Shown here: piece by piece, positions 1-54,499 of the stretch
How the letters are laid out: the number at the start of each line of letters is the position of its first letter
How positions within the stretch are numbered: the stretch's first letter is position 1
NCBI GenBank assembly: GCA_017525225.1
Contig: JAFXTB010000090.1
Location: forward strand, 1-54,499
DNA: 54,499 nucleotides
From: Kiritimatiellia bacterium
GTDB taxonomy: Bacteria > Verrucomicrobiota > Kiritimatiellia > RFP12 > UBA1067
Direction of reading: 5' to 3'
Position numbers and translations under genes: made by a program
Notes under the pieces: generated by a model
Seen by the model: only the letters and a program-made list of their open reading frames with translations
What the model was told of the DNA's origin: nothing
The model's database searches: none

Positions 1-1
1 C

Positions 2-424
2 ATCTACACGACGGACATCCCCGCGATGGACCGGCGCGTCACGCTCATGCGCGACAAGTCCTACCGCTCGCGCATCGCGCTGGAGACGTCCGGCTACAGC
101 CAGCGGCCGATTCTCGAGTATGTGCCGTCGGCCGTTTCGCCAAACCTCTCGCTGCGCCTGGACGGCTGGGGCCGCAACGTGCGCATCGACGTGACCGCGC
201 CGCTCGACAAGCCGCTCAAGGGCGTGCTGGCCCTCGACAAGCTGCCGGAGAAGTGGACAGTTGACCTCAAGCCGACGGAAATCAACCTCAAGCCGGGCGA
301 GCACTGGACGAAGAAATTGCCGATTCGCCGTCCGCCGAACCCCAGGGGTCGCTATGACTTCACGATGACGTTGACGCGTCCGGGTGAACCGCCGCTGATC
401 CTACGCCAGCCGGTGATTTTCTGA
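2..424 (+). CDS. C-terminal end of a secreted/cell-surface protein (5' truncated by window)
   Basis: The reading frame is open from the first bases and ends at TGA 422-424, so only the last 140 residues are present. An internal ATG at 26 is probably not the start, because coding-like sequence continues upstream of it. The visible part is beta-rich and proline-rich. It resembles an Ig-like or NEW3-type accessory domain (segments such as LSLRLDGWGRNVRIDVTAP and a final beta strand LILRQPVIF). Such domains often end large secreted glycosidases or surface proteins in this bacterial group. The gene is convergent with the next one, with 15 bases between stop codons. The function of the missing part cannot be read. 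Confidence 0.6.
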   Translation: MYTTDIPAMDRRVTLMRDKSYRSRIALETSGYSQRPILEYVPSAVSPNLSLRLDGWGRNVRIDVTAPLDKPLKGVLALDKLPEKWTVDLKPTEINLKPGEHWTKKLPIRRPPNPRGRYDFTMTLTRPGEPPLILRQPVIF

Positions 425-439
425 CCGCAGGCGAAAGAA

Positions 440-1579
440 TCAACGGGGCCCCGCACCTTCCCGGCGAATGAAATCGACGCATTCCCCGGCAGTGGCAAAT
501 ACGCGCGTTCCGGGCGGCGCGAAAGCCGCCGCATTCCCCCAGGCGAGCACCTTGCCGCCCGCCGCGGCGAACGTCTCCACCAGCTCGCGCGCCTGACCGG
601 AAAACTTCGCCTTGTAGAACGGCACGTACCCGGCCGGCAGCACGAGATAGTCAACGCGATCAAGCTGACCCGTAAGGATCTCATCGGCCGTCATCGGGAA
701 GAAATCCACCCCTTCGCAAGCATCGATGTCAAGAAGGGCGCGCGCCGTCTCCACCCCGCCCATCCCGGACGAGAACGCGCCGACGACGAGCGAACGCGGG
801 CGGCGGATGCGCGTCGGGAACGTCACTTCGCGTCCCAGCACGAAGCGGAACGCGCCCTTGACGAGTCCGAGCGAGAAGACATTGGCCTCGGGGTGGCACG
901 CGATGGCGAAAAGCCGCCCCTTGCCGTAGGTTCCGCCGACAAGGGCGATGTTGCCGAACATCCTGAGTTTGGACTTCGGACAGTCGAAATCGCTCGCGTA
1001 GGTGGCCCACACCTCAACCTTCGCATCGGGCACGGCGTTGGTGGACGGCACAAGCACCGGTCCGCCATGGTAGCTAACCGTGTACTCGCCAGGCTTCATG
1101 CCCAATGCCGCCGCTCCCTTCTCGTTCAGCGCAATCGGCATCATGAATCCATCCTTGTGCCCGATACGATCATACGGTATGAGACCGATTCCCCGGTCGG
1201 CATTGTCCTTCTCCTCAAGAGCCAGACAGCAGCCGGCGCATGTTCCGATGTAACCACCGCCCCTGCGCACGAAATCGCGTATCCGCGCCGCCCCTCCCGG
1301 CCCGAGATCCTTCTTTTCGACGACGGAGGCGCCGCCGGGGATGACCAGCAGTTCCGCACGATCCAAGGCCCCCGCCCGTATCATGGCGGCATCGACAAGC
1401 ATCAGATCGAGTTCCGGCGACGATTCCACAAGCTTTAACCATGAGACGAGTCCTCGTCCCCGCGGACCGAGGCCCGTGAAGACCGCCGTCTTCACGGGCA
1501 CCGCCGAGGCGCCACAGAACAGTGCGAACGCGACGAACGCGACCCACAATCTTGAATTCCCAATCGATCTCATCTTCAT
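440..1579 (-). CDS. Secreted tandem class-I glutamine-amidotransferase-like (BPL_N type) protein
   Basis: This 379-residue protein has an N-terminal signal sequence (hydrophobic run about residues 11-27). Residues 30-235 look like the biotin-protein-ligase N-terminal/class I glutamine amidotransferase fold: a VIPGG strand-turn near 79-83 and a nucleophile-elbow motif GTCAGCCLA with Cys114. Residues about 258-379 form a second, degenerate copy that lacks the cysteine (LAWGNAAAF at the elbow). The family sense is known; the substrate here is not. A Shine-Dalgarno AAGGAG lies just before the two in-frame ATGs (1579 and 1573), and spacing favours 1573. The extended -10 at 1624-1632 should drive it. 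It appears monocistronic. Confidence 0.7.
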   Translation of the reverse strand: MKMRSIGNSRLWVAFVAFALFCGASAVPVKTAVFTGLGPRGRGLVSWLKLVESSPELDLMLVDAAMIRAGALDRAELLVIPGGASVVEKKDLGPGGAARIRDFVRRGGGYIGTCAGCCLALEEKDNADRGIGLIPYDRIGHKDGFMMPIALNEKGAAALGMKPGEYTVSYHGGPVLVPSTNAVPDAKVEVWATYASDFDCPKSKLRMFGNIALVGGTYGKGRLFAIACHPEANVFSLGLVKGAFRFVLGREVTFPTRIRRPRSLVVGAFSSGMGGVETARALLDIDACEGVDFFPMTADEILTGQLDRVDYLVLPAGYVPFYKAKFSGQARELVETFAAAGGKVLAWGNAAAFAPPGTRVFATAGECVDFIRREGAGPR

Positions 1580-1623
1580 TCTCCTTTTCCGTTCTTGTCA
1601 ACGCGGTCGCTAAGGACTCCAAT

Positions 1624-1632
1624 ATTATAGCA
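1624..1632 (-). promoter_or_regulatory. Extended -10 promoter (TGC-TATAAT) for the amidotransferase-like gene
   Basis: On the minus strand TGC is followed directly by TATAAT, about 45 bases before the ATG. No good -35 hexamer is seen at 16-18 bases. The same TGn-TATAAT form recurs before most transcription units in the window. Confidence 0.65.
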
Positions 1633-1754
1633 CAATTTCCCCGTTTGCGGCGGCCCGTTTTTCGGTGCCGGCTCCGTCCGACATCTTCCAGCCAGCCCGT
1701 TTGCCCGTACAGGGGAGGGTTTCATTTCCCGCAGAGACGCAGAGGTGAAGTCGT

Positions 1755-1931
1755 CTCCCGCAGAGAACGCAGAGAGCGCAGAGTCTGATTTCAGGGGTAA
1801 GTTGACTTGGAATTCGGGTGGTCTAGCTCCCAAACACTTGCAAATCATTGTTGATTAGTTCGCGTTCGGGGTCTGGGGCAGCGCCCCAGCTCCAAGAATC
1901 TTCTCTGCGCTCTCTGCGTTCTCTGCGGGAG
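1755..1931. repeat. Perfect 29-bp inverted repeat flanking a small intergenic element
   Basis: The left arm (1755-1783) and right arm (1903-1931) are exact reverse complements of 29 bases, built from GCAGAG/ACGCAG-type units. A third, diverged copy of the left arm lies at about 1727-1748. Between the arms is a G/C hairpin (1873-1889, CTGGGG/CCCCAG). No open frame between the arms looks like a gene. This fits a small non-autonomous or REP-like repeat element. It explains most of the otherwise gene-free stretch 1580-1953. Confidence 0.6.
1873..1889. repeat. GC-rich hairpin CTGGGG-CAGCG-CCCCAG
   Basis: A 6-bp stem with a 5-base loop lies inside the inverted-repeat element. It has no following T-run, so it is not a convincing terminator. 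It is probably part of the repeat element. Confidence 0.4.
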
Positions 1932-1953
1932 ATGAAAAAGCGGAAACAACAGA

Positions 1954-2325
1954 CTACTTTTCTAGCAGTTTCTTGTCAAGTAAAAAGGGAATCACGCCGA
2001 CATGGACCACGCCGCTTTCATCCGTCCACAAATCTTGATAATCTCCAGTGACGATAATCTTGCGAAATGAATCACCTGTCTTGTGAAGCGGCAACATCTC
2101 CTGACTGCGTTTCCCGTCCGTTCCCATCGCATAAGCCGACTGGATATAGACACGTTCACCTGGGAGATTCACGACAAAGTCAACCTCATGTTGCCTTTTT
2201 TCGCGCTTCCCATCCTTCCGCGTCTCAATCTCAACCATTCCGACATCCACAGAATAGCCTCTCGCCCGCAATTCATTGAAGATTATGTTTTCCATGATAT
2301 GCGTCGGCTCCTGCTGCCGGCGACT
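1954..2325 (-). pseudogene. C-terminal remnant of a DUF4143-type ATP-binding protein
   Basis: The frame encodes HIMENIIFNELRARGYSVDV followed by a charged beta-rich end (RQHEVDFVVN, then YIQSAYAM and FLLDKKLLEK). This matches the C-terminal DUF4143 nuclease-like region of a common bacterial AAA+ ATPase family. The whole N-terminal ATPase domain is missing: in-frame homology begins about ten codons before the ATG at 2295 and runs into TGA at 2326-2328. About 120 residues remain of a protein that is normally about 400. It is bordered by the inverted-repeat element, which suggests a recombination scar. A small functional product from ATG 2295 cannot be excluded. Confidence 0.65.
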
Positions 2326-2405
2326 TCAACTTCAACGCCACGCTTGGCAATCATACCATCTCCAATTCTTGGGTGGATATCCACCTAACTTTTGTTTGCG
2401 CAAGT

Positions 2406-2414
2406 ATTATACCA
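2406..2414 (-). promoter_or_regulatory. Extended -10-like element (TGG-TATAAT) upstream of the DUF4143 remnant
   Basis: On the minus strand TGG-TATAAT lies about 110 bases before the ATG of the remnant. The gap 2296-2508 otherwise holds a perfect 14-bp palindrome (2372-2385, GGTGGAT/ATCCACC) and a direct repeat of TGTTGCCAAT, but no gene I can support. Confidence 0.4.
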
Positions 2415-2508
2415 TATTTTCTGGCATCCTGCGCAGACATTAAAAAACCAAGTAACCATTATGGTTTAATGTTGCCAATGTGGAAGTGTTGCCAATTCCC
2501 TCCCGGGT

Positions 2509-4827
2509 CTATTGCTCCGCAGGCGGCAGGCGGACCTCGACCTTGAAGAACCGAGCTGATGCTTCTCCGACCTCCCCCTGCACATAGTCGCACCAGTTGC
2601 TGGCGGCAGCGTCCTCCAGGCTGTCGACGAACTTCACTTTGTACAGGCGCGGAGTAAGGGGATCGTCTTCGAAATTCGGGAACCAGCTGATGCGCGGGAC
2701 TCCGTTCTCCATCGTGATGTCCGCGCGGAAGGTGGCGTTCGCATCGGTCGGATCGATGTTGACGACATGGCACTGCCATATCTTGAACCTCCCGTTGGCG
2801 GCGGAATCGCGGAGAATCGTCTCAATCGCGGCGCGGCGCTGATCGCCACCTAGCGCCGGATCGATCTGGGCGACGCGGTTCGAGAGGGAGGAATAGCCCA
2901 GAAGCCAGTCTACCGGAATCGGATTGCCGTCGATGTCAACGACCTCCTTCACGCGGTCCTGCCGGTAGTAGAGGATCTGTTCCGTGTTGTCCCATACGAG
3001 GCGTCCGTTGCGCTTCGCCGTCACGTCCTCGTAGGAGGTGTCTTCCAAGGGCGTAGCGGTGTCGCCCGTCCGTGCAACAAGCGTAATTTTTGCGTTGTTC
3101 AGCTGCGTGGTCATCCGCGTGTTGTTGTTGTCCTTGTTTGTACTGTTGGTCGTCGTGAACTTGACGAGCGGGACTGGGGCGTCGTCCAGATAGTCGTCGA
3201 CATAGACGATGAACGTGCCGACGTTCGTATCGCTACTCAGCGTCGACGCCTTGATCGTGGCGTCGGAGTGGCCGTCCCTCGGGATGCGGATGACGTAGTA
3301 GCGACACAGGTCGATAGCCGCGCTGCAGACGAACTGCGCCTGGCGGTCCGGCCCGTCGAGGAAGGTGGTGATGAAGGCCGTCCCTTTTGAGACATTCCCG
3401 GCCGTCGTCTGCCAGATGGCGTTGGTGATCAGGGTACGGGAAGCATTTTGGTTGCAAATGGTCGAGTCCGTCGAATACCGGGTCTTGATCGTTCCGTCCT
3501 GGAAGATGAATTTCACATTGTTCTGCGTCGGCTTCCAGTTCATGTCGGAGGTGCTGGTGCCGACGAACTTCATCGTTGTTCCTGCGGCGAAATCGACTGT
3601 GGGGTATTGACCGTCGGAGACCGTCCCCCGTATCACCGCAAAACGGTCGAATGTGAGGGTCGTCCCATTTCCACCGAGTGTGTAGGAACTGGCGTTCAGG
3701 TCTAGTAGACCGTTCCGGAGCGTGACATTGATGCCTGTACCGAAGATGAGATTGCCGCCGCCGTCGCAGATACCGTACGTCTTGCCGCCGAGATCCACGT
3801 CCGCATCCGTGTTGAACATGATCTGGTCCCAATAGGAGGTGTTCTTCACGCCCGGATAGCCCAGGCAGGAATCGACGTTCTGCGTCCAGTTGTTGCCGTC
3901 GTCCCAGCTCCTGCCGTCGCCGTCCCCTGTCCACGTGTAGGTCACGCGGCCTGTATCGACAATCGTCTCGGTGTGGACGCTGTCGCCCAGATAGTCCTTG
4001 CACAGGAGTGGGTCGCCGTTGCCGTCCAGAAGCTCCACCTTCCAGGTCATGGTCATGGCGTTTGCGCCGTTGGCGACCGCAGGGATTCCGAAGGAGAAGG
4101 CGCCGTCCGCTTCGAACTCCGATGTAATGGTCGATGCTCCTACGCCCAGCGTGGATGTATTGTGCGCGTAGGTGAGCCGCGCCGATACATAGCCAAAGCC
4201 AGGCGTTGCAGCGCCTGTGATGTTGTATTGCCAAGGGGTTTGCGAAAAGACGCATCCGACATCCCGGTAGGCGGCGGAGGCGTAGTGGACGGCCATCGTG
4301 GTGGTCATGTCGTTCTCCCCGGTCGGCGCACTGCCGTTGTGCAGCGTGTTGGAGACGCAGACCTGATACCACACCTCGTCCCCGCTCTGGAGTCCCGGAA
4401 TGGCAGGAGAGGTGTATCCAGGCGCCGTGCCGCCGTCCCCCGCGATGTACCACACCTGGTAGGAGCTGCCCGCTCCCGCCGGGAGCAGGGTTCCGGAACT
4501 GCTCATGGTGGCGGTGTAGGTGTCCGCACCGCCGACGATGCCGTAGGAGATGTTGAAATCGAAATCTCGCGAATCTACCGTGGTGGCGGTGGAACTCGTG
4601 TCGTAGCCAAGCTTGTACGTGACGTACAGTTCGCCGCTGGCGGTCAGCCGCGCCTGCATGTACGACTCCTCGAGGTCGATTCGCCCCGAGCCCATGACCG
4701 CCCCTGCGGCGAAGGCAATTACGGCGAGGAGGGCGAATCTGCCAGCAATGTGGCATGGGCGTCCGGAACGGCCCTGAACGGTCTCGTTCGGCTGGTACAC
4801 GCCAATCTGGTTCGCGGCGGCATCCAT
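2509..4827 (-). CDS. Large secreted protein of unknown function
   Basis: This 772-residue protein has a delayed signal/anchor (hydrophobic run about residues 31-46, then a Gly/Ser break). The body is beta-rich, with many Thr, Asn, Gly and Asp, such as TYTWTGDGDGRSWDDGNNW near residue 295. That segment resembles the pattern opening autotransporter-type beta-strand repeat sections. The end SARFFKVEVRLP resembles a C-terminal motif seen on secreted proteins of this clade. It starts 10 bases after the sialidase-like gene and should be the last gene of that three-gene operon. I do not recognise an enzymatic domain. A role in binding or displaying carbohydrate at the surface is only inferred from its neighbours. 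Confidence 0.65.
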   Translation of the reverse strand: MDAAANQIGVYQPNETVQGRSGRPCHIAGRFALLAVIAFAAGAVMGSGRIDLEESYMQARLTASGELYVTYKLGYDTSSTATTVDSRDFDFNISYGIVGGADTYTATMSSSGTLLPAGAGSSYQVWYIAGDGGTAPGYTSPAIPGLQSGDEVWYQVCVSNTLHNGSAPTGENDMTTTMAVHYASAAYRDVGCVFSQTPWQYNITGAATPGFGYVSARLTYAHNTSTLGVGASTITSEFEADGAFSFGIPAVANGANAMTMTWKVELLDGNGDPLLCKDYLGDSVHTETIVDTGRVTYTWTGDGDGRSWDDGNNWTQNVDSCLGYPGVKNTSYWDQIMFNTDADVDLGGKTYGICDGGGNLIFGTGINVTLRNGLLDLNASSYTLGGNGTTLTFDRFAVIRGTVSDGQYPTVDFAAGTTMKFVGTSTSDMNWKPTQNNVKFIFQDGTIKTRYSTDSTICNQNASRTLITNAIWQTTAGNVSKGTAFITTFLDGPDRQAQFVCSAAIDLCRYYVIRIPRDGHSDATIKASTLSSDTNVGTFIVYVDDYLDDAPVPLVKFTTTNSTNKDNNNTRMTTQLNNAKITLVARTGDTATPLEDTSYEDVTAKRNGRLVWDNTEQILYYRQDRVKEVVDIDGNPIPVDWLLGYSSLSNRVAQIDPALGGDQRRAAIETILRDSAANGRFKIWQCHVVNIDPTDANATFRADITMENGVPRISWFPNFEDDPLTPRLYKVKFVDSLEDAAASNWCDYVQGEVGEASARFFKVEVRLPPAEQ

Positions 4828-4837
4828 GGTGAATTCT

Positions 4838-6220
4838 TCACTCGAACCACTCAGGGCCGATGATGCGGCCGCAGAGATAGAACTTCATGTCGTTGTACCA
4901 GAGTACGCCCTTGCCGTCAAGGATGCAGTAGCTCGTGTAGAACGAGTTGCCGTTCGGGCGCGGCGCGAAGAGCTTCGGCGCCTTGAACTTGACGGGCTGC
5001 TCGCCGTTCGGGTCGAACTCGCCCGCGATGAGGTAGAGCGGGCCACGGCGCTGGTAGGCGTTGCGTTTCGGGTTGTTGAAGTCGAATGCCTGGTGTACGA
5101 GCGCAAAGTATCTCCCGCTCGCAGCCTCTGGCCCCTTCCAGTCGTACATCGGGCATGGCGAACGCGAATGGAGGTAGGGCTTCCCATCGGCGTCCCTCAG
5201 GATCTTCGGCGCGCTCCACGTGGCGCCACCATCGCGGCTCTGCGCCCACACTGGCGAGCCGAGGGACGAACGCATGATCGCGAAGAGGCGTCCGTCCGGC
5301 AGCTTCACGGGCGCGGCCTCCTCGATCGCTGGTTCGCTTGCGCGGAAGCCACCTGCGTCCTCGAGGGCCTTCGCCGAGAACGCGTTGCGGTTTTTACAGA
5401 GGTACTTGATACGGATGTCCTGCACGAACGGATTGTCGTCGATGTTCTCGAACTGCCAGAACTCGATCTTGCAGCCGTAGCGCGCGTCGTACGGCGCCTT
5501 GCCATGGCGCGAGCAGCCAACGAAGTACTTGCCGTTCTCGCCGAGGCGGAGCGGACGCTGCCAGTTGCACCAGCTCGGAGGAACATGGTCGTCGGCGGGG
5601 TCGGCGTCCATGCGTTCCCTGAACGGCACGAGCTTCGGCGCGCTCCAGGTGTCGCCGTCGTCGTCCGAGAAAGCGCCGAACATCATGCCGCAGTGAGGTC
5701 CGCGGCTCGTTGTCTGCTGGTTCCAGAGGCAGTAGAGGCGGCCGCCCTTCGCGAGCATCGGCTGCTGCCAGCTTGCGACCAGGGCCGGGTTCTTCTTGTT
5801 GGGCGAACCGGCGAGCACGACAGGGGGCGTCCAGGTGACACCCTTGTCCACGCTCTTCGAGAACGCGATGTGCTGGTCGATGTCCGCTTCCTTTGATGCC
5901 TGCGTCCAGAAGGCGTAGAGGTGCTGGTTGGACGGGTTGCAGATCACCTGGAAGTGGTCGTTGTACGTGTCGCCGGGTTTCGCGGGGTCGCGCTTCTCCT
6001 TCGCGCGCGGCTGCTTCGGGACGAACACGACGTAGTCGGGCTTGTTCACGAGGATATCGCGCGGTGCCTCCTTCTCGCTCGGCGTCCCCTTCAGGTAGGC
6101 GAGGATGCGGTCCTCCTTCTCCTTTTCGGCGTCCGCCACGGGCGACGGCATGGCTCCGCCCGCCAGCGCCTGCGCCGCATACGCGAACACACACCAGGAA
6201 ACCATTTCTTTCATGTTCAT
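4838..6220 (-). CDS. Secreted sialidase/neuraminidase-like beta-propeller (BNR repeats)
   Basis: The 460-residue product has a short N-terminal signal (ending near AQALAGG) and three Asp-box repeats of the S-x-D-x-G-x-T-W type: SKSVDKGVTW (121-130), SDDDGDTW (185-192) and SRDGGATW (328-335). This is the hallmark of the six-bladed sialidase/BNR propeller. An Arg at a propeller blade front (IMRSS near 315) fits an active-site arginine, but the full catalytic triad cannot be assigned by eye. It lies 29 bases after the transporter gene, in the same operon. It probably trims sialic acid or a related sugar from host or plant glycans outside the cytoplasm. Substrate specificity is unknown. Confidence 0.8.
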   Translation of the reverse strand: MNMKEMVSWCVFAYAAQALAGGAMPSPVADAEKEKEDRILAYLKGTPSEKEAPRDILVNKPDYVVFVPKQPRAKEKRDPAKPGDTYNDHFQVICNPSNQHLYAFWTQASKEADIDQHIAFSKSVDKGVTWTPPVVLAGSPNKKNPALVASWQQPMLAKGGRLYCLWNQQTTSRGPHCGMMFGAFSDDDGDTWSAPKLVPFRERMDADPADDHVPPSWCNWQRPLRLGENGKYFVGCSRHGKAPYDARYGCKIEFWQFENIDDNPFVQDIRIKYLCKNRNAFSAKALEDAGGFRASEPAIEEAAPVKLPDGRLFAIMRSSLGSPVWAQSRDGGATWSAPKILRDADGKPYLHSRSPCPMYDWKGPEAASGRYFALVHQAFDFNNPKRNAYQRRGPLYLIAGEFDPNGEQPVKFKAPKLFAPRPNGNSFYTSYCILDGKGVLWYNDMKFYLCGRIIGPEWFE

Positions 6221-6249
6221 TTCTTCTCTCTCCGTTTACGCGCGGCGCG

Positions 6250-7254
6250 TCAGGCGCCGGCCGCGATGATCAGGCCCAGCCCCGCGAGGAACAGGACGAA
6301 CATGGCGAGGTTGAGCAAGCCCGCCTTCGGTGGCGCGCCCTTGAACTCCCGCCACACGAGAATACCCCAGAGCGCGGAGACGAGCGTTGCGCCCTGGCCG
6401 AGACCATAGGAGATCGCCGTGCCGGCCTTACCCGCCGCGACGAGGTTGATGCCGTTGCCAAGGCCCCAGATGAGGCCGCCGAGCACGCCTACGAGATGTA
6501 CTGGGAAACCGCCCTTGAAGTAGGCGGCCTCGGTAATCGGCTCGCCCGAGACGGGATGCCGCATCGCGATCGCGTTGAACACGAACGTGGAAGCGAACAC
6601 GCCACATGCGAACACGAAAAACGCCGAGTAGGGTGTCATCATACCCGCCTTCGGAGCTGCCGCCGTGAAATCCATATCCATCGTGGCGGCGACGAACCGG
6701 TAGAAGAACGCCATCAAAGTGCCGCACACAACGGAGAGCACGATGCCCTTCACCGGCACCGACTTGCCCGACTCCTTCAGGCGGTACGCCCACGCGTTGC
6801 AGAGAATCGCCGCCACGATCAGTGCCACGCCACCGAAGATGAGCACGGGGTTGCCCTTCGGCGCGCCCACGTAGTTCACCACCACGCCGAGCACGAGCGC
6901 GAGGCCGATGCCCACGGGAAAGGCCACGCTCATCCCCGCGATCGAGATCGCCGCCGCGAGCAGGATGTTCGCCGCGTTGAAGACGACGCCGCCGAGGAAG
7001 GCGCTGCCGACGTTTCCGGCGGACGCCTGCTTCAGGTTCGCGATAAAGCTCCACGCCTCGCCGCCACAGTGGCTGCCGAAGGTGAGGCCCGAGACGAGCG
7101 CGAACAGCAGGACGCCGATCACGTAGTCCCAGTAGAAGAGTTCATAGCGCCATGTTCGCCCCGCGAGCTTCTGGGTGTTGCCCCAGCTGCCCCAGCAGAG
7201 CATGGTGATGACGCAGAAAACAACGGCGAGTGTGTAGTTGTTGCAGTAGTACAT
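6250..7254 (-). CDS. DMT-superfamily sugar/ureide-type permease
   Basis: This 334-residue integral membrane protein has about ten hydrophobic segments. It starts with a motif typical of the GRP/ureide-permease branch of the drug/metabolite transporter superfamily (CWGSWGNTQKL near residues 20-30). Glycine-rich helices (VAFPVGIGLALVLGVVVNYV, and GLIWGLGNGINLVAAG later) also fit. It is the first gene of an operon with a sialidase-like enzyme and a large secreted protein, so uptake of a released sugar is the natural inference. The start ATG has no Shine-Dalgarno but sits 6 bases after TATACT of an extended -10, so the mRNA is predicted to be leaderless. Confidence 0.75.
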   Translation of the reverse strand: MYYCNNYTLAVVFCVITMLCWGSWGNTQKLAGRTWRYELFYWDYVIGVLLFALVSGLTFGSHCGGEAWSFIANLKQASAGNVGSAFLGGVVFNAANILLAAAISIAGMSVAFPVGIGLALVLGVVVNYVGAPKGNPVLIFGGVALIVAAILCNAWAYRLKESGKSVPVKGIVLSVVCGTLMAFFYRFVAATMDMDFTAAAPKAGMMTPYSAFFVFACGVFASTFVFNAIAMRHPVSGEPITEAAYFKGGFPVHLVGVLGGLIWGLGNGINLVAAGKAGTAISYGLGQGATLVSALWGILVWREFKGAPPKAGLLNLAMFVLFLAGLGLIIAAGA

Positions 7255-7260
7255 GCGCGC

Positions 7261-7269
7261 AGTATACCA
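7261..7269 (-). promoter_or_regulatory. Extended -10 promoter (TGG-TATACT), leaderless start
   Basis: The minus strand reads TGG-TATACT, then six bases, then the ATG at 7254. Transcription should begin at or within a base or two of the ATG. The 46 bases between the GH43-like gene and this gene hold nothing else. Confidence 0.65.
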
Positions 7270-7300
7270 TATCCTGCCCTTGTTGGGAATAGTACCTTTC

Positions 7301-8989
7301 TCACTTCACGCTTGTTGCCTTGGACATCCCTGCCTCATTGAACGCCGAGATCGCCCAGCTGTAGTCCTGTCGCGCGTCAAGGGAACGTATTTCCGCCTTG
7401 CAAGCATCCCTTACCAGCAACGAAAGATGCAGTTTGTCGGGCGCTGGGCCATATCGCAGCAAGTAGCCGGTCGCACCCTCCGAGACACTCCATGAAAGAT
7501 TGATTCGCCTACGGTCGGTTTCGTTACGCATGGCGACAAAGTCTTTCGGCGGCGATGGACATGGCTTGTCAATGTACCCGAATGCACGGATTTCGCGCAA
7601 GGCAAACCTGGTCCCCTCTGGCATCTTTACACACACGACGCGCATCTTGGAGACGCGAAGAGGCTTCTCAAACGCGCGATATGGATGATCGGCGGCATCG
7701 GCGGCATCCGATTCGTCCACCACCGTGTGCCAAGCGTTACCGTCCACCGAGGCTTCAAGCCGCCAACGTCTGGTCGCGCCTTTCCGGCGCCAGGCGTCGG
7801 GATTCCCGTCGTCGGCGAACGCCACCTGCACGGCGCGTACCTCCGCCAAGCCTCCGAAATCAACCTCTGCCCATTCGCCAGAGTTTCCGGTGGCCGCGCT
7901 CCACGAGGTGCGTATGTCCTCATCGACCAATGTGGCCCCGCTTGCACCTGAAGCAGACGACGATACCGAAGTCCGCTTTGCGTAGGTAAGCGGCATCCAG
8001 CCAGTACGGCATTCTTCCGGAGAAGACACCTTGCGATCCGGAACGGCAATCGGCCAATCGGCAAAAGCAGTGTCGCACCACATTTCGCCGTCGGGATCGA
8101 AGAACACCGGAAACATCACTATCCTGCGGTCCACGTCGCGCACGACACCGGTGGTGACATGCCACCAGTTACCATGCCGATCGCGGAAGGTGGCGCCGTG
8201 TCCGGCCCCTTTTATGTAGCCCCATGGCTTGTACGAGAACGGATTCAGCTGCTGGCGGCGAAATGGCCCCGTAGGCGAAGCGCCTATCATCGCCACGTCG
8301 CAATACGACGCGAATTGAGTACCGGGTGTCGCATATTGGAAATAGTACACTCCGCCACGCCTTAGGATGTTCGCGCCTTCCTTGTATCCGATCCTGAATG
8401 TCATTTCGTTGCTGTCGCCACGAACATCCCATCCAAAACGAAGATCGTCAATCTCGAACAGCGGAATGCGTGGCCCAACCGGAACGAACGTTGACGGATC
8501 GAGCTCCTGGACTTGTATAGGTGCCCTGTTGGTACCTGCGCCAGCATAGTCGAAAAGTCTTCCCTCGTCGAAGAACAGCTTGGAATCCAGTGTAAAGTGG
8601 ATCTTCCGGTCAAGCCGCTCCCACTTCCCTGCTGCAGCGTCAACCGCTCTGTGAACGTTTCCGCCACGCGAACTGAAATACAGGTTCCCGTTCATCGTCC
8701 AAGCCGTCGGCGCATACTCCTCCAGCGGCAGGTCTTCCGTGGCGACAAGCCGCCACGAAGCAAGGTCGTCGGAGACGAAATATCCACCGCACTTCGATGC
8801 GAACATCCAGTAACGATCTTGATGCATGACGACTTCCGGATCGGCTCCCTCCCGAAAGTCACATCCCTTCTCCGGACGCATACGATACGGCAGGTCAATG
8901 GGATTCGCGTATGTGCGGAAACCGGTGGATGCCTCCGCCGTCAACACCGACCAGGCAAGCACCGCTATAACTACTACAATTGGTTTCAT
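7301..8989 (-). CDS. Secreted GH43-like glycoside hydrolase with discoidin and FnIII-like domains
   Basis: The 562-residue protein has a signal peptide (residues 1-20). Residues about 25-335 look like a five-bladed GH43-type propeller: GADPEVV with a candidate catalytic Asp50, blade motifs such as YWMFAS and GNLYFSS, and KGAGHGATFRDRHGNW near 275. Residues about 345-470 resemble an F5/8-type C (discoidin) module: WAEVDFGGLAEVRAVQVAF, then RWRLEASVDGNAWHTV. Residues about 480-562 resemble a fibronectin III module (INLSWSVSEGATGYLLRY). It likely cleaves arabinose-, xylose- or galactose-containing polymers, but the linkage is unknown. It starts 11 bases after the yggS stop and is probably co-transcribed with it. 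Confidence 0.75.
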   Translation of the reverse strand: MKPIVVVIAVLAWSVLTAEASTGFRTYANPIDLPYRMRPEKGCDFREGADPEVVMHQDRYWMFASKCGGYFVSDDLASWRLVATEDLPLEEYAPTAWTMNGNLYFSSRGGNVHRAVDAAAGKWERLDRKIHFTLDSKLFFDEGRLFDYAGAGTNRAPIQVQELDPSTFVPVGPRIPLFEIDDLRFGWDVRGDSNEMTFRIGYKEGANILRRGGVYYFQYATPGTQFASYCDVAMIGASPTGPFRRQQLNPFSYKPWGYIKGAGHGATFRDRHGNWWHVTTGVVRDVDRRIVMFPVFFDPDGEMWCDTAFADWPIAVPDRKVSSPEECRTGWMPLTYAKRTSVSSSASGASGATLVDEDIRTSWSAATGNSGEWAEVDFGGLAEVRAVQVAFADDGNPDAWRRKGATRRWRLEASVDGNAWHTVVDESDAADAADHPYRAFEKPLRVSKMRVVCVKMPEGTRFALREIRAFGYIDKPCPSPPKDFVAMRNETDRRRINLSWSVSEGATGYLLRYGPAPDKLHLSLLVRDACKAEIRSLDARQDYSWAISAFNEAGMSKATSVK

Positions 8990-9000
8990 CCCGTTAGCGG

Positions 9001-9774
9001 TCAGTCCAGCACGCGATCGAAATCTCCGCCGCCCTCGCCGGACTCGCCGGCGTCACCGGCGTCCACAGGACGGACCACCTGCGCCTTCGGCCGCTCGCCG
9101 AAAAGCACCGTCCCCAGGCGTACCCAGGTGGCGCCTTCCTCCACCGCAATCTCGTAGTCGCCGCTCATGCCCATTGAAAGCCTGGGGAAGCGCGCGCCGA
9201 ACTCAACCTCCATCGCGTCGCGCAGCTCCCTGAGCCCGGCGAATACGGGCCTTGTCTGCTCCACCTTGTCGTGCGGCACGAACGGCGCCATCGTCATGAA
9301 GCCCTCCAGCACGAGGCTGGAACATCCCATCGCCGCCTCCACCGCGGCAGGTACGTCCTCCGGACGCATCCCGCTCTTGGAGCGCTCACCGCTCATGTTG
9401 ACTTCGAGCAGGATTGCCGGGCGCGCCCCGATCTCCTGGGAGATTCTCTCGATGCGATCAAGAAGCGCCACGGAATCAACCGAATGCAGACACGAGAAGA
9501 GCTCCAGCGCCGGACGCACCTTGTTCTTCTGCAGATGCCCTATGAGATGCCATTCCGGCCCGCCAACCGAAAGCGGCTGCTTCCACGCGGCCTCCTGCAC
9601 CTTGTTCTCGCCCACTATGCCGAGACCGGCGTCCCAGGCCTCGCGAACCACCTCAGGGCCATGCGTCTTGGTGACGGCGACGATCTCCACGTCCGAAGCC
9701 GTACGGCCGCCTTTCGCCGCCGCCGCCGCTATACGGCACTCTACTTCCGCCAGGATGTCCTTCAATTCACGCAT
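9001..9774 (-). CDS. yggS: YggS-family PLP-binding protein (PLP homeostasis)
   Basis: The protein matches the YggS/PROSC family of single-domain alanine-racemase-fold proteins that bind pyridoxal phosphate without a known catalytic step and buffer free PLP. The PLP-lysine motif is seen in EIVAVTKTHG. GENKVQEAAWK, WHLIGHLQKNK, CLHSVDS, FMTMAP and LSMGMSGDYEIAVEEGATWVRLG follow in canonical order. I prefer the ATG at 9774, which follows AAGGAG by nine bases, giving 257 residues; an upstream in-frame ATG at 9783 lies directly against the Shine-Dalgarno. The C-terminal tail after LFGERP is an unusual Gly/Asp-rich extension of about 30 residues. It is followed closely by the GH43-like gene. Confidence 0.92.
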   Translation of the reverse strand: MRELKDILAEVECRIAAAAAKGGRTASDVEIVAVTKTHGPEVVREAWDAGLGIVGENKVQEAAWKQPLSVGGPEWHLIGHLQKNKVRPALELFSCLHSVDSVALLDRIERISQEIGARPAILLEVNMSGERSKSGMRPEDVPAAVEAAMGCSSLVLEGFMTMAPFVPHDKVEQTRPVFAGLRELRDAMEVEFGARFPRLSMGMSGDYEIAVEEGATWVRLGTVLFGERPKAQVVRPVDAGDAGESGEGGGDFDRVLD

Positions 9775-9882
9775 CTGCAGCATCTCCTTGCCTGTTGACG
9801 GCGGACAAATTAGCACAAAACGCCGTGAAAGGCAAGTGGTTTGATCACCTCAGCTAGGGAGCCGTGGAGGGCCTGACCCGCA

Positions 9883-9888
9883 ATTATA
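9883..9888 (-). promoter_or_regulatory. -10 box TATAAT upstream of yggS
   Basis: TATAAT on the minus strand lies about 110 bases before the preferred yggS ATG. TGGACG sits 18 bases further upstream as a fair -35. A second extended -10-like element (TGC-TAATTT) lies nearer the gene at about 9808-9816. Either or both may be used. Confidence 0.45.
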
Positions 9889-9924
9889 CGCAATCGCGAC
9901 GGCGAGCGTCCACTTGAAAAGATT

Positions 9925-9952
9925 CAAAAGGCGCCTGCAATCACCGCAGGCG
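9925..9952 (-). terminator. Rho-independent terminator of the glycyl-radical-enzyme operon
   Basis: On the minus strand a 7-bp stem CGCCTGC/GCAGGCG (9946-9952 with 9932-9938) closes a 7-base loop and is followed by CCTTTTG. It overlaps the stop codon of the glycyl radical enzyme gene. It would separate that operon from yggS. Confidence 0.65.
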
Positions 9953-12319
9953 GTGGCGGGCTATCACCTCGTCCTGCCACCGCTTGGAAAGATGCGTGAA
10001 ACGCGCGGAAAAGCCACACACGCGGACTATCAAATACTGATAGCGTTCAGGATCCTTCTGGGCTTCAAGTAGTTGCTCCACCGATGTGCAGTTGGGCTGA
10101 ATCTCATGCGCCCCCTTCTTCGCATAGACGCGGAAAATGGAGGCGAATATCTCAGGCGTAACGGCAGACGGCTCAAACGTGAGGTTAGTATTGGACTGAT
10201 AGATCAATTCATGCGGCACGTGCCCTATCGCGTTTATAACCGATGTCGCCCCCTCCTTGCACCTGAACTCGCTCGGACTCATCCCCTGGGAAAGCCTGTC
10301 GCCGTTTCTGCGCCCGTCCGGAGTCGCCTTCATTTCATTGCCCCAATACATGAATTCGCGATAGACGTATACGTCCAGAACTATTGGTCCGCAATGCTCG
10401 CTTGACATCCCCTCGATGCCCTCGTACACGGATCGTACCGTCCAGGCAGCCAGCTCGTTCGATACCGGCGAGTTGTCGCCCCAATACGGTGCCGCCAGCA
10501 CAGCGTACCGGAGTCTTTCCCCTTCCGCGCCTTCCCAGTTGGAACGTACGGCCGCGAGGAGTTCCTTTAGCGTACATGTTCGATCCACGAAGCACAACTG
10601 CCGTATCGCCGCCAGCGAATCCACGAAACTCCCGAGAAAGGCCAGCGTATAGACCTTCGGACGAAACCGGACCCCTCCCTCGGTAGTGTCGCGGCGCGTC
10701 TCCACACCTCCATCTAGGCACATCGTGTAGACTGGATGAGGAAATACCTTTGCGCCAGTCGCGCCGTATCGTGTAGCGTAGCTTATCAAGGATCGGAAGA
10801 AGCGGACTATGTTCCGCATGACGATGGACTTAACCTCTTCGAAGCTACGAGCGTTGTCGATCATGTCTATAGTCACCTTCGCCGACTTCTCGAGTTCTAT
10901 GTCGCGATGTATGGTCATCTCGAGTAGCTTCATCAGCGAAACGTAGTTGCAGTCATCCACATCGGTAGCCGAATCTATGTATCCCTCCCAGCAACCTCCG
11001 CCCACATAGTCGCGCGCCTCGGCGATATCGAACCCATAGGCCAGTGAATTGGCGATGTGGCGATCATCGTTGAGCAGGGTGAACACGGAGTGTCCTTTGA
11101 TTATCATCGCACCAATCTTGCGAAGATAGTCCTCGGGCGATTTTGACGAGAACCGACAGAAGAGTTTCGGATATACGCAATCGCAACCGATGTGAGCGTC
11201 AAGGAACGCCTTGGTCAACTCGTTCCACACCAGCTTGCCGTCCGGATGGCACCCCCCGAGCGTCAGTTGGATCTCCACCTCCTGGTCATCATAACTGTCC
11301 ACTGGGACTGCTCCCGATTCATGGCAATCGGCGTATATGACGAATTTCGCGACAAGATCCCTCATTTCCGCCTCGGTTATGCGCCCGGCGGCCAAATCTG
11401 CGCGATAGAGGTCTATGCACCAAGCATCGGGATGTCCTAGCGCCTGGTTTAGGAGTCCATCCACATACCCCAGTACCTCGCGGATGAACCATAGTGCGTT
11501 GAGCCCCTCAAAGAACGTCTGCGGCGGCTCCCATGGGCAACGCCTAGCCGCCTCCGCGATGCGCATCATGTTCTTGCGCTGCGCCTCGTTCAAGCCGCCG
11601 GCGGCAAGCATGGCTTCGGCTTTTTTCGCGAAGGCCAGTTGCAATTCGTGCAGGGTGTCAAGCCCGACGATTGCGGTTTCTAGTTCCTTTCGACCGAGAT
11701 GGTCGTCCGCAGGACATTTCTCAAGGGCGGCGACCACATCGGCGCGCACACCCGCGAACCCTTTTTTGAAAATCGTCCTAAAAGGCGGCACGTGATGGGC
11801 ATTGTCTACAAAAGGTCCGCAGCACAGCGTCATGTGCGCCTTGGAACGCGCTTTCAACAGCGCAAAAGCCTCGTCGGGCACGAGCCCGCGTTCCTTGTAG
11901 AACTTGTAACATACGGCGAACACGGACAATCCCGGCCGGGCTCCGGACCATCCTCCGTTTATGCCACATTCGCAATAGAACGGAGAATCAGGAAAGAGAA
12001 TCGGGTAGAAATGCTTACGCATCAGCATGTAGCTTTCGCGCCGCGCATCAAGCGCGTCGGAATCTGGGTGCGCGTCCGACCATGCTATCATTGCACTACG
12101 AATCGTCTTGGCGCTCGCCACCTGCAGGGGATCTTGGCATTCTTTGCGGCAGTATCCAGGCGGGAAGAACGCCTTGAGGACCTTCCTAAAGTACTCGTAG
12201 TCCTTCGCCCGGAAAGGATTCTCGGTCCGTACCGATTCCGCGGACGCGGCGAGATCAACACCTGTGGCGGCGGAAAACGCCGCCGCAGAAGCCAGAAATC
12301 TCTTGCGGGTAAGTTCCAT
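9941..12319 (-). CDS. Glycyl radical enzyme (PFL-like) with an N-terminal Tat-like signal
   Basis: The 792-residue protein has the pyruvate-formate-lyase-like architecture of glycyl radical enzymes. The active-site loop GGGCWEG gives a candidate thiyl Cys443 and a Glu445 two residues on. The C-terminal radical loop RVCGFSARF places the radical Gly769 24 residues from the end, as in the family. The family abstracts hydrogen through a glycyl/thiyl radical made by an AdoMet activase. Neither substrate nor activase is visible here. Unusually, residues 1-28 (TRKRFLASAAAFSAATG and then an Ala-rich c-region) resemble a twin-arginine export signal, with RK in place of RR. It has a Shine-Dalgarno GGAGGA and is the last gene of its operon. 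Confidence 0.85.
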   Translation of the reverse strand: MELTRKRFLASAAAFSAATGVDLAASAESVRTENPFRAKDYEYFRKVLKAFFPPGYCRKECQDPLQVASAKTIRSAMIAWSDAHPDSDALDARRESYMLMRKHFYPILFPDSPFYCECGINGGWSGARPGLSVFAVCYKFYKERGLVPDEAFALLKARSKAHMTLCCGPFVDNAHHVPPFRTIFKKGFAGVRADVVAALEKCPADDHLGRKELETAIVGLDTLHELQLAFAKKAEAMLAAGGLNEAQRKNMMRIAEAARRCPWEPPQTFFEGLNALWFIREVLGYVDGLLNQALGHPDAWCIDLYRADLAAGRITEAEMRDLVAKFVIYADCHESGAVPVDSYDDQEVEIQLTLGGCHPDGKLVWNELTKAFLDAHIGCDCVYPKLFCRFSSKSPEDYLRKIGAMIIKGHSVFTLLNDDRHIANSLAYGFDIAEARDYVGGGCWEGYIDSATDVDDCNYVSLMKLLEMTIHRDIELEKSAKVTIDMIDNARSFEEVKSIVMRNIVRFFRSLISYATRYGATGAKVFPHPVYTMCLDGGVETRRDTTEGGVRFRPKVYTLAFLGSFVDSLAAIRQLCFVDRTCTLKELLAAVRSNWEGAEGERLRYAVLAAPYWGDNSPVSNELAAWTVRSVYEGIEGMSSEHCGPIVLDVYVYREFMYWGNEMKATPDGRRNGDRLSQGMSPSEFRCKEGATSVINAIGHVPHELIYQSNTNLTFEPSAVTPEIFASIFRVYAKKGAHEIQPNCTSVEQLLEAQKDPERYQYLIVRVCGFSARFTHLSKRWQDEVIARHRLR

Positions 12320-12347
12320 GATATTCGTCCTCCGTTGACATTCGGTT

Positions 12348-15300
12348 TCAACGCATGATTAAGCACAGGCCGCGGCGCGAAATCCTAAACGTGTTCCCTC
12401 TCCATTCAGCGGTCCATCGCGTAGAATCTAGGCCGATTACGGTAGGAGTGCCGGAAATGCCACTCTGGACGGTCAACAATACAACGCTTTTGCGATCGTC
12501 TGGTATGGCATCGCTGTTAAGTACTGCAAGCGTCGAGTTTTCCGGGAATACGAGGCTGGAAGGATACACGACCGGTTCGCCGGATGCAACGACCTTGGCG
12601 CAATCCACGCCCCACTTGCGAGGCGCGTTCGCGCCATCCACCATTGTCGTTCCGTTCATATCCAACCTACCACCCTCGAACATGACTGTAGACTCCTGCG
12701 GAATCGCGCCGTTAACGGCACACTTCAAGGTGCCACCCCTCAACACCGTATAGCCGGAATATAAGTTCTGCGCGTGCAGCGTGAGAATCCCCGAGCCCGC
12801 CTTGGTAAATCCACCGCCAATCTGGCTCACGCCTTCGGTCAAGGTAGCTGTGCACGTCACCGTGCTCGTCCTGTCTGCCGTCGCGATAGTGACGATTGGC
12901 GGCTCCGTGTAGTCCCAACCGGGACAGGTCACCTCGATACCCGTCACGCTCATGGTACGGGGATTGAAGATCGCATGGGCCGTCGCGCCGAGGCCGCCGC
13001 CGCCACTGATGCGAACTTCAGGAGCCCCAATGTACTTGCCATTTTCAAAGGTCGCCGGGAGCGCAATCGATGCGACGCCGCGTCCGCTCGAGCTTAGGAA
13101 CGGCGTTCCTACGTTTTGATGGCAGTTCTTTCCGTTGGTATCGAATGTCATGCCTTTTTCAAATATCGTAATACGGTCGATCGCCGTTGCGCCGCTACCG
13201 AAGAAATAAGGATCGGATGAGGAGGTCAGCACCACGGTGCCGCCGTTGAAGTTTACGAACGCATGGTTGTTCTGAGCGCACTGTGCAGGATCTGCCTCGC
13301 GTATAATCGAGCAGGTCTTGAAGACTCCCGCATTAAGGTTCAACACAGCGGTGAAATCTCCTTTACCCCTGCACATGGAGACGGAACCGTACTCTAACAG
13401 GGCAGTTGGATTGTTTGTCCCGCAAAGAGTCATCACGGCCTGTTGCGGTGTCGCGTCAGATCCGCCGCCAATGTATGTTCCATTCGGCATGTACAGAGTT
13501 CCGTCTGTCATGTGGTATTCCGCCCAGCCGCCATGCCGCCCCACGTACGCCTTGTATTCTGTTCCGAAATATCCTCCCCTCTGTTCAAATATGCCGGTGG
13601 AGTCTGAATAGTATCCGCAGGCAAACAGCGCCCTAAACTCGTAGTTACCGCCGTACAGGCCATAATACCCGTAACTCCCGTGTTCGCAACCGCAATAGGC
13701 GTCGTTGTTGTTGACGGCGCTGTTGAACACGTTCCCGCCGTACTGATACACAGCACCGCGCGAGTTGGTCGCTTCGCCTACATGGATTCTGTTGGTGATT
13801 GTCGCACCATCCTGGATTTCCAGCACCGCTCCTTGCGTGGCCGTCTCCTCCACATGCAGTCCGCCGCGTTGCGTCTGGCTTGACGGCGGCACCGTGGCCA
13901 GCATGACCGTGTTGCCCTTCACTACCATTCTGGCCGGCGTATCGCTCTCGATCCCTGTTCCGCCCACGCGCCAAAATGTCGTGGAGAGCGAATCGTCGCC
14001 GTCGCCCCCCATGAAAACACGTCCGGCACCATTAAAGGCCATCGTACCGCCTTTCACCTGTAGGCTTTTGACGAAGCGCTGTACTCCGCCGGTGATATTG
14101 AACACGCCTTCGAGGTTCACGAGCGATGTGGTACCGTCGTTCGGGAGACCTCCAGAGAAATCAAGCGTTCCCTCGCCGGCATGCGCGAAGACCGATCCGG
14201 CAAAGTCCTCTGAAACGACCGCATTAGTCCCTGCCCCCGTCCAGGCCGCCACGATTGCATTCGCGCCGGAAACGTTCACTTGCGGCGCGCCACTTACGAA
14301 TTCAGCGCCACTCCAAGCGTCCTCCGCGATCGGCAGAAACAATCGTCCGGCCCCAGCGACCGTAATTTTCTCGGGATGCGGGATACTTGCCATGAGCGTC
14401 TCGGCGTCGGTTATTGTCATGTTGCCGGAATATTCGTTGCCGGGATTGATGGAATGAAAACGCATGTTCGCGCCGGACACCGCTAAATCTGCAGTACCGA
14501 TGAGCTTTCCATCCAGACGGACAAATGCCACTGGATCCGTTATATCCTTGGTGGAAAGCACGGTGCCCGCCGCTATGTCAAGCGTCCCTTTTAGAAGATA
14601 GTCGACGGGAGTGATGCCATATGCGTTTATCTTGACCTGGTTCCCGTTGTATGTATTACACATCCTTATGTTCGCCGCAAAACCATTACCAGTGTCAAAG
14701 TCACACAACTTGAAGGTCGAAGCATCCAAAACAAGATTGACCGTCTCGTTCGCTTGAAACGTCGCGTCGTCTTGAAACATCAGCCCGTAGGTCCCTTGAT
14801 ACGCGGCAGTAGTCCCCCAATTGTATACCGTACCGCCACTTAGGAACGTAGCCCCAAAGAAAGAAAGGTCCACATATCCGCCGTCCCACCAGTTGCCTAC
14901 CGTCATGACGTGTCCCTTGAGGTCTATCGTCTTTATGCCGATCCTCGAATCAACGATGTGAACCATGGCATCATCGGCCAGTTCCAGATGCGCTATCCAG
15001 CCATCTTGCGAATACGATCCTCCTGCCGCAGTACCGTTTGGGCGAGCGATCAGCGCACCCTTCGTGTATCTGTCGCCCCCAACAGGCCCATTCCCAGAAA
15101 GTATCAGCCGCTTCGATATCTGCTCGAACGACTGCCCTTGGCGGGGCAAATGCGTGTAAAGCTGGGCATTGGCCGCGACGGTGATTGCACCATCCGTCAT
15201 ACGCGTGGCGGCAGTGGACTTGCCCAACGCGTAGCAGTGCGTAATTTTGATGACGCCTTCGTTGATGTCCACCGCCCCGGCAAAGGACGAATTGTCGCTT

Positions 15301-15512
15301 CCAATTATCAAAGTCCCCGCGCCGGTCTTGACAAGGCGCGTGACGTCGTTGCCAATCGCGGTGTTGTATGTAAACTCCGAACTGGGATCTACGTTTATCG
15401 TTAACACCGAACCGTTCATGGTCGCTCCGTCCGCTCCGAATACGCCGACGGGCGACAAGAATGCCGCCATCGCAAGAAGCGTTGCGGACACTGCTTTGCT
15501 GGTTTTACTCAT
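12348..15512 (-). CDS. Autotransporter-associated beta-strand repeat surface protein (no barrel)
   Basis: The 1054-residue protein has a signal peptide (residues 1-26). It carries beta-helix units of the PATR type, such as LVKTGAGTLIIGSDNSSFAG followed by VDINEGVIKIT near residue 65, and FTKAGSGILTLHAQNLYSG followed by LRGGTLKCAV near 945. Long Gly/Thr/Asn-rich beta segments lie between. There is no C-terminal autotransporter barrel; it ends in WRGNTFRISRRGLCLIMR. It is probably exported and displayed or released as a carbohydrate-binding scaffold, but the sorting route is unknown. AAGGAG precedes the ATG. It lies 33 bases after the GHL10-like gene and 28 bases before the glycyl radical enzyme gene. 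Confidence 0.8.
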   Translation of the reverse strand: MSKTSKAVSATLLAMAAFLSPVGVFGADGATMNGSVLTINVDPSSEFTYNTAIGNDVTRLVKTGAGTLIIGSDNSSFAGAVDINEGVIKITHCYALGKSTAATRMTDGAITVAANAQLYTHLPRQGQSFEQISKRLILSGNGPVGGDRYTKGALIARPNGTAAGGSYSQDGWIAHLELADDAMVHIVDSRIGIKTIDLKGHVMTVGNWWDGGYVDLSFFGATFLSGGTVYNWGTTAAYQGTYGLMFQDDATFQANETVNLVLDASTFKLCDFDTGNGFAANIRMCNTYNGNQVKINAYGITPVDYLLKGTLDIAAGTVLSTKDITDPVAFVRLDGKLIGTADLAVSGANMRFHSINPGNEYSGNMTITDAETLMASIPHPEKITVAGAGRLFLPIAEDAWSGAEFVSGAPQVNVSGANAIVAAWTGAGTNAVVSEDFAGSVFAHAGEGTLDFSGGLPNDGTTSLVNLEGVFNITGGVQRFVKSLQVKGGTMAFNGAGRVFMGGDGDDSLSTTFWRVGGTGIESDTPARMVVKGNTVMLATVPPSSQTQRGGLHVEETATQGAVLEIQDGATITNRIHVGEATNSRGAVYQYGGNVFNSAVNNNDAYCGCEHGSYGYYGLYGGNYEFRALFACGYYSDSTGIFEQRGGYFGTEYKAYVGRHGGWAEYHMTDGTLYMPNGTYIGGGSDATPQQAVMTLCGTNNPTALLEYGSVSMCRGKGDFTAVLNLNAGVFKTCSIIREADPAQCAQNNHAFVNFNGGTVVLTSSSDPYFFGSGATAIDRITIFEKGMTFDTNGKNCHQNVGTPFLSSSGRGVASIALPATFENGKYIGAPEVRISGGGGLGATAHAIFNPRTMSVTGIEVTCPGWDYTEPPIVTIATADRTSTVTCTATLTEGVSQIGGGFTKAGSGILTLHAQNLYSGYTVLRGGTLKCAVNGAIPQESTVMFEGGRLDMNGTTMVDGANAPRKWGVDCAKVVASGEPVVYPSSLVFPENSTLAVLNSDAIPDDRKSVVLLTVQSGISGTPTVIGLDSTRWTAEWRGNTFRISRRGLCLIMR

Positions 15513-15545
15513 GATGCTCCTTTTGCTCGTTTGATTGCGTGATGC

Positions 15546-17750
15546 CTATTCCGCCGTCAATCCCATGCGAAGCGCTGGCAATGCACAGACGGCCCTAAAT
15601 GAATAGTCGAAAATGTAGAACCCGTCTAGACCAAGTGCCCGGACCGCCTTTATCTGCTCAATGAGGTTCTCCTTATCATCCAAGGTGCTTTGCCAGCATG
15701 TTATACCTATGCCTGGACGCAACTTCGCCGTGGAATCCCTGAAGTATCCGAAATGCGACCGTACCAGTCCCTTGAAGGCAAAGTGATTGCTGATGTAATA
15801 GTCCATAGGACAGACAAAGTCGAGCAAACCCTCTCGGCACCACGCCCCCCAATCCTGGCCGACTCCATGCGGAGCCCCCTCGTTGGTGTGGAACACAGAG
15901 GCCGATATCCTCACACCCGGGCACTCGGAACGGACCCGTTTCGAGACGGTACGGACAAGCGCGGTGATGTTGTCACAACGAAACGCATCCCATTCCTTCT
16001 CGAGTCTCGGCGACTTCCGCACGTCTTCCGGCCAATTGTCGAGTTTTCGCCCGATACGTTTTTCAAACGCCGCGCGACAGCCCGAACAAAAGCACTGGTC
16101 CTTGTCCATGTAGCGGATGTAGTCTAGATGAATGCCCGTGGGGTTCAGATGCGCCAGACGTACGAACATCTCCGTCTCTGCAGCGAGATTCAACGGATCC
16201 GACGGACACATGAACATCGGCTCGCTCTTTCCTTTGAACGTGACAACAGTCCGGCCCTTGAAGCCCTTTGGAAATCCCTCGTGAGCCTCCCAGCATATCT
16301 TCCAGAGGTGACACTCAACATCGTACTTGCGACATGCCTCCATACACTTGTCGGGATTATGTTCCACATCCGCATACGCATAGTTTGGCAATACGCCGTT
16401 GAGGCCGTTGTCCTTGAGGAACCGAATAGCGTTGTCCCAACTGCCGAACGGCGAATTCCCCCTGTCTATGCGGGAACAGAACGACCATGTGCAACAGATG
16501 GCCCGCCATTCCCCCTTCTTCGCAGGTTGCGAGGCGAACCAGTTGGCCTGCCGCCGCTCTGAATCGCATGCGCGCCGCTCCGCATCCGCGAACCCGGTCT
16601 TCCATGCTGGATTCACATCGCCAAGAATCGCCCGCATCATGGCCCGCCCCGGACTACCGTATGTGCTCCAAGCGCCGCCGTAATGATATCCCCTGGCCGT
16701 CCTAACGAACGCAGGTACGGGCGACGGCTTATGATCGGCACCAGCCCAACGCCCGAGCACTTCACAACCATCTGTCTCGGCAAGTACGACCAATCCGTCC
16801 GCATCGTTGTCAGGAAAGAATTGCGGTTGCTCCGGCACGGAAAGCGCAGTACGGCAAAAACCGACGAAGGGGGGATTCTCTGGATGTTTTGCCGCAACGT
16901 AGTAATGGTCGCGCTTGACACCCAAGACCTCGTCCACCCCTTTGGCAAGCAAATAGCAAGCGAACACCTTGCCACCGTTCTCGCAGAATCTGCGCAACGC
17001 CGATACAGACTTGTCCGGTACATACGGATTGAACGGTAGCACAACCAGCTTCGCTCCTATCAACTGCTCGTCATCAAGGTCGTAATCAGGAACGGCGGAG
17101 GCCGTCACTCCGCAATCGCGGATTATCTTCGTCATGCCCTCCGTGAACTTGTGGAAGTTGACGGGATTCTCTCTTGGCATCTGCTTCATTGCGTAGTTCC
17201 CGCGCACCACCACAACTTCTGGATCCAAACCGTACGCTTCAAGGTTGGAAAGGAGAAACGAAGTGTCGTTGGTTCCGCCGCGCCACGCGGCGATGGTGAA
17301 GGACGACACCTTGTCCCATCCAGCAGGGTGGCCCTCGATGCGCCTCGCAAGCGATTTGTCGATGACAACGCGCTTCCACTCGCCAGACCTCCCTGGGACA
17401 AACGACGTGGAATAACACCCACCACCGCTACAGTTGAAGTACAAACTGAACGACGATACCGGCTCGTTGTCGCGGCTCATGAAGTCAAACGATATGCCAC
17501 TCATCCGCTTGAGATTGCAAGTCAAGGCCACATCCCATTTCACGCGGCTGTTTCTGTTGGTGGAAAACGGCGCGCCCAATTCTATGACACCAGCCGATAC
17601 AAGCTTCGGTTCTGGAGACCCTTCCTTGGGGAGAATCTGTTCAACATTCAGAGCCAGAGCGTCGGCGCGAGAAGAAAAAGACATCACCGACAGCAATGCT
17701 GTCAGCAGAATCCGTACAATATTGCCTGCAATTAGTGGTTCTCGGTACAT
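15546..17750 (-). CDS. Secreted GHL10/family-10-like glycosyl hydrolase with N-terminal accessory domains
   Basis: The 734-residue product has an N-terminal export segment (about residues 8-31). A CBM-like beta domain spans about 35-190 (DVALTCNLKRMSGISFDFMS). A ThuA/glutamine-amidotransferase-like middle spans about 190-390 (KLVVLPFNPYVPD, then FCENGGKVFACYL). The C-terminal TIM-barrel-like part carries the GHL10 motif GIHLDYIRYMDK and a nearby CFCSGC cluster. GHL10 proteins are putative glycoside hydrolases, mostly of unknown specificity. The start overlaps the preceding short gene by 19 bases, suggesting translational coupling; no clear Shine-Dalgarno is present. Confidence 0.75.
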   Translation of the reverse strand: MYREPLIAGNIVRILLTALLSVMSFSSRADALALNVEQILPKEGSPEPKLVSAGVIELGAPFSTNRNSRVKWDVALTCNLKRMSGISFDFMSRDNEPVSSFSLYFNCSGGGCYSTSFVPGRSGEWKRVVIDKSLARRIEGHPAGWDKVSSFTIAAWRGGTNDTSFLLSNLEAYGLDPEVVVVRGNYAMKQMPRENPVNFHKFTEGMTKIIRDCGVTASAVPDYDLDDEQLIGAKLVVLPFNPYVPDKSVSALRRFCENGGKVFACYLLAKGVDEVLGVKRDHYYVAAKHPENPPFVGFCRTALSVPEQPQFFPDNDADGLVVLAETDGCEVLGRWAGADHKPSPVPAFVRTARGYHYGGAWSTYGSPGRAMMRAILGDVNPAWKTGFADAERRACDSERRQANWFASQPAKKGEWRAICCTWSFCSRIDRGNSPFGSWDNAIRFLKDNGLNGVLPNYAYADVEHNPDKCMEACRKYDVECHLWKICWEAHEGFPKGFKGRTVVTFKGKSEPMFMCPSDPLNLAAETEMFVRLAHLNPTGIHLDYIRYMDKDQCFCSGCRAAFEKRIGRKLDNWPEDVRKSPRLEKEWDAFRCDNITALVRTVSKRVRSECPGVRISASVFHTNEGAPHGVGQDWGAWCREGLLDFVCPMDYYISNHFAFKGLVRSHFGYFRDSTAKLRPGIGITCWQSTLDDKENLIEQIKAVRALGLDGFYIFDYSFRAVCALPALRMGLTAE

Positions 17751-18052
17751 GATGATGCTCTCGCCAATGATCCGGCGACACTACCCGTATCAGCCGCTAT
17801 AGTCACAATTGCGCCTGCTGCAAATGTCATCGCATTGCCGGTGATGGACAGTGTCTCGCCTCCCGTGGGCTTTGCGACTATTCCAGTCACTTTGCCGTCT
17901 GCATCGCAGCTGACCTGAACCTTGCCACCGTATAGTGAAATTGTCTCATTCAATCCGCCTGACCATTCCCCTTCAGCCCAAAGTAGCGAAGGGACGATCA
18001 TCATTGAAAGAGCAACCATGGCATCACCCATGAAACTTTTATGAATATGCAT
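17732..18052 (-). CDS. Short secreted protein: truncated N-terminal beta-repeat domain
   Basis: The 106-residue product has a signal peptide (about 1-26, ending LLWA). It then has one domain with segments WSGGLNETISLYGGKVQV, GGETLSITGNAMTFAAGA and VTIAADTGSVAG, a pattern usually found at the start of long beta-strand repeat proteins. It stops after SLARASSCTENH, in a sequence unlike the rest, 19 bases inside the next gene. A frameshift or deletion of a longer gene seems likely. It could still act as the leader of the operon. AAAGGA lies 6-10 bases before the ATG. Confidence 0.6.
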   Translation of the reverse strand: MHIHKSFMGDAMVALSMMIVPSLLWAEGEWSGGLNETISLYGGKVQVSCDADGKVTGIVAKPTGGETLSITGNAMTFAAGAIVTIAADTGSVAGSLARASSCTENH

Positions 18053-18083
18053 AATTTTTCCTTTTTCCCCAAGTGGTGATGTA

Positions 18084-18092
18084 ATATTAGCA
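18084..18092 (-). promoter_or_regulatory. Extended -10 promoter (TGC-TAATAT) of the divergent minus-strand operon
   Basis: The minus strand reads TGC-TAATAT about 30 bases before the ATG at 18052. It lies back to back with the regulator promoter, so the 130-bp intergenic region should carry both promoters and the operator. Confidence 0.5.
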
Positions 18093-18119
18093 CATCATTT
18101 AGGATATTGCAATTGCCCG

Positions 18120-18156
18120 CCATGTCATTTTCGATAAATTATCCATGTCGTTATCG
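18120..18156. promoter_or_regulatory. Candidate operator: two direct repeats CCATGTCnTTnTCG
   Basis: CCATGTCATTTTCG (18120-18133) and CCATGTCGTTATCG (18143-18156) match at 12 of 14 positions and lie 23 bases apart. The second overlaps the -35 zone of the XylR-type gene. A perfect GATAA-A-TTATC palindrome (about 18133-18143) sits between them. AraC-family activators commonly bind direct repeats of this kind. Control of both divergent units is inferred. Confidence 0.5.
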
Positions 18157-18165
18157 CATGAAATA

Positions 18166-18174
18166 TGCTATACT
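18166..18174 (+). promoter_or_regulatory. Extended -10 promoter (TGC-TATACT), leaderless start of the XylR-type gene
   Basis: TGC-TATACT is followed by exactly eight bases and then ATG 18183. An earlier in-frame ATG at 18165 lies inside this promoter element, so it cannot be the start of the same transcript. Confidence 0.65.
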
Positions 18175-18182
18175 GTCTGCAC

Positions 18183-19319
18183 ATGAAAAAAGTATTGGTA
18201 TCCTTCTCGGCTAATTCAGTCGCCTCTCGCGAATTTCTGACCGGCGTGTTCAGCTATGTCAACGCCGACCATGCTTGGAACCTGCAGCTAGGCCCTGAAC
18301 CTTACTCACTCACGCCAGAATATCTTGCATCCACAGTGCGTGACGGCCTTGACGGCATCATTACCGGGATGAACAGGGTGACGGACGGGTACAAAGCGCT
18401 AATAAAGATCGATCTGCCGATAGCACTCAACAATTTTCCGCCGGAACTGCCGCCACGACGTCCAAACATAGCCGTACTGCACAATGATGAAACCGCCATC
18501 GGACGTGCCGCCGCGAAAATGCTGCGTTCGAAAGGACAGTTCCGTTCATACGGATTCGTGCCGAATCCCGAACGTTCCTATTGGTCTGTATTCCGTGAAC
18601 GCGGGTTTAGGCTGGAACTTGCAAGATGGCGACAGATTCCCCATACGTTCAGGCACGGGAAAATGGAACTCGGGGAATGGTTGAAATCACTTCCAAAGCC
18701 GATTGCCGTGTTCGCGGCATTTGATCTGTTGGCGGCACGGGTGATAGAGGCATGCAAGGGAAAACGGTTATGCGTACCGGAACAGGTCGCCGTTGTTGGC
18801 GTCGATAACGATGAAGTCATCTGCAACGCCATTCGTCCGACGCTCTCCAGCGTACGTCCAGATCATGTCGAACTGGCGCGGCGTGCCGCCGCAGAACTGG
18901 ACAAGATGATGCACGGTAAAAGGACGTCACCCCCCAGACCTATCTTCATTCCACCTTTGGGAGTAATCGAACGTGATTCCACACGAGCCGTTCCACCGGC
19001 AGGATTCCTCATCCGTGAAGGACTTGCATACATCAACGAGAATGCCGTAAAGGGCATCGGCGTCAAGGACGTCGCCAGGCATCTCAGGATATCCGAGAGC
19101 CTTGCAAGACTGCGATTCCGCACAATCCACGGACGATCCATCAAAGACATGATTCTCGATGCGCGCCTCGCAGAGATCAAGCGACAGCTTGAAAAGACCT
19201 CCGACACGCTCGTTCAAATTGCCGCCAAGACCGGCTTCTCGTCCGCCTGCAGGCTGTCGCACTTCTTCAAGACGCGCTGCGGCATTGCTCCGCAGACCTG
19301 GCGCATCACGCATATCTAA
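18183..19319 (+). CDS. XylR-type transcriptional regulator (LacI-like sensor plus AraC helix-turn-helix)
   Basis: The 378-residue protein begins MKKVLVSFSANSVASREFL. Residues 1-270 resemble the periplasmic-binding-protein-like effector domain of XylR/LacI regulators: DGIITGMNR, IAVLHNDETAIGRAA, VFAAFDLLAARVIEAC and VAVVGVDNDEVICN. Residues about 280-375 form an AraC double helix-turn-helix (VKDVARHLRISESLARLRF, then LVQIAAKTGFSSACRLSHFF and a GIAPQTWR end). It probably senses a sugar and activates the divergent operon at 9941-18052. No Shine-Dalgarno is present; the start is set by the adjacent promoter and predicts a leaderless mRNA. Confidence 0.85.
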   Translation: MKKVLVSFSANSVASREFLTGVFSYVNADHAWNLQLGPEPYSLTPEYLASTVRDGLDGIITGMNRVTDGYKALIKIDLPIALNNFPPELPPRRPNIAVLHNDETAIGRAAAKMLRSKGQFRSYGFVPNPERSYWSVFRERGFRLELARWRQIPHTFRHGKMELGEWLKSLPKPIAVFAAFDLLAARVIEACKGKRLCVPEQVAVVGVDNDEVICNAIRPTLSSVRPDHVELARRAAAELDKMMHGKRTSPPRPIFIPPLGVIERDSTRAVPPAGFLIREGLAYINENAVKGIGVKDVARHLRISESLARLRFRTIHGRSIKDMILDARLAEIKRQLEKTSDTLVQIAAKTGFSSACRLSHFFKTRCGIAPQTWRITHI

Positions 19320-19392
19320 GACTTGCGTCCGTCGTCAACATCCAGCCCGCCGCCCGCACGGTTCCGGTATCCCGACCCGCCGCGCACAAATC

Positions 19393-19707
19393 TCATGGCG
19401 CGTGAACGGGCAGGAAAGCATCCGCGCCCGCGACAGATCGGCAATATTCAAGAAAGGACAAGCCCGCTTCCGCCGCACAGCGCTTCATTTCTCGGATACT
19501 TTCTATGTAGCGCTTCGGGGCGTGCCCGAACCGCGAGGATATCTCATGGCGAACTGCATTAGAATTCTCGGGACCTGTCTCCAATTCCATGATATAATCT
19601 GCATCCTGGGCAGAGTGTAGCAAATACGCGCATGTGCGCGCAATATGGACTAGTCCACTTTCTGATGGGAAAATCGTCGGGCGTACATATTTCCTGTCAG
19701 ATTCCAT
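19393..19707 (-). CDS. Hypothetical protein, 104 residues
   Basis: This frame fills most of the gap 19320-19780. Its composition looks coding: VHIARTCAYLLHSAQDADYI, then an amphipathic helical end RYIESIREMKRCAAEAGLSF. I recognise no family. An in-frame ATG at 19707 has only a distant AAGG upstream; a shorter start at 19590 would give 65 residues. It might also be the remnant of a longer gene. A TGATATAAT on the opposite strand (19587-19595) lies inside it, so the strand assignment is not secure. Confidence 0.4.
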   Translation of the reverse strand: MESDRKYVRPTIFPSESGLVHIARTCAYLLHSAQDADYIMELETGPENSNAVRHEISSRFGHAPKRYIESIREMKRCAAEAGLSFLEYCRSVAGADAFLPVHAP

Positions 19708-19780
19708 CCGTTCGGATGCCTTACATTGAAAATGTCTCGGTCTTGCATGTGAGACCGCAGAAGAAAAGGAGGGAAAAGCC

Positions 19781-20215
19781 ATGTACTACATCAAGGCAAT
19801 CATCGCAGCGGGCGCGATTCTGGCGTTCGTCGGCCCGGCCGCCGCCGATACCCGGCAGGAATTCCGCGATTCGATGGGGCGCTTCCAGGGTTCGGCGACC
19901 ACCGATTCGTACGGGCGCACGACATACCGCGATGCGCAGGGCCGTACGATAGGCACGGCAACCAAGGACTCGTACGGCCACGTCACCTTCCGGGACGCCC
20001 AGGGCCGTACCAAGGGCACCGCCACAAGCGACTCGTACGGTAGGACGATCTTCCGGGACGCGCAGGGCAGGACGCAGGGGACCTCGTCGGCCTCAAGCTA
20101 CGGCACCACCATCTACCGCGATGCACAAGGCAGGACGCAGGGGACGGCCCAAACCTCCAACGGCGCCATCATCTACCGCGATGCGCAAGGTCGGACGAAA
20201 GGAACGGTACGCTGA
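19781..20215 (+). CDS. Secreted protein made of 21-residue RDAQGRT repeats
   Basis: The 144-residue protein has a signal peptide (about 1-22, ending PAAAD). Six tandem units of about 21 residues follow, with consensus YRDAQGRTxGTAtxdSYGrt; the first is degenerate (RDSMGRFQG) and the last is cut short (RDAQGRTKGTVR). The units resemble YD-type or beta-hairpin repeats, but I cannot assign a named family. A strong AGGAGGG lies eight bases before the ATG. A -10-like TACATT at 19722-19727 could start a leader of about 47 bases with a small stem (CGGTCT/AGACCG). A hairpin follows the gene. It probably acts in the periplasm or envelope; the function is unknown. Confidence 0.75.
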   Translation: MYYIKAIIAAGAILAFVGPAAADTRQEFRDSMGRFQGSATTDSYGRTTYRDAQGRTIGTATKDSYGHVTFRDAQGRTKGTATSDSYGRTIFRDAQGRTQGTSSASSYGTTIYRDAQGRTQGTAQTSNGAIIYRDAQGRTKGTVR

Positions 20216-20232
20216 TCCACATACGAACGAAA

Positions 20233-20254
20233 CCCGCATCTTGGCAGATGCGGG
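20233..20254. terminator. Bidirectional hairpin terminator CCCGCATC/GATGCGGG
   Basis: A perfect 8-bp stem has a 6-base loop. On the minus strand, after tRNA-Cys, it is followed by TTTCGTT, so it should end the basic-protein/tRNA transcript. On the plus strand it follows the repeat-protein gene by 17 bases, with a weaker T content. Confidence 0.65.
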
Positions 20255-20267
20255 GCTGCTTTCCAAT

Positions 20268-20341
20268 TGGAGGTGGGAAGCGGAGTTGAACCGCTGTGGA
20301 CGGATTTGCAGTCCGTAGCCTAACCGCTCGGCCATCCCACC
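20268..20341 (-). tRNA. tRNA-Cys (anticodon GCA)
   Basis: On the minus strand the acceptor stem GGTGGGA pairs with TCCCACC, followed by discriminator T and an encoded CCA. The D-arm is GGCCGAGCGGTTAGGCT-like. The anticodon loop CTGCAAA gives GCA, and the T-arm contains GGTTCAACTCC. The length is 74 bases with CCA. U73 and GCA are the identity elements for cysteine. It follows the 32-residue basic protein gene by 20 bases and precedes a hairpin terminator, so both genes should share one transcript. Confidence 0.95.
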
Positions 20342-20361
20342 TTGAATCGGCCAGAGGATGC

Positions 20362-20460
20362 CTACTTGGCCTTCTTCGCCGCGAGAAGCTTTGCGTTCAG
20401 ACGCTTGTTGTACGCTTTGCGACGAGCCCTCTTGGCACGTGTTCTAAGTTGTTGTCCCAT
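20362..20460 (-). CDS. Tiny highly basic protein (32 residues)
   Basis: The gene reads MGQQLRTRAKRARRKAYNKR and then LNAKLLAAKKAK. There are 13 Lys/Arg residues, no acidic residues and a helical alanine-rich end. The composition and size resemble small ribosome-associated proteins or ribosomal proteins such as Thx/bS22, but I cannot assign it to one. There is no Shine-Dalgarno; an extended -10 (TGG-TATAAT) ends seven bases before the ATG, so the start is predicted leaderless. tRNA-Cys lies 20 bases downstream on the same strand. The good promoter, clean composition and terminator make it a real gene despite its length. Confidence 0.75.
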   Translation of the reverse strand: MGQQLRTRAKRARRKAYNKRLNAKLLAAKKAK

Positions 20461-20467
20461 GCGCGAT

Positions 20468-20476
20468 ATTATACCA
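20468..20476 (-). promoter_or_regulatory. Extended -10 promoter (TGG-TATAAT), leaderless start
   Basis: TGG-TATAAT is followed by seven bases and then the ATG of the basic protein gene. TTGCGT lies 17 bases upstream as a partial -35. It should also drive tRNA-Cys. Confidence 0.75.
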
Positions 20477-20517
20477 AACCCGTTGTCCGTACGCAAGGGG
20501 GCTTTTTAATATTTTGC

Positions 20518-20559
20518 GTAGTTTTCGAAAGCGGAAAATTTGTAGTTAGCAAAAGCGGA
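20518..20559. repeat. Imperfect direct repeat GTAGTTnnCnAAAGCGGA
   Basis: Two 18-base copies (20518-20535 and 20542-20559) lie 24 bases apart, upstream of the basic-protein promoter. They may be an operator. The rest of 20477-20638 shows no gene. Confidence 0.3.
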
Positions 20560-20638
20560 ATGGAATTCACCTCCGATTGGCCCTTGGATTGTTCGTGAAG
20601 ACCACCTAAGGGGTCACCGCGAAAGGGTGAAAATGCCA

Positions 20639-22213
20639 TCAGAGCTCAACTGGCACGAGAACCACGTCTCCTGGGGCGCAAGGGAGAGCGAAACGGACGG
20701 TGTTGCCGCTTCTCTTCTTGTCGCGGCGCATAACCTCGCGCAGCGAATCGAACGAAAGGCCGTCCGGCAGGGTGGTCGGCAGCCCTACGCCTGCGAAGAG
20801 CGCGGCGACCTTGTCCGGCCAGTCGGCGGACGCATGGCCGAGCCTGACCGCGAGCCGGGCCTCCTCGACGGTACCGATGGCGACCGCCTCGCCGTGGCGT
20901 ACCCGGTAGTCGGTAAGAGTCTCAACGGCGTGTCCGACAGTATGGCCGAGGTTTAACTTGGCGCGGATGCCCTTCTCGCGCGGATCCTCGCGCACGATGT
21001 GCACCTTGACCGCGAGTGCGCGGGAGACGAACGCTGCGAGCCCGGCCAGGTCTGCGAAATCGTCCCATGTCGCATCGTCGGCGAGCGGTCTCAGGCCGTC
21101 GAAGAAGTCGAAGTGCGTGGCAAGGTCGGCATCGCCGATGAGCGCATGCTTCACCATCTCGGCCAGGCCGCACCGCCATTCTCCGGCGGGCAGGGTGAGG
21201 AGGGTCTCCACGTCGGCCGCCACGAGGCTGGGCGAATGGAACGCGCCCACCATGTTCTTGGCGCCGGGCAGGTCGCAGCCGGTCTTGCCGCCGGTGGAGG
21301 CGTCCACCATCGCCAGGAGCGTGGTAGGCACGTTCACCCAGCGCATCCCGCGCATCCAGGTGGCTGCGGCGAAGCCCGTGAGGTCGCCCGTGACGCCCCC
21401 GCCAACGGCGACGGCGAAATCGCCGCGTCCGAGTTCCGCCTGCATGAAGGCCTTCCAGATATCCTGCACGGTGGCGAGGGTCTTCGCCCCCTCGCCTGCC
21501 GGGATCACGCACCGATGCGGCTGGATCCCTGCGGCGCGCATGGAGTCCATCACACGCTCGCCGTAGTACTGGTGCGTGTTCCCGTCGCACACCACGACGC
21601 AACGGCAGCCAAGGTCGCGCGCCTGCGCCCAGCCGCCGATGCTCCCGAGGATGTTCTCGCCCACGACCACGTCGGAGGGGACGTCGCCCGTGGCGATGCG
21701 GTAGGAACCAAAGAGTATCTCGGCGGCGTCCACGAGGCTGTCGAGGGAACGACCGGCCACGTCGAGCCGGCGGCGGAAGGAGGCGTAGTGGCTGGCGCGT
21801 TTCTCCATGAGGGCTTCCAGCGCGACGCCCGAATCCGATATCCCGTTGTTGACAAGCGGGCGCGTACCCGGCGTGAGATCGATGTGCGTGCGGAGGATGT
21901 CGATGGGGCAGTCGAGGCAGACGACCGTACCCGACTCCTCTGCCAGCGCACGGTTCTCCGTGTCGAGCAAGGTTCCACCGCCCAGCGCCACCACGGCGCG
22001 GTCGCATGCGGCCACCTCGGCGAGAGCGCGCTTCTCGCGCGCACGGAACCCCTCTTCACCCTCTGCGGCGAAGATCGCCTTCACGGGCATGCCGGCATCG
22101 TTCTGGATGAAACGGTCCAGATCCAGGAATTCGAGCGCCAGCCGTTCCGACAGCAGCTTACCAAGAGTGGTCTTCCCGCTGCCAGGCGGTCCGTAGAGGT
22201 ACAGGTTGTGCAT
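20639..22213 (-). CDS. aroKB: Bifunctional shikimate kinase / 3-dehydroquinate synthase
   Basis: The N-terminal domain (about residues 1-165) is shikimate kinase: P-loop GPPGSGKTT, then FLDLDRFIQ and VALGGGTLL. The C-terminal domain (about 175-524) is 3-dehydroquinate synthase: GGGVTGDLTGFAAATWMRG, VPTTLLAMVDASTGGKTG, MVKHALIGD and LNLGHTVGHAVE (metal-binding histidines). The protein catalyses step 2 (AroB) and step 5 (AroK) of the shikimate pathway in the cytoplasm. Such fusions are known, for example in Thermotoga. The ATG at 22213 overlaps the upstream stop as TGATG, so translation is coupled to the RRM gene. Confidence 0.93.
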   Translation of the reverse strand: MHNLYLYGPPGSGKTTLGKLLSERLALEFLDLDRFIQNDAGMPVKAIFAAEGEEGFRAREKRALAEVAACDRAVVALGGGTLLDTENRALAEESGTVVCLDCPIDILRTHIDLTPGTRPLVNNGISDSGVALEALMEKRASHYASFRRRLDVAGRSLDSLVDAAEILFGSYRIATGDVPSDVVVGENILGSIGGWAQARDLGCRCVVVCDGNTHQYYGERVMDSMRAAGIQPHRCVIPAGEGAKTLATVQDIWKAFMQAELGRGDFAVAVGGGVTGDLTGFAAATWMRGMRWVNVPTTLLAMVDASTGGKTGCDLPGAKNMVGAFHSPSLVAADVETLLTLPAGEWRCGLAEMVKHALIGDADLATHFDFFDGLRPLADDATWDDFADLAGLAAFVSRALAVKVHIVREDPREKGIRAKLNLGHTVGHAVETLTDYRVRHGEAVAIGTVEEARLAVRLGHASADWPDKVAALFAGVGLPTTLPDGLSFDSLREVMRRDKKRSGNTVRFALPCAPGDVVLVPVEL

Positions 22214-22683
22214 CAACCCTCGCTAACAACTGTGTTCTTGGCCTCGTTGACGCGCATCTTCCGCCCCATGACCTCCTTGTCGTTCAGCGCGGCGATGGCG
22301 GCTTCTGCCTCTGGGCGGTTCGGCATCACCACGAAGCCGAAACCCTTGGACTTGTCGTTGTAGCGGTTCGTTACCACGCGCACGGTGTCGACCTTGCCGA
22401 ACGGCTCAAATGCCTGGCGGAGCTGGTCTTCCGTCATGTCGTAGCTGAGGTTGCCCACGTATATCTCCACGCTGCCCGGGGGGATCGGGATGCGTGTCTC
22501 GGACGGTCTCGCCTCGCGGCGGGACTTCGCGGGCTGCTTGCGTCCGGAGGCGGCCTTACTGCCGGCGGACATGCGGCCGACGAGGAAACCCACGACCAGC
22601 CCGACAACCAGCGCGCCGGCCAGCGCTACAAGCGCATGCGGCGGACATTTCGCGGCGCATTCTGCGAATATGACTGTGCTCAT
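22213..22683 (-). CDS. RRM RNA-binding protein with an N-terminal membrane anchor
   Basis: Counting from the ATG at 22683, which follows a purine-rich GAGAGAAGAAG, the protein has 156 residues. A transmembrane helix spans about 16-37 (VALAGALVVGLVVGFLVG). A basic linker spans 40-70. A single RNA recognition motif spans about 72-150, with RNP2 (IYVGNL, 74-79) and RNP1 (KGFGFVVM, 113-120). Small free RRM proteins are common in bacteria; a membrane-tethered one is unusual. It is downstream of rpoD by about 37 bases and overlaps aroKB by one base. A role in localising or stabilising mRNA at the membrane is only inferred. An earlier in-frame ATG at 22743 would overlap rpoD. Confidence 0.8.
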   Translation of the reverse strand: MSTVIFAECAAKCPPHALVALAGALVVGLVVGFLVGRMSAGSKAASGRKQPAKSRREARPSETRIPIPPGSVEIYVGNLSYDMTEDQLRQAFEPFGKVDTVRVVTNRYNDKSKGFGFVVMPNRPEAEAAIAALNDKEVMGRKMRVNEAKNTVVSEG

Positions 22684-22720
22684 CTTCTTCTCTCTCTTCC
22701 TTTTTCTCTTCTTCTCTTGG

Positions 22721-24937
<2,217 letters not shown>

Positions 24938-25041
24938 GGCCTCTCCAGACTATAATTCAACTATACAGTGCGATGTCAAGGGGGTAGGATATCACTTTTG
25001 CCGGGCGATGTCAAGGGGGCTTGCGCGAAATAATGGAATTA

Positions 25042-25050
25042 TGGTATAAT
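25042..25050 (+). promoter_or_regulatory. Extended -10 promoter (TGG-TATAAT) of purM
   Basis: The element lies 49 bases before the purM GTG. It leaves a leader of about 43 bases with a Shine-Dalgarno. The weak -35 is typical of this window. Confidence 0.7.
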
Positions 25051-25099
25051 GTGACCCTTGCAGTTCTTGGATTCCCCAAACGAACGAAAGAGAGACACC

Positions 25100-26170
25100 G
25101 TGAAAAACGAGACTTCCGAGCAGAACAGCTCTGCATACGCACAGGCCGGCGTGAACATCGACAACAAGATGGCGGCGCTCAAATCGGTAAAGGAGCTTGT
25201 CGCCGCCACAAGGACCGTCAACGTGGTAGGCGGGATTGGCTCTTTCGGCGGGCTGTGCAGGCTGCCGCAGGGCAGCCAGAAGGATACGCTCATCGTCTCG
25301 TCCACCGACGGCGTGGGTACCAAGCTCAAGGTCGCCATGATGATGAAAAGGCACGACACCGTGGGCCAGGACATCGTGAACCACTGCGTGAACGACATCC
25401 TCGTGCAGGGCGCTAGGCCCCTTTTCTTCATGGACTACGTGGGCACGTCGAAGTTCGACGGCGCCGTGTTCCAGCAGATAGTCTCCGGGCTGTGCAAGGC
25501 GTGCAAGGAGAACAACATGGCCCTTCTCGGCGGAGAGACGGCCGAGATGCCGGGCCTGTACCCCGTGAACGAATACGATCTCGTGGGCACGATCGTGGGC
25601 ACCGTGTCGCGCAGGCAGCTGATAACCGGGCAGTCGATCCGCGCGGGTGACGTGGTGATAGGCCTGCCGTCGGGTGGACTGCAGACCAACGGATTCTCGC
25701 TCGCGCGCAAGGTGTTCTTCGACATCTGCCAGATGTCCCCGCACGACAAGCTGCCCGGCACGAACCAGACGATCGGGGACGCGCTGCTGACCATCCACAA
25801 GAGCTTCCTCAAACCTGTCCAGCGCCTCATGGAGAACAAGATCAAGATAAACGGCATGGCGCACATCACCGGCGGCGGTTTCCTGGACAACATCCCGCGC
25901 GTACTGCCCAAGGCCACCATGTGCGAAATAGACCGCACAACCTGGGACGTGCCGATGATCTTCAACTTCATCGAACGCCAGGGCAAGGTGGACCACGACG
26001 AGATGTACCGCGTATTCAACATGGGCATCGGCTATGTGCTGATCATGCCGAAGAACCAGCTTTCGCGCATGAAGGCCGTGTTCCGCAACATCCGCCAGCC
26101 ATGGTGCCAGATAGGCGTCATCCGCGTGCGCAAGCCGTCCGGCGCGCCGCAGGTCTACTATTCGAAATAG
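25100..26170 (+). CDS. purM: Phosphoribosylformylglycinamidine cyclo-ligase (AIR synthetase)
   Basis: PurM closes the imidazole ring of AIR in step 5 of purine biosynthesis, using ATP. Signature segments in order are AYAQAGVNIDNKM (N-terminal substrate loop), VSSTDGVGTKLKVA, NDILVQGARPLFFMDY, GGETAEMPGLY, GLPSGGLQTNGFSLAR and HITGGGFLDNIPRVLP. The length from GTG 25100 is 356 residues, close to the usual 345. GTG is chosen over an upstream ATG at 25058 because AAAGAGAG lies 5-10 bases before it and the upstream extension is not PurM-like. Confidence 0.95.
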   Translation: MKNETSEQNSSAYAQAGVNIDNKMAALKSVKELVAATRTVNVVGGIGSFGGLCRLPQGSQKDTLIVSSTDGVGTKLKVAMMMKRHDTVGQDIVNHCVNDILVQGARPLFFMDYVGTSKFDGAVFQQIVSGLCKACKENNMALLGGETAEMPGLYPVNEYDLVGTIVGTVSRRQLITGQSIRAGDVVIGLPSGGLQTNGFSLARKVFFDICQMSPHDKLPGTNQTIGDALLTIHKSFLKPVQRLMENKIKINGMAHITGGGFLDNIPRVLPKATMCEIDRTTWDVPMIFNFIERQGKVDHDEMYRVFNMGIGYVLIMPKNQLSRMKAVFRNIRQPWCQIGVIRVRKPSGAPQVYYSK

Positions 26171-26206
26171 CGGTCAAGGCCCTGTCATTCCCCATGGCGC
26201 GCGGCA

Positions 26207-26212
26207 TATAGT
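26207..26212 (+). promoter_or_regulatory. -10 box TATAGT, leaderless start
   Basis: TATAGT is followed by eight bases and then ATG 26221, the same geometry as the other leaderless promoters here. No Shine-Dalgarno is present in the 50-base gap after purM. Confidence 0.55.
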
Positions 26213-26220
26213 TAATTGAC

Positions 26221-27204
26221 ATGCCAATACCAAGACAAAAGAAAAGCATCGTGATCATCGCGGCACTGGCCCTTCTGGCGGCCGTAGTGGCCGGGGTCGC
26301 CATCTATTCTTCGGGATCGAAACCGCAGGATCCCGAGACGAAGAAGGTGACCGTGCGTCAAAAGAACAAGAAGAGCGTGCCGAGGAAGAAGGTGGCGAAG
26401 AATGCCAGGCCAGCCGCCGGCAAGGCCGTCGCGGCCGTCTCCACGAGGGACAAGCCCGACATGCTGGACGATCTCGACGACGAGACGAACCTGACCGCCG
26501 CCGAGCGCGCGATACTGGTGGAGCTGCAGGACGGGCTTGACGCCAACAGCCTGCGCCGCGTCGCACGGACCGTGGAGAAGATCCAGAAGCTGCAGCGCGA
26601 AAAGGGCATGGACGCCGTACCCGTGGTGCTGAGGTCCAAGGCGGTCGAGGCACTAGGTTGGTTCACCCCGGATTCCCTCACGGAGCTGATCGGCTTCATG
26701 GCGGACTCCGATCCAGAGGTGCTCGAGGACGTGATGTCGCATTTCGAATCGGCCATCGACGACTGCGAGATCGGCGACAAGGCCCTTTCCGACATTCTCA
26801 AGACCGTGGCCAAGGTGCTGGACAACGAGGATGCGTTGGACTCGTTCTTCATGGGCATCGAGTCCGACATGCGCAACAGCGTGGCGGTATCCACCTACAA
26901 GGAGATTCTGCAGACCGGCACCGAGGCGGTAAAGGCCCGCGTGTGGGAGTCCGTGGCGGACTTCACCGGCGAGGAAGACATCAACACCGTGCAGAAGCTC
27001 GAGGACTGGCTCAAGGAGAATCCCGACGACGAGGACGACGAGGAGCTTTACGGCGGCGCCTCGAAGGACGGCGATTCGGATGATGGCGACGGCGATGCGG
27101 ACGACGGCGATGCGGATGACGGCGACGACGAGGCTTCGGACAATTCCAAGGCCGGTTCAAAGAAAACCGGTTCAAACAAGGCGAAGACCAAACGGTCCCG
27201 CTGA
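26221..27204 (+). CDS. Membrane-anchored HEAT-like protein with an acidic tail
   Basis: The 327-residue protein has one N-terminal transmembrane helix (residues 9-28, SIVIIAALALLAAVVAGVA) and then a Lys/Arg-rich stretch (about 40-75). A helical middle (about 90-255) of HEAT-like repeats follows (RSKAVEALGWFTPDSLTEL, then LIGFMADSDPEVLEDVMSHF). The tail is low-complexity, rich in Asp and Gly (about 260-305), and ends in a basic stretch. I do not recognise a named family. It follows purM by 50 bases but appears to have its own promoter. A scaffold or protein-interaction role is a guess. Confidence 0.65.
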   Translation: MPIPRQKKSIVIIAALALLAAVVAGVAIYSSGSKPQDPETKKVTVRQKNKKSVPRKKVAKNARPAAGKAVAAVSTRDKPDMLDDLDDETNLTAAERAILVELQDGLDANSLRRVARTVEKIQKLQREKGMDAVPVVLRSKAVEALGWFTPDSLTELIGFMADSDPEVLEDVMSHFESAIDDCEIGDKALSDILKTVAKVLDNEDALDSFFMGIESDMRNSVAVSTYKEILQTGTEAVKARVWESVADFTGEEDINTVQKLEDWLKENPDDEDDEELYGGASKDGDSDDGDGDADDGDADDGDDEASDNSKAGSKKTGSNKAKTKRSR

Positions 27205-27207
27205 CCT

Positions 27208-28863
27208 TCACCGGCTTTTCGCGCAGAATCGGCGGCGCAGGAACGCGGCTATCTTCACAGGCCAGTCCTGCCCTTCCAGATGCAGGACGGGCAGTTCCAC
27301 GCAGCGAAGGCTGCCTGCGCGCAGCCACACGTCGAGAAGGCGTTCGCCCACGAAGCCGAACACGCGCGCGTCGTACGCGGAATACGAAGAGATGTCGAGC
27401 CGCCGTTCCAGCTCGAAGAGGATGTCGAAGAGCCAGGCGCAATATGCGTCCAGCGCGGCGCGGCGCATCACGAACATGTTGAAGCGATGCCCGCGGGGCG
27501 AGCGCATCACCGCGTCGAAAGCCGGCAGGAACTCCGGATGGCGCTCCGCCAGAATGGTCCGCGTGACATCCAGGTCGACGGCATGGTGCGCATGTGCATA
27601 CTGCGAATAGGTCGTCTCGATGAAATAGTTGCGCGCCTGCGGCAGCACTATGTCGCAGGATTCGAGAAGCGCCGCAAGCTCTTCGCCGGTGGCGATGCCA
27701 TGCGCGCCCTTGAAGAGCCGTCGGTAGTGCACAAGCCCGATCGCATCGGCCTTCAGGTTCTTCCACGCCCAGTAGAGTCCCGTCAGCTCGCAGAAGCCCC
27801 GGTTGCGGGCGCTGATGTTCTCGCCGTCGTCGTCGCGCGTGAATCCGGGCAGGGTGGGTCTGCCCGCCGCCCCCACCTGCAGCGGCAGGTATGTGGCACG
27901 CGGCGGCATCGCATACGGCTTGTGCGCGGCCACCACCACCCTCACCGGCGAGGGCGGGGCCTCCGCCGCCGACAGGTAGAACGGCGGGAACACCGCATGC
28001 CGTTCGCGGTCCTCCAGCGCGGGCGGCGTGCGCCAGCCTTCGCCGTAGAGCCTCACCATGTACTCCTCGGCCGCGCGCGGGATCTGCACCGTACGGTCCT
28101 CGAACACGGCAGGACGAGTCCCGTGCAGATCCGCCCGCAGCGCCAGCTCCCCGAAGAAGTGCCTTCTGCCCACCGGGAACGTCGCCCAGCGCGAGTGGTC
28201 GTTTCCACACAGGCGGTTCCAGCGGTCCCAGAGGCGCGTCCATGCACCGACGCCGCGCCACGCGAGACACGCGCCGACAAGCCTCTTCAGCCGGAACGCG
28301 GGCGCATTCATCCCCCATGCCCGCAGAAGCCGGCGCTCGAAGAACTGCTTGCGGCAGGAATACAGGAAGCCGAGCGCAAGCGAACCCAGGCCGTGGATCC
28401 TCCGGAGCAGCGCGTTGTCGAAGGTGTTTTCAAGAAGGAATATGTCCACGAACGCGCCGGGGTCCACATCCGTGGCCAGAAGATCCTCGCGCATCGCCAC
28501 GCGGGTACCGCCGAGGCGAACGCGCGGGAAGGCCAGAGGGTACGAACGCGGCGAACCTGGCTCGTAGATGGAATACTTTGCGCCGAATCTCGCGGAGAAG
28601 GCCGCACGGAACCGCGCCCAGTCGGAGCGCGCCATGTTCACGTCGAGATCGTCGTCCCACGGGATGAATCCGCCGTGGCGCAGCGCGCCCAGCACCGATC
28701 CGCCGCCCAGCGAATACGCGATGCCCTCGTCGGAGCATACGGCCACGATGTCGTCCAGTATCCCGAGCAGCGTCGTCTGCAGGGCCCGCAGCTCTTCGTC
28801 CGTCAGGTCCCGCGCGTCCGCGGCTCGCATCCGCTTGAAGCTGTCGAAGGTCGATAGGGGCAT
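27208..28863 (-). CDS. LicD-DUF4422 fusion: phosphotransferase plus glycosyltransferase-like protein
   Basis: Residues about 25-260 are a LicD/FKTN-type nucleotidyltransferase-fold domain: LGGGSVLGALRHGGFIPWDD with metal-binding Asp70-Asp74. LicD proteins transfer phosphocholine or similar groups to surface glycans. Residues about 305-551 are a DUF4422 domain of glycosyltransferase type: VVVAAHKPYAMP, GENISARNRGFCELTGLYWA and GLVHYRRLF. The fusion suggests one protein that adds a sugar and a phospho-substituent to a surface polymer, but this is inference. It ends the scpA-to-LicD operon, 22 bases after hemB. Confidence 0.8.
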   Translation of the reverse strand: MPLSTFDSFKRMRAADARDLTDEELRALQTTLLGILDDIVAVCSDEGIAYSLGGGSVLGALRHGGFIPWDDDLDVNMARSDWARFRAAFSARFGAKYSIYEPGSPRSYPLAFPRVRLGGTRVAMREDLLATDVDPGAFVDIFLLENTFDNALLRRIHGLGSLALGFLYSCRKQFFERRLLRAWGMNAPAFRLKRLVGACLAWRGVGAWTRLWDRWNRLCGNDHSRWATFPVGRRHFFGELALRADLHGTRPAVFEDRTVQIPRAAEEYMVRLYGEGWRTPPALEDRERHAVFPPFYLSAAEAPPSPVRVVVAAHKPYAMPPRATYLPLQVGAAGRPTLPGFTRDDDGENISARNRGFCELTGLYWAWKNLKADAIGLVHYRRLFKGAHGIATGEELAALLESCDIVLPQARNYFIETTYSQYAHAHHAVDLDVTRTILAERHPEFLPAFDAVMRSPRGHRFNMFVMRRAALDAYCAWLFDILFELERRLDISSYSAYDARVFGFVGERLLDVWLRAGSLRCVELPVLHLEGQDWPVKIAAFLRRRFCAKSR

Positions 28864-28885
28864 CGTTCGGCGCGGTTCGCCCGCA

Positions 28886-29872
28886 TCATGGGAATATCCT
28901 GGAATAGAACGGCGCCCAGTAGGATATCACCTGCGTGGCGCCGGCGCGGAATATCGCGTATAGGGATTCGCGGGCTGTGGCGTAGAGGTCGCAATGGCCA
29001 GCAGCCGCCGCCGCATGGATCATGGAGTACTCTCCGGACACATTGTAGGCCATCACCGGCAGCAGCGAGCGCTCCGACACCTCGCGGATCAGGTCGAGGT
29101 AGAAGAGAGCAGGCTTCACCATCAGCGCATCGGCGCCTTCCGCCTCGTCGAGCAGCGATTCGCGTACCGCAGTGCGCACATCCCTGAAACTCGCCTGGTA
29201 TCCCTGCCGGTCGCCTTCGCCGGGGGCGGAATTCTCCGCGTCGCGGAAAGGTCCATACATCTGCGAGGCGAACTTCGTGGAATAGGATACGAGCAACGTC
29301 TGCGCGAACCCCTCTTCGTCGAGGGCATGGCGGATGGCGGCGACCTGGCCGTCCATCATGGCTGATGGGGCTACGCCGTCCGCACCTGCGCGCGCATGGC
29401 TCACGGCGACGCGGGCGAGCATCTCGCACGCGGCGTCGTTGTCGACATCGCCAACGGCGTCGCGCGGGCCGCAGTGACCATGCGCCGTATAGGCGCAGAG
29501 GCATACGTCGGTGAGGATGACGAGGTCCGGGTAGGCCTCCCGCAGGATCGGGATCGCCCGCTGCACCGCTCCGCCGGGATCGGCGGCGGGGGTGCCGCAC
29601 TCGTCCTTGCCGTCACCTTCGTGCTGGCCGAAGAGCAGCACCCCCCTCACTCCGGATGCCGCCACCGGCGCAAGCTCCTTCACCAGTTCGTCGGCGGAGA
29701 GGCGGAACTGCCCGGGCATGGAGGCGATCGGCTCGCGGCGGCCGGTTCCAGGCACAAGGAACACCGGCCAGATGAACTTCTCCGGACCCGGACGCGGCAT
29801 GGCGAACATGTCCCGCAGCGCCGCCGTGCGCCGGAGCCGCCTGAGTCTGACTTCAGGGAAACCACTGGACAT
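28886..29872 (-). CDS. hemB: Delta-aminolevulinic acid dehydratase (porphobilinogen synthase)
   Basis: The 328-residue length is standard. HemB condenses two 5-aminolevulinates to porphobilinogen in tetrapyrrole synthesis. The Schiff-base lysines are Lys200 (YSTKFASQMYGPFR) and Lys253 (ALMVKPALFYLD). The zinc-binding cysteines are present in DVCLCAYTAHGHCG (124, 126, 134), so it is the zinc-dependent type. AYNVSGEYSM is also conserved. AGGGGAGGG lies before the ATG. No other heme gene is near; it sits in an operon with LysM, ScpAB and LicD genes. Confidence 0.96.
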   Translation of the reverse strand: MSSGFPEVRLRRLRRTAALRDMFAMPRPGPEKFIWPVFLVPGTGRREPIASMPGQFRLSADELVKELAPVAASGVRGVLLFGQHEGDGKDECGTPAADPGGAVQRAIPILREAYPDLVILTDVCLCAYTAHGHCGPRDAVGDVDNDAACEMLARVAVSHARAGADGVAPSAMMDGQVAAIRHALDEEGFAQTLLVSYSTKFASQMYGPFRDAENSAPGEGDRQGYQASFRDVRTAVRESLLDEAEGADALMVKPALFYLDLIREVSERSLLPVMAYNVSGEYSMIHAAAAAGHCDLYATARESLYAIFRAGATQVISYWAPFYSRIFP

Positions 29873-29887
29873 CCCGACCCTCCCCTG

Positions 29888-30490
29888 TCACTTGCCTTCA
29901 GCCGGCACCTTGATCTTCTGTCCTACGCGCAGGGTGTTCGGCTTGAGGTTGGGGTTGGCCTGTATTATCTTCTGGATAGGCACGTCGAAACCCTTGGCGA
30001 TCTCGGAAAGGGTCTGGCCGGGCTTTACCTCGTATTCATAGTAGTCGCCGGAGAAGGTTTCGGGCGGAGGAGGAGCCGATGGCGCGGGACGGCGCTGTCC
30101 GCGCGTCGTGGACGGCGCGGGCGGCGGAGGAGCCGTCTGAGGTGCGGGACGCGGCAACGCCGCCAGCCGCTTTGCGAGGTCCGCCACGATCTCGCGGCGC
30201 ATCGCCTCCTGCTCGCGCTTCATGTCGGCGATCTGCACCTTCAACGCCGCGATCTCGGCCCGCAGGTCGCCCACGGAGCTTCCCTGCTCAAGCCTCGCCA
30301 TGCGTGCGGCTATGGATTCCTGGTTGGCGGCCAGCTGGTCGAACTGCTGCGACAGCCTCTGCACCTCCATGACCGCCTGCTGCTGCTGGTAGGCCGCCCG
30401 TGCAGCGGCGGCATCCTGGCCGAGCGCAGACACGGCCGCAAGCAGGACCATGAGGCCGACAAGGCAGTTTTTAGAACTCGTTTCCTTCAT
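29888..30490 (-). CDS. Periplasmic LysM protein with coiled coil
   Basis: From the ATG at 30490 (six bases after AAGGAG) the protein has 200 residues. It has a signal peptide (about 1-22, VGLMVLLAAVSALGQ), a coiled coil (about 30-110, QQQQAVMEVQRLSQQFDQLA and on), a Pro-rich linker (about 110-145) and one C-terminal LysM domain (about 152-198, YEVKPGQTLSEIAKGFDVPI). LysM binds peptidoglycan or chitin-like sugars. A second in-frame ATG two codons upstream lies directly against the Shine-Dalgarno. A longer frame reaching 30748 is a shadow of the next gene. Confidence 0.8.
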   Translation of the reverse strand: MKETSSKNCLVGLMVLLAAVSALGQDAAAARAAYQQQQAVMEVQRLSQQFDQLAANQESIAARMARLEQGSSVGDLRAEIAALKVQIADMKREQEAMRREIVADLAKRLAALPRPAPQTAPPPPAPSTTRGQRRPAPSAPPPPETFSGDYYEYEVKPGQTLSEIAKGFDVPIQKIIQANPNLKPNTLRVGQKIKVPAEGK

Positions 30491-30507
30491 TTGCATCTCC
30501 TTGCTTG

Positions 30508-30741
30508 TTAGACGAAAAAGAAAACCACCCACAGCGCGAAGACGGCCGCGCTGAAGTATAGAAAGCGTGTCTGACGGCGAGAGCGCTTCGTGCGGGCACT
30601 GGTCGTCGCGAAGGCCCGGATGCCGCCGCCGCGCAGATACCGCCAGAGCGGCTGGTCGGTCGACTCGTCCATGTCCCACGGGAGGTCCTCGCTCGTATAG
30701 GCGCGGCGTCTCTTCACAATGGCTGCATGTATCGTCGGCAT
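30508..30741 (-). CDS. Small membrane protein, 77 residues
   Basis: The protein is basic and soluble-looking for about 55 residues (KRRRAYTSEDLPWDMDESTD). It then has one C-terminal transmembrane helix (FLYFSAAVFALWVVFFFV), so it is probably tail-anchored. GAGGG lies eight bases before the ATG. It lies between two LysM genes with gaps of 11 and 17 bases, so it belongs to the same operon. I do not recognise the family. Confidence 0.65.
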   Translation of the reverse strand: MPTIHAAIVKRRRAYTSEDLPWDMDESTDQPLWRYLRGGGIRAFATTSARTKRSRRQTRFLYFSAAVFALWVVFFFV

Positions 30742-30752
30742 GTCTCAAACCC

Positions 30753-31769
30753 TCACGGCAGACGGATCACCTGGCCGGCGCGCAGTCGGCCATCCAGCGA
30801 TATCGTAGCCTTGTTGAGATCCCTGATGGCGCGCCATTTCGCGGAGCTCCCGTAGAAGCGCGTCGATATCCTGTAGAGCGTGTCGCCTTCCTGGACCGTA
30901 TACGTCTCGGGACGGCCCGGCATCGACTGTTTCTTCGATTTCCCGCCGAACATCCCGGCGAATGAAGCGGGGGCCTTGTTCGTGGAGACCGCGTGGGCAT
31001 AGCGGTTTCCGGCATCGCGCTTCTCCTCCTTCTCGGCCTCGGCGCGCAACTTCGCCACCTCCGAACGGTTCAGGCGGCTCGGCGCTTCCTCGTCGTCGTC
31101 GAGCAGCTCGGCGTCCGTCGGCCGCGTGCGACGGCGCGCCGACTCCGCCTCCATCGCCTTCAGTTCGGCAAGCGCCTGCTTGGCCGTCACAGGAGCGGCG
31201 GATCCGTCGTCGGCGGTAAGTTTGGAGATTATGTTGTGCTGGGATTCGTTGTCCTTGCGCAGGCCGGCGATGGTCCTGTTCGCCTCCGCCAGCTCGAGCT
31301 CCAGCTTGCGTACCTTGGCGGTGAGCGAATCGCGTTCCTCGGTCAGCTTCTGGTTCTCCTTCTTGATCGTCTCGGGGCCAACCGCCGCCCGCTTGACGAT
31401 TTCCGCCGAAAGAAGAGTCTCGCAGAGCTTTGCGCGATCTGTCGCCACCGTCGCCTTGTCCGAGGTGGGCCGCAGCGCGAGATAGGCCCGGTAGTGCGCG
31501 ATCGCGCCGATGTAGTCCTTGCGGACTTCGTGCAGCAGCGTCGCAAGCTGGAAGTGCGCGGAATACAACTTCGGCGTGTCAAGCACCACGCGCTCGAAGC
31601 CCTTGATGGCCGCGTCGAGGCGGCCCGCCCTGTAGTCGTCCATCGCGTTCTGGTAGAGGCGGTCGGAACGTTCCTTCGCCTCCCGCTCGGCGATGGAGAC
31701 CTCCCGGTCGCATCCGGCGAAGGACATCGCGCAGAAGGTCGCCAGCGCGACCACAGGACCCTTAAACAT
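30753..31769 (-). CDS. LysM lipoprotein with TPR and coiled coil
   Basis: From ATG 31769 the protein has 338 residues. A lipobox SFAGC (Cys20) follows a hydrophobic signal. TPR-like helices span about 30-110 (YRAGRLDAAIKGFERVVLDT, then AHFQLATLLHEV). A long coiled coil spans about 135-200 (LTEERDSLTAKVRKLELELA). A C-terminal LysM spans about 290-337 (YTVQEGDTLYRISTRFYGSS). It is probably tethered to a membrane and reaching peptidoglycan. The start overlaps the scpB stop by eight bases. Upstream in-frame ATGs (for example 31775) lie inside the acidic tail codons of scpB and are less likely. Confidence 0.78.
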   Translation of the reverse strand: MFKGPVVALATFCAMSFAGCDREVSIAEREAKERSDRLYQNAMDDYRAGRLDAAIKGFERVVLDTPKLYSAHFQLATLLHEVRKDYIGAIAHYRAYLALRPTSDKATVATDRAKLCETLLSAEIVKRAAVGPETIKKENQKLTEERDSLTAKVRKLELELAEANRTIAGLRKDNESQHNIISKLTADDGSAAPVTAKQALAELKAMEAESARRRTRPTDAELLDDDEEAPSRLNRSEVAKLRAEAEKEEKRDAGNRYAHAVSTNKAPASFAGMFGGKSKKQSMPGRPETYTVQEGDTLYRISTRFYGSSAKWRAIRDLNKATISLDGRLRAGQVIRLP

Positions 31770-32667
31770 CCTCATCGTCGTCCTCCTCGTCGTCATCATC
31801 CTCGTCCTCCTCATCTTCGTCGTCATCGTCGTCAAACTCGTCCGGGGTATCGTCTATGAAGAAGTCGTCGTCGTCCGAAGAGGAACCTTCGGCCGGCTTC
31901 GACTCTTCCGTGGGAGCGTCCTCTTCGGCCGATGGCTCCGCCTCGGGCTTCACCTCTTCCGCCTGCTGTACCACCGCATTCTTGGCCGCCTCCTCCGCAG
32001 CCTGCTCCAGCTCCGTCTTCTCCTCCACGATGGGCTTGCGGTATGCAGCGGCGCGTTCGCGGGGGTTGGACCGCTGCAGTGTGGGATCGAGGCCGTTCAG
32101 ATCGCCCAGCGATGCCAGCCCGAAATGCTCGAGGAACAGCGGCGTGGTGCCATAGAGGAACGGGTGGCCCGGCAGCTCGGAGCGCCCCACGAGCCGTACA
32201 AGACCGAGTTCAAGAAGCGTCTTGAGGATGGCATCCACCGCCACGCCACGTATCTGCTCGATCTCGGCCTTCGTGATCGGCTGGCGGTATGCGACGATGG
32301 CCAGCGTCTCCAGCGCGGCGCGCGACAGGCGGCTTGGACGGTCAAGCCTGAGAAGCGCGCGCACATACCGTCCGCACGATGGCGCGGTCTGCAGGCGGTA
32401 TGCGCCGGCCCCGCACACAAGCCTGAAGCCCACGCCGGATCTTTCAAGATCCTTCTCCAGCCCGTGCAGTGCCTCTTCGATCTCGCGCGTGGTGCAGCTC
32501 TGGTACACGCCCATCACCTCGGCGTTGTCGCCCTCTTCGGGCGCGACGCCGCGCATGCAGGCGCGGATGTCGCCCACGGTCAGCGGCTGTTCGGAGGCGA
32601 ACAGAAGCGCGCCGACGATCTCCTGCAGCGATCTCGGCAATGGTATCTTTGTCTCTTCAGTACTCAT
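31762..32667 (-). CDS. scpB: Segregation and condensation protein B
   Basis: ScpB is the winged-helix dimer subunit of the SMC-ScpAB condensin that organises chromosomes. ALLFASEQPLTVGDIRACM (N-terminal winged helix), RLDRPSRLSRAALETLAIVA with YRQPITKAEIEQIRGV, and GHPFLYGTTPLFLEHFGL are diagnostic. From ATG 32667 it has 301 residues. The last ~90 residues are a low-complexity acidic tail (Glu/Asp runs), longer than in typical ScpB. It overlaps the end of scpA by 11 bases. Confidence 0.93.
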   Translation of the reverse strand: MSTEETKIPLPRSLQEIVGALLFASEQPLTVGDIRACMRGVAPEEGDNAEVMGVYQSCTTREIEEALHGLEKDLERSGVGFRLVCGAGAYRLQTAPSCGRYVRALLRLDRPSRLSRAALETLAIVAYRQPITKAEIEQIRGVAVDAILKTLLELGLVRLVGRSELPGHPFLYGTTPLFLEHFGLASLGDLNGLDPTLQRSNPRERAAAYRKPIVEEKTELEQAAEEAAKNAVVQQAEEVKPEAEPSAEEDAPTEESKPAEGSSSDDDDFFIDDTPDEFDDDDDEDEEDEDDDDEEDDDEDV

Positions 32668-33454
32668 CTGGGGCCTCGAGTGGCTGGTCTTCCGGGAGTT
32701 CCTTCGATGGAAGCACGGTGATCTCGTGGAACGCCGCATTCTGGTAGACTATGACGCGATGCTGGCGCAGCAGCTCCAGCAGCGCGAGGAACGTCACTAT
32801 CACCTCGCCGCGCGGCGCCGTGTCTGCGAAGAGGGACGTGAAGGATATCTGCCCTTCGGCGCGCGTACGTTCGACTATGAGATCCATCTTGTCGGGCACG
32901 CTCCAGCGCATGCCCTTGAGCTCGCCCTGCGGGATCTCGGCGGCGCGCGCAAGCACGTCCTGGAACGCCGTGAGGAGGTCGAAGATGTCCACGTCGCCCA
33001 GCGCCCCGGCGGCGTCCGCCGACGTCCTTTCAAACTTTGGCCGCCTGCCGCCGTATCCGAACGACTCCGCCGCGAGCGCCTCATACTCGCCGAGCCTGCC
33101 GGCCACGTCCTTGAACTTCTTGTACTCGATGAGCTGGCGCACGAGGTCGAGGCGGGGATCCACCCATTCCTCGTCGCCGCCCTCGTCGACGGTACGGCGT
33201 TCCACGGGCAGCAGCATCCGGCATTTTATCACCATCAGCGTCGCGGCCATCACGATGAACTCCCCCGCGACGTCGAGATTGAGCTGGCGCATCAGGTCGA
33301 GGTACTGCATGTACTGCTCGGTGATGCGGCCGATGGGGATGTCGTAGATGTCGAGCTCCTCGCGGCGAATGAGGTACAGAAGCAGGTCAAGAGGTCCTTC
33401 AAAGACCTCAAGATCGACCTTCCAGTCGTCTGCGAGAAGTTCCGTCTGTGCCAT
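32657..33454 (-). CDS. scpA: Segregation and condensation protein A (kleisin)
   Basis: The 265-residue protein is the kleisin subunit of the SMC complex. The N-terminal signature is FEGPLDLLLYLIRREELDIY with DIPIGRITEQYM, followed by ATLMVIKCRMLLP. The C-terminal winged helix contains IVTFLALLELLRQHRVIVYQN. It is the first gene of a seven-gene operon that continues through scpB, two LysM genes, hemB and LicD. The ATG lacks a Shine-Dalgarno but lies eight bases after TATAAT of an extended -10, so the transcript is predicted leaderless. Confidence 0.94.
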   Translation of the reverse strand: MAQTELLADDWKVDLEVFEGPLDLLLYLIRREELDIYDIPIGRITEQYMQYLDLMRQLNLDVAGEFIVMAATLMVIKCRMLLPVERRTVDEGGDEEWVDPRLDLVRQLIEYKKFKDVAGRLGEYEALAAESFGYGGRRPKFERTSADAAGALGDVDIFDLLTAFQDVLARAAEIPQGELKGMRWSVPDKMDLIVERTRAEGQISFTSLFADTAPRGEVIVTFLALLELLRQHRVIVYQNAAFHEITVLPSKELPEDQPLEAPDEY

Positions 33455-33462
33455 GGCTATGT

Positions 33463-33471
33463 ATTATACCA
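33463..33471 (-). promoter_or_regulatory. Extended -10 promoter (TGG-TATAAT), leaderless start of scpA
   Basis: TGG-TATAAT ends eight bases before the scpA ATG on the minus strand. The 30-base gap to the next gene leaves no room for a conventional leader. Confidence 0.75.
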
Positions 33472-33484
33472 GATTTCCCCGCCA

Positions 33485-36211
33485 CTATGGGCACATAATC
33501 TTCATAGACAACAACCTCGCGCCAGAACCATTGAATTGCAACCGACCATCCTTTATTCTACCCAGGACGCGCGAATATCCATCCGTCTCGACAATCGGCT
33601 TTGCCTCTCCTTCCACAGAGACGGTCACCCACCCTCCCTTGTAGATCACGACAAGACGAACACTGCCACCCGAATACGAAAACTTCACCCTTTCGGCGGT
33701 GCCCCCGTCCTTCACCTCGCTCCATTCGCCGAATGCGGCCATAGCGCTGTCTTTCGCGAAATCCAGCATCAGGAACGGATAGCTGTCGCGCTTGTTCATG
33801 GTATTGGCACCCGGCTTCTGGCAGAAATGGAACCGCCATGCGTCCTTTTTCCCGTTGGGCGCGATTTCGATCTCCATGCGAAACTCGCCCGGCACATCCA
33901 CTGCCCATTCAAGCGAGCTGGACGGACGATAGGAACCATCGTAGAATGCGTATTCTCCGTTCAGACGCCACACGCCATCATAGGTGAGCCAACACGTCTT
34001 GTCCTTGGGAAACGACGCAACGATAGCCTTGCCGCTGGGGAAATCCGTCTTCATCCGGGCGGACACCTCCATCTCGTCGGCATAAATCCGCTCACACTTG
34101 TCAAATCCAGCTCCAGCACGTCTGCGCAGTTCCTCCAGTCCTTTGACAAATTCCGAATATTCGTTCGCCACATAGAGTCTGTGCAGACGCTGAAAATCCT
34201 TGCGATTCCTGCCCGATATGCCGTCCCATACCCTCCACCACGCGGAGAAACCAGCAATCACCCTGTATATTTCATTCGGGAACGTTTGATGCTCGAATGA
34301 CCGGAACGTCTCGCCGGCCTTCTCCCAGTCGCCCTTGAGCGAATAGGCGAGAGTTGCGAAAGCGCCGGCATGCTTTCGCCTGGAGGGGAAGGCGTTCGTG
34401 TTTGCAATCTGCGGCAGTGACACTTCAAGTATCTTGTCCAGCTCGTCCTGATGGTCGCGGAAGTAGGCCTCGTTCGTCATGTTGGAGTCCTTGACCATGC
34501 GCAGCAACGCCTCGGCATATACGAGCGGAATCATTGTGTCGTGTCTCTTCGTATCGTAACACCTTTCGGCGAAGGCCTTCATCTTTGCGAGCGAACCGCG
34601 CCAGCGCGGATAGCAGTTGTACCAGAGGTAGTTGACGAAGAGACCAACGTAATCCAGCTGCACCGCCGTCGCGGAGGTGAACACCTCGTCATCGAATGGG
34701 CCGAGCTCAGAAAACAGGTAGGATGCTTCCGGGTATGGATACAGTTCCATTGCGCGCTTGAACGCAGCGCGGCATGCATCACCGTGGTTCGCAAACCCCT
34801 TCCAGCCCTCTTTGCTCACAGTGTTCGCATATCCACCGCCGCGTGCCCTCCATGCGGCGTTCTTCTCCACTTTTATCCGCCACAGCAGTTTGAGCCATTC
34901 ATCCACGGAGGTTTTTTCCAGTTTTGCAAGGATGTTCGTGCTGCCGAAATTCACACAGGTACGCAATGTCCAGAATACACATCGTAGGTCTTCGCCAGCG
35001 AACCTACCGGACTCGAGCCAGGCAACGGTGGCGTCTGCGGTACCCTTCTGACCGATAGATGCCTTGGTCATGTCGGCAAAAGGCTTCTTGGCCGTGCGCT
35101 CCAGAATCTCCACAAGACGTTTACTGTCACGAAAAGACTTGTAGTTGGGCACTCCCCAGATATGATCTATCGCCGCATTGAGGACCCTCCGTTCCTCGGC
35201 CGTCGCTTTGCCGTACGGATCCATTTCCCTCATCAAGAATGGGCGAAGTTTCTTGTCGCGGAAGGATGCGCATGTCTCCAGGGCCATGTTCGTTCGAATG
35301 TTCTCGCTCCAATCCCCAAGCCATGCGACATGTCCGGGACGTGTGTCCTCCATGTCGCCATCGTCAGCTTTGACACCTGCGGTCTTCTTTGACTTGTAGC
35401 CATCTCGCATCTTCTTGAACATTTCGAATTTCTTTTCCTGGCTCTCTATGAGTTCCAACTTCTTCGCCTCCATGTGCGTGGGGACCTTCATCGCGCGCGC
35501 CTCGGCAAACGCCTTTTCGCAGAGCGGGATGTATTTGTCGGCGATACGTCCGAACAGGATGTCGCAGTAATGGTCCGCCTGCGCCCGCTGGAGTCTGCGC
35601 CTATCCTTCTCATTGGGCGCCCCTTCCGGGTTGGGAAACTTTTTCAAGACCTCCTCCATCGCGGCGGCGGTCTCTTTCTGCATCTCGTCATCGTATCGAT
35701 TTAGGACAGCCTCGATAGGCCTGATGTACTTTTCCACATCCGGCGCCTCGCGTATCGCCATGGCCAACGTTTCAAGGTACTTCTCCGGCCCACCCTCGAC
35801 ATAGCCGATTTCGGTCACCTTCCTACCCTTGCCATCGAGAACCAGTACTGCGGGAAACCCTCTGACCCCATATTCCCTCGTTATCCGCTCGTTGTTCTTT
35901 CTGCCATGCTCGGACAGGACTTCTCTATCTCTCGGATTGTCTATGTATACGAGTTCGTACGCATTCGTCGCTCCCTTGCGGAACACCTCGGTCGAAAGTA
36001 CTTCCCTTTCGAGTTTCCGACACCACACACACCAGTCGCTTCCGCTGAAGACGACCAAGACGTGACGTCTATCCGTCTTGGCCCTTTCAAGGGCTATATC
36101 GAGTTCGTCGGTGAAACCTTCGGGCGTGGACGTTGTCGCCGCCGTCGCCATCATGGCGCAAACAACAGACAAAGCCGCAATCGTACAACTGATATGCGTC
36201 ATTGTCTTCAA
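33485..36211 (-). CDS. Large secreted thioredoxin-fold protein
   Basis: The protein has 905-908 residues depending on start (TTG 36211 with a fair Shine-Dalgarno, or ATG 36202). It has a signal peptide (about 8-25). A thioredoxin-like domain (about 35-150) carries the active-site motif WCVWC (60-64) and a cis-proline region GFPAVLVLDG. A long helical region (about 160-760) of unknown fold follows. The C-terminal jelly-roll-like part (about 770-905) contains LEWAVDVPGEFRMEIEIAPN. It probably acts in the periplasm on disulphides or as a redox-linked surface protein; this is inferred. It lies 45 bases after trpS on the same strand. Confidence 0.72.
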   Translation of the reverse strand: MKTMTHISCTIAALSVVCAMMATAATTSTPEGFTDELDIALERAKTDRRHVLVVFSGSDWCVWCRKLEREVLSTEVFRKGATNAYELVYIDNPRDREVLSEHGRKNNERITREYGVRGFPAVLVLDGKGRKVTEIGYVEGGPEKYLETLAMAIREAPDVEKYIRPIEAVLNRYDDEMQKETAAAMEEVLKKFPNPEGAPNEKDRRRLQRAQADHYCDILFGRIADKYIPLCEKAFAEARAMKVPTHMEAKKLELIESQEKKFEMFKKMRDGYKSKKTAGVKADDGDMEDTRPGHVAWLGDWSENIRTNMALETCASFRDKKLRPFLMREMDPYGKATAEERRVLNAAIDHIWGVPNYKSFRDSKRLVEILERTAKKPFADMTKASIGQKGTADATVAWLESGRFAGEDLRCVFWTLRTCVNFGSTNILAKLEKTSVDEWLKLLWRIKVEKNAAWRARGGGYANTVSKEGWKGFANHGDACRAAFKRAMELYPYPEASYLFSELGPFDDEVFTSATAVQLDYVGLFVNYLWYNCYPRWRGSLAKMKAFAERCYDTKRHDTMIPLVYAEALLRMVKDSNMTNEAYFRDHQDELDKILEVSLPQIANTNAFPSRRKHAGAFATLAYSLKGDWEKAGETFRSFEHQTFPNEIYRVIAGFSAWWRVWDGISGRNRKDFQRLHRLYVANEYSEFVKGLEELRRRAGAGFDKCERIYADEMEVSARMKTDFPSGKAIVASFPKDKTCWLTYDGVWRLNGEYAFYDGSYRPSSSLEWAVDVPGEFRMEIEIAPNGKKDAWRFHFCQKPGANTMNKRDSYPFLMLDFAKDSAMAAFGEWSEVKDGGTAERVKFSYSGGSVRLVVIYKGGWVTVSVEGEAKPIVETDGYSRVLGRIKDGRLQFNGSGARLLSMKIMCP

Positions 36212-36256
36212 CGTCCCTCTCGATACTCCCTTTGCACTCTTCGCAACCGGAAATCC

Positions 36257-37213
36257 CTACAGCCCCACAGCCTTGCGTACCTTCTCCATCGTGGGCGCGG
36301 CGGCGGCGCGGGCGCGCTTCGCCCCGTCCTGCAGGATGTCCTCAAGCGCGGCGGGATCCTTCACCAGCTCCTCGCGCCGCGCCTTGAACGGATCGAAGAG
36401 GCGGTGGTATGCCTCAAGGAGCGCCTTCTTGGCGTGCCCGTAGCCGTAGTTGCCGGCGCGGAACTTCGCCGCCATCTCGGACACCTCGTCCGGCGTAGCG
36501 AACAGCTTGTACAGCTCGTAGATGGAATTGCCCTCCGGCTCCTTCGGCTCCTCCATCGTCTTGGAATCCGTGACGATACCCATCACCTTCTTCTTCGCGG
36601 AGGGATCGAAGAGCTCGATCGTATTGTGGTAGCTCTTGGACATCTTCTGCCCGTCGGTACCGGGGATCGTGGCGACCGAATCAGGGATGTACGCGTCGGG
36701 GATCTTGAAGATATCGCCGAAGGCGTTGTTGAACTTGATCGCAAGGTCGCGCGTCACTTCCAGATGCTGCTTCTGATCCTTGCCCACGGGCACGAGGTCG
36801 GACTGCATGATGAGGATGTCCGCCGCCATCAGCACCGGATAGGCGAAAAGGCCGTGCGTGGCGTCGAAGCCGTGCGCCATCTTGTCCTTGTAGCTGTGGC
36901 AGCGCTCCAGGAGCCCCATGGGCGTGAGGCACGAGAGGTACCACGCGAGCTCCTGCACCTCCGGCACGTCGCTCTGGCGGTAGACGATCGTCTTCGCCGG
37001 GTCGAGGCCGCATGCGAGGTAGTCGAGCGCCACCTCGCGCGTCGCCTCCCTGAGCGCGGCGCCGTCGCGCACCGTCGTCATCGCATGGAAGTTGGCGATG
37101 AACATGAACATGTCCTCGCCCTTCGCCTGAAGGTCGAACATGGACTTCATCGCCCCGAAGTAGTTGCCCCAGTGCAGCTTGCCCGAGGGCTGGATGCCCG
37201 TAAGTATGCGCAT
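36257..37213 (-). CDS. trpS: Tryptophanyl-tRNA synthetase
   Basis: This 318-residue class I synthetase charges tRNA-Trp. The HIGH-like motif is HWGN (14-17, in GIQPSGKLHWGNYFG) and the KMSKS motif is at residues 190-194. SYKDKMAHG, LFAYPVLMAADILIM and VGKDQKQHLE are conserved TrpRS segments. AAGGA precedes the ATG. It is separated by 18 bases from the OmpH-type gene and is likely co-transcribed with it from the promoter at 37830. Confidence 0.96.
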   Translation of the reverse strand: MRILTGIQPSGKLHWGNYFGAMKSMFDLQAKGEDMFMFIANFHAMTTVRDGAALREATREVALDYLACGLDPAKTIVYRQSDVPEVQELAWYLSCLTPMGLLERCHSYKDKMAHGFDATHGLFAYPVLMAADILIMQSDLVPVGKDQKQHLEVTRDLAIKFNNAFGDIFKIPDAYIPDSVATIPGTDGQKMSKSYHNTIELFDPSAKKKVMGIVTDSKTMEEPKEPEGNSIYELYKLFATPDEVSEMAAKFRAGNYGYGHAKKALLEAYHRLFDPFKARREELVKDPAALEDILQDGAKRARAAAAPTMEKVRKAVGL

Positions 37214-37231
37214 GGCCTTTGGTCCTTCGCG

Positions 37232-37801
37232 TCACTTCGCCTTTGCGTCGGCCTTGAGCGTCTTGCGCTTCTCGGGATCCACCTTCATGACCCTTAGTAT
37301 GTCGTCGGTGACCTCGAGCGACGGCTTGGAGAACGCGAGCATGGTGGAATCGATTATCATGTCGAATCCGTGCTCGCGCGCGTACACCGAGATCTTCTCG
37401 CGGATCTCGTCGGTCTGCAGCTTCATGAGCCGCGCCTCGAGGTCGGCCAGCTCGCCCTGGTAGCGGCGGACCTCAGCCTCCATGTCCTGGCGGGCGGCGA
37501 TGTACCGGCGCTGCACGCCCTCGAGCTTCTTCTGCGCGGACGCCTTGGCCGCGGCGGAAAGCATCGGGTTGGCGAGATCCTCCTGGGCCTTCTTGCCCTC
37601 ATCGGCTATGGCCTTTATATCCTCCTGCAGCTTGTCGAGCTTTGCCTTGTAGTCCTTGTCGGTCGATTTCAAGAGCGCCTTGTTCGTCTCGTAGCTGGGA
37701 TGCAGCTTTACGAGATCGACCATGTTGACAGTGCCTATCTTCATGTCGGAGAGGACCGTCCAGCACGCCATGCAGGAAACCGCGAGTATTGCTTTTTTCA
37801 T
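37232..37801 (-). CDS. OmpH/Skp-family periplasmic chaperone
   Basis: The 189-residue protein has a signal peptide (MKKAILAVSCMACWTVLS), then VNMVDLVKLHPSYETNKALL and a long charged coiled coil (about 50-130). It ends with GFDMIIDSTMLAFSKPSLEV and then DDILRVM. This is the Skp/OmpH pattern, a trimeric jellyfish-like chaperone that carries outer-membrane proteins across the periplasm. Its presence supports a Gram-negative envelope. ATG 37801 is preferred over 37807 because AAAGGA then lies at proper spacing. It is the first gene before trpS. Confidence 0.85.
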   Translation of the reverse strand: MKKAILAVSCMACWTVLSDMKIGTVNMVDLVKLHPSYETNKALLKSTDKDYKAKLDKLQEDIKAIADEGKKAQEDLANPMLSAAAKASAQKKLEGVQRRYIAARQDMEAEVRRYQGELADLEARLMKLQTDEIREKISVYAREHGFDMIIDSTMLAFSKPSLEVTDDILRVMKVDPEKRKTLKADAKAK

Positions 37802-37829
37802 TTTCATTCCTTTTCTTTAACGGCGGTAG

Positions 37830-37838
37830 ATTATATCA
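37830..37838 (-). promoter_or_regulatory. Extended -10 promoter (TGA-TATAAT) of ompH-trpS
   Basis: TGA-TATAAT lies 29 bases before the preferred ATG. It leaves a short leader with the Shine-Dalgarno AAAGGA. Confidence 0.7.
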
Positions 37839-37876
37839 AAACGCCGCCTTTGTTCAAAGGGAATAAAAAGGAAGAA

Positions 37877-38359
37877 TCACGCGGCGGCGACGGGACGCAG
37901 GAGAAGCTCGCGTACGGCCTCGGGGTCGCGGGCCATCAGGATCGGCTCGCGGATCTCGGGGAGAAGCAGGCGTCTGTTTACTTCGGAAAGGAAGCGGATG
38001 TGCGCCTTCGGCTGGTTGGGCGACGACAGCACCAGCACGAAGATGCGCGAGGGCAGGCCGTCGATCGCCCCACAGTCGACACCGCCGGGATGGACGCCTA
38101 TCGCCACGCGGATGTCGTCCAGCGCCGCAAACCGGCAGTGCGGGATCGCCACGCCGTTGGCGAGCGCCGTGCATCCGCCCAGCACCTCGCGCGCGTATAC
38201 GTCGGCGAAGGCGGCGTTGCGCAGCTCAGGCGCAAGCCGCCCCGCCTCCACCAGCGCATCGATGAGATGCATGGCTACGTCCACCTTCAGCGTCTCGTCC
38301 ATGTCGAGGACGATCGGCGCGGTACGGATGATCTCCGGGTAGTCGACCGTCACTTCCAT
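37877..38359 (-). CDS. PTS EIIA (PtsN/fructose-type) domain protein
   Basis: The 160-residue protein is one EIIA domain of the mannitol/fructose/Ntr superfamily. The phospho-accepting His74 lies in NGVAIPHCR, preceded by the conserved ARE-x(n)-T stretch and followed by LVLSSPNQPKAHIRFLSEVN. It is not fused to other PTS domains, and no EI, HPr, EIIB or EIIC lies nearby, so a regulatory EIIA-Ntr-like role is likelier than sugar transport. The start ATG overlaps the secretin stop as TGATG. It is the last gene of the pilus operon, which has a sigma-54-like promoter; PtsN is classically linked to sigma-54. Confidence 0.85.
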   Translation of the reverse strand: MEVTVDYPEIIRTAPIVLDMDETLKVDVAMHLIDALVEAGRLAPELRNAAFADVYAREVLGGCTALANGVAIPHCRFAALDDIRVAIGVHPGGVDCGAIDGLPSRIFVLVLSSPNQPKAHIRFLSEVNRRLLLPEIREPILMARDPEAVRELLLRPVAAA

Positions 38360-40644
38360 CAATCGGCCTTCCCCGGCGCCACCGGCGTGATCGTCACCGT
38401 TCCGCGCTCGCTGTTGGCGTTGACGGACGGTTCGTCAGACTCGAAACCATCCTTCTCCTTTGCGATGCGACGCTCGTCGATCGTGCGCATGTCGAGCCTG
38501 AGGGCGTCCGTCGAGGCGTTGGAGCGGTCTCCCGGCTCCAACGCGCGCCTCTCCACGTACTCGCGGCCGCGCACGGCGTTCTTCGGGAGGCCCACGTCCT
38601 CAGGCAGATTCGCGGGATCGGCAATGCCTACGGTCACGAAGATCAGAATCTCCTTCTGCACCTTGCCGCGGCTCTTCCATCCGAAAAGCTTCTGGCCGAT
38701 CCACGGAATCTTGCGCAGATACGGGATGCCGGAATCAACATCGCCCTCCTCGGTCTTGGAAAGGCCGCCAATGACCGCCGTCGCGCCGTCCTTCATGGTG
38801 AACTCGGTCGTCAGGCGCTTGAACAGCAGGATCGGGTAGGAGCCGTAGGGTGCGTCTGAACCGCCGGAGATGTGGTAGAAGCCATCCGTGGTCACGGTCT
38901 TGTCCGGCTCGCTGATGGAAGGCACGATCTCCACGCTGATGAGACCGTCCGGCGAGATGCGCGGCTTGACGGTGAGCGTGATGCCCCACGAGAAGAACGC
39001 GGTCTTCTTCTTGGAGAAGAGTTCGTCCTCGCCGGGGATCAGCTCGAGCTTGGCATCGCTCTTGGTGTAGCCTGACTGCGTATCGTGCTGCGATGTGAGC
39101 GTGATGTGCGGGAACTTGGTCGTGCGGTCGAAGAGCGCCTCCTTGCCGTTCGAGACGATGATCTTCGGGTTGGAGAATATCTTGGTGTCCTCCAACTGCT
39201 CAAATGCACTCATCGCCAGACGGAAGTCGTCGGCGGAAAGCTGCCCGGAGAACACTCGGGCGTTGCGCCAGGCCATGTCCGCGGTCGAGGAATCGGTGTT
39301 GAGCCGCGATGGATTGGTTATCTCGCCAGACACAAGGTAGTTCTTCGTGACGTAGTCCACGGCGGAATGACCGTCGGAGATGTCCTTCCCGTCCGAATTG
39401 TATGTCTTGGGCGTGTAGTACGTCGTAGTGGTGCCGGTCCCGAACTTGTTGAGCCGTCCGTTGTTGTACTCGATGCCGGCATTGAGGTCGTGTACCGAGG
39501 CACCCCAGCTCTCAAGCTGGTTCCACTGGACACCCAGCTTGTGCATGGCCTCGTTGGAAAGTTCAATGAAACGGGCCTCGATGTAGATCTGCGGCACGGC
39601 CTTGTCCACGGCCTTGATGATCGCCTCGCAGTCGGCCAGGATACGGTCGCTCGCCGTCACTACGACCGTGTTCGCGCCGGAGAACGGCGTGGCGACACCG
39701 TGGATCAGCTTGCCGTTCTTGTCCTTGACGCCGTAAGACTCGTTGAAGAGCCTGGCCAGTTCGTCCACGGAAGCATGGTTCAGCTGGAACGTCCGTGTGA
39801 ATACGGGATCGACGAGCTTGTCCTCCTTCACGAAGTGGATGCCGCCCGAGGATTCCACGCGGAAGCCGCGCGAATTGAGGATCGAGCTCATCGCCTGCAG
39901 CCATGGCACATGCCTGAGCGACACGGAGACGCGCTGCTGGAGGTTCGTGGATTCGGCATAGATGATGTTCGCGCCCGTTGCCTTGCGGAACTGGCGGAGG
40001 ATGTCGGTGAGCGTGGCGTCGTCGGACATGATGTCAACAAGCGCCGTTTCGTCCGAAGCGAGGAACCTGGCGGCGATGTCCGTACCCGTCTCCGTCGTGG
40101 CCGGGGCTGCGCCTTGCGGGGCGACCGCTTCCTTCACAGGGCCAGCAGCAACAGGCAGCGCCTCGGCAGTAGGCTTCGCATCCGGCGGAGCCAGTTTAAC
40201 CACAGGCCGACCCTTCGCCGCAACCGCCGAATCATCGGCCGCAGTCAGATCGATCTCATCCGTATCCGACTCGGTAGTGGCAGCAGCCTTCGGCACCTCG
40301 GCTACAGGCTTGGGAGCTTCGGCGACAGGTTTGGGAGCTTCGGCAACGGGCTTGGGCGCTTCGGCGGCAGGTTTGGGAACCTCGGCTACAGGCTTTGGTG
40401 CTTCGGCTACGGGCTTGGGCGCTTCAGCAGCTGGTTTCGGCGCTTCGGCGGCTGGTTTCGGCGCTTCGGCCACCTGCTTCGGTGCCTCGGCTACAGGCTT
40501 CGCCTCCGTCTTCTTCGGCACTGCCAGATCGGCAAGCAGCGACTCTCCACTCGCTACAGCGGCCTTTGGTTCCTCGGCGAACATCGCCAGCGTAAGGAAG
40601 GCGCTCATTGCGAGCGCGGTTGCTTTCATTGCATGGTATTTCAT
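38359..40644 (-). CDS. Secretin (type II secretion/type IV pilus, PilQ/GspD-like)
   Basis: The 761-residue protein has a signal peptide (about 6-23). A low-complexity region at 51-120 holds ten seven-residue units (VAEAPKP and variants). An N0/STN-like domain spans about 195-265 (LTDILRQFRKATGANIIYAE), then N1-type domains (RTFQLNHASVDELARLF, VTASDRILADCEAII). The secretin pore domain spans about 460-720: SNPKIIVSNGKEALF, LTVKPRISPDGLISVEIVPS and the end motif GIPYLRKIPWIGQKLFGW. It forms the outer-membrane pore. ATGA overlap with the gene before and GGAGGTGG before the start indicate tight coupling. Confidence 0.92.
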   Translation of the reverse strand: MKYHAMKATALAMSAFLTLAMFAEEPKAAVASGESLLADLAVPKKTEAKPVAEAPKQVAEAPKPAAEAPKPAAEAPKPVAEAPKPVAEVPKPAAEAPKPVAEAPKPVAEAPKPVAEVPKAAATTESDTDEIDLTAADDSAVAAKGRPVVKLAPPDAKPTAEALPVAAGPVKEAVAPQGAAPATTETGTDIAARFLASDETALVDIMSDDATLTDILRQFRKATGANIIYAESTNLQQRVSVSLRHVPWLQAMSSILNSRGFRVESSGGIHFVKEDKLVDPVFTRTFQLNHASVDELARLFNESYGVKDKNGKLIHGVATPFSGANTVVVTASDRILADCEAIIKAVDKAVPQIYIEARFIELSNEAMHKLGVQWNQLESWGASVHDLNAGIEYNNGRLNKFGTGTTTTYYTPKTYNSDGKDISDGHSAVDYVTKNYLVSGEITNPSRLNTDSSTADMAWRNARVFSGQLSADDFRLAMSAFEQLEDTKIFSNPKIIVSNGKEALFDRTTKFPHITLTSQHDTQSGYTKSDAKLELIPGEDELFSKKKTAFFSWGITLTVKPRISPDGLISVEIVPSISEPDKTVTTDGFYHISGGSDAPYGSYPILLFKRLTTEFTMKDGATAVIGGLSKTEEGDVDSGIPYLRKIPWIGQKLFGWKSRGKVQKEILIFVTVGIADPANLPEDVGLPKNAVRGREYVERRALEPGDRSNASTDALRLDMRTIDERRIAKEKDGFESDEPSVNANSERGTVTITPVAPGKAD
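40285..40494 (-). repeat. Ten tandem 21-bp units in the secretin gene (VAEAPKP repeat)
   Basis: The units encode (V/A)AE(A/V)PK(P/Q). Copies differ at synonymous sites, so they are not from a very recent expansion, but slippage and copy-number variation between strains are likely. The segment probably spans the periplasm or peptidoglycan, like TonB-type proline repeats. Confidence 0.75.
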
Positions 40645-41345
40645 TTGCCACCTCCAGTATTCTTCTTCTGTTCCTTCTGTTCCGGTTTTTTAGGTTCCGG
40701 TTTTTTAGGTTGTTCAACAAGACGCCACTGCACGCGCTTGAGCCTGAGCTTCTTTTCCTTGCCGTCAAGCCCCTGGATGCGCCATGTGAAGCGTACCCCG
40801 TCGTGCGTGAAGGACATCAGATCGCCATCTACATAGATGTTGCCGTTGATGTTTATGGACGCGCGGATGGTTCCGTCATCGGCCTTGAAGAGCGCGGGGT
40901 TGCCGAACTTGAGTGCACGCTGCGCCTTCTTCCAGTCCTCGGGCGTGACCTCCCTCGGCTTCGCCGCCTCAGCGGCGGCCTTCTCCGCCGCAGCCTTCTC
41001 CGCCGCGGCCTTCGCCTTGGCTGCAGCCTCCTTCGCCGCCTTCTCGGCGGCAGCGGCCTTCTCGGCTGCCTCCTTCGCGGCGGTCTTGGCGGCAGCCTGC
41101 TCGGACACCTTCTTCGCATCCACCTTCGGCTTGGGGGCGGGCGGTTTCGGCTTCGGCTTTGGACGTACCTCCGCCGAGATGCGCGCCAGCTCGCCCGTAT
41201 AGCCTATGGGCCAGAAAGGATTGGGCAAGGCCTTCGTCACAACGTTGGTCGGGACGGAGGTACTCGCCACGGCATTGGTCGGCGCGGCGGCGGCGACCGC
41301 GACTCCAACGGCGCACAGCAGGGAAAGGAGGATCATCCGCTTCAT
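40641..41345 (-). CDS. PilP-position pilus assembly protein (low-complexity Ala/Lys region)
   Basis: The 234-residue protein has a signal sequence (about 1-20), a Pro/Lys stretch (KPKPKPPAPKPK), a long Ala/Lys/Glu helix (about 75-140) and a compact C-terminal domain (NPALFKADDGTIRASININ, then FTHDGVRFTWRIQGLDGKE). By position between PilO and the secretin it should be the PilP-like or GspC-like link from the inner-membrane platform to the secretin. Sequence similarity alone would not show it. ATGA overlap and GGAGGGG support the start. Confidence 0.65.
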   Translation of the reverse strand: MKRMILLSLLCAVGVAVAAAAPTNAVASTSVPTNVVTKALPNPFWPIGYTGELARISAEVRPKPKPKPPAPKPKVDAKKVSEQAAAKTAAKEAAEKAAAAEKAAKEAAAKAKAAAEKAAAEKAAAEAAKPREVTPEDWKKAQRALKFGNPALFKADDGTIRASININGNIYVDGDLMSFTHDGVRFTWRIQGLDGKEKKLRLKRVQWRLVEQPKKPEPKKPEQKEQKKNTGGGK

Positions 41346-41962
41346 CGCTTCACCCCTCCCGGCGCCACCGGGGATGACAGCGCCCCTTTCACTGGCCATT
41401 CAAACACGATCTCGGCAAGCTGCTCCTCCGGGTTGCTCTGCACCTTGATGTTGAGCGCCTGCAGCGACACGTACGGCAGCATCTTCTCCACGCGCAGGAC
41501 GAACGAGGCGATCTCCGCATACGAGCCGTGCGCCGTCACGCGTATGGGTCGACGCGCATAGAGCTGGCGCGGCATGGGTTTTGGAAGCGGCAGCGCGCGC
41601 ACCGGCATCTCGGCGTAGTCGACCGCCTTCAACCCTACGTCCGCCGCCAGCGGATCGAGCTTGGACTTCGCGCGCATCGCCCACGATTCCAGGAGCGGCG
41701 TCAGAAGGGCGTCCATGAACGGCCTTCGCGCAGTCTCGATCTCGGCGAGCATGTTCTTCACGCGCGGGGAATCCTTCAGGTCGCGCGCCGTCACACGCTG
41801 CTGGCCTTCCAGACCGTCCAGCTCGCGGCGCAGCTTTGCGATCGAATCCTGGCACGGCTGCACGGCGAAAAGGTAGAGCACCACCGCCACGCCGGCGACA
41901 GCAAGGGCGAAGAGCGCGGCGCGCTTCGTGGTAGAGGCGGAATTGTCGAGAAGCGCGCTCAT
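41342..41962 (-). CDS. pilO: PilO-like pilus assembly inner-membrane protein
   Basis: The 206-residue protein has one N-terminal transmembrane helix (about 14-34, ALFALAVAGVAVVLYLF). A coiled-coil segment (about 36-75) and a ferredoxin-like C-terminal domain (about 120-200, then VTAHGSYAEIASFVLRVEKM with LPYVSLQALNIKV) follow, as in PilO. It partners with PilN in the alignment subcomplex of type IV pili. It overlaps pilN by ATGA with GGAGG before it. The symbol is by position and topology. Confidence 0.75.
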   Translation of the reverse strand: MSALLDNSASTTKRAALFALAVAGVAVVLYLFAVQPCQDSIAKLRRELDGLEGQQRVTARDLKDSPRVKNMLAEIETARRPFMDALLTPLLESWAMRAKSKLDPLAADVGLKAVDYAEMPVRALPLPKPMPRQLYARRPIRVTAHGSYAEIASFVLRVEKMLPYVSLQALNIKVQSNPEEQLAEIVFEWPVKGALSSPVAPGGVKR

Positions 41963-42648
41963 TTCTCGAACCTCCTCTCCCTGCAGCGGTATTCCACATC
42001 GAATGCCAGAAGGCGCGACCCATTGTCCTGCGCGCGCGCCTCCTGGCGGAACGAATGGACGCGCGGGCTCTGCCGGGCCGCCGCCCCCGTCTTGTCGATG
42101 ACAAGCCACTCCTTGAAATTGTCTCCGGCGAGCGTCTCTATGAGCGCCGTCACGGGCGCCGCCTTGACCGTTCGCCCGGTGATGCGCAGCGATACGGCCT
42201 CCGTGGTGTTCGTGGGGCCAAGCAGCGGCGGCACCTTGGGGTTCTTCGGATTGGAGAGCATCTGCGGCGGCGGTTCGGGGATCGTAATCGCCGTAAGCTG
42301 CATGTTCGTGGGCATCGCCTCGGCCAGATACGCAAGCAGAGGACCGTACTGGCGCCGCCCGCGATCGTAGGCTTTCAGCTGGTCCAGCTCGGCCTGCAGA
42401 TCGCGCACCTTGGCCATCTCGGCCAATATGGCCGCATGGGCGGACTTCTTGCCGTCAAGATCCGCCCGTACCGAAGCCAGCTGGCCGCGTAGCAGCATCA
42501 TCTGCATGAAGAGGATCGCCCACCAGATGGCGCAGCCCACGCAGAGCAGCAGGGCCAGTATCGGCAGCATCACGCGCAGGCGCACGGGCGACGACGACAT
42601 CTTCTCGGTGTCACGCAGCAGGTTGAGATGGAGATTGGGCGCTTCCAT
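41959..42648 (-). CDS. pilN: PilN-like pilus assembly protein
   Basis: The 229-residue protein begins with the short PilN-type cytoplasmic motif NLHLNLLRDTE, which binds PilM in known systems. One transmembrane helix (about 26-51, LRVMLPILALLLCVGCAIWW), a coiled coil (about 55-95) and a ferredoxin-like domain follow. GGAGGG precedes the ATG, and the gap to pilM is four bases. It completes the PilM-PilN-PilO order. Confidence 0.78.
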   Translation of the reverse strand: MEAPNLHLNLLRDTEKMSSSPVRLRVMLPILALLLCVGCAIWWAILFMQMMLLRGQLASVRADLDGKKSAHAAILAEMAKVRDLQAELDQLKAYDRGRRQYGPLLAYLAEAMPTNMQLTAITIPEPPPQMLSNPKNPKVPPLLGPTNTTEAVSLRITGRTVKAAPVTALIETLAGDNFKEWLVIDKTGAAARQSPRVHSFRQEARAQDNGSRLLAFDVEYRCRERRFEK

Positions 42649-42651
42649 CGA

Positions 42652-43839
42652 CTATCCCTCCATCGCGGCGCGGGCCGCCCCTAGCGCGATCATGAAAACC
42701 TGCGATGCGGCCGGAGTAAGGTCGGCCGGCATGGCGTCCGCCGACTTCGGCAGCTGGAGCCCCTCGAACACGCCCGGCGAGATGAACGGCACGCCGAGCG
42801 TCTCCTGCGCGAACGAGCTCCAGTAGCTCGCCCCCGCCGGAAGCCCCATGAGAAAGACCTTGTCCACATGCACATCATGCCGCTGGGCCAGATAGTCGAG
42901 CGACAGCTGCAGCTGCTGAAGTACGGGCCTGACCAGCGGTTCAAGCGCCGGACGCGGGTCGATGAGCGTATCCTCAAGTATCGAGTCCACAAGATCGTCC
43001 GTGACTCCCAGCCCCGACTTCACCAGCTCGCGCATCACCTCGTATCCCGCCGCACCAGGGCACTCGCGCAGCAGCAGCAGCGCCCCCTTTCGATAGCCAG
43101 CGAAGTAGACGGAGGAGCGCGTTACGAACACCGCCATCGCCGTTCCGCCCGCCGCCGTGAATTCCGGCTGCTCATGCAATGCCGAGAGCATGGCCGCCGG
43201 GGCCGTCTGCACCGAACACGCAGTCGGGCGGCGGCCTTCCGGCAACAGACGCGACAGCCAAAGCACCTGGAACTCCGGCAGCCCGGTCTGCAGGATGAAC
43301 GGCGCCTCATCGAGCGGCGCAGTTACGAAACGGTTGCCGTCACGCGAAATCGGTACGAACGGCGAAGGAGCCGCGGCCTTGGATTGAACGGCAGGTTTCT
43401 CTTTCTCGGTCGATGGCGGCGCACGGCGCACACCAAGCTTCTTCTTCACGGCATCGCCCGACGATGCCGCCTTTCCATCGGCAGTCAGCGCATCGGCGGT
43501 CGTCTGACGGATGAAAAGATCGGGCGAAAGAACTGCAAGCGCGGCCTGGGGTGACTGGAATGCCGACGGCAAGGACCAGTCCGGAAGAAACTTCGATTCC
43601 TCCCAAGACGTAGGCAGCGTGCCGGAAGGCGGCGGAACGAAACCGGCCGCCAGCAGATGAAATGCATCCTTTCGCCGCTGAAGGCGCACTACCGGACAAC
43701 CACGGGGATCGCCGCTCTCCAACAGCACCCCCGTGACATCGGCGGGACCACCCCGATGCCCCGACGAACCGCCGCCAGCGCCCTTTTCCCATGGCATCTT
43801 GACGTCGATCGTCTTGTCTCTTGTTAACTGCAACTTCAT
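42652..43839 (-). CDS. pilM: PilM-like actin-fold pilus assembly protein (divergent)
   Basis: From ATG 43839 the protein has 395 residues. It is identified mainly by its place before PilN. It also has ATPase-fold pieces: an N-terminal strand pair, TACSVQTAPAAMLSALHEQP, TAMAVFVTRSSVYFAGYRKG and a final KVFLMGLPAGASYWSSFAQE resembling the C-terminal phosphate-2/adenosine region. A Ser/Pro/Lys-rich insert lies at about 135-175. It starts about five bases after the predicted sigma-54 start site and lacks a Shine-Dalgarno, so it too may be almost leaderless. Confidence 0.65.
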   Translation of the reverse strand: MKLQLTRDKTIDVKMPWEKGAGGGSSGHRGGPADVTGVLLESGDPRGCPVVRLQRRKDAFHLLAAGFVPPPSGTLPTSWEESKFLPDWSLPSAFQSPQAALAVLSPDLFIRQTTADALTADGKAASSGDAVKKKLGVRRAPPSTEKEKPAVQSKAAAPSPFVPISRDGNRFVTAPLDEAPFILQTGLPEFQVLWLSRLLPEGRRPTACSVQTAPAAMLSALHEQPEFTAAGGTAMAVFVTRSSVYFAGYRKGALLLLRECPGAAGYEVMRELVKSGLGVTDDLVDSILEDTLIDPRPALEPLVRPVLQQLQLSLDYLAQRHDVHVDKVFLMGLPAGASYWSSFAQETLGVPFISPGVFEGLQLPKSADAMPADLTPAASQVFMIALGAARAAMEG

Positions 43840-43855
43840 CCAAAGGAAACTGGAA

Positions 43856-43902
43856 GCAGATTTTGTGCCAACCTTCACAACCCTCCTTGGCACAAATTCT
43901 GC
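43856..43902. promoter_or_regulatory. Divergent sigma-54-like promoters forming a 47-bp inverted repeat
   Basis: Arms 43856-43871 and 43887-43902 are reverse complements at 15 of 16 positions. Each arm reads TTGGCAC-N5-CTGC outward, matching the sigma-54 consensus TGGCAC-N5-TTGC with exact -24/-12 spacing. The left arm faces pilM and the right arm faces the H-box gene. Predicted starts lie a few bases before each ATG. As an alternative, TGC-TATTAC beside the right arm could serve as a sigma-70 extended -10 for the plus-strand gene. Confidence 0.65.
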
Positions 43903-43916
43903 TATTACATCTCCAA

Positions 43917-44294
43917 ATGGCTGAAGAAACTCCAGAAGCGGTTGCGCGGCGGCTGGCATTGGCGGAGATGCAGGTCGAACGCTCGAAGGTGGTCATGGAA
44001 TCCCTGGCCGGGTTCTGCCATGCCCTTGGCCAGCCTGCCACCGTGCTTCTAAGTAGTATTGAGCTTCTGAAGATGCCGTCCACCGACCCCGAACTGCAGA
44101 AGCAGATACTTGACATCTGCTATGATGCCGTGATCGAGATCCGTTCGCTTCTTTCCGAGATGAAGCAGAAGCGCGAATACGTGGCCGAAGCCTATCTAGC
44201 CAACGATGAAAAGGCCGGCCGGATGATATCGTTGCAGGAGTGGCGCGACAAGGCTCCTCCCAAGGCCAGCTGGGATCCGGAAACCCAGGCCTGA
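43917..44294 (+). CDS. Stand-alone histidine-kinase phosphoacceptor (HisKA/DHp-like) protein
   Basis: The 125-residue protein is almost wholly helical. Its core FCHALGQPATVLLSSIELL matches the HisKA H-box pattern (F-x-H-x-L-x-x-P), with His35 and Pro40. A second helix DICYDAVIEIRSLLSEMKQK is the other half of a four-helix-bundle dimer. There is no ATPase domain, sensor or receiver, so it could be a phosphotransfer or dimer partner or a non-phosphorylated relic. It is divergent from pilM and shares the palindromic promoter region. No Shine-Dalgarno precedes the ATG at 43917. Confidence 0.7.
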   Translation: MAEETPEAVARRLALAEMQVERSKVVMESLAGFCHALGQPATVLLSSIELLKMPSTDPELQKQILDICYDAVIEIRSLLSEMKQKREYVAEAYLANDEKAGRMISLQEWRDKAPPKASWDPETQA

Positions 44295-44304
44295 CGGAAG
44301 ACTC

Positions 44305-45021
44305 CTATTTTTGAGAATCGTTTCTCACTTTCGCAAACCGCAGGACATCTGCGGCGACAAGCGGATTCTGGAACGTGAAGGCGAAACGCACGGAGGACAT
44401 GCCGCCCGCCATCGCGATGTTCTGCTTTGAATGCGTTACCTCAAACACGATCCCTCCAGGCATCACCGTGAAATTCTTGAGTTCTTCCCATGATATGCGG
44501 ATATCGAGTTCCTTCCCCGCAAAAGCCAGGCGGCGATTCGTCATGTAGCAGTGCGTGCGCTGGCAGACATGGCAATCACGCCTATACCTTGGAAACGCCA
44601 CGTCGCTAGGTCGTCCTACGGGACGAGCGGCATCACCCTTCCCATCATCCGTCTTTAAATCGCTTCCCTCCCCACTACCCATCTTCTCGACATACAGCGT
44701 TCCCTTCTCGTGGAAACAGGCTTGCTCGCCTGGTTCAAGGTCAAGCCTCGCGTTCCTTGCCGGCCTTTCGCAGATGTTGGCGACTCCGCCTTCCGCAAGC
44801 CACTGCCTGTAGCGCATCTGGTTCTGCGCCTGGCGGCGGCGGATGCGGAACCATACCACGATCATTGGAATCAGCAACCAGAAGAAGGCGAATGTGATCG
44901 CAATCATCCCAAGCGCATGCATGAACCACGGCTTGTCGAGATTGTCCAGATCCTGATAGATGAACCAGAACATCCCGCCGAGGAACACGAATGCTATCAG
45001 TTTTCGCAGTGCGTAGATCAC
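44305..45021 (-). CDS. Two-helix membrane protein with a PH-like domain
   Basis: The 238-residue protein starts with GTG. Two transmembrane helices (about 7-22 and 34-60, ITFAFFWLLIPMIVVWF) precede a basic patch (RIRRRQAQNQMRYRQW) and a cytoplasmic beta-rich region (about 95-230) that resembles a bacterial PH/GRAM fold (CYMTNRRLAFAGKELDIRIS, then WEELKNFTVMPGGIVFEV). A CHVCQRTHC cluster precedes it. It could bind a lipid or protein at the membrane. GTG is preceded by an extended -10 at eight bases, predicting a leaderless transcript. It is convergent with the H-box gene. Confidence 0.68.
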   Translation of the reverse strand: MIYALRKLIAFVFLGGMFWFIYQDLDNLDKPWFMHALGMIAITFAFFWLLIPMIVVWFRIRRRQAQNQMRYRQWLAEGGVANICERPARNARLDLEPGEQACFHEKGTLYVEKMGSGEGSDLKTDDGKGDAARPVGRPSDVAFPRYRRDCHVCQRTHCYMTNRRLAFAGKELDIRISWEELKNFTVMPGGIVFEVTHSKQNIAMAGGMSSVRFAFTFQNPLVAADVLRFAKVRNDSQK

Positions 45022-45029
45022 AGCCTATG

Positions 45030-45038
45030 ATTATATCA
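45030..45038 (-). promoter_or_regulatory. Extended -10 promoter (TGA-TATAAT), leaderless GTG start
   Basis: TGA-TATAAT is followed by eight bases and then GTG 45021 on the minus strand. It has the same geometry as the scpA and XylR-type starts. Confidence 0.7.
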
Positions 45039-45194
45039 TAAATCTGGTGAGGGATGCTATTAGTTTTCTTGCGTACGGCCCCAAAACCTTGCATGGGTTT
45101 TAGCCATGCGAAAACCACAGCAAGAACATAGCATATTCTGCAAATGATTTTTATTTATTTCCACCTTCCATCCAGATAAAAAAAATGTTATAAT

Positions 45195-45360
45195 CAACAG
45201 CAAAGACCTTGGAAGGTCTTTTTACGGCAAATAAAAGTCTTTACAAAGTCTTTTTAGCACCTAAGAAAAAGACATCGCAAGATCGTATGTGGTCAATGAT
45301 GATACCGAAATCGGCTTTGACAACAAGATTCCACTTTGGCTGTTCGGATTCATGTATTAA
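45195..45360 (+). pseudogene. Short decayed gene remnant
   Basis: Two overlapping frames look coding. One reads KTLEGLFTANKSLYKVFLAP and then KKKTSQDR. A shift by one frame then gives YVVNDDTEIGFDNKIPLWLF and ends GFMY with TAA at 45358-45360. A TGT-TATAAT element lies just upstream (45186-45194) on the same strand. No start codon or Shine-Dalgarno is seen, and the AT content is higher than in the neighbours. It looks like the 3' end of an acquired gene broken by at least one frameshift. I do not recognise the family. The rest of 45022-45455 holds only promoters. Confidence 0.4.
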
Positions 45361-45423
45361 ACCCTACCTTGACGCCCTGTGAAACCAGAACGGAACATTA
45401 TGCTTTCAGTACAATCTCCGTTA

Positions 45424-45432
45424 TGCTATACT
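45424..45432 (+). promoter_or_regulatory. Extended -10 promoter (TGC-TATACT) of the GT-C-like gene
   Basis: The element lies 23 bases before ATG 45456 and leaves a leader of about 17 bases with a weak ACGGA. It rules out an earlier in-frame ATG at 45336. Confidence 0.6.
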
Positions 45433-45455
45433 TCTTCCCGTTACGGAAATCAGAC

Positions 45456-47519
45456 ATGAACATTAATCAACTCGCGTCAAGAAGAACCCTCTCAATGCTC
45501 ATGCTTTGCATCGGGTTGGTCCAGATTGCAGGATATTACCTTGCAGGGACGCTTGCCTCTCCTGATGGCAGCATGGCTGTGCCGCAACCCGACACCCTGC
45601 TCTATTGCCAGGCAGCACGTCGAATTGCCGAGGGGCATCCATTTTCCTTCTCTGAAGGCGCAGATGTCTGTACCGGTACAACATCCGTTCTCTATCCATT
45701 CATCCTAGCCATTCCATATCTGCTTGGAGCAAAGGGAGATTCTCTCCTAACCGCAGGGTTCCTCCTAAACGCCCTTTTCTATCTTGCCTTTCTGCTTGGA
45801 TGGGCACGAGCTTTGCAGATTTGGCTTGAACGCCCTCTCTCCCGCCTTGTCGCCGGCATGCTCATCGCCCTTTCCGGGCAGATCGCGTTCTGTGCAATGG
45901 CGCAAAGCGACATAGGCTGCTGGCTGGCCCTTAGCGGGTGGCTTGCCGCAGGTCTAGCCATGCGTAATAGATGGCTGTACGGTTCGCTTCTCGTCTTAGG
46001 TCCATGGATTCGTCCAGAGGGGATGATCTGCGTGGTTGCGCTTGGTCTTGTCCTCGCATTCTACGCCCTCTACACGCGCATCCGTTCACGGTCTTTGGAC
46101 AATGAATCGCTGAAAGGACCTCTTGCCATATTCCTTCTTGGAATCGCCAGCTGCGGCGGCGTCTTTGCGCTCAATTATTTTCTGACAGGCCACGCTCAGT
46201 TCGCAAGTGTCGCCAACAAGGGTTATTTCAAGACGCTCCCTTTCGCGGCGGCGGCAGACAAGGCCGCCCTTGATGTGCTCAGGATGCTGAAGGACTACCT
46301 TTTCGGGCTGGCGGCATCTTCACCCCGCGACATGTTTCTGATACCACTGCTCTCGGCCATCTTCATGTGGATCGGCATCCTCAGATACCCATGGCGGCAA
46401 AAAGGCCTGTCTGGCTTCATGCTGCTTTTGCTTGCCGGGGCAGGCGGATTCCTTTCCGTTGCCCAGAGCGGATGGCAAGGGACGAATTTTGACCGCTATC
46501 TCGCCTGGATCGCCCCCATGTTCCTTGTCTTTCTAGCCGAAGGGATTGCCGCCGTCACTGGTTATTGCAAGGGACGATCCGCCATACCAGCCCTTCCTGC
46601 CGCGGTCTGCCTCGCATTCTCGTTGTGTACGGCAGGTGTAGCCGTATTCAGGTTCAACCGCTCAAGCGCCAACTCCAATCTACTCCGCCTGTTTGCCAAG
46701 GAGATAGATGCACAACTGCCCGTTACGGCCAGCATAGGCGCATTTGGAGGCTCCGGGATCGTCTATGACCTCGGCAAACGCCCGTACCGCCACCTATGGG
46801 GCATATATTCCCAGGAATTCTTTGTAAAGACGGAAGCTTCTGCGCTTGAAATTCTAAAGAACGAACCAGAGAAAAGGTTCGACTACTGGTTCCTCACCCC
46901 CGACCAGACTGCGATGGCATTCGGCGCCAATATGAAATCCTGCTGCGGCGAGAACATCTTGACAGGGCCAGACGGCATGGAGATACGCGGGACTTCATGG
47001 GATGCATTCGACCGGGCCAGGCGTCCACAGGCGGCAGTTCCATCAGGAAAGCGGCTGGTCTGCCGTGTGGATGTTGGATACGAGGCGGATGAAAAAGCCA
47101 CCGATTATGAAACCATAGACCGCTACGGACGTCCCGCCGCAGATCCCTTCACGATTGTCGACACCTTGAACGGCAAAGCCGCCATTGACGCCGCCCGACT
47201 GCTGGTGGGCGGAGATGCCATGACACTGTCCCTGAAACCAGGACAAGATGCAACGGTCGTCATGCGTACCCATCCCAGACATACGGAAAAGCGCACGGAC
47301 AGCATCGGGCGTAATTCTTCGGACTACACGTTCGCCAACCCCTTGCGGATGAATATCTCCATCGACGGGCAGCTGTCCCAACAGGTTTCGGTGTCATTTG
47401 CCACCAACGGTTTTTCCGACGTCACATTCACCATCCCAGGTGCGAAAATACAGAAGACGCCCTGCCGGCTTGCATTCCTAGGCGACCACATCGCCGCCGG
47501 CTACTGGTTCTACCAATGA
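45456..47519 (+). CDS. Polytopic membrane protein, GT-C glycosyltransferase-like
   Basis: The 687-residue protein starts MNINQLASRR, with 10 or more transmembrane helices in residues about 12-430. The first periplasmic loop has the GT-C-like pattern PDTLLYCQAARRIAEGHPFS with GADVCTGTTSVLYPF, as in polyprenyl-phosphate-sugar-using mannosyl/arabinosyl-transferases. The last ~240 residues are a soluble periplasmic domain. It probably glycosylates surface polymers or proteins, perhaps pilin, since the prepilin gene is convergent next door; this is inference. It ends at a strong terminator. Confidence 0.72.
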   Translation: MNINQLASRRTLSMLMLCIGLVQIAGYYLAGTLASPDGSMAVPQPDTLLYCQAARRIAEGHPFSFSEGADVCTGTTSVLYPFILAIPYLLGAKGDSLLTAGFLLNALFYLAFLLGWARALQIWLERPLSRLVAGMLIALSGQIAFCAMAQSDIGCWLALSGWLAAGLAMRNRWLYGSLLVLGPWIRPEGMICVVALGLVLAFYALYTRIRSRSLDNESLKGPLAIFLLGIASCGGVFALNYFLTGHAQFASVANKGYFKTLPFAAAADKAALDVLRMLKDYLFGLAASSPRDMFLIPLLSAIFMWIGILRYPWRQKGLSGFMLLLLAGAGGFLSVAQSGWQGTNFDRYLAWIAPMFLVFLAEGIAAVTGYCKGRSAIPALPAAVCLAFSLCTAGVAVFRFNRSSANSNLLRLFAKEIDAQLPVTASIGAFGGSGIVYDLGKRPYRHLWGIYSQEFFVKTEASALEILKNEPEKRFDYWFLTPDQTAMAFGANMKSCCGENILTGPDGMEIRGTSWDAFDRARRPQAAVPSGKRLVCRVDVGYEADEKATDYETIDRYGRPAADPFTIVDTLNGKAAIDAARLLVGGDAMTLSLKPGQDATVVMRTHPRHTEKRTDSIGRNSSDYTFANPLRMNISIDGQLSQQVSVSFATNGFSDVTFTIPGAKIQKTPCRLAFLGDHIAAGYWFYQ

Positions 47520-47528
47520 GAAAAGAAA

Positions 47529-47554
47529 AAGGGAATGGACGAATCCATTCCCTT
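47529..47554. terminator. Strong hairpin terminator shared by the GT-C-like and prepilin genes
   Basis: A perfect 11-bp stem AAGGGAATGGA/TCCATTCCCTT has a 4-base loop. On the minus strand it is followed by TTTCTTTT, so it serves the prepilin gene best. On the plus strand TTTC follows, so it may work in both directions. Confidence 0.85.
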
Positions 47555-47577
47555 TCGGCCCAATCTGGGAACCCCTG

Positions 47578-47952
47578 CTACTTCAACACGTGGTCCGTGT
47601 GGGTGGAGGCGTTCGGGCAGGTGACGGTGATCGCTCCGCCTTCCGCCGTAGCGATGACGTACTCGCCGCCTTCAGGACAAATGAACGAATCTGCTTCCTT
47701 GCGGATGTACTTCGTCGTTTCCGTGCCCACGAGATCGCTCTTGGCAGGGACTGCCGTCGGATCGGACTGCGTCGTGCGCCAGCTCTCGGCGGCCGTCTGC
47801 AACTGCTTCATGTTGCTGACGCAAGCCTGAGAACGGGCATCTGCGCGGTACTTTAGAAAGTTCGGGATCGCAACAGCGGCCAAAATGGCGATGATGGCGA
47901 CCACGATCATGATTTCTACGAGGGTAAAACCCTTCTTCATCTTCTGCTTCAT
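47578..47952 (-). CDS. Type IV prepilin / pseudopilin
   Basis: The 124-residue protein has the prepilin peptidase site KKG/FTLVE: cleavage after Gly8, Phe9 becomes residue 1 and Glu13 is Glu5 of the mature pilin. The hydrophobic assembly helix IMIVVAIIAILAAVAIP and a small globular domain with CVSNMKQLQTAAESW and FICPEGGEYVIA follow. This is the major-pilin or type II pseudopilin class, related to the PilM-N-O-P/secretin operon about 4 kb away. No PilB, PilC, PilD or PilT is in the window. AAGGAA precedes the first ATG, and a strong terminator follows. Confidence 0.93.
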   Translation of the reverse strand: MKQKMKKGFTLVEIMIVVAIIAILAAVAIPNFLKYRADARSQACVSNMKQLQTAAESWRTTQSDPTAVPAKSDLVGTETTKYIRKEADSFICPEGGEYVIATAEGGAITVTCPNASTHTDHVLK

Positions 47953-48012
47953 GGTTGTGTTCCTTTTGTTTTACCGCGGTTGACACCATGCCAACCGCTA
48001 AGTGAAAATGTA

Positions 48013-48027
48013 GCACTTACCATGCCA
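48013..48027 (-). promoter_or_regulatory. Prepilin promoter: sigma-54-like TGGCAT-N5-GTGC
   Basis: On the minus strand TGGCAT-GGTAA-GTGC has GG and GC at -24/-12 spacing, about 60 bases before the prepilin ATG. TGC-TACATT, partly overlapping it, could instead be an extended -10. The gap 47953-48267 also contains a small palindrome (GCAGATCTGC, 48231-48240) but no gene I trust. Confidence 0.5.
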
Positions 48028-48267
48028 GAGTTGGTAGTTGATGGTCCTTATTTCCAAGAGCCCTCAATCTCGGCCGCCTGTGAAAACATCAGTGAATTGG
48101 CAATAACTGACTTACTTTACGAGTTATAGAGGAAACCGCAAAGGGCGAAAGGTAATAATCAACCCGCAATGCCATCTACACCTGTCCTACCTCAACCCGC
48201 CCCATTTTCTCATTTTTGCGAATCTTGTTTGCAGATCTGCGAAACCAGCAAGTAAAACAGGGAAGAC

Positions 48268-50259
48268 TTACCTGGCAGCCCAGGAGATGAGCGCGGCACG
48301 CTTGAACGGCGGCAGGGCGACCGAGCCGTCGGACGCGGGTTCGAGGGCAGAGGATGCGGGAGCGTCGTCAAGGACGGATTCGAACTGGACCTGCCGCCCG
48401 GACGAGATCTGCACGGAGACGCCACTCACCTCGACATCGGGGTTGTAGTTCAGGAGAAAGAGCGCAAAGCCCTTCTCCGTGCGCTTCAGCTCCGCGAAGA
48501 CGTGCGGTGGCGCGTTCTTCACGCGGAAAGGCATATTGCAACCCACCTTCCCCAGATCCGCCAGCAGCGCCGCACCGCCGTCCGTAGGCGCCGCGATGCG
48601 ATATTTCCAGCCGAGTGCGGCGGAGGGAAGCATGTCCGGCCTTTTGCGCAGCACTACGTTGGGAAGTCCCGCGAGCTGCGGCAGCAGGGGATTTTCCAGC
48701 CTCTGCGCGTTCCATTCGTCGTAGCGGCCGCTATCGCCCGTGACAACGAGCCGCCCGCCGCGCTTCGCGTAGGCGGCAAGCGCGCCGACCTGCGCATCGG
48801 AAAGACAGACCTGGTTCGCCACCACAATCGCTTCGCACCCGTCCGGCACGTCCAGCGGCCGATCTTCCGTCGATATGACGTAGCCGAACGGCACCTGGTT
48901 GCGCAGGCATATCTCTTCCGCCGCCGCGAGGCCGAAGTGGGCGCTCTCGGAGAAGCCAAGTGTGTCGGGCGTCCACAGCAGCCGTACCGGAAGGCACGAT
49001 GGCGCGGAGAGTTCAGCGCGATGCGCACGCACGAAGGCGTTGAACGCGGAGAGCTGCGGCCGCCGCCGCGCGATCATCCCCTTGTCCACGAATCCCGGCA
49101 AGGGCTTTGGGGACACTATCGTACGGTCCGTCGGAACGCCGCCCCATATCAGGTCCTCCAGAAGCGGCAGGAGATAGTGCCGTTCACGCGCCTCGGTAAG
49201 CATGGCGTCCGAATCGCAGAGCGCGACCACGGGCTTCCCGACCTCGCGGCACAGCTTGAGATCGCGGACGCGGTTCACGATTCCCCCGTCCGGCAGCACT
49301 TCCGGGAAGTTGGCGCTCTGCAGCATTATGAGGTCCAGGTTGCGCACGAACCGGTACATGTTCAGCGACATGAAAAGCGGGGCGCTCCAACTGCGGAACG
49401 GCTGGGGGTTGGCGCAGACGATCGCGTCCGGCCTTACGCTCCTTATGTGTGCGCGCAGGCGGGCAAACACGCCACACAACGTCTTCTGCCGCCATCGACT
49501 CCATTCCTGCACGACCGGATCGCGGATCTCGCCCTTGCAGGCGTTCGGCAATGGACGGGGCAGCCTGACGAACGACAGATCCCTGAATCCGAACCGCTCT
49601 TCGGGATTCCCCATCGCTACAAGATGCTCATGGAACTTCCTCTCGCAGCGCTCGCAGTAGCAGGGGCGCGCAAAGGCGTTGTCGAACATGATTCCGTCGA
49701 AGCCGCCCTCCGTCAACGCGATCGTGCAGATCTTCTCCAGATATGCCACCCACTCGTCGCACGTGATGCACGGAAGCCACCGGAAATAGCTTCCATTGTA
49801 GATGGGCTTCTGCCCGTCGGCTCCCACCTGCGCCCATTCATCGAGATTGGGGATCTCGTGCTTCATCGGCTCGGGGTAGAGCGTGGAGAACTGCACGTAC
49901 GCAAGCGCATGCACACCGTGGCGGCGGCAGTTCTCGACGAAGCGCTTCACGTTGGGGAAGTCCAGCTTCTCCTCCTCCCAGCCCATGCCCTTGTAGAACC
50001 GGCAGTGGAGCCAGTTGAGGCCGAGCTCCTGCATCAGCGCGGGCGATTCGGCGTCGAACCAGTCCAGCCACGGCTTGAGCCATCTGGCGTTGCCGTCGAT
50101 GCCGCCCGTGCAGTGCCGCCCCACGCGCCGGTACATCGTGTACGGCTCGTGTGCGCCGAATGTCCAGCGCATTTCGAGCGGATCAAGCCCCGCGCCCGCC
50201 GCCGACGACGCAAGCGCCGCCATCAGCGAAATGGACACCAACAGATTCCTCATCATCAT
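48268..50259 (-). CDS. Secreted GHL-type putative glycoside hydrolase
   Basis: The 663-residue protein has a signal peptide (about 4-22). A TIM-barrel-like catalytic region spans about 40-400: LGLNWLHCRFYKG, GVHALAYVQFSTLYPEP, GGFDGIMFDNAFARPCYC with CERCERKF, and IVCANPQPFRSW. A beta-galactosidase-trimerisation-like domain spans about 430-560 (CEAIVVANQVCLSDAQVGAL, then YAKRGGRLVVTGDSG). A small C-terminal beta domain ends it. The C-x-C-x-x-C element recalls the GHL10-like protein at 15546-17750. Three consecutive ATGs follow GAGGTGG. The substrate is unknown. Confidence 0.75.
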   Translation of the reverse strand: MMMRNLLVSISLMAALASSAAGAGLDPLEMRWTFGAHEPYTMYRRVGRHCTGGIDGNARWLKPWLDWFDAESPALMQELGLNWLHCRFYKGMGWEEEKLDFPNVKRFVENCRRHGVHALAYVQFSTLYPEPMKHEIPNLDEWAQVGADGQKPIYNGSYFRWLPCITCDEWVAYLEKICTIALTEGGFDGIMFDNAFARPCYCERCERKFHEHLVAMGNPEERFGFRDLSFVRLPRPLPNACKGEIRDPVVQEWSRWRQKTLCGVFARLRAHIRSVRPDAIVCANPQPFRSWSAPLFMSLNMYRFVRNLDLIMLQSANFPEVLPDGGIVNRVRDLKLCREVGKPVVALCDSDAMLTEARERHYLLPLLEDLIWGGVPTDRTIVSPKPLPGFVDKGMIARRRPQLSAFNAFVRAHRAELSAPSCLPVRLLWTPDTLGFSESAHFGLAAAEEICLRNQVPFGYVISTEDRPLDVPDGCEAIVVANQVCLSDAQVGALAAYAKRGGRLVVTGDSGRYDEWNAQRLENPLLPQLAGLPNVVLRKRPDMLPSAALGWKYRIAAPTDGGAALLADLGKVGCNMPFRVKNAPPHVFAELKRTEKGFALFLLNYNPDVEVSGVSVQISSGRQVQFESVLDDAPASSALEPASDGSVALPPFKRAALISWAAR

Positions 50260-50296
50260 TCCACCTCTTTACTTTAGCGTTTCAAAGCGCGGCAAG

Positions 50297-50305
50297 ATTA
50301 TATCA
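50297..50305 (-). promoter_or_regulatory. Extended -10 promoter (TGA-TATAAT) of the GHL-type gene
   Basis: The element lies about 38 bases before the first ATG and touches the stop codon of the upstream membrane protein gene. The downstream gene therefore has its own promoter despite the short gap. Confidence 0.7.
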
Positions 50306-51586
50306 GTTCTCCGTCCCCCATTCCAGCCCCACGTCATGTCCGAAGTATCCGTATATGTTGCACGCGATGTCTGCAAGGGCCAGGAATCCCAGCAGAACGA
50401 AATACCTGGACCGCCAGCCAGCTGGCAGCCTTGCGGCAAGCATTCCCGCCAGCAGGGGCAGGATGTAGAACCAGTGTCCCGCATACAGATGGCTCTCCAT
50501 CAACCCCCATCCAGCCACGAAGTGTATCGCCACGTCAACCAGGAACATCGCACCCATGATCCTCACAAGCAAGGCATGGCGGTTCAACCAGGCCGAGATC
50601 GCCGCCACGGCATACAGCATGCAGAGCAGCAGCACGTGCAGGAACGATGGGTATCCGCCCGCTATCATCCGCTCGTCGAACGGCTCGCCGCGCAGGAGGA
50701 CCGGTTCGCTGAAGAACACCCATACGTAGCGCAGACGTTCCTTGAAAGGCAGGGCTAGGGGCGCGAAATTGTCCACAAGCGTATGCCAGGCCCTCTCGAG
50801 TCCCGGCGCCGAGGCGTCGCCGGACGTCCGGATGCGGAGACGCACATAGAACACAAGCACAACCAGGGCGACCACGACGCATCCGCCGAGCGCGCCCAGC
50901 ACGAGCTGCCTGCGGCTGGGCCGATGCGTCGCGAGGAACGCCAAGGTCGTCTTCGCGCCTTGCGTTATCGTGACTCCGCCCATCAGCACGCCCAGCGCGC
51001 ACCACCCCAGCATGTCGATCCTGCGGCCGACATTCTCGGAGACGATCCGTTCGCCAAGCAGCCTGATGCTGCCCATTTTCTGCCGTTCGGCGCTGCCCAT
51101 CGCCCATGTCAGCGCAGCCAGTGAAAGCAGCATCGACGGCCCGTACGTCTCCGGCATCCCGGCCAGCAGCCACACATGCGCGAACGAAAGGAAGAGCGCC
51201 GTGGTGGCCCCGGTCTCAAGCGGGGAAAGGCCAACCCTGCGCCGCAGCAGACGGAACAGCAACGCTACGCACCCGACCATCACCAGGCTGAAGATGGAAA
51301 GCACGAACACCCAGAACGCCCATTCATTGAGCTCGTATATGCGATGCCCGAAGAGCGCGATCGGGCTCGTGAGCCAGCCCCAGAGCGGATGGCGGAAACG
51401 TCCATATCCGATCGCCCTGTAGTCGCAGAACGTGTCCGCATACCCAAGATAGTCGAACGAATATATCTCGGTGTCGCGTACCGTGCCGATTGGAACCGGC
51501 ATCTGGAAGCGCACCCATATCCCAAAGGCGAGGAACGCGAGAGCCAGCAGCACCCACGGAGCCATCCCTAGAAGCAGCCTTTTCAC
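50303..51586 (-). CDS. Polytopic membrane protein of unknown function (GT-C-like topology)
   Basis: The 427-residue protein starts at GTG and has about ten transmembrane helices. The first large loop (VPIGTVRDTEIYSFDYLGYA) and later WLLAGMPETYGPSMLLSLAA resemble membrane glycosyltransferases or O-antigen-type proteins. The match is weak and I do not assign a family. It lies 11 bases after the beta-strand repeat gene, so it belongs to that operon. It may modify or help display that protein or a surface glycan. Confidence 0.6.
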   Translation of the reverse strand: MKRLLLGMAPWVLLALAFLAFGIWVRFQMPVPIGTVRDTEIYSFDYLGYADTFCDYRAIGYGRFRHPLWGWLTSPIALFGHRIYELNEWAFWVFVLSIFSLVMVGCVALLFRLLRRRVGLSPLETGATTALFLSFAHVWLLAGMPETYGPSMLLSLAALTWAMGSAERQKMGSIRLLGERIVSENVGRRIDMLGWCALGVLMGGVTITQGAKTTLAFLATHRPSRRQLVLGALGGCVVVALVVLVFYVRLRIRTSGDASAPGLERAWHTLVDNFAPLALPFKERLRYVWVFFSEPVLLRGEPFDERMIAGGYPSFLHVLLLCMLYAVAAISAWLNRHALLVRIMGAMFLVDVAIHFVAGWGLMESHLYAGHWFYILPLLAGMLAARLPAGWRSRYFVLLGFLALADIACNIYGYFGHDVGLEWGTEN

Positions 51587-51597
51587 CAGACGGAGGC

Positions 51598-53820
51598 CTA
51601 CTTGAACAGAAGCGTCGTGCCGCGCCAGTGCGCGACCGACAGGATGTTCCCCGAAAGCCGCGCCATCGCCATCGGCAGAGGCGCGCCGTTAGCCGTCACC
51701 GTCGCCGAGGAGAGGTTCTGCGCGCCTGTCACAGTGCCGGACACCTCAAGCGCCGCCACGCGGAGCTGGCGGACATCGAACCCGACGGGCATATCCACCG
51801 CTATCGAGAGTCCAGTGCCCAGGGAAAGATCGCCCGTCACCTTCAGAGTGTTGGACTGCCCGGACTGGACGCGCAGTCCGCCGCCATCGGCGATCGAGAC
51901 GTTGTTGACCCTGCCCGTGCCGGCCAGATACGCGCCGGACTCTACGCGCACCGTGTCCGAAAGCGCTATGTCGCCGTCAATCTGCAGGGTTCCCGCCGCA
52001 ACCTTGGCGTCGCCGTTGAACGTGCGGCACGTCAATCCGGCGTTCGCACTCGACGTCGATGCCTTGATGAGAAGGGACGGAGCCGTGATGCGCATCGTGC
52101 CCGCGCCGGTCTTGGTGAAGCCGAAGGCCCAGTCCGAGAGAAGGTGGGCACCCCTGGGAGCCACATCGTTGCGGAAGAATCCCCATGCGATGATGAAAGG
52201 CACCCCGAATGTCGCATCGGCAGCCGAGTCGCCCGTGACGTCGTCGATGACAAACACGTTCTCTGGATAGCCGTTCAAGGACAAAGCCTCCTGCGACATC
52301 GTGCTGGCAGAACTGTATGCGGCCGGGGTGGGCTCCCAAACGAACGGCGTCGACCCCGTCACGGTGAACTTCTCGCGCATTCTGAACCGCCCATATCCGC
52401 CAGCCCCCTGCCCCGGAGCGATCCTGCCGCCGTTCTTGAAGGTGAGATCGGGCAGCATGAAGCCTTGGTTATAGCTGTTCGTCAAGGTGCCGCCATCGAA
52501 CACGAACGTGCCTAGCGGTGTGTCGTTCGTTATGTCGGACTGCGTACCGAACACATTGCGGTTCGGCAGGAAGAGCGTCCCGCCGGCGTGGACAGTCAGA
52601 GTGCGCTGCGCATCGGTCCAAGGGCCAAGATACCTGTTGCCCGAGGCATTCTCCTGTATGTTCGGCCCGACGGACAAGATCCCTTCATGCACGTCTATGT
52701 CGCCTGTGAAATCGTTGTACTTGTTGGCCAGCGTCAGCGTGCCCGCGCCCGACTTGACAAAGCCGACCTTTTCGATCCAGATTGCCTGGGATGCAGACCT
52801 CTGGTAGAAGAGCATCTGGTGGATCGTGCAGTCGGGCCGGTCGTCGCCCGTGACGTCGGCGATGTCGAACTCCGTACGAGACGGGATGGCGCTAAGGCTC
52901 AGACGGGCATATTTGGAGTTCGTGGCCACCCCTGTCGGAACATCGAACGCGACAGGCATGGTGCCGAGCACCGTCACCTTTCCATGCAGCGAGCAGGAGC
53001 CGTATGTGCCATCAGGCAGCCAGTTCGACCAGTCGAGCACGGCATTGTCGAGCGTCAGGTCGCCAAACGCCATGTGCGACCTATTCCCGCGGCTGTCGAA
53101 CACGACCTTGCCGTGATCGATGTCGAATGAGCGGAAGACGTTCGTGTTGAGCGTGCTGGAGGACGTGAACGCGTCCTCGCAGACCTCCAGCGTAGCGTTC
53201 GTGTTGACACGCAGCGTTCCCTCGGAGTATGGATTGAACGCATTGGCGCATGTGATGGCGAGCGTCCCTTCCTGCACGTCGATGGACCCGTTCGGCGTGA
53301 CCGAGCTGGAATCGTCCGTGCACGGAGACGCAAGCACCATCTTGCCCGGCCCCGTCTTCTTGAAGCCGTAGCGGCTGGCGATGCTCGACCTCACCTCGCC
53401 ATACACGTTGGTCCACGTACTCGCCACCGCGACAGGAAGCGCGAACGTGACGTCGGGCAGATCGTCAGGTTCCACCGCGCCGTTCGCCTTCCCTGTGATG
53501 TCTTCAACATGGAATTCCGTATTCGTGTAATCGGCTCCGATCAGCCAGCGTTGCGTTATCCGGTTGGCGCCGTTCGACGCAAACGAATATGCCTCAGGCC
53601 CTGCGAACGACGCCCGATGCGTGACCACGAAGACCCCGATATTATGCCCTTTGTCGGGCAGCAGAAACTTCCCACCATCCAGCACCAGCTCTTTGATCGT
53701 GTTGATGTTGAAGTTGTCCGATCCCTGCTCAAGGGAAAATATTCCGTTCGTATGGACAAGGATCTTCACGCCGGAACCTGTTTTGGCGGATGCGCTTCCA
53801 AGGCAGTTGCGCTCCTTCAC
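51598..53820 (-). CDS. Beta-strand repeat surface protein, 3' portion (after an in-frame TGA)
   Basis: The 740 residues are in the same frame as the upstream 140-residue piece and follow it directly, separated only by TGA. The first possible start is the GTG that comes next. The protein is a string of PATR-like beta-helix units: FVKSGAGTLTLANKYNDFTG with IDVHEGILSVG, FTKTGAGTMRITAPS, and KVAAGTLQIDGDIALSDTV. It has no signal peptide of its own and no barrel, ending LSVAHWRGTTLLFK. If translated alone it could not be exported normally. It is followed by the membrane protein gene at 50303. Confidence 0.7.
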   Translation of the reverse strand: MKERNCLGSASAKTGSGVKILVHTNGIFSLEQGSDNFNINTIKELVLDGGKFLLPDKGHNIGVFVVTHRASFAGPEAYSFASNGANRITQRWLIGADYTNTEFHVEDITGKANGAVEPDDLPDVTFALPVAVASTWTNVYGEVRSSIASRYGFKKTGPGKMVLASPCTDDSSSVTPNGSIDVQEGTLAITCANAFNPYSEGTLRVNTNATLEVCEDAFTSSSTLNTNVFRSFDIDHGKVVFDSRGNRSHMAFGDLTLDNAVLDWSNWLPDGTYGSCSLHGKVTVLGTMPVAFDVPTGVATNSKYARLSLSAIPSRTEFDIADVTGDDRPDCTIHQMLFYQRSASQAIWIEKVGFVKSGAGTLTLANKYNDFTGDIDVHEGILSVGPNIQENASGNRYLGPWTDAQRTLTVHAGGTLFLPNRNVFGTQSDITNDTPLGTFVFDGGTLTNSYNQGFMLPDLTFKNGGRIAPGQGAGGYGRFRMREKFTVTGSTPFVWEPTPAAYSSASTMSQEALSLNGYPENVFVIDDVTGDSAADATFGVPFIIAWGFFRNDVAPRGAHLLSDWAFGFTKTGAGTMRITAPSLLIKASTSSANAGLTCRTFNGDAKVAAGTLQIDGDIALSDTVRVESGAYLAGTGRVNNVSIADGGGLRVQSGQSNTLKVTGDLSLGTGLSIAVDMPVGFDVRQLRVAALEVSGTVTGAQNLSSATVTANGAPLPMAMARLSGNILSVAHWRGTTLLFK

Positions 53821-54243
53821 TCAGAAGGTCGCGTTGGACATCACCTCGACGGAAAAGCCCTTCATGGCATCGCCGAACGTCCTTGTCTGATTGCCGACAC
53901 CGCCCGCGTACGTACCTTCCTCCACGATAATCGTGTTGGTGGAGTAATTGGAGCAAAAGGTCGGGTCCAGCGTCAAGGTACCCTTGCCGCGCTTTATGAA
54001 GGCACCAAGGGCGGATATCTTGGAACTGGCCGGGTTCGTCGACATGGTCATGTCGCCGGACGCCTCGAAGATGGCACGCCCGGCAGATACCGAGCCGGAG
54101 ACATCGACGTGACTATCCCCCTCCGCATCGGAGAACGTCACATCGCCGGACGTGGTTCCCGACCATGTATGCGCGGCAAGCCGCATCACGGACGCCACCG
54201 CAAGGGCGCAGACCATCGTAGCTTTCATCGTCGTCATTCGCAT
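53821..54243 (-). CDS. Beta-strand repeat surface protein, 5' portion with signal peptide
   Basis: From ATG 54243 (eight bases after AAAGGA) the product has 140 residues. It has a signal peptide (about 6-24, VCALAVASVMRLAAH) and the first PATR-like unit (FIKRGKGTLTLDPTFCSNYS with IIVEEGTYAGGV). It stops at TGA 53821-53823 after SNATF. The frame continues without a gap into 51598-53820. Without the stop the protein would have 881 residues, like its relative at 12348-15512. A single change such as TGG to TGA would explain it; readthrough or a sequencing error are alternatives. Confidence 0.65.
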   Translation of the reverse strand: MRMTTMKATMVCALAVASVMRLAAHTWSGTTSGDVTFSDAEGDSHVDVSGSVSAGRAIFEASGDMTMSTNPASSKISALGAFIKRGKGTLTLDPTFCSNYSTNTIIVEEGTYAGGVGNQTRTFGDAMKGFSVEVMSNATF

Positions 54244-54305
54244 TTGAGGAATCCTTTCCTGCCAAACAGGCATCTAGACACCGCTACATCAACTCCATGC
54301 CGGTC

Positions 54306-54314
54306 ATTATATCA
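54306..54314 (-). promoter_or_regulatory. Extended -10 promoter (TGA-TATAAT) of the split repeat-protein operon
   Basis: TGA-TATAAT lies about 63 bases before ATG 54243 and leaves a conventional leader with AAAGGA. From here to the end of the window (54315-54499) I see no gene I can support. Confidence 0.65.
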
Positions 54315-54499
54315 CAAAAAGACCCTGCCGTGTTGTAAAAAAAAACATTCCATCAGCGCGGGGCGCATCTCCTATGAGAACAGATGTCAATAGGCAAAAT
54401 CGCTTTGGCGATTTCCACATTTCCCGCCCGGGTTGCTTGATGCATGTCTTTCTCCTATGCGCAGTGTCGGCACTGTCGTCCGCCTGCATTCTATAATCC

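Follow-up and report, generated by a model that had tools for sequence, protein, structure and literature searches.

The glycyl radical enzyme (GRE) gene described here, which lies in a 54,499-nucleotide stretch of DNA from a Kiritimatiellia bacterium (the window), probably encodes an active, exported enzyme, part of an extracytoplasmic GRE system that is shared across a family of rumen-type Kiritimatiellia and would operate by two routes. Our confidence in this reading is high for export, moderate for the route and low for the substrate. GREs and their radical-SAM activases are regarded as cytoplasmic, since their chemistry depends on SAM, low-potential electrons and the absence of oxygen. 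An earlier reading of the window, made from its letters alone (the sequence-only reading), had proposed that the enzyme is folded, activated and then exported by Tat. The system is confirmed by our sequence comparisons, with high confidence for export, and is larger than that reading claimed: GREs are predicted to act outside the cytoplasm, and so are activases when needed. The open-access literature (most subscription journals lie outside this scope) yielded no earlier account of export for a GRE or its activase, in agreement with the earlier statement that no characterised exported member was known. The gene and its features are the following.

9941..12319, minus strand: GRE, 792 aa; intact open reading frame with PF02901 and PF01228
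9998..10024, minus strand: glycyl radical loop RVCGFSARF, Gly769; from sequence and alignments
10982..11002, minus strand: active-site loop GGGCWEG, Cys443; from sequence and alignment
12239..12319, minus strand: residues 1-27 MELTRKRFLASAAAFSAATGVDLAASA forming a Tat-like signal peptide, which may be cleaved past ASA; from sequence, with the same signal class in paralogues and orthologues
12293..12310, minus strand: TRKRFL twin-arginine-like motif (RK); from sequence
12328..12333, minus strand: Shine-Dalgarno sequence GGAGGA, 8 nt before the ATG of the GRE gene; from sequence

The description of the protein as a complete-looking PFL-type enzyme holds. Both Pfam domains match, PFL-like PF02901 with an E-value of 2.9e-75 (254.6 bits, cut-off 24.3) and Gly_radical PF01228 with 4.4e-18 (66.2 bits, cut-off 22.2), the motifs are exactly placed, and Cys443 and Gly769 do not vary among 16 aligned relatives or in a 38-member alignment that includes GREs of other bacteria. 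Several features by which the superfamily is recognized are present: the two domains, the finger-loop Cys, the RVxG Gly near the C-terminus and the barrel fold. An AF2 model of the protein (pTM 0.84, with residues 1-170 poorly modelled) has HypD, glycerol dehydratase and CutC as its best Foldseek matches, with E-values down to 9e-40. The window GRE shares with CutC, HypD and the glycerol and propanediol dehydratases (GREs near TIGR01774) a common fold (TM about 0.77-0.80) and the same Cys and Gly machinery, and the Glu two residues past the Cys in its CWE motif resembles that in the GCVE of eliminases. The nearest solved sequence is CutC (6.7e-57). However, the window GRE is only about 20-23% identical to these enzymes and reaches none of the curated equivalog cut-offs (CutC, 217.6 of 1050 bits; HypD, 216.6 of 1100; TIGR01774, 236 of 678; the rest lower). 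Unlike them, it is predicted to be exported and has carbohydrate-related neighbours; to our knowledge, the GREs of the CutC, HypD and dehydratase type are cytoplasmic or reside in microcompartments. The active-site loop reads GCWE in the window GRE, GCWN or GCWD in close relatives, and GCYE or GCFE in the other clade, which suggests eliminase-type chemistry with an acid that varies among clades. PflD (8id0) and YbiW (8id7), which act on 1,5-anhydrohexitol-6-phosphates, are also among the Foldseek matches; they have the GRE fold, and both structures hold sugar-derived anhydrohexitol phosphates, but their ligand is phosphorylated and they are only about 20% identical to the window GRE. We know of no export signal on either enzyme.

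The protein begins MELTRKRFLASAAAFSAATGVDLAASAES, and its signal, MELTRKRFLASAAAFSAATG...ASA, combines an Ala-rich h-region with RK in place of RR, as had been noted before. Its start codon is firm: with GGAGGA at 8 nt, a stop just 14 codons above the ATG and no further ATG, GTG or TTG before codon 67, an artefact of start-site choice, against which the sequence-only reading had cautioned, is excluded. The curated Tat model TIGR01409 leaves the RK version of the window unmatched and recognizes the GRE of G043:C295 (20.6 bits, cut-off 16.7) and a paralogue in the window genome (G000:C29; 22.2 bits), which is 59% identical to the window GRE and carries a canonical RR signal, MTRRDFIGGSAALMGAAVAGQAAAQG. 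Several orthologues have RR as well. TatC is encoded in the window genome at G000:C21. A twin-arginine census of 1.06 Mb of family loci, with the pattern [STN]R?x[FLIVM] followed by a hydrophobic stretch, found R in the second motif position 21 times, K 14 times, L 3 times and no other residue. GREs or activases account for 13 of the 14 RK cases, and the other Tat-like proteins divide into 10 RR and 1 RK, an enrichment with a Fisher p of 0.02 that is uncorrected for relatedness. Because lysine recurs in this way, and because a single Arg-to-Lys change merely slows Tat in most bacteria (PMC6708511), RK is probably accepted as a Tat motif in the family f1 (115 genomes). A review lists a single native KR Tat cargo (PMC6708511). 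Speculatively, RK may even be preferred for slow-maturing cargo.

The genes next to that of the GRE were recorded as follows.

12348..15512, minus strand: PATR/autotransporter-type beta-repeat protein with Sec-like signal MSKTSKAVSATLLAMAAFLSPVGVFGADG, upstream of the GRE; PF12951 2e-11, TIGR02601 1.2e-11
15546..17750, minus strand: GHL10-like glycoside hydrolase with Sec-like signal; PF02638 3e-7
17732..18052, minus strand: 106-aa protein with hydrophobic N-terminus and no family, first gene of the run
18165..19319, plus strand: divergent regulator with Peripla_BP_3 and AraC-type HTH domains; PF13377 2.7e-27, PF12833 2.7e-15

The GRE, beta-repeat and GHL10-like genes share a strand and are separated by about 28 and 33 nt, consistent with the operon proposed earlier, and the GRE gene is the last of a run predicted to encode exported proteins.

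Export of the window GRE is strongly supported, far more by its relatives than by the gene alone, and the strongest sequence evidence that a GRE moiety would act outside the cytoplasm, on or near carbohydrate, comes from four GREs joined in frame to carbohydrate domains behind Sec signals (GH16, GH5, PF06439 and one GH-like). In the first (G102:C136; L269 5922-9551), the Sec signal MKNLISVAFAGLLAGGASA is followed by a GH16 domain (9.6e-17, with the catalytic motif GEIDVLEF), an Ala/Gly-rich linker and a complete GRE (4.7e-74, with GCWNG and RVCGFSARF), and the next gene encodes a Tat-activase. The second (G050:C37; L254 4821-8162) consists of a Sec signal, a GH5 domain (5.3e-20) and a GRE broken by a run of N. 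The remaining two, both from G055, join PF06439 (L356 3058-4794) and a GH-like region without a Pfam match (L352 2544-6605) to GREs behind Sec-like signals and extend to the contig ends, so that contig ends or N runs truncate three of the four fusions.

Signals were called with a rule-based script, applied equally to all sets, and by inspection by eye. The Tat rule called for R[RK]x[hydrophobic] and, behind it, a hydrophobic stretch free of charges, and the Sec rule for a charged n-region, a hydrophobic core and small residues for cleavage. The 4.2-Mb window genome (G000) contains eight GREs; besides the Tat-like window GRE and that of C29, that of C158 and three tandem ones of C170 have Sec-like signals, and those of C157 and C89 have none. 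In the clade around G000:C170c, the N-termini are just short, uncharged and hydrophobic. In L055, the gene upstream of three tandem Sec-signal GREs (858-2303) encodes a metallophosphatase-like protein whose N-terminus, MEMDLSRKEFICGAALAAAGS, is Tat-like with RK. Across f1, where the sequence-only reading had called for a search for orthologues sharing the signal, these rules assign a Tat or Sec signal to 68 of the 90 related GREs (59 of 90 when only the best-scored start is allowed), and the same rules find export signals in none of 11 GREs from sister families and none of 57 from other bacteria. Of the 28 genomes with Tat signals, 27 encode TatC, and the remaining one is 63% complete. The GRE tree, in which some automatic classes were fixed by eye (for example, G001:C78 from Tat to Sec), requires 12 switches between Tat and Sec.

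Orthologues without a signal, which had been named as evidence against export, do exist in the sister families f4 and f6. They are, however, nested within several different exported clades, and the activases there are signal-less too, so that the absence of signals reads as coordinated loss rather than artefact. Since GRE and activase are both signal-less in these families, location appears to change as a unit, as expected if it is a property of the pathway, and it looks as if the pathway had moved back to the cytoplasm in a coordinated way. In G036, G038, G040 and G029 (f4, f6), several clades have no signal on any of their GREs, and the activase lacks one too.

These data also bear on the reading that the proteins are cytoplasmic and that their N-termini arose by chance or from mis-set starts. 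In its favour are the sister-family orthologues that begin right at the core without a signal, the RK motif of the window protein, and the fact that the choice of an upstream ATG in metagenome-assembled genomes (MAGs) is a prediction. We nevertheless regard it as very improbable: ribosome sites are firm, 4-nt overlaps between GRE and activase genes fix the start codons in G001:C32, G001:C190, G021 and G093, the control sets are empty under identical rules, fusions carry GREs behind Sec signals and GH domains, and partner enzymes gain and lose signals in step. Hardly credible is the suggestion that the N-terminal helix is a peptide targeting the enzyme to a bacterial microcompartment. GREs are classic microcompartment cargo, some with N-terminal extensions, but the shell protein family PF00936 is absent from the window genome under a search that matched the E. 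coli control, and the RR/RK motifs, h-regions and AxA sites, together with the fusions to secreted GH domains, argue against such targeting.

The proposed search for an activase elsewhere in the window genome yielded two, G000:C22, which begins ...MTRKEFIASSTAFAVAPMLSAAG and has a Tat-like RK signal, and one at C89 without a signal, either of which may serve the window GRE; C22 is the only one of the exported-orthologue type. In G001:C32, a radical-SAM activase that begins MNITRRAFAGAAAAFAAAGHGMAEG directly follows a Sec-signal GRE, with an overlap of 4 nt. Orthologous activases are 65-78% identical to it and differ mainly by the presence or absence of a signal ahead of the common core KTPLMLDTKRMAxHDGPG. 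Tat signals are present on 16 of the 31 orthologous f1 activases, eight with RR and eight with RK, and on none of about 60 activases of other lineages. The activases share with the TIGR02494 GRE-activating proteins, whose family cut-off they exceed, the CxxxCxxC core, GPG(I/L/M)RT and SGGEP, and differ from the known proteins of this type in the RR or RK Tat signal. Individual GRE activases whose Tat signals contain RR or RK were recorded at L049 8109-8978, L057 1463-2299, L022 634-1473, L089 1480-2316, L108 4816-5646 and L135 3000-3830. This activase type occurs in 33 of the 346 genomes of the class, all in f1, f4 and f6. A scan of genome contigs with the GRE alone gave no match, and the activase alignment yielded two true orthologues and a large outgroup. 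One G048 contig is identical to a contig of Kiritimatiellae bacterium RGIG6996 from sheep rumen, and G056 shares sequence with the MAG RUG572, titled uncultured Lentisphaerae bacterium; we take the family to belong to Kiritimatiellia.

If the signals are real, the radical chemistry might still have been lost, leaving the exported GREs as binding or structural proteins that keep the fold. No source of SAM or electrons is recognized outside the cytoplasm, and a PATR-type surface protein adjoins the window GRE, both of which would suit such a role. We consider it quite unlikely, for the Cys and Gly motifs have been kept through many signal swaps: both are intact in 70 of the 75 3′-complete family GREs, and of the other five, four contain frame breaks or N runs and one lacks only the Gly pattern used. 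Moreover, the activases are kept with CxxxCxxC and SGGEP and are themselves predicted to be exported, and they would otherwise be useless.

When each activase was paired with the nearest GRE on its contig, 14 pairs combined a Tat-GRE with a signal-less activase, 8 combined a Sec-GRE with a Tat-activase (9 with G076, whose GRE signal is weak), 2 combined a signal-less GRE with a Tat-activase (G128:C14 and G079:C42), and none of the nearest pairs had two Tat signals. This complementarity has a Fisher exact p of 3e-6, computed on raw counts and inflated by related genomes. The activase tree provides five independent contrasts, two of them supported; both supported ones go in the expected direction, and a sign test on them is underpowered. 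Both pair types occur within each of the genera g2, g5 and g14. The strict rule that a genome with Sec-GREs always has an exported activase was rejected: it fails in G050, G052, G058 and G059, which hold Sec-type GREs and in which all activases found lack signals, and in G050 the GH5-GRE fusion and a signal-less activase share one locus. The complementarity is therefore claimed for nearest pairs only. The window genome itself has a Tat-like activase (C22) alongside the Tat-like window GRE.

In known GREs, the activase charges the folded enzyme, using SAM and one electron. Tat moves folded proteins and Sec unfolded ones (PMC6708511). The two signal types would therefore correspond to two routes. 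By the first, the GRE would fold, a cytoplasmic activase would charge the glycyl radical, and Tat would export the finished enzyme; by the second, the GRE would leave unfolded through Sec and be charged outside by a folded [4Fe-4S] activase exported by Tat. Since Sec delivers unfolded chains and the adjacent activase bears a Tat signal, activation outside would be implied for pairs of the second kind. For the window GRE, with its Tat-like RK signal, the first route would be the simplest; however, as the only activase of the right type in its genome (C22) is itself Tat-like, activation may take place in the cytoplasm or outside it. The earlier proposal of a GRE folded, activated and then exported by Tat thus survives as regards export and fits the window GRE and the 14 pairs of a Tat-GRE with a signal-less activase, but it does not describe the sole route of the family, which also includes Sec-GREs with Tat-activases. 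If true, the two-route reading raises the questions of how SAM and electrons would reach a radical-SAM enzyme outside the cytoplasm, whether Tat carries a protein already holding a radical, and which radical reaction on carbohydrate merits export. One possible answer to the first would be an activase exported pre-loaded and firing once.

The same pairs could also arise if a GRE and its activase travelled as a complex, in which one Tat signal on either partner carries both. The nearest pairs are never doubly Tat, and the two with a signal-less GRE and a Tat-activase fit this idea directly; hydrogenases and formate dehydrogenases are established cases of cargo partners hitchhiking on Tat (PMC10924467). 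Most GREs beside Tat-activases, however, have a Sec signal of their own, for which a folded complex would have no use, and such co-transport is unlikely also because known systems require the activase in catalytic, not stoichiometric, amounts. Under the preferred two-route reading, as with the Tat-exported hydrogenases, formate dehydrogenase and TorA, the cargo would be folded and cofactor-bearing, and some of those enzymes do travel by hitchhiking (PMC10924467, PMC6708511); their cofactors are metals, in contrast to the protein radical of a GRE. No protein-radical enzyme or radical-SAM activase was found as Tat cargo in the open-access literature.

Genes near exported GREs include those for GH2, GH3, GH5, GH20, GH28, GH92, GH127, SASA and glucuronyl esterases, FGE-like proteins and transporters. 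In scans of the neighbouring genes, no one partner recurred from which a substrate could be named. Given the carbohydrate enzymes among these neighbours, our working guess is that the substrate is carbohydrate-related. Tentatively, the exported GRE would, once outside, cleave a C-O or C-X bond by eliminase-type radical chemistry in a sugar or polyol freed by the co-exported carbohydrate enzymes. A bolder proposal, which we regard as possible but doubtful, is that full glycyl-radical chemistry, radical-SAM activation included, takes place outside the cytoplasm, and that the exported GREs, a few of which are joined to GH16 or GH5, give anaerobic gut bacteria an oxygen-free radical arm of carbohydrate breakdown, with a role like that of lytic monooxygenases in aerobes or in the removal of recalcitrant sugar substituents. 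Lytic polysaccharide monooxygenases likewise place secreted radical chemistry beside glycoside hydrolases, but they would be a functional parallel only, if this speculation holds: they depend on copper and on oxygen or peroxide, their fold is unrelated to that of GREs, and action of a GRE on a polymer is speculative. Rumen fibre degradation may, on this proposal, include an oxygen-independent radical step.

Of the FGE-like genes, several of the FGE-sulfatase-like type (sulfatase-modifying factor) adjoin exported GREs. In both genomes of the genus, small secreted repeat proteins (YRDAQGRTxGTATxDSYG-like) are encoded close to GRE genes, at positions 19781-20215 of the window and 2868-3311 of L049.
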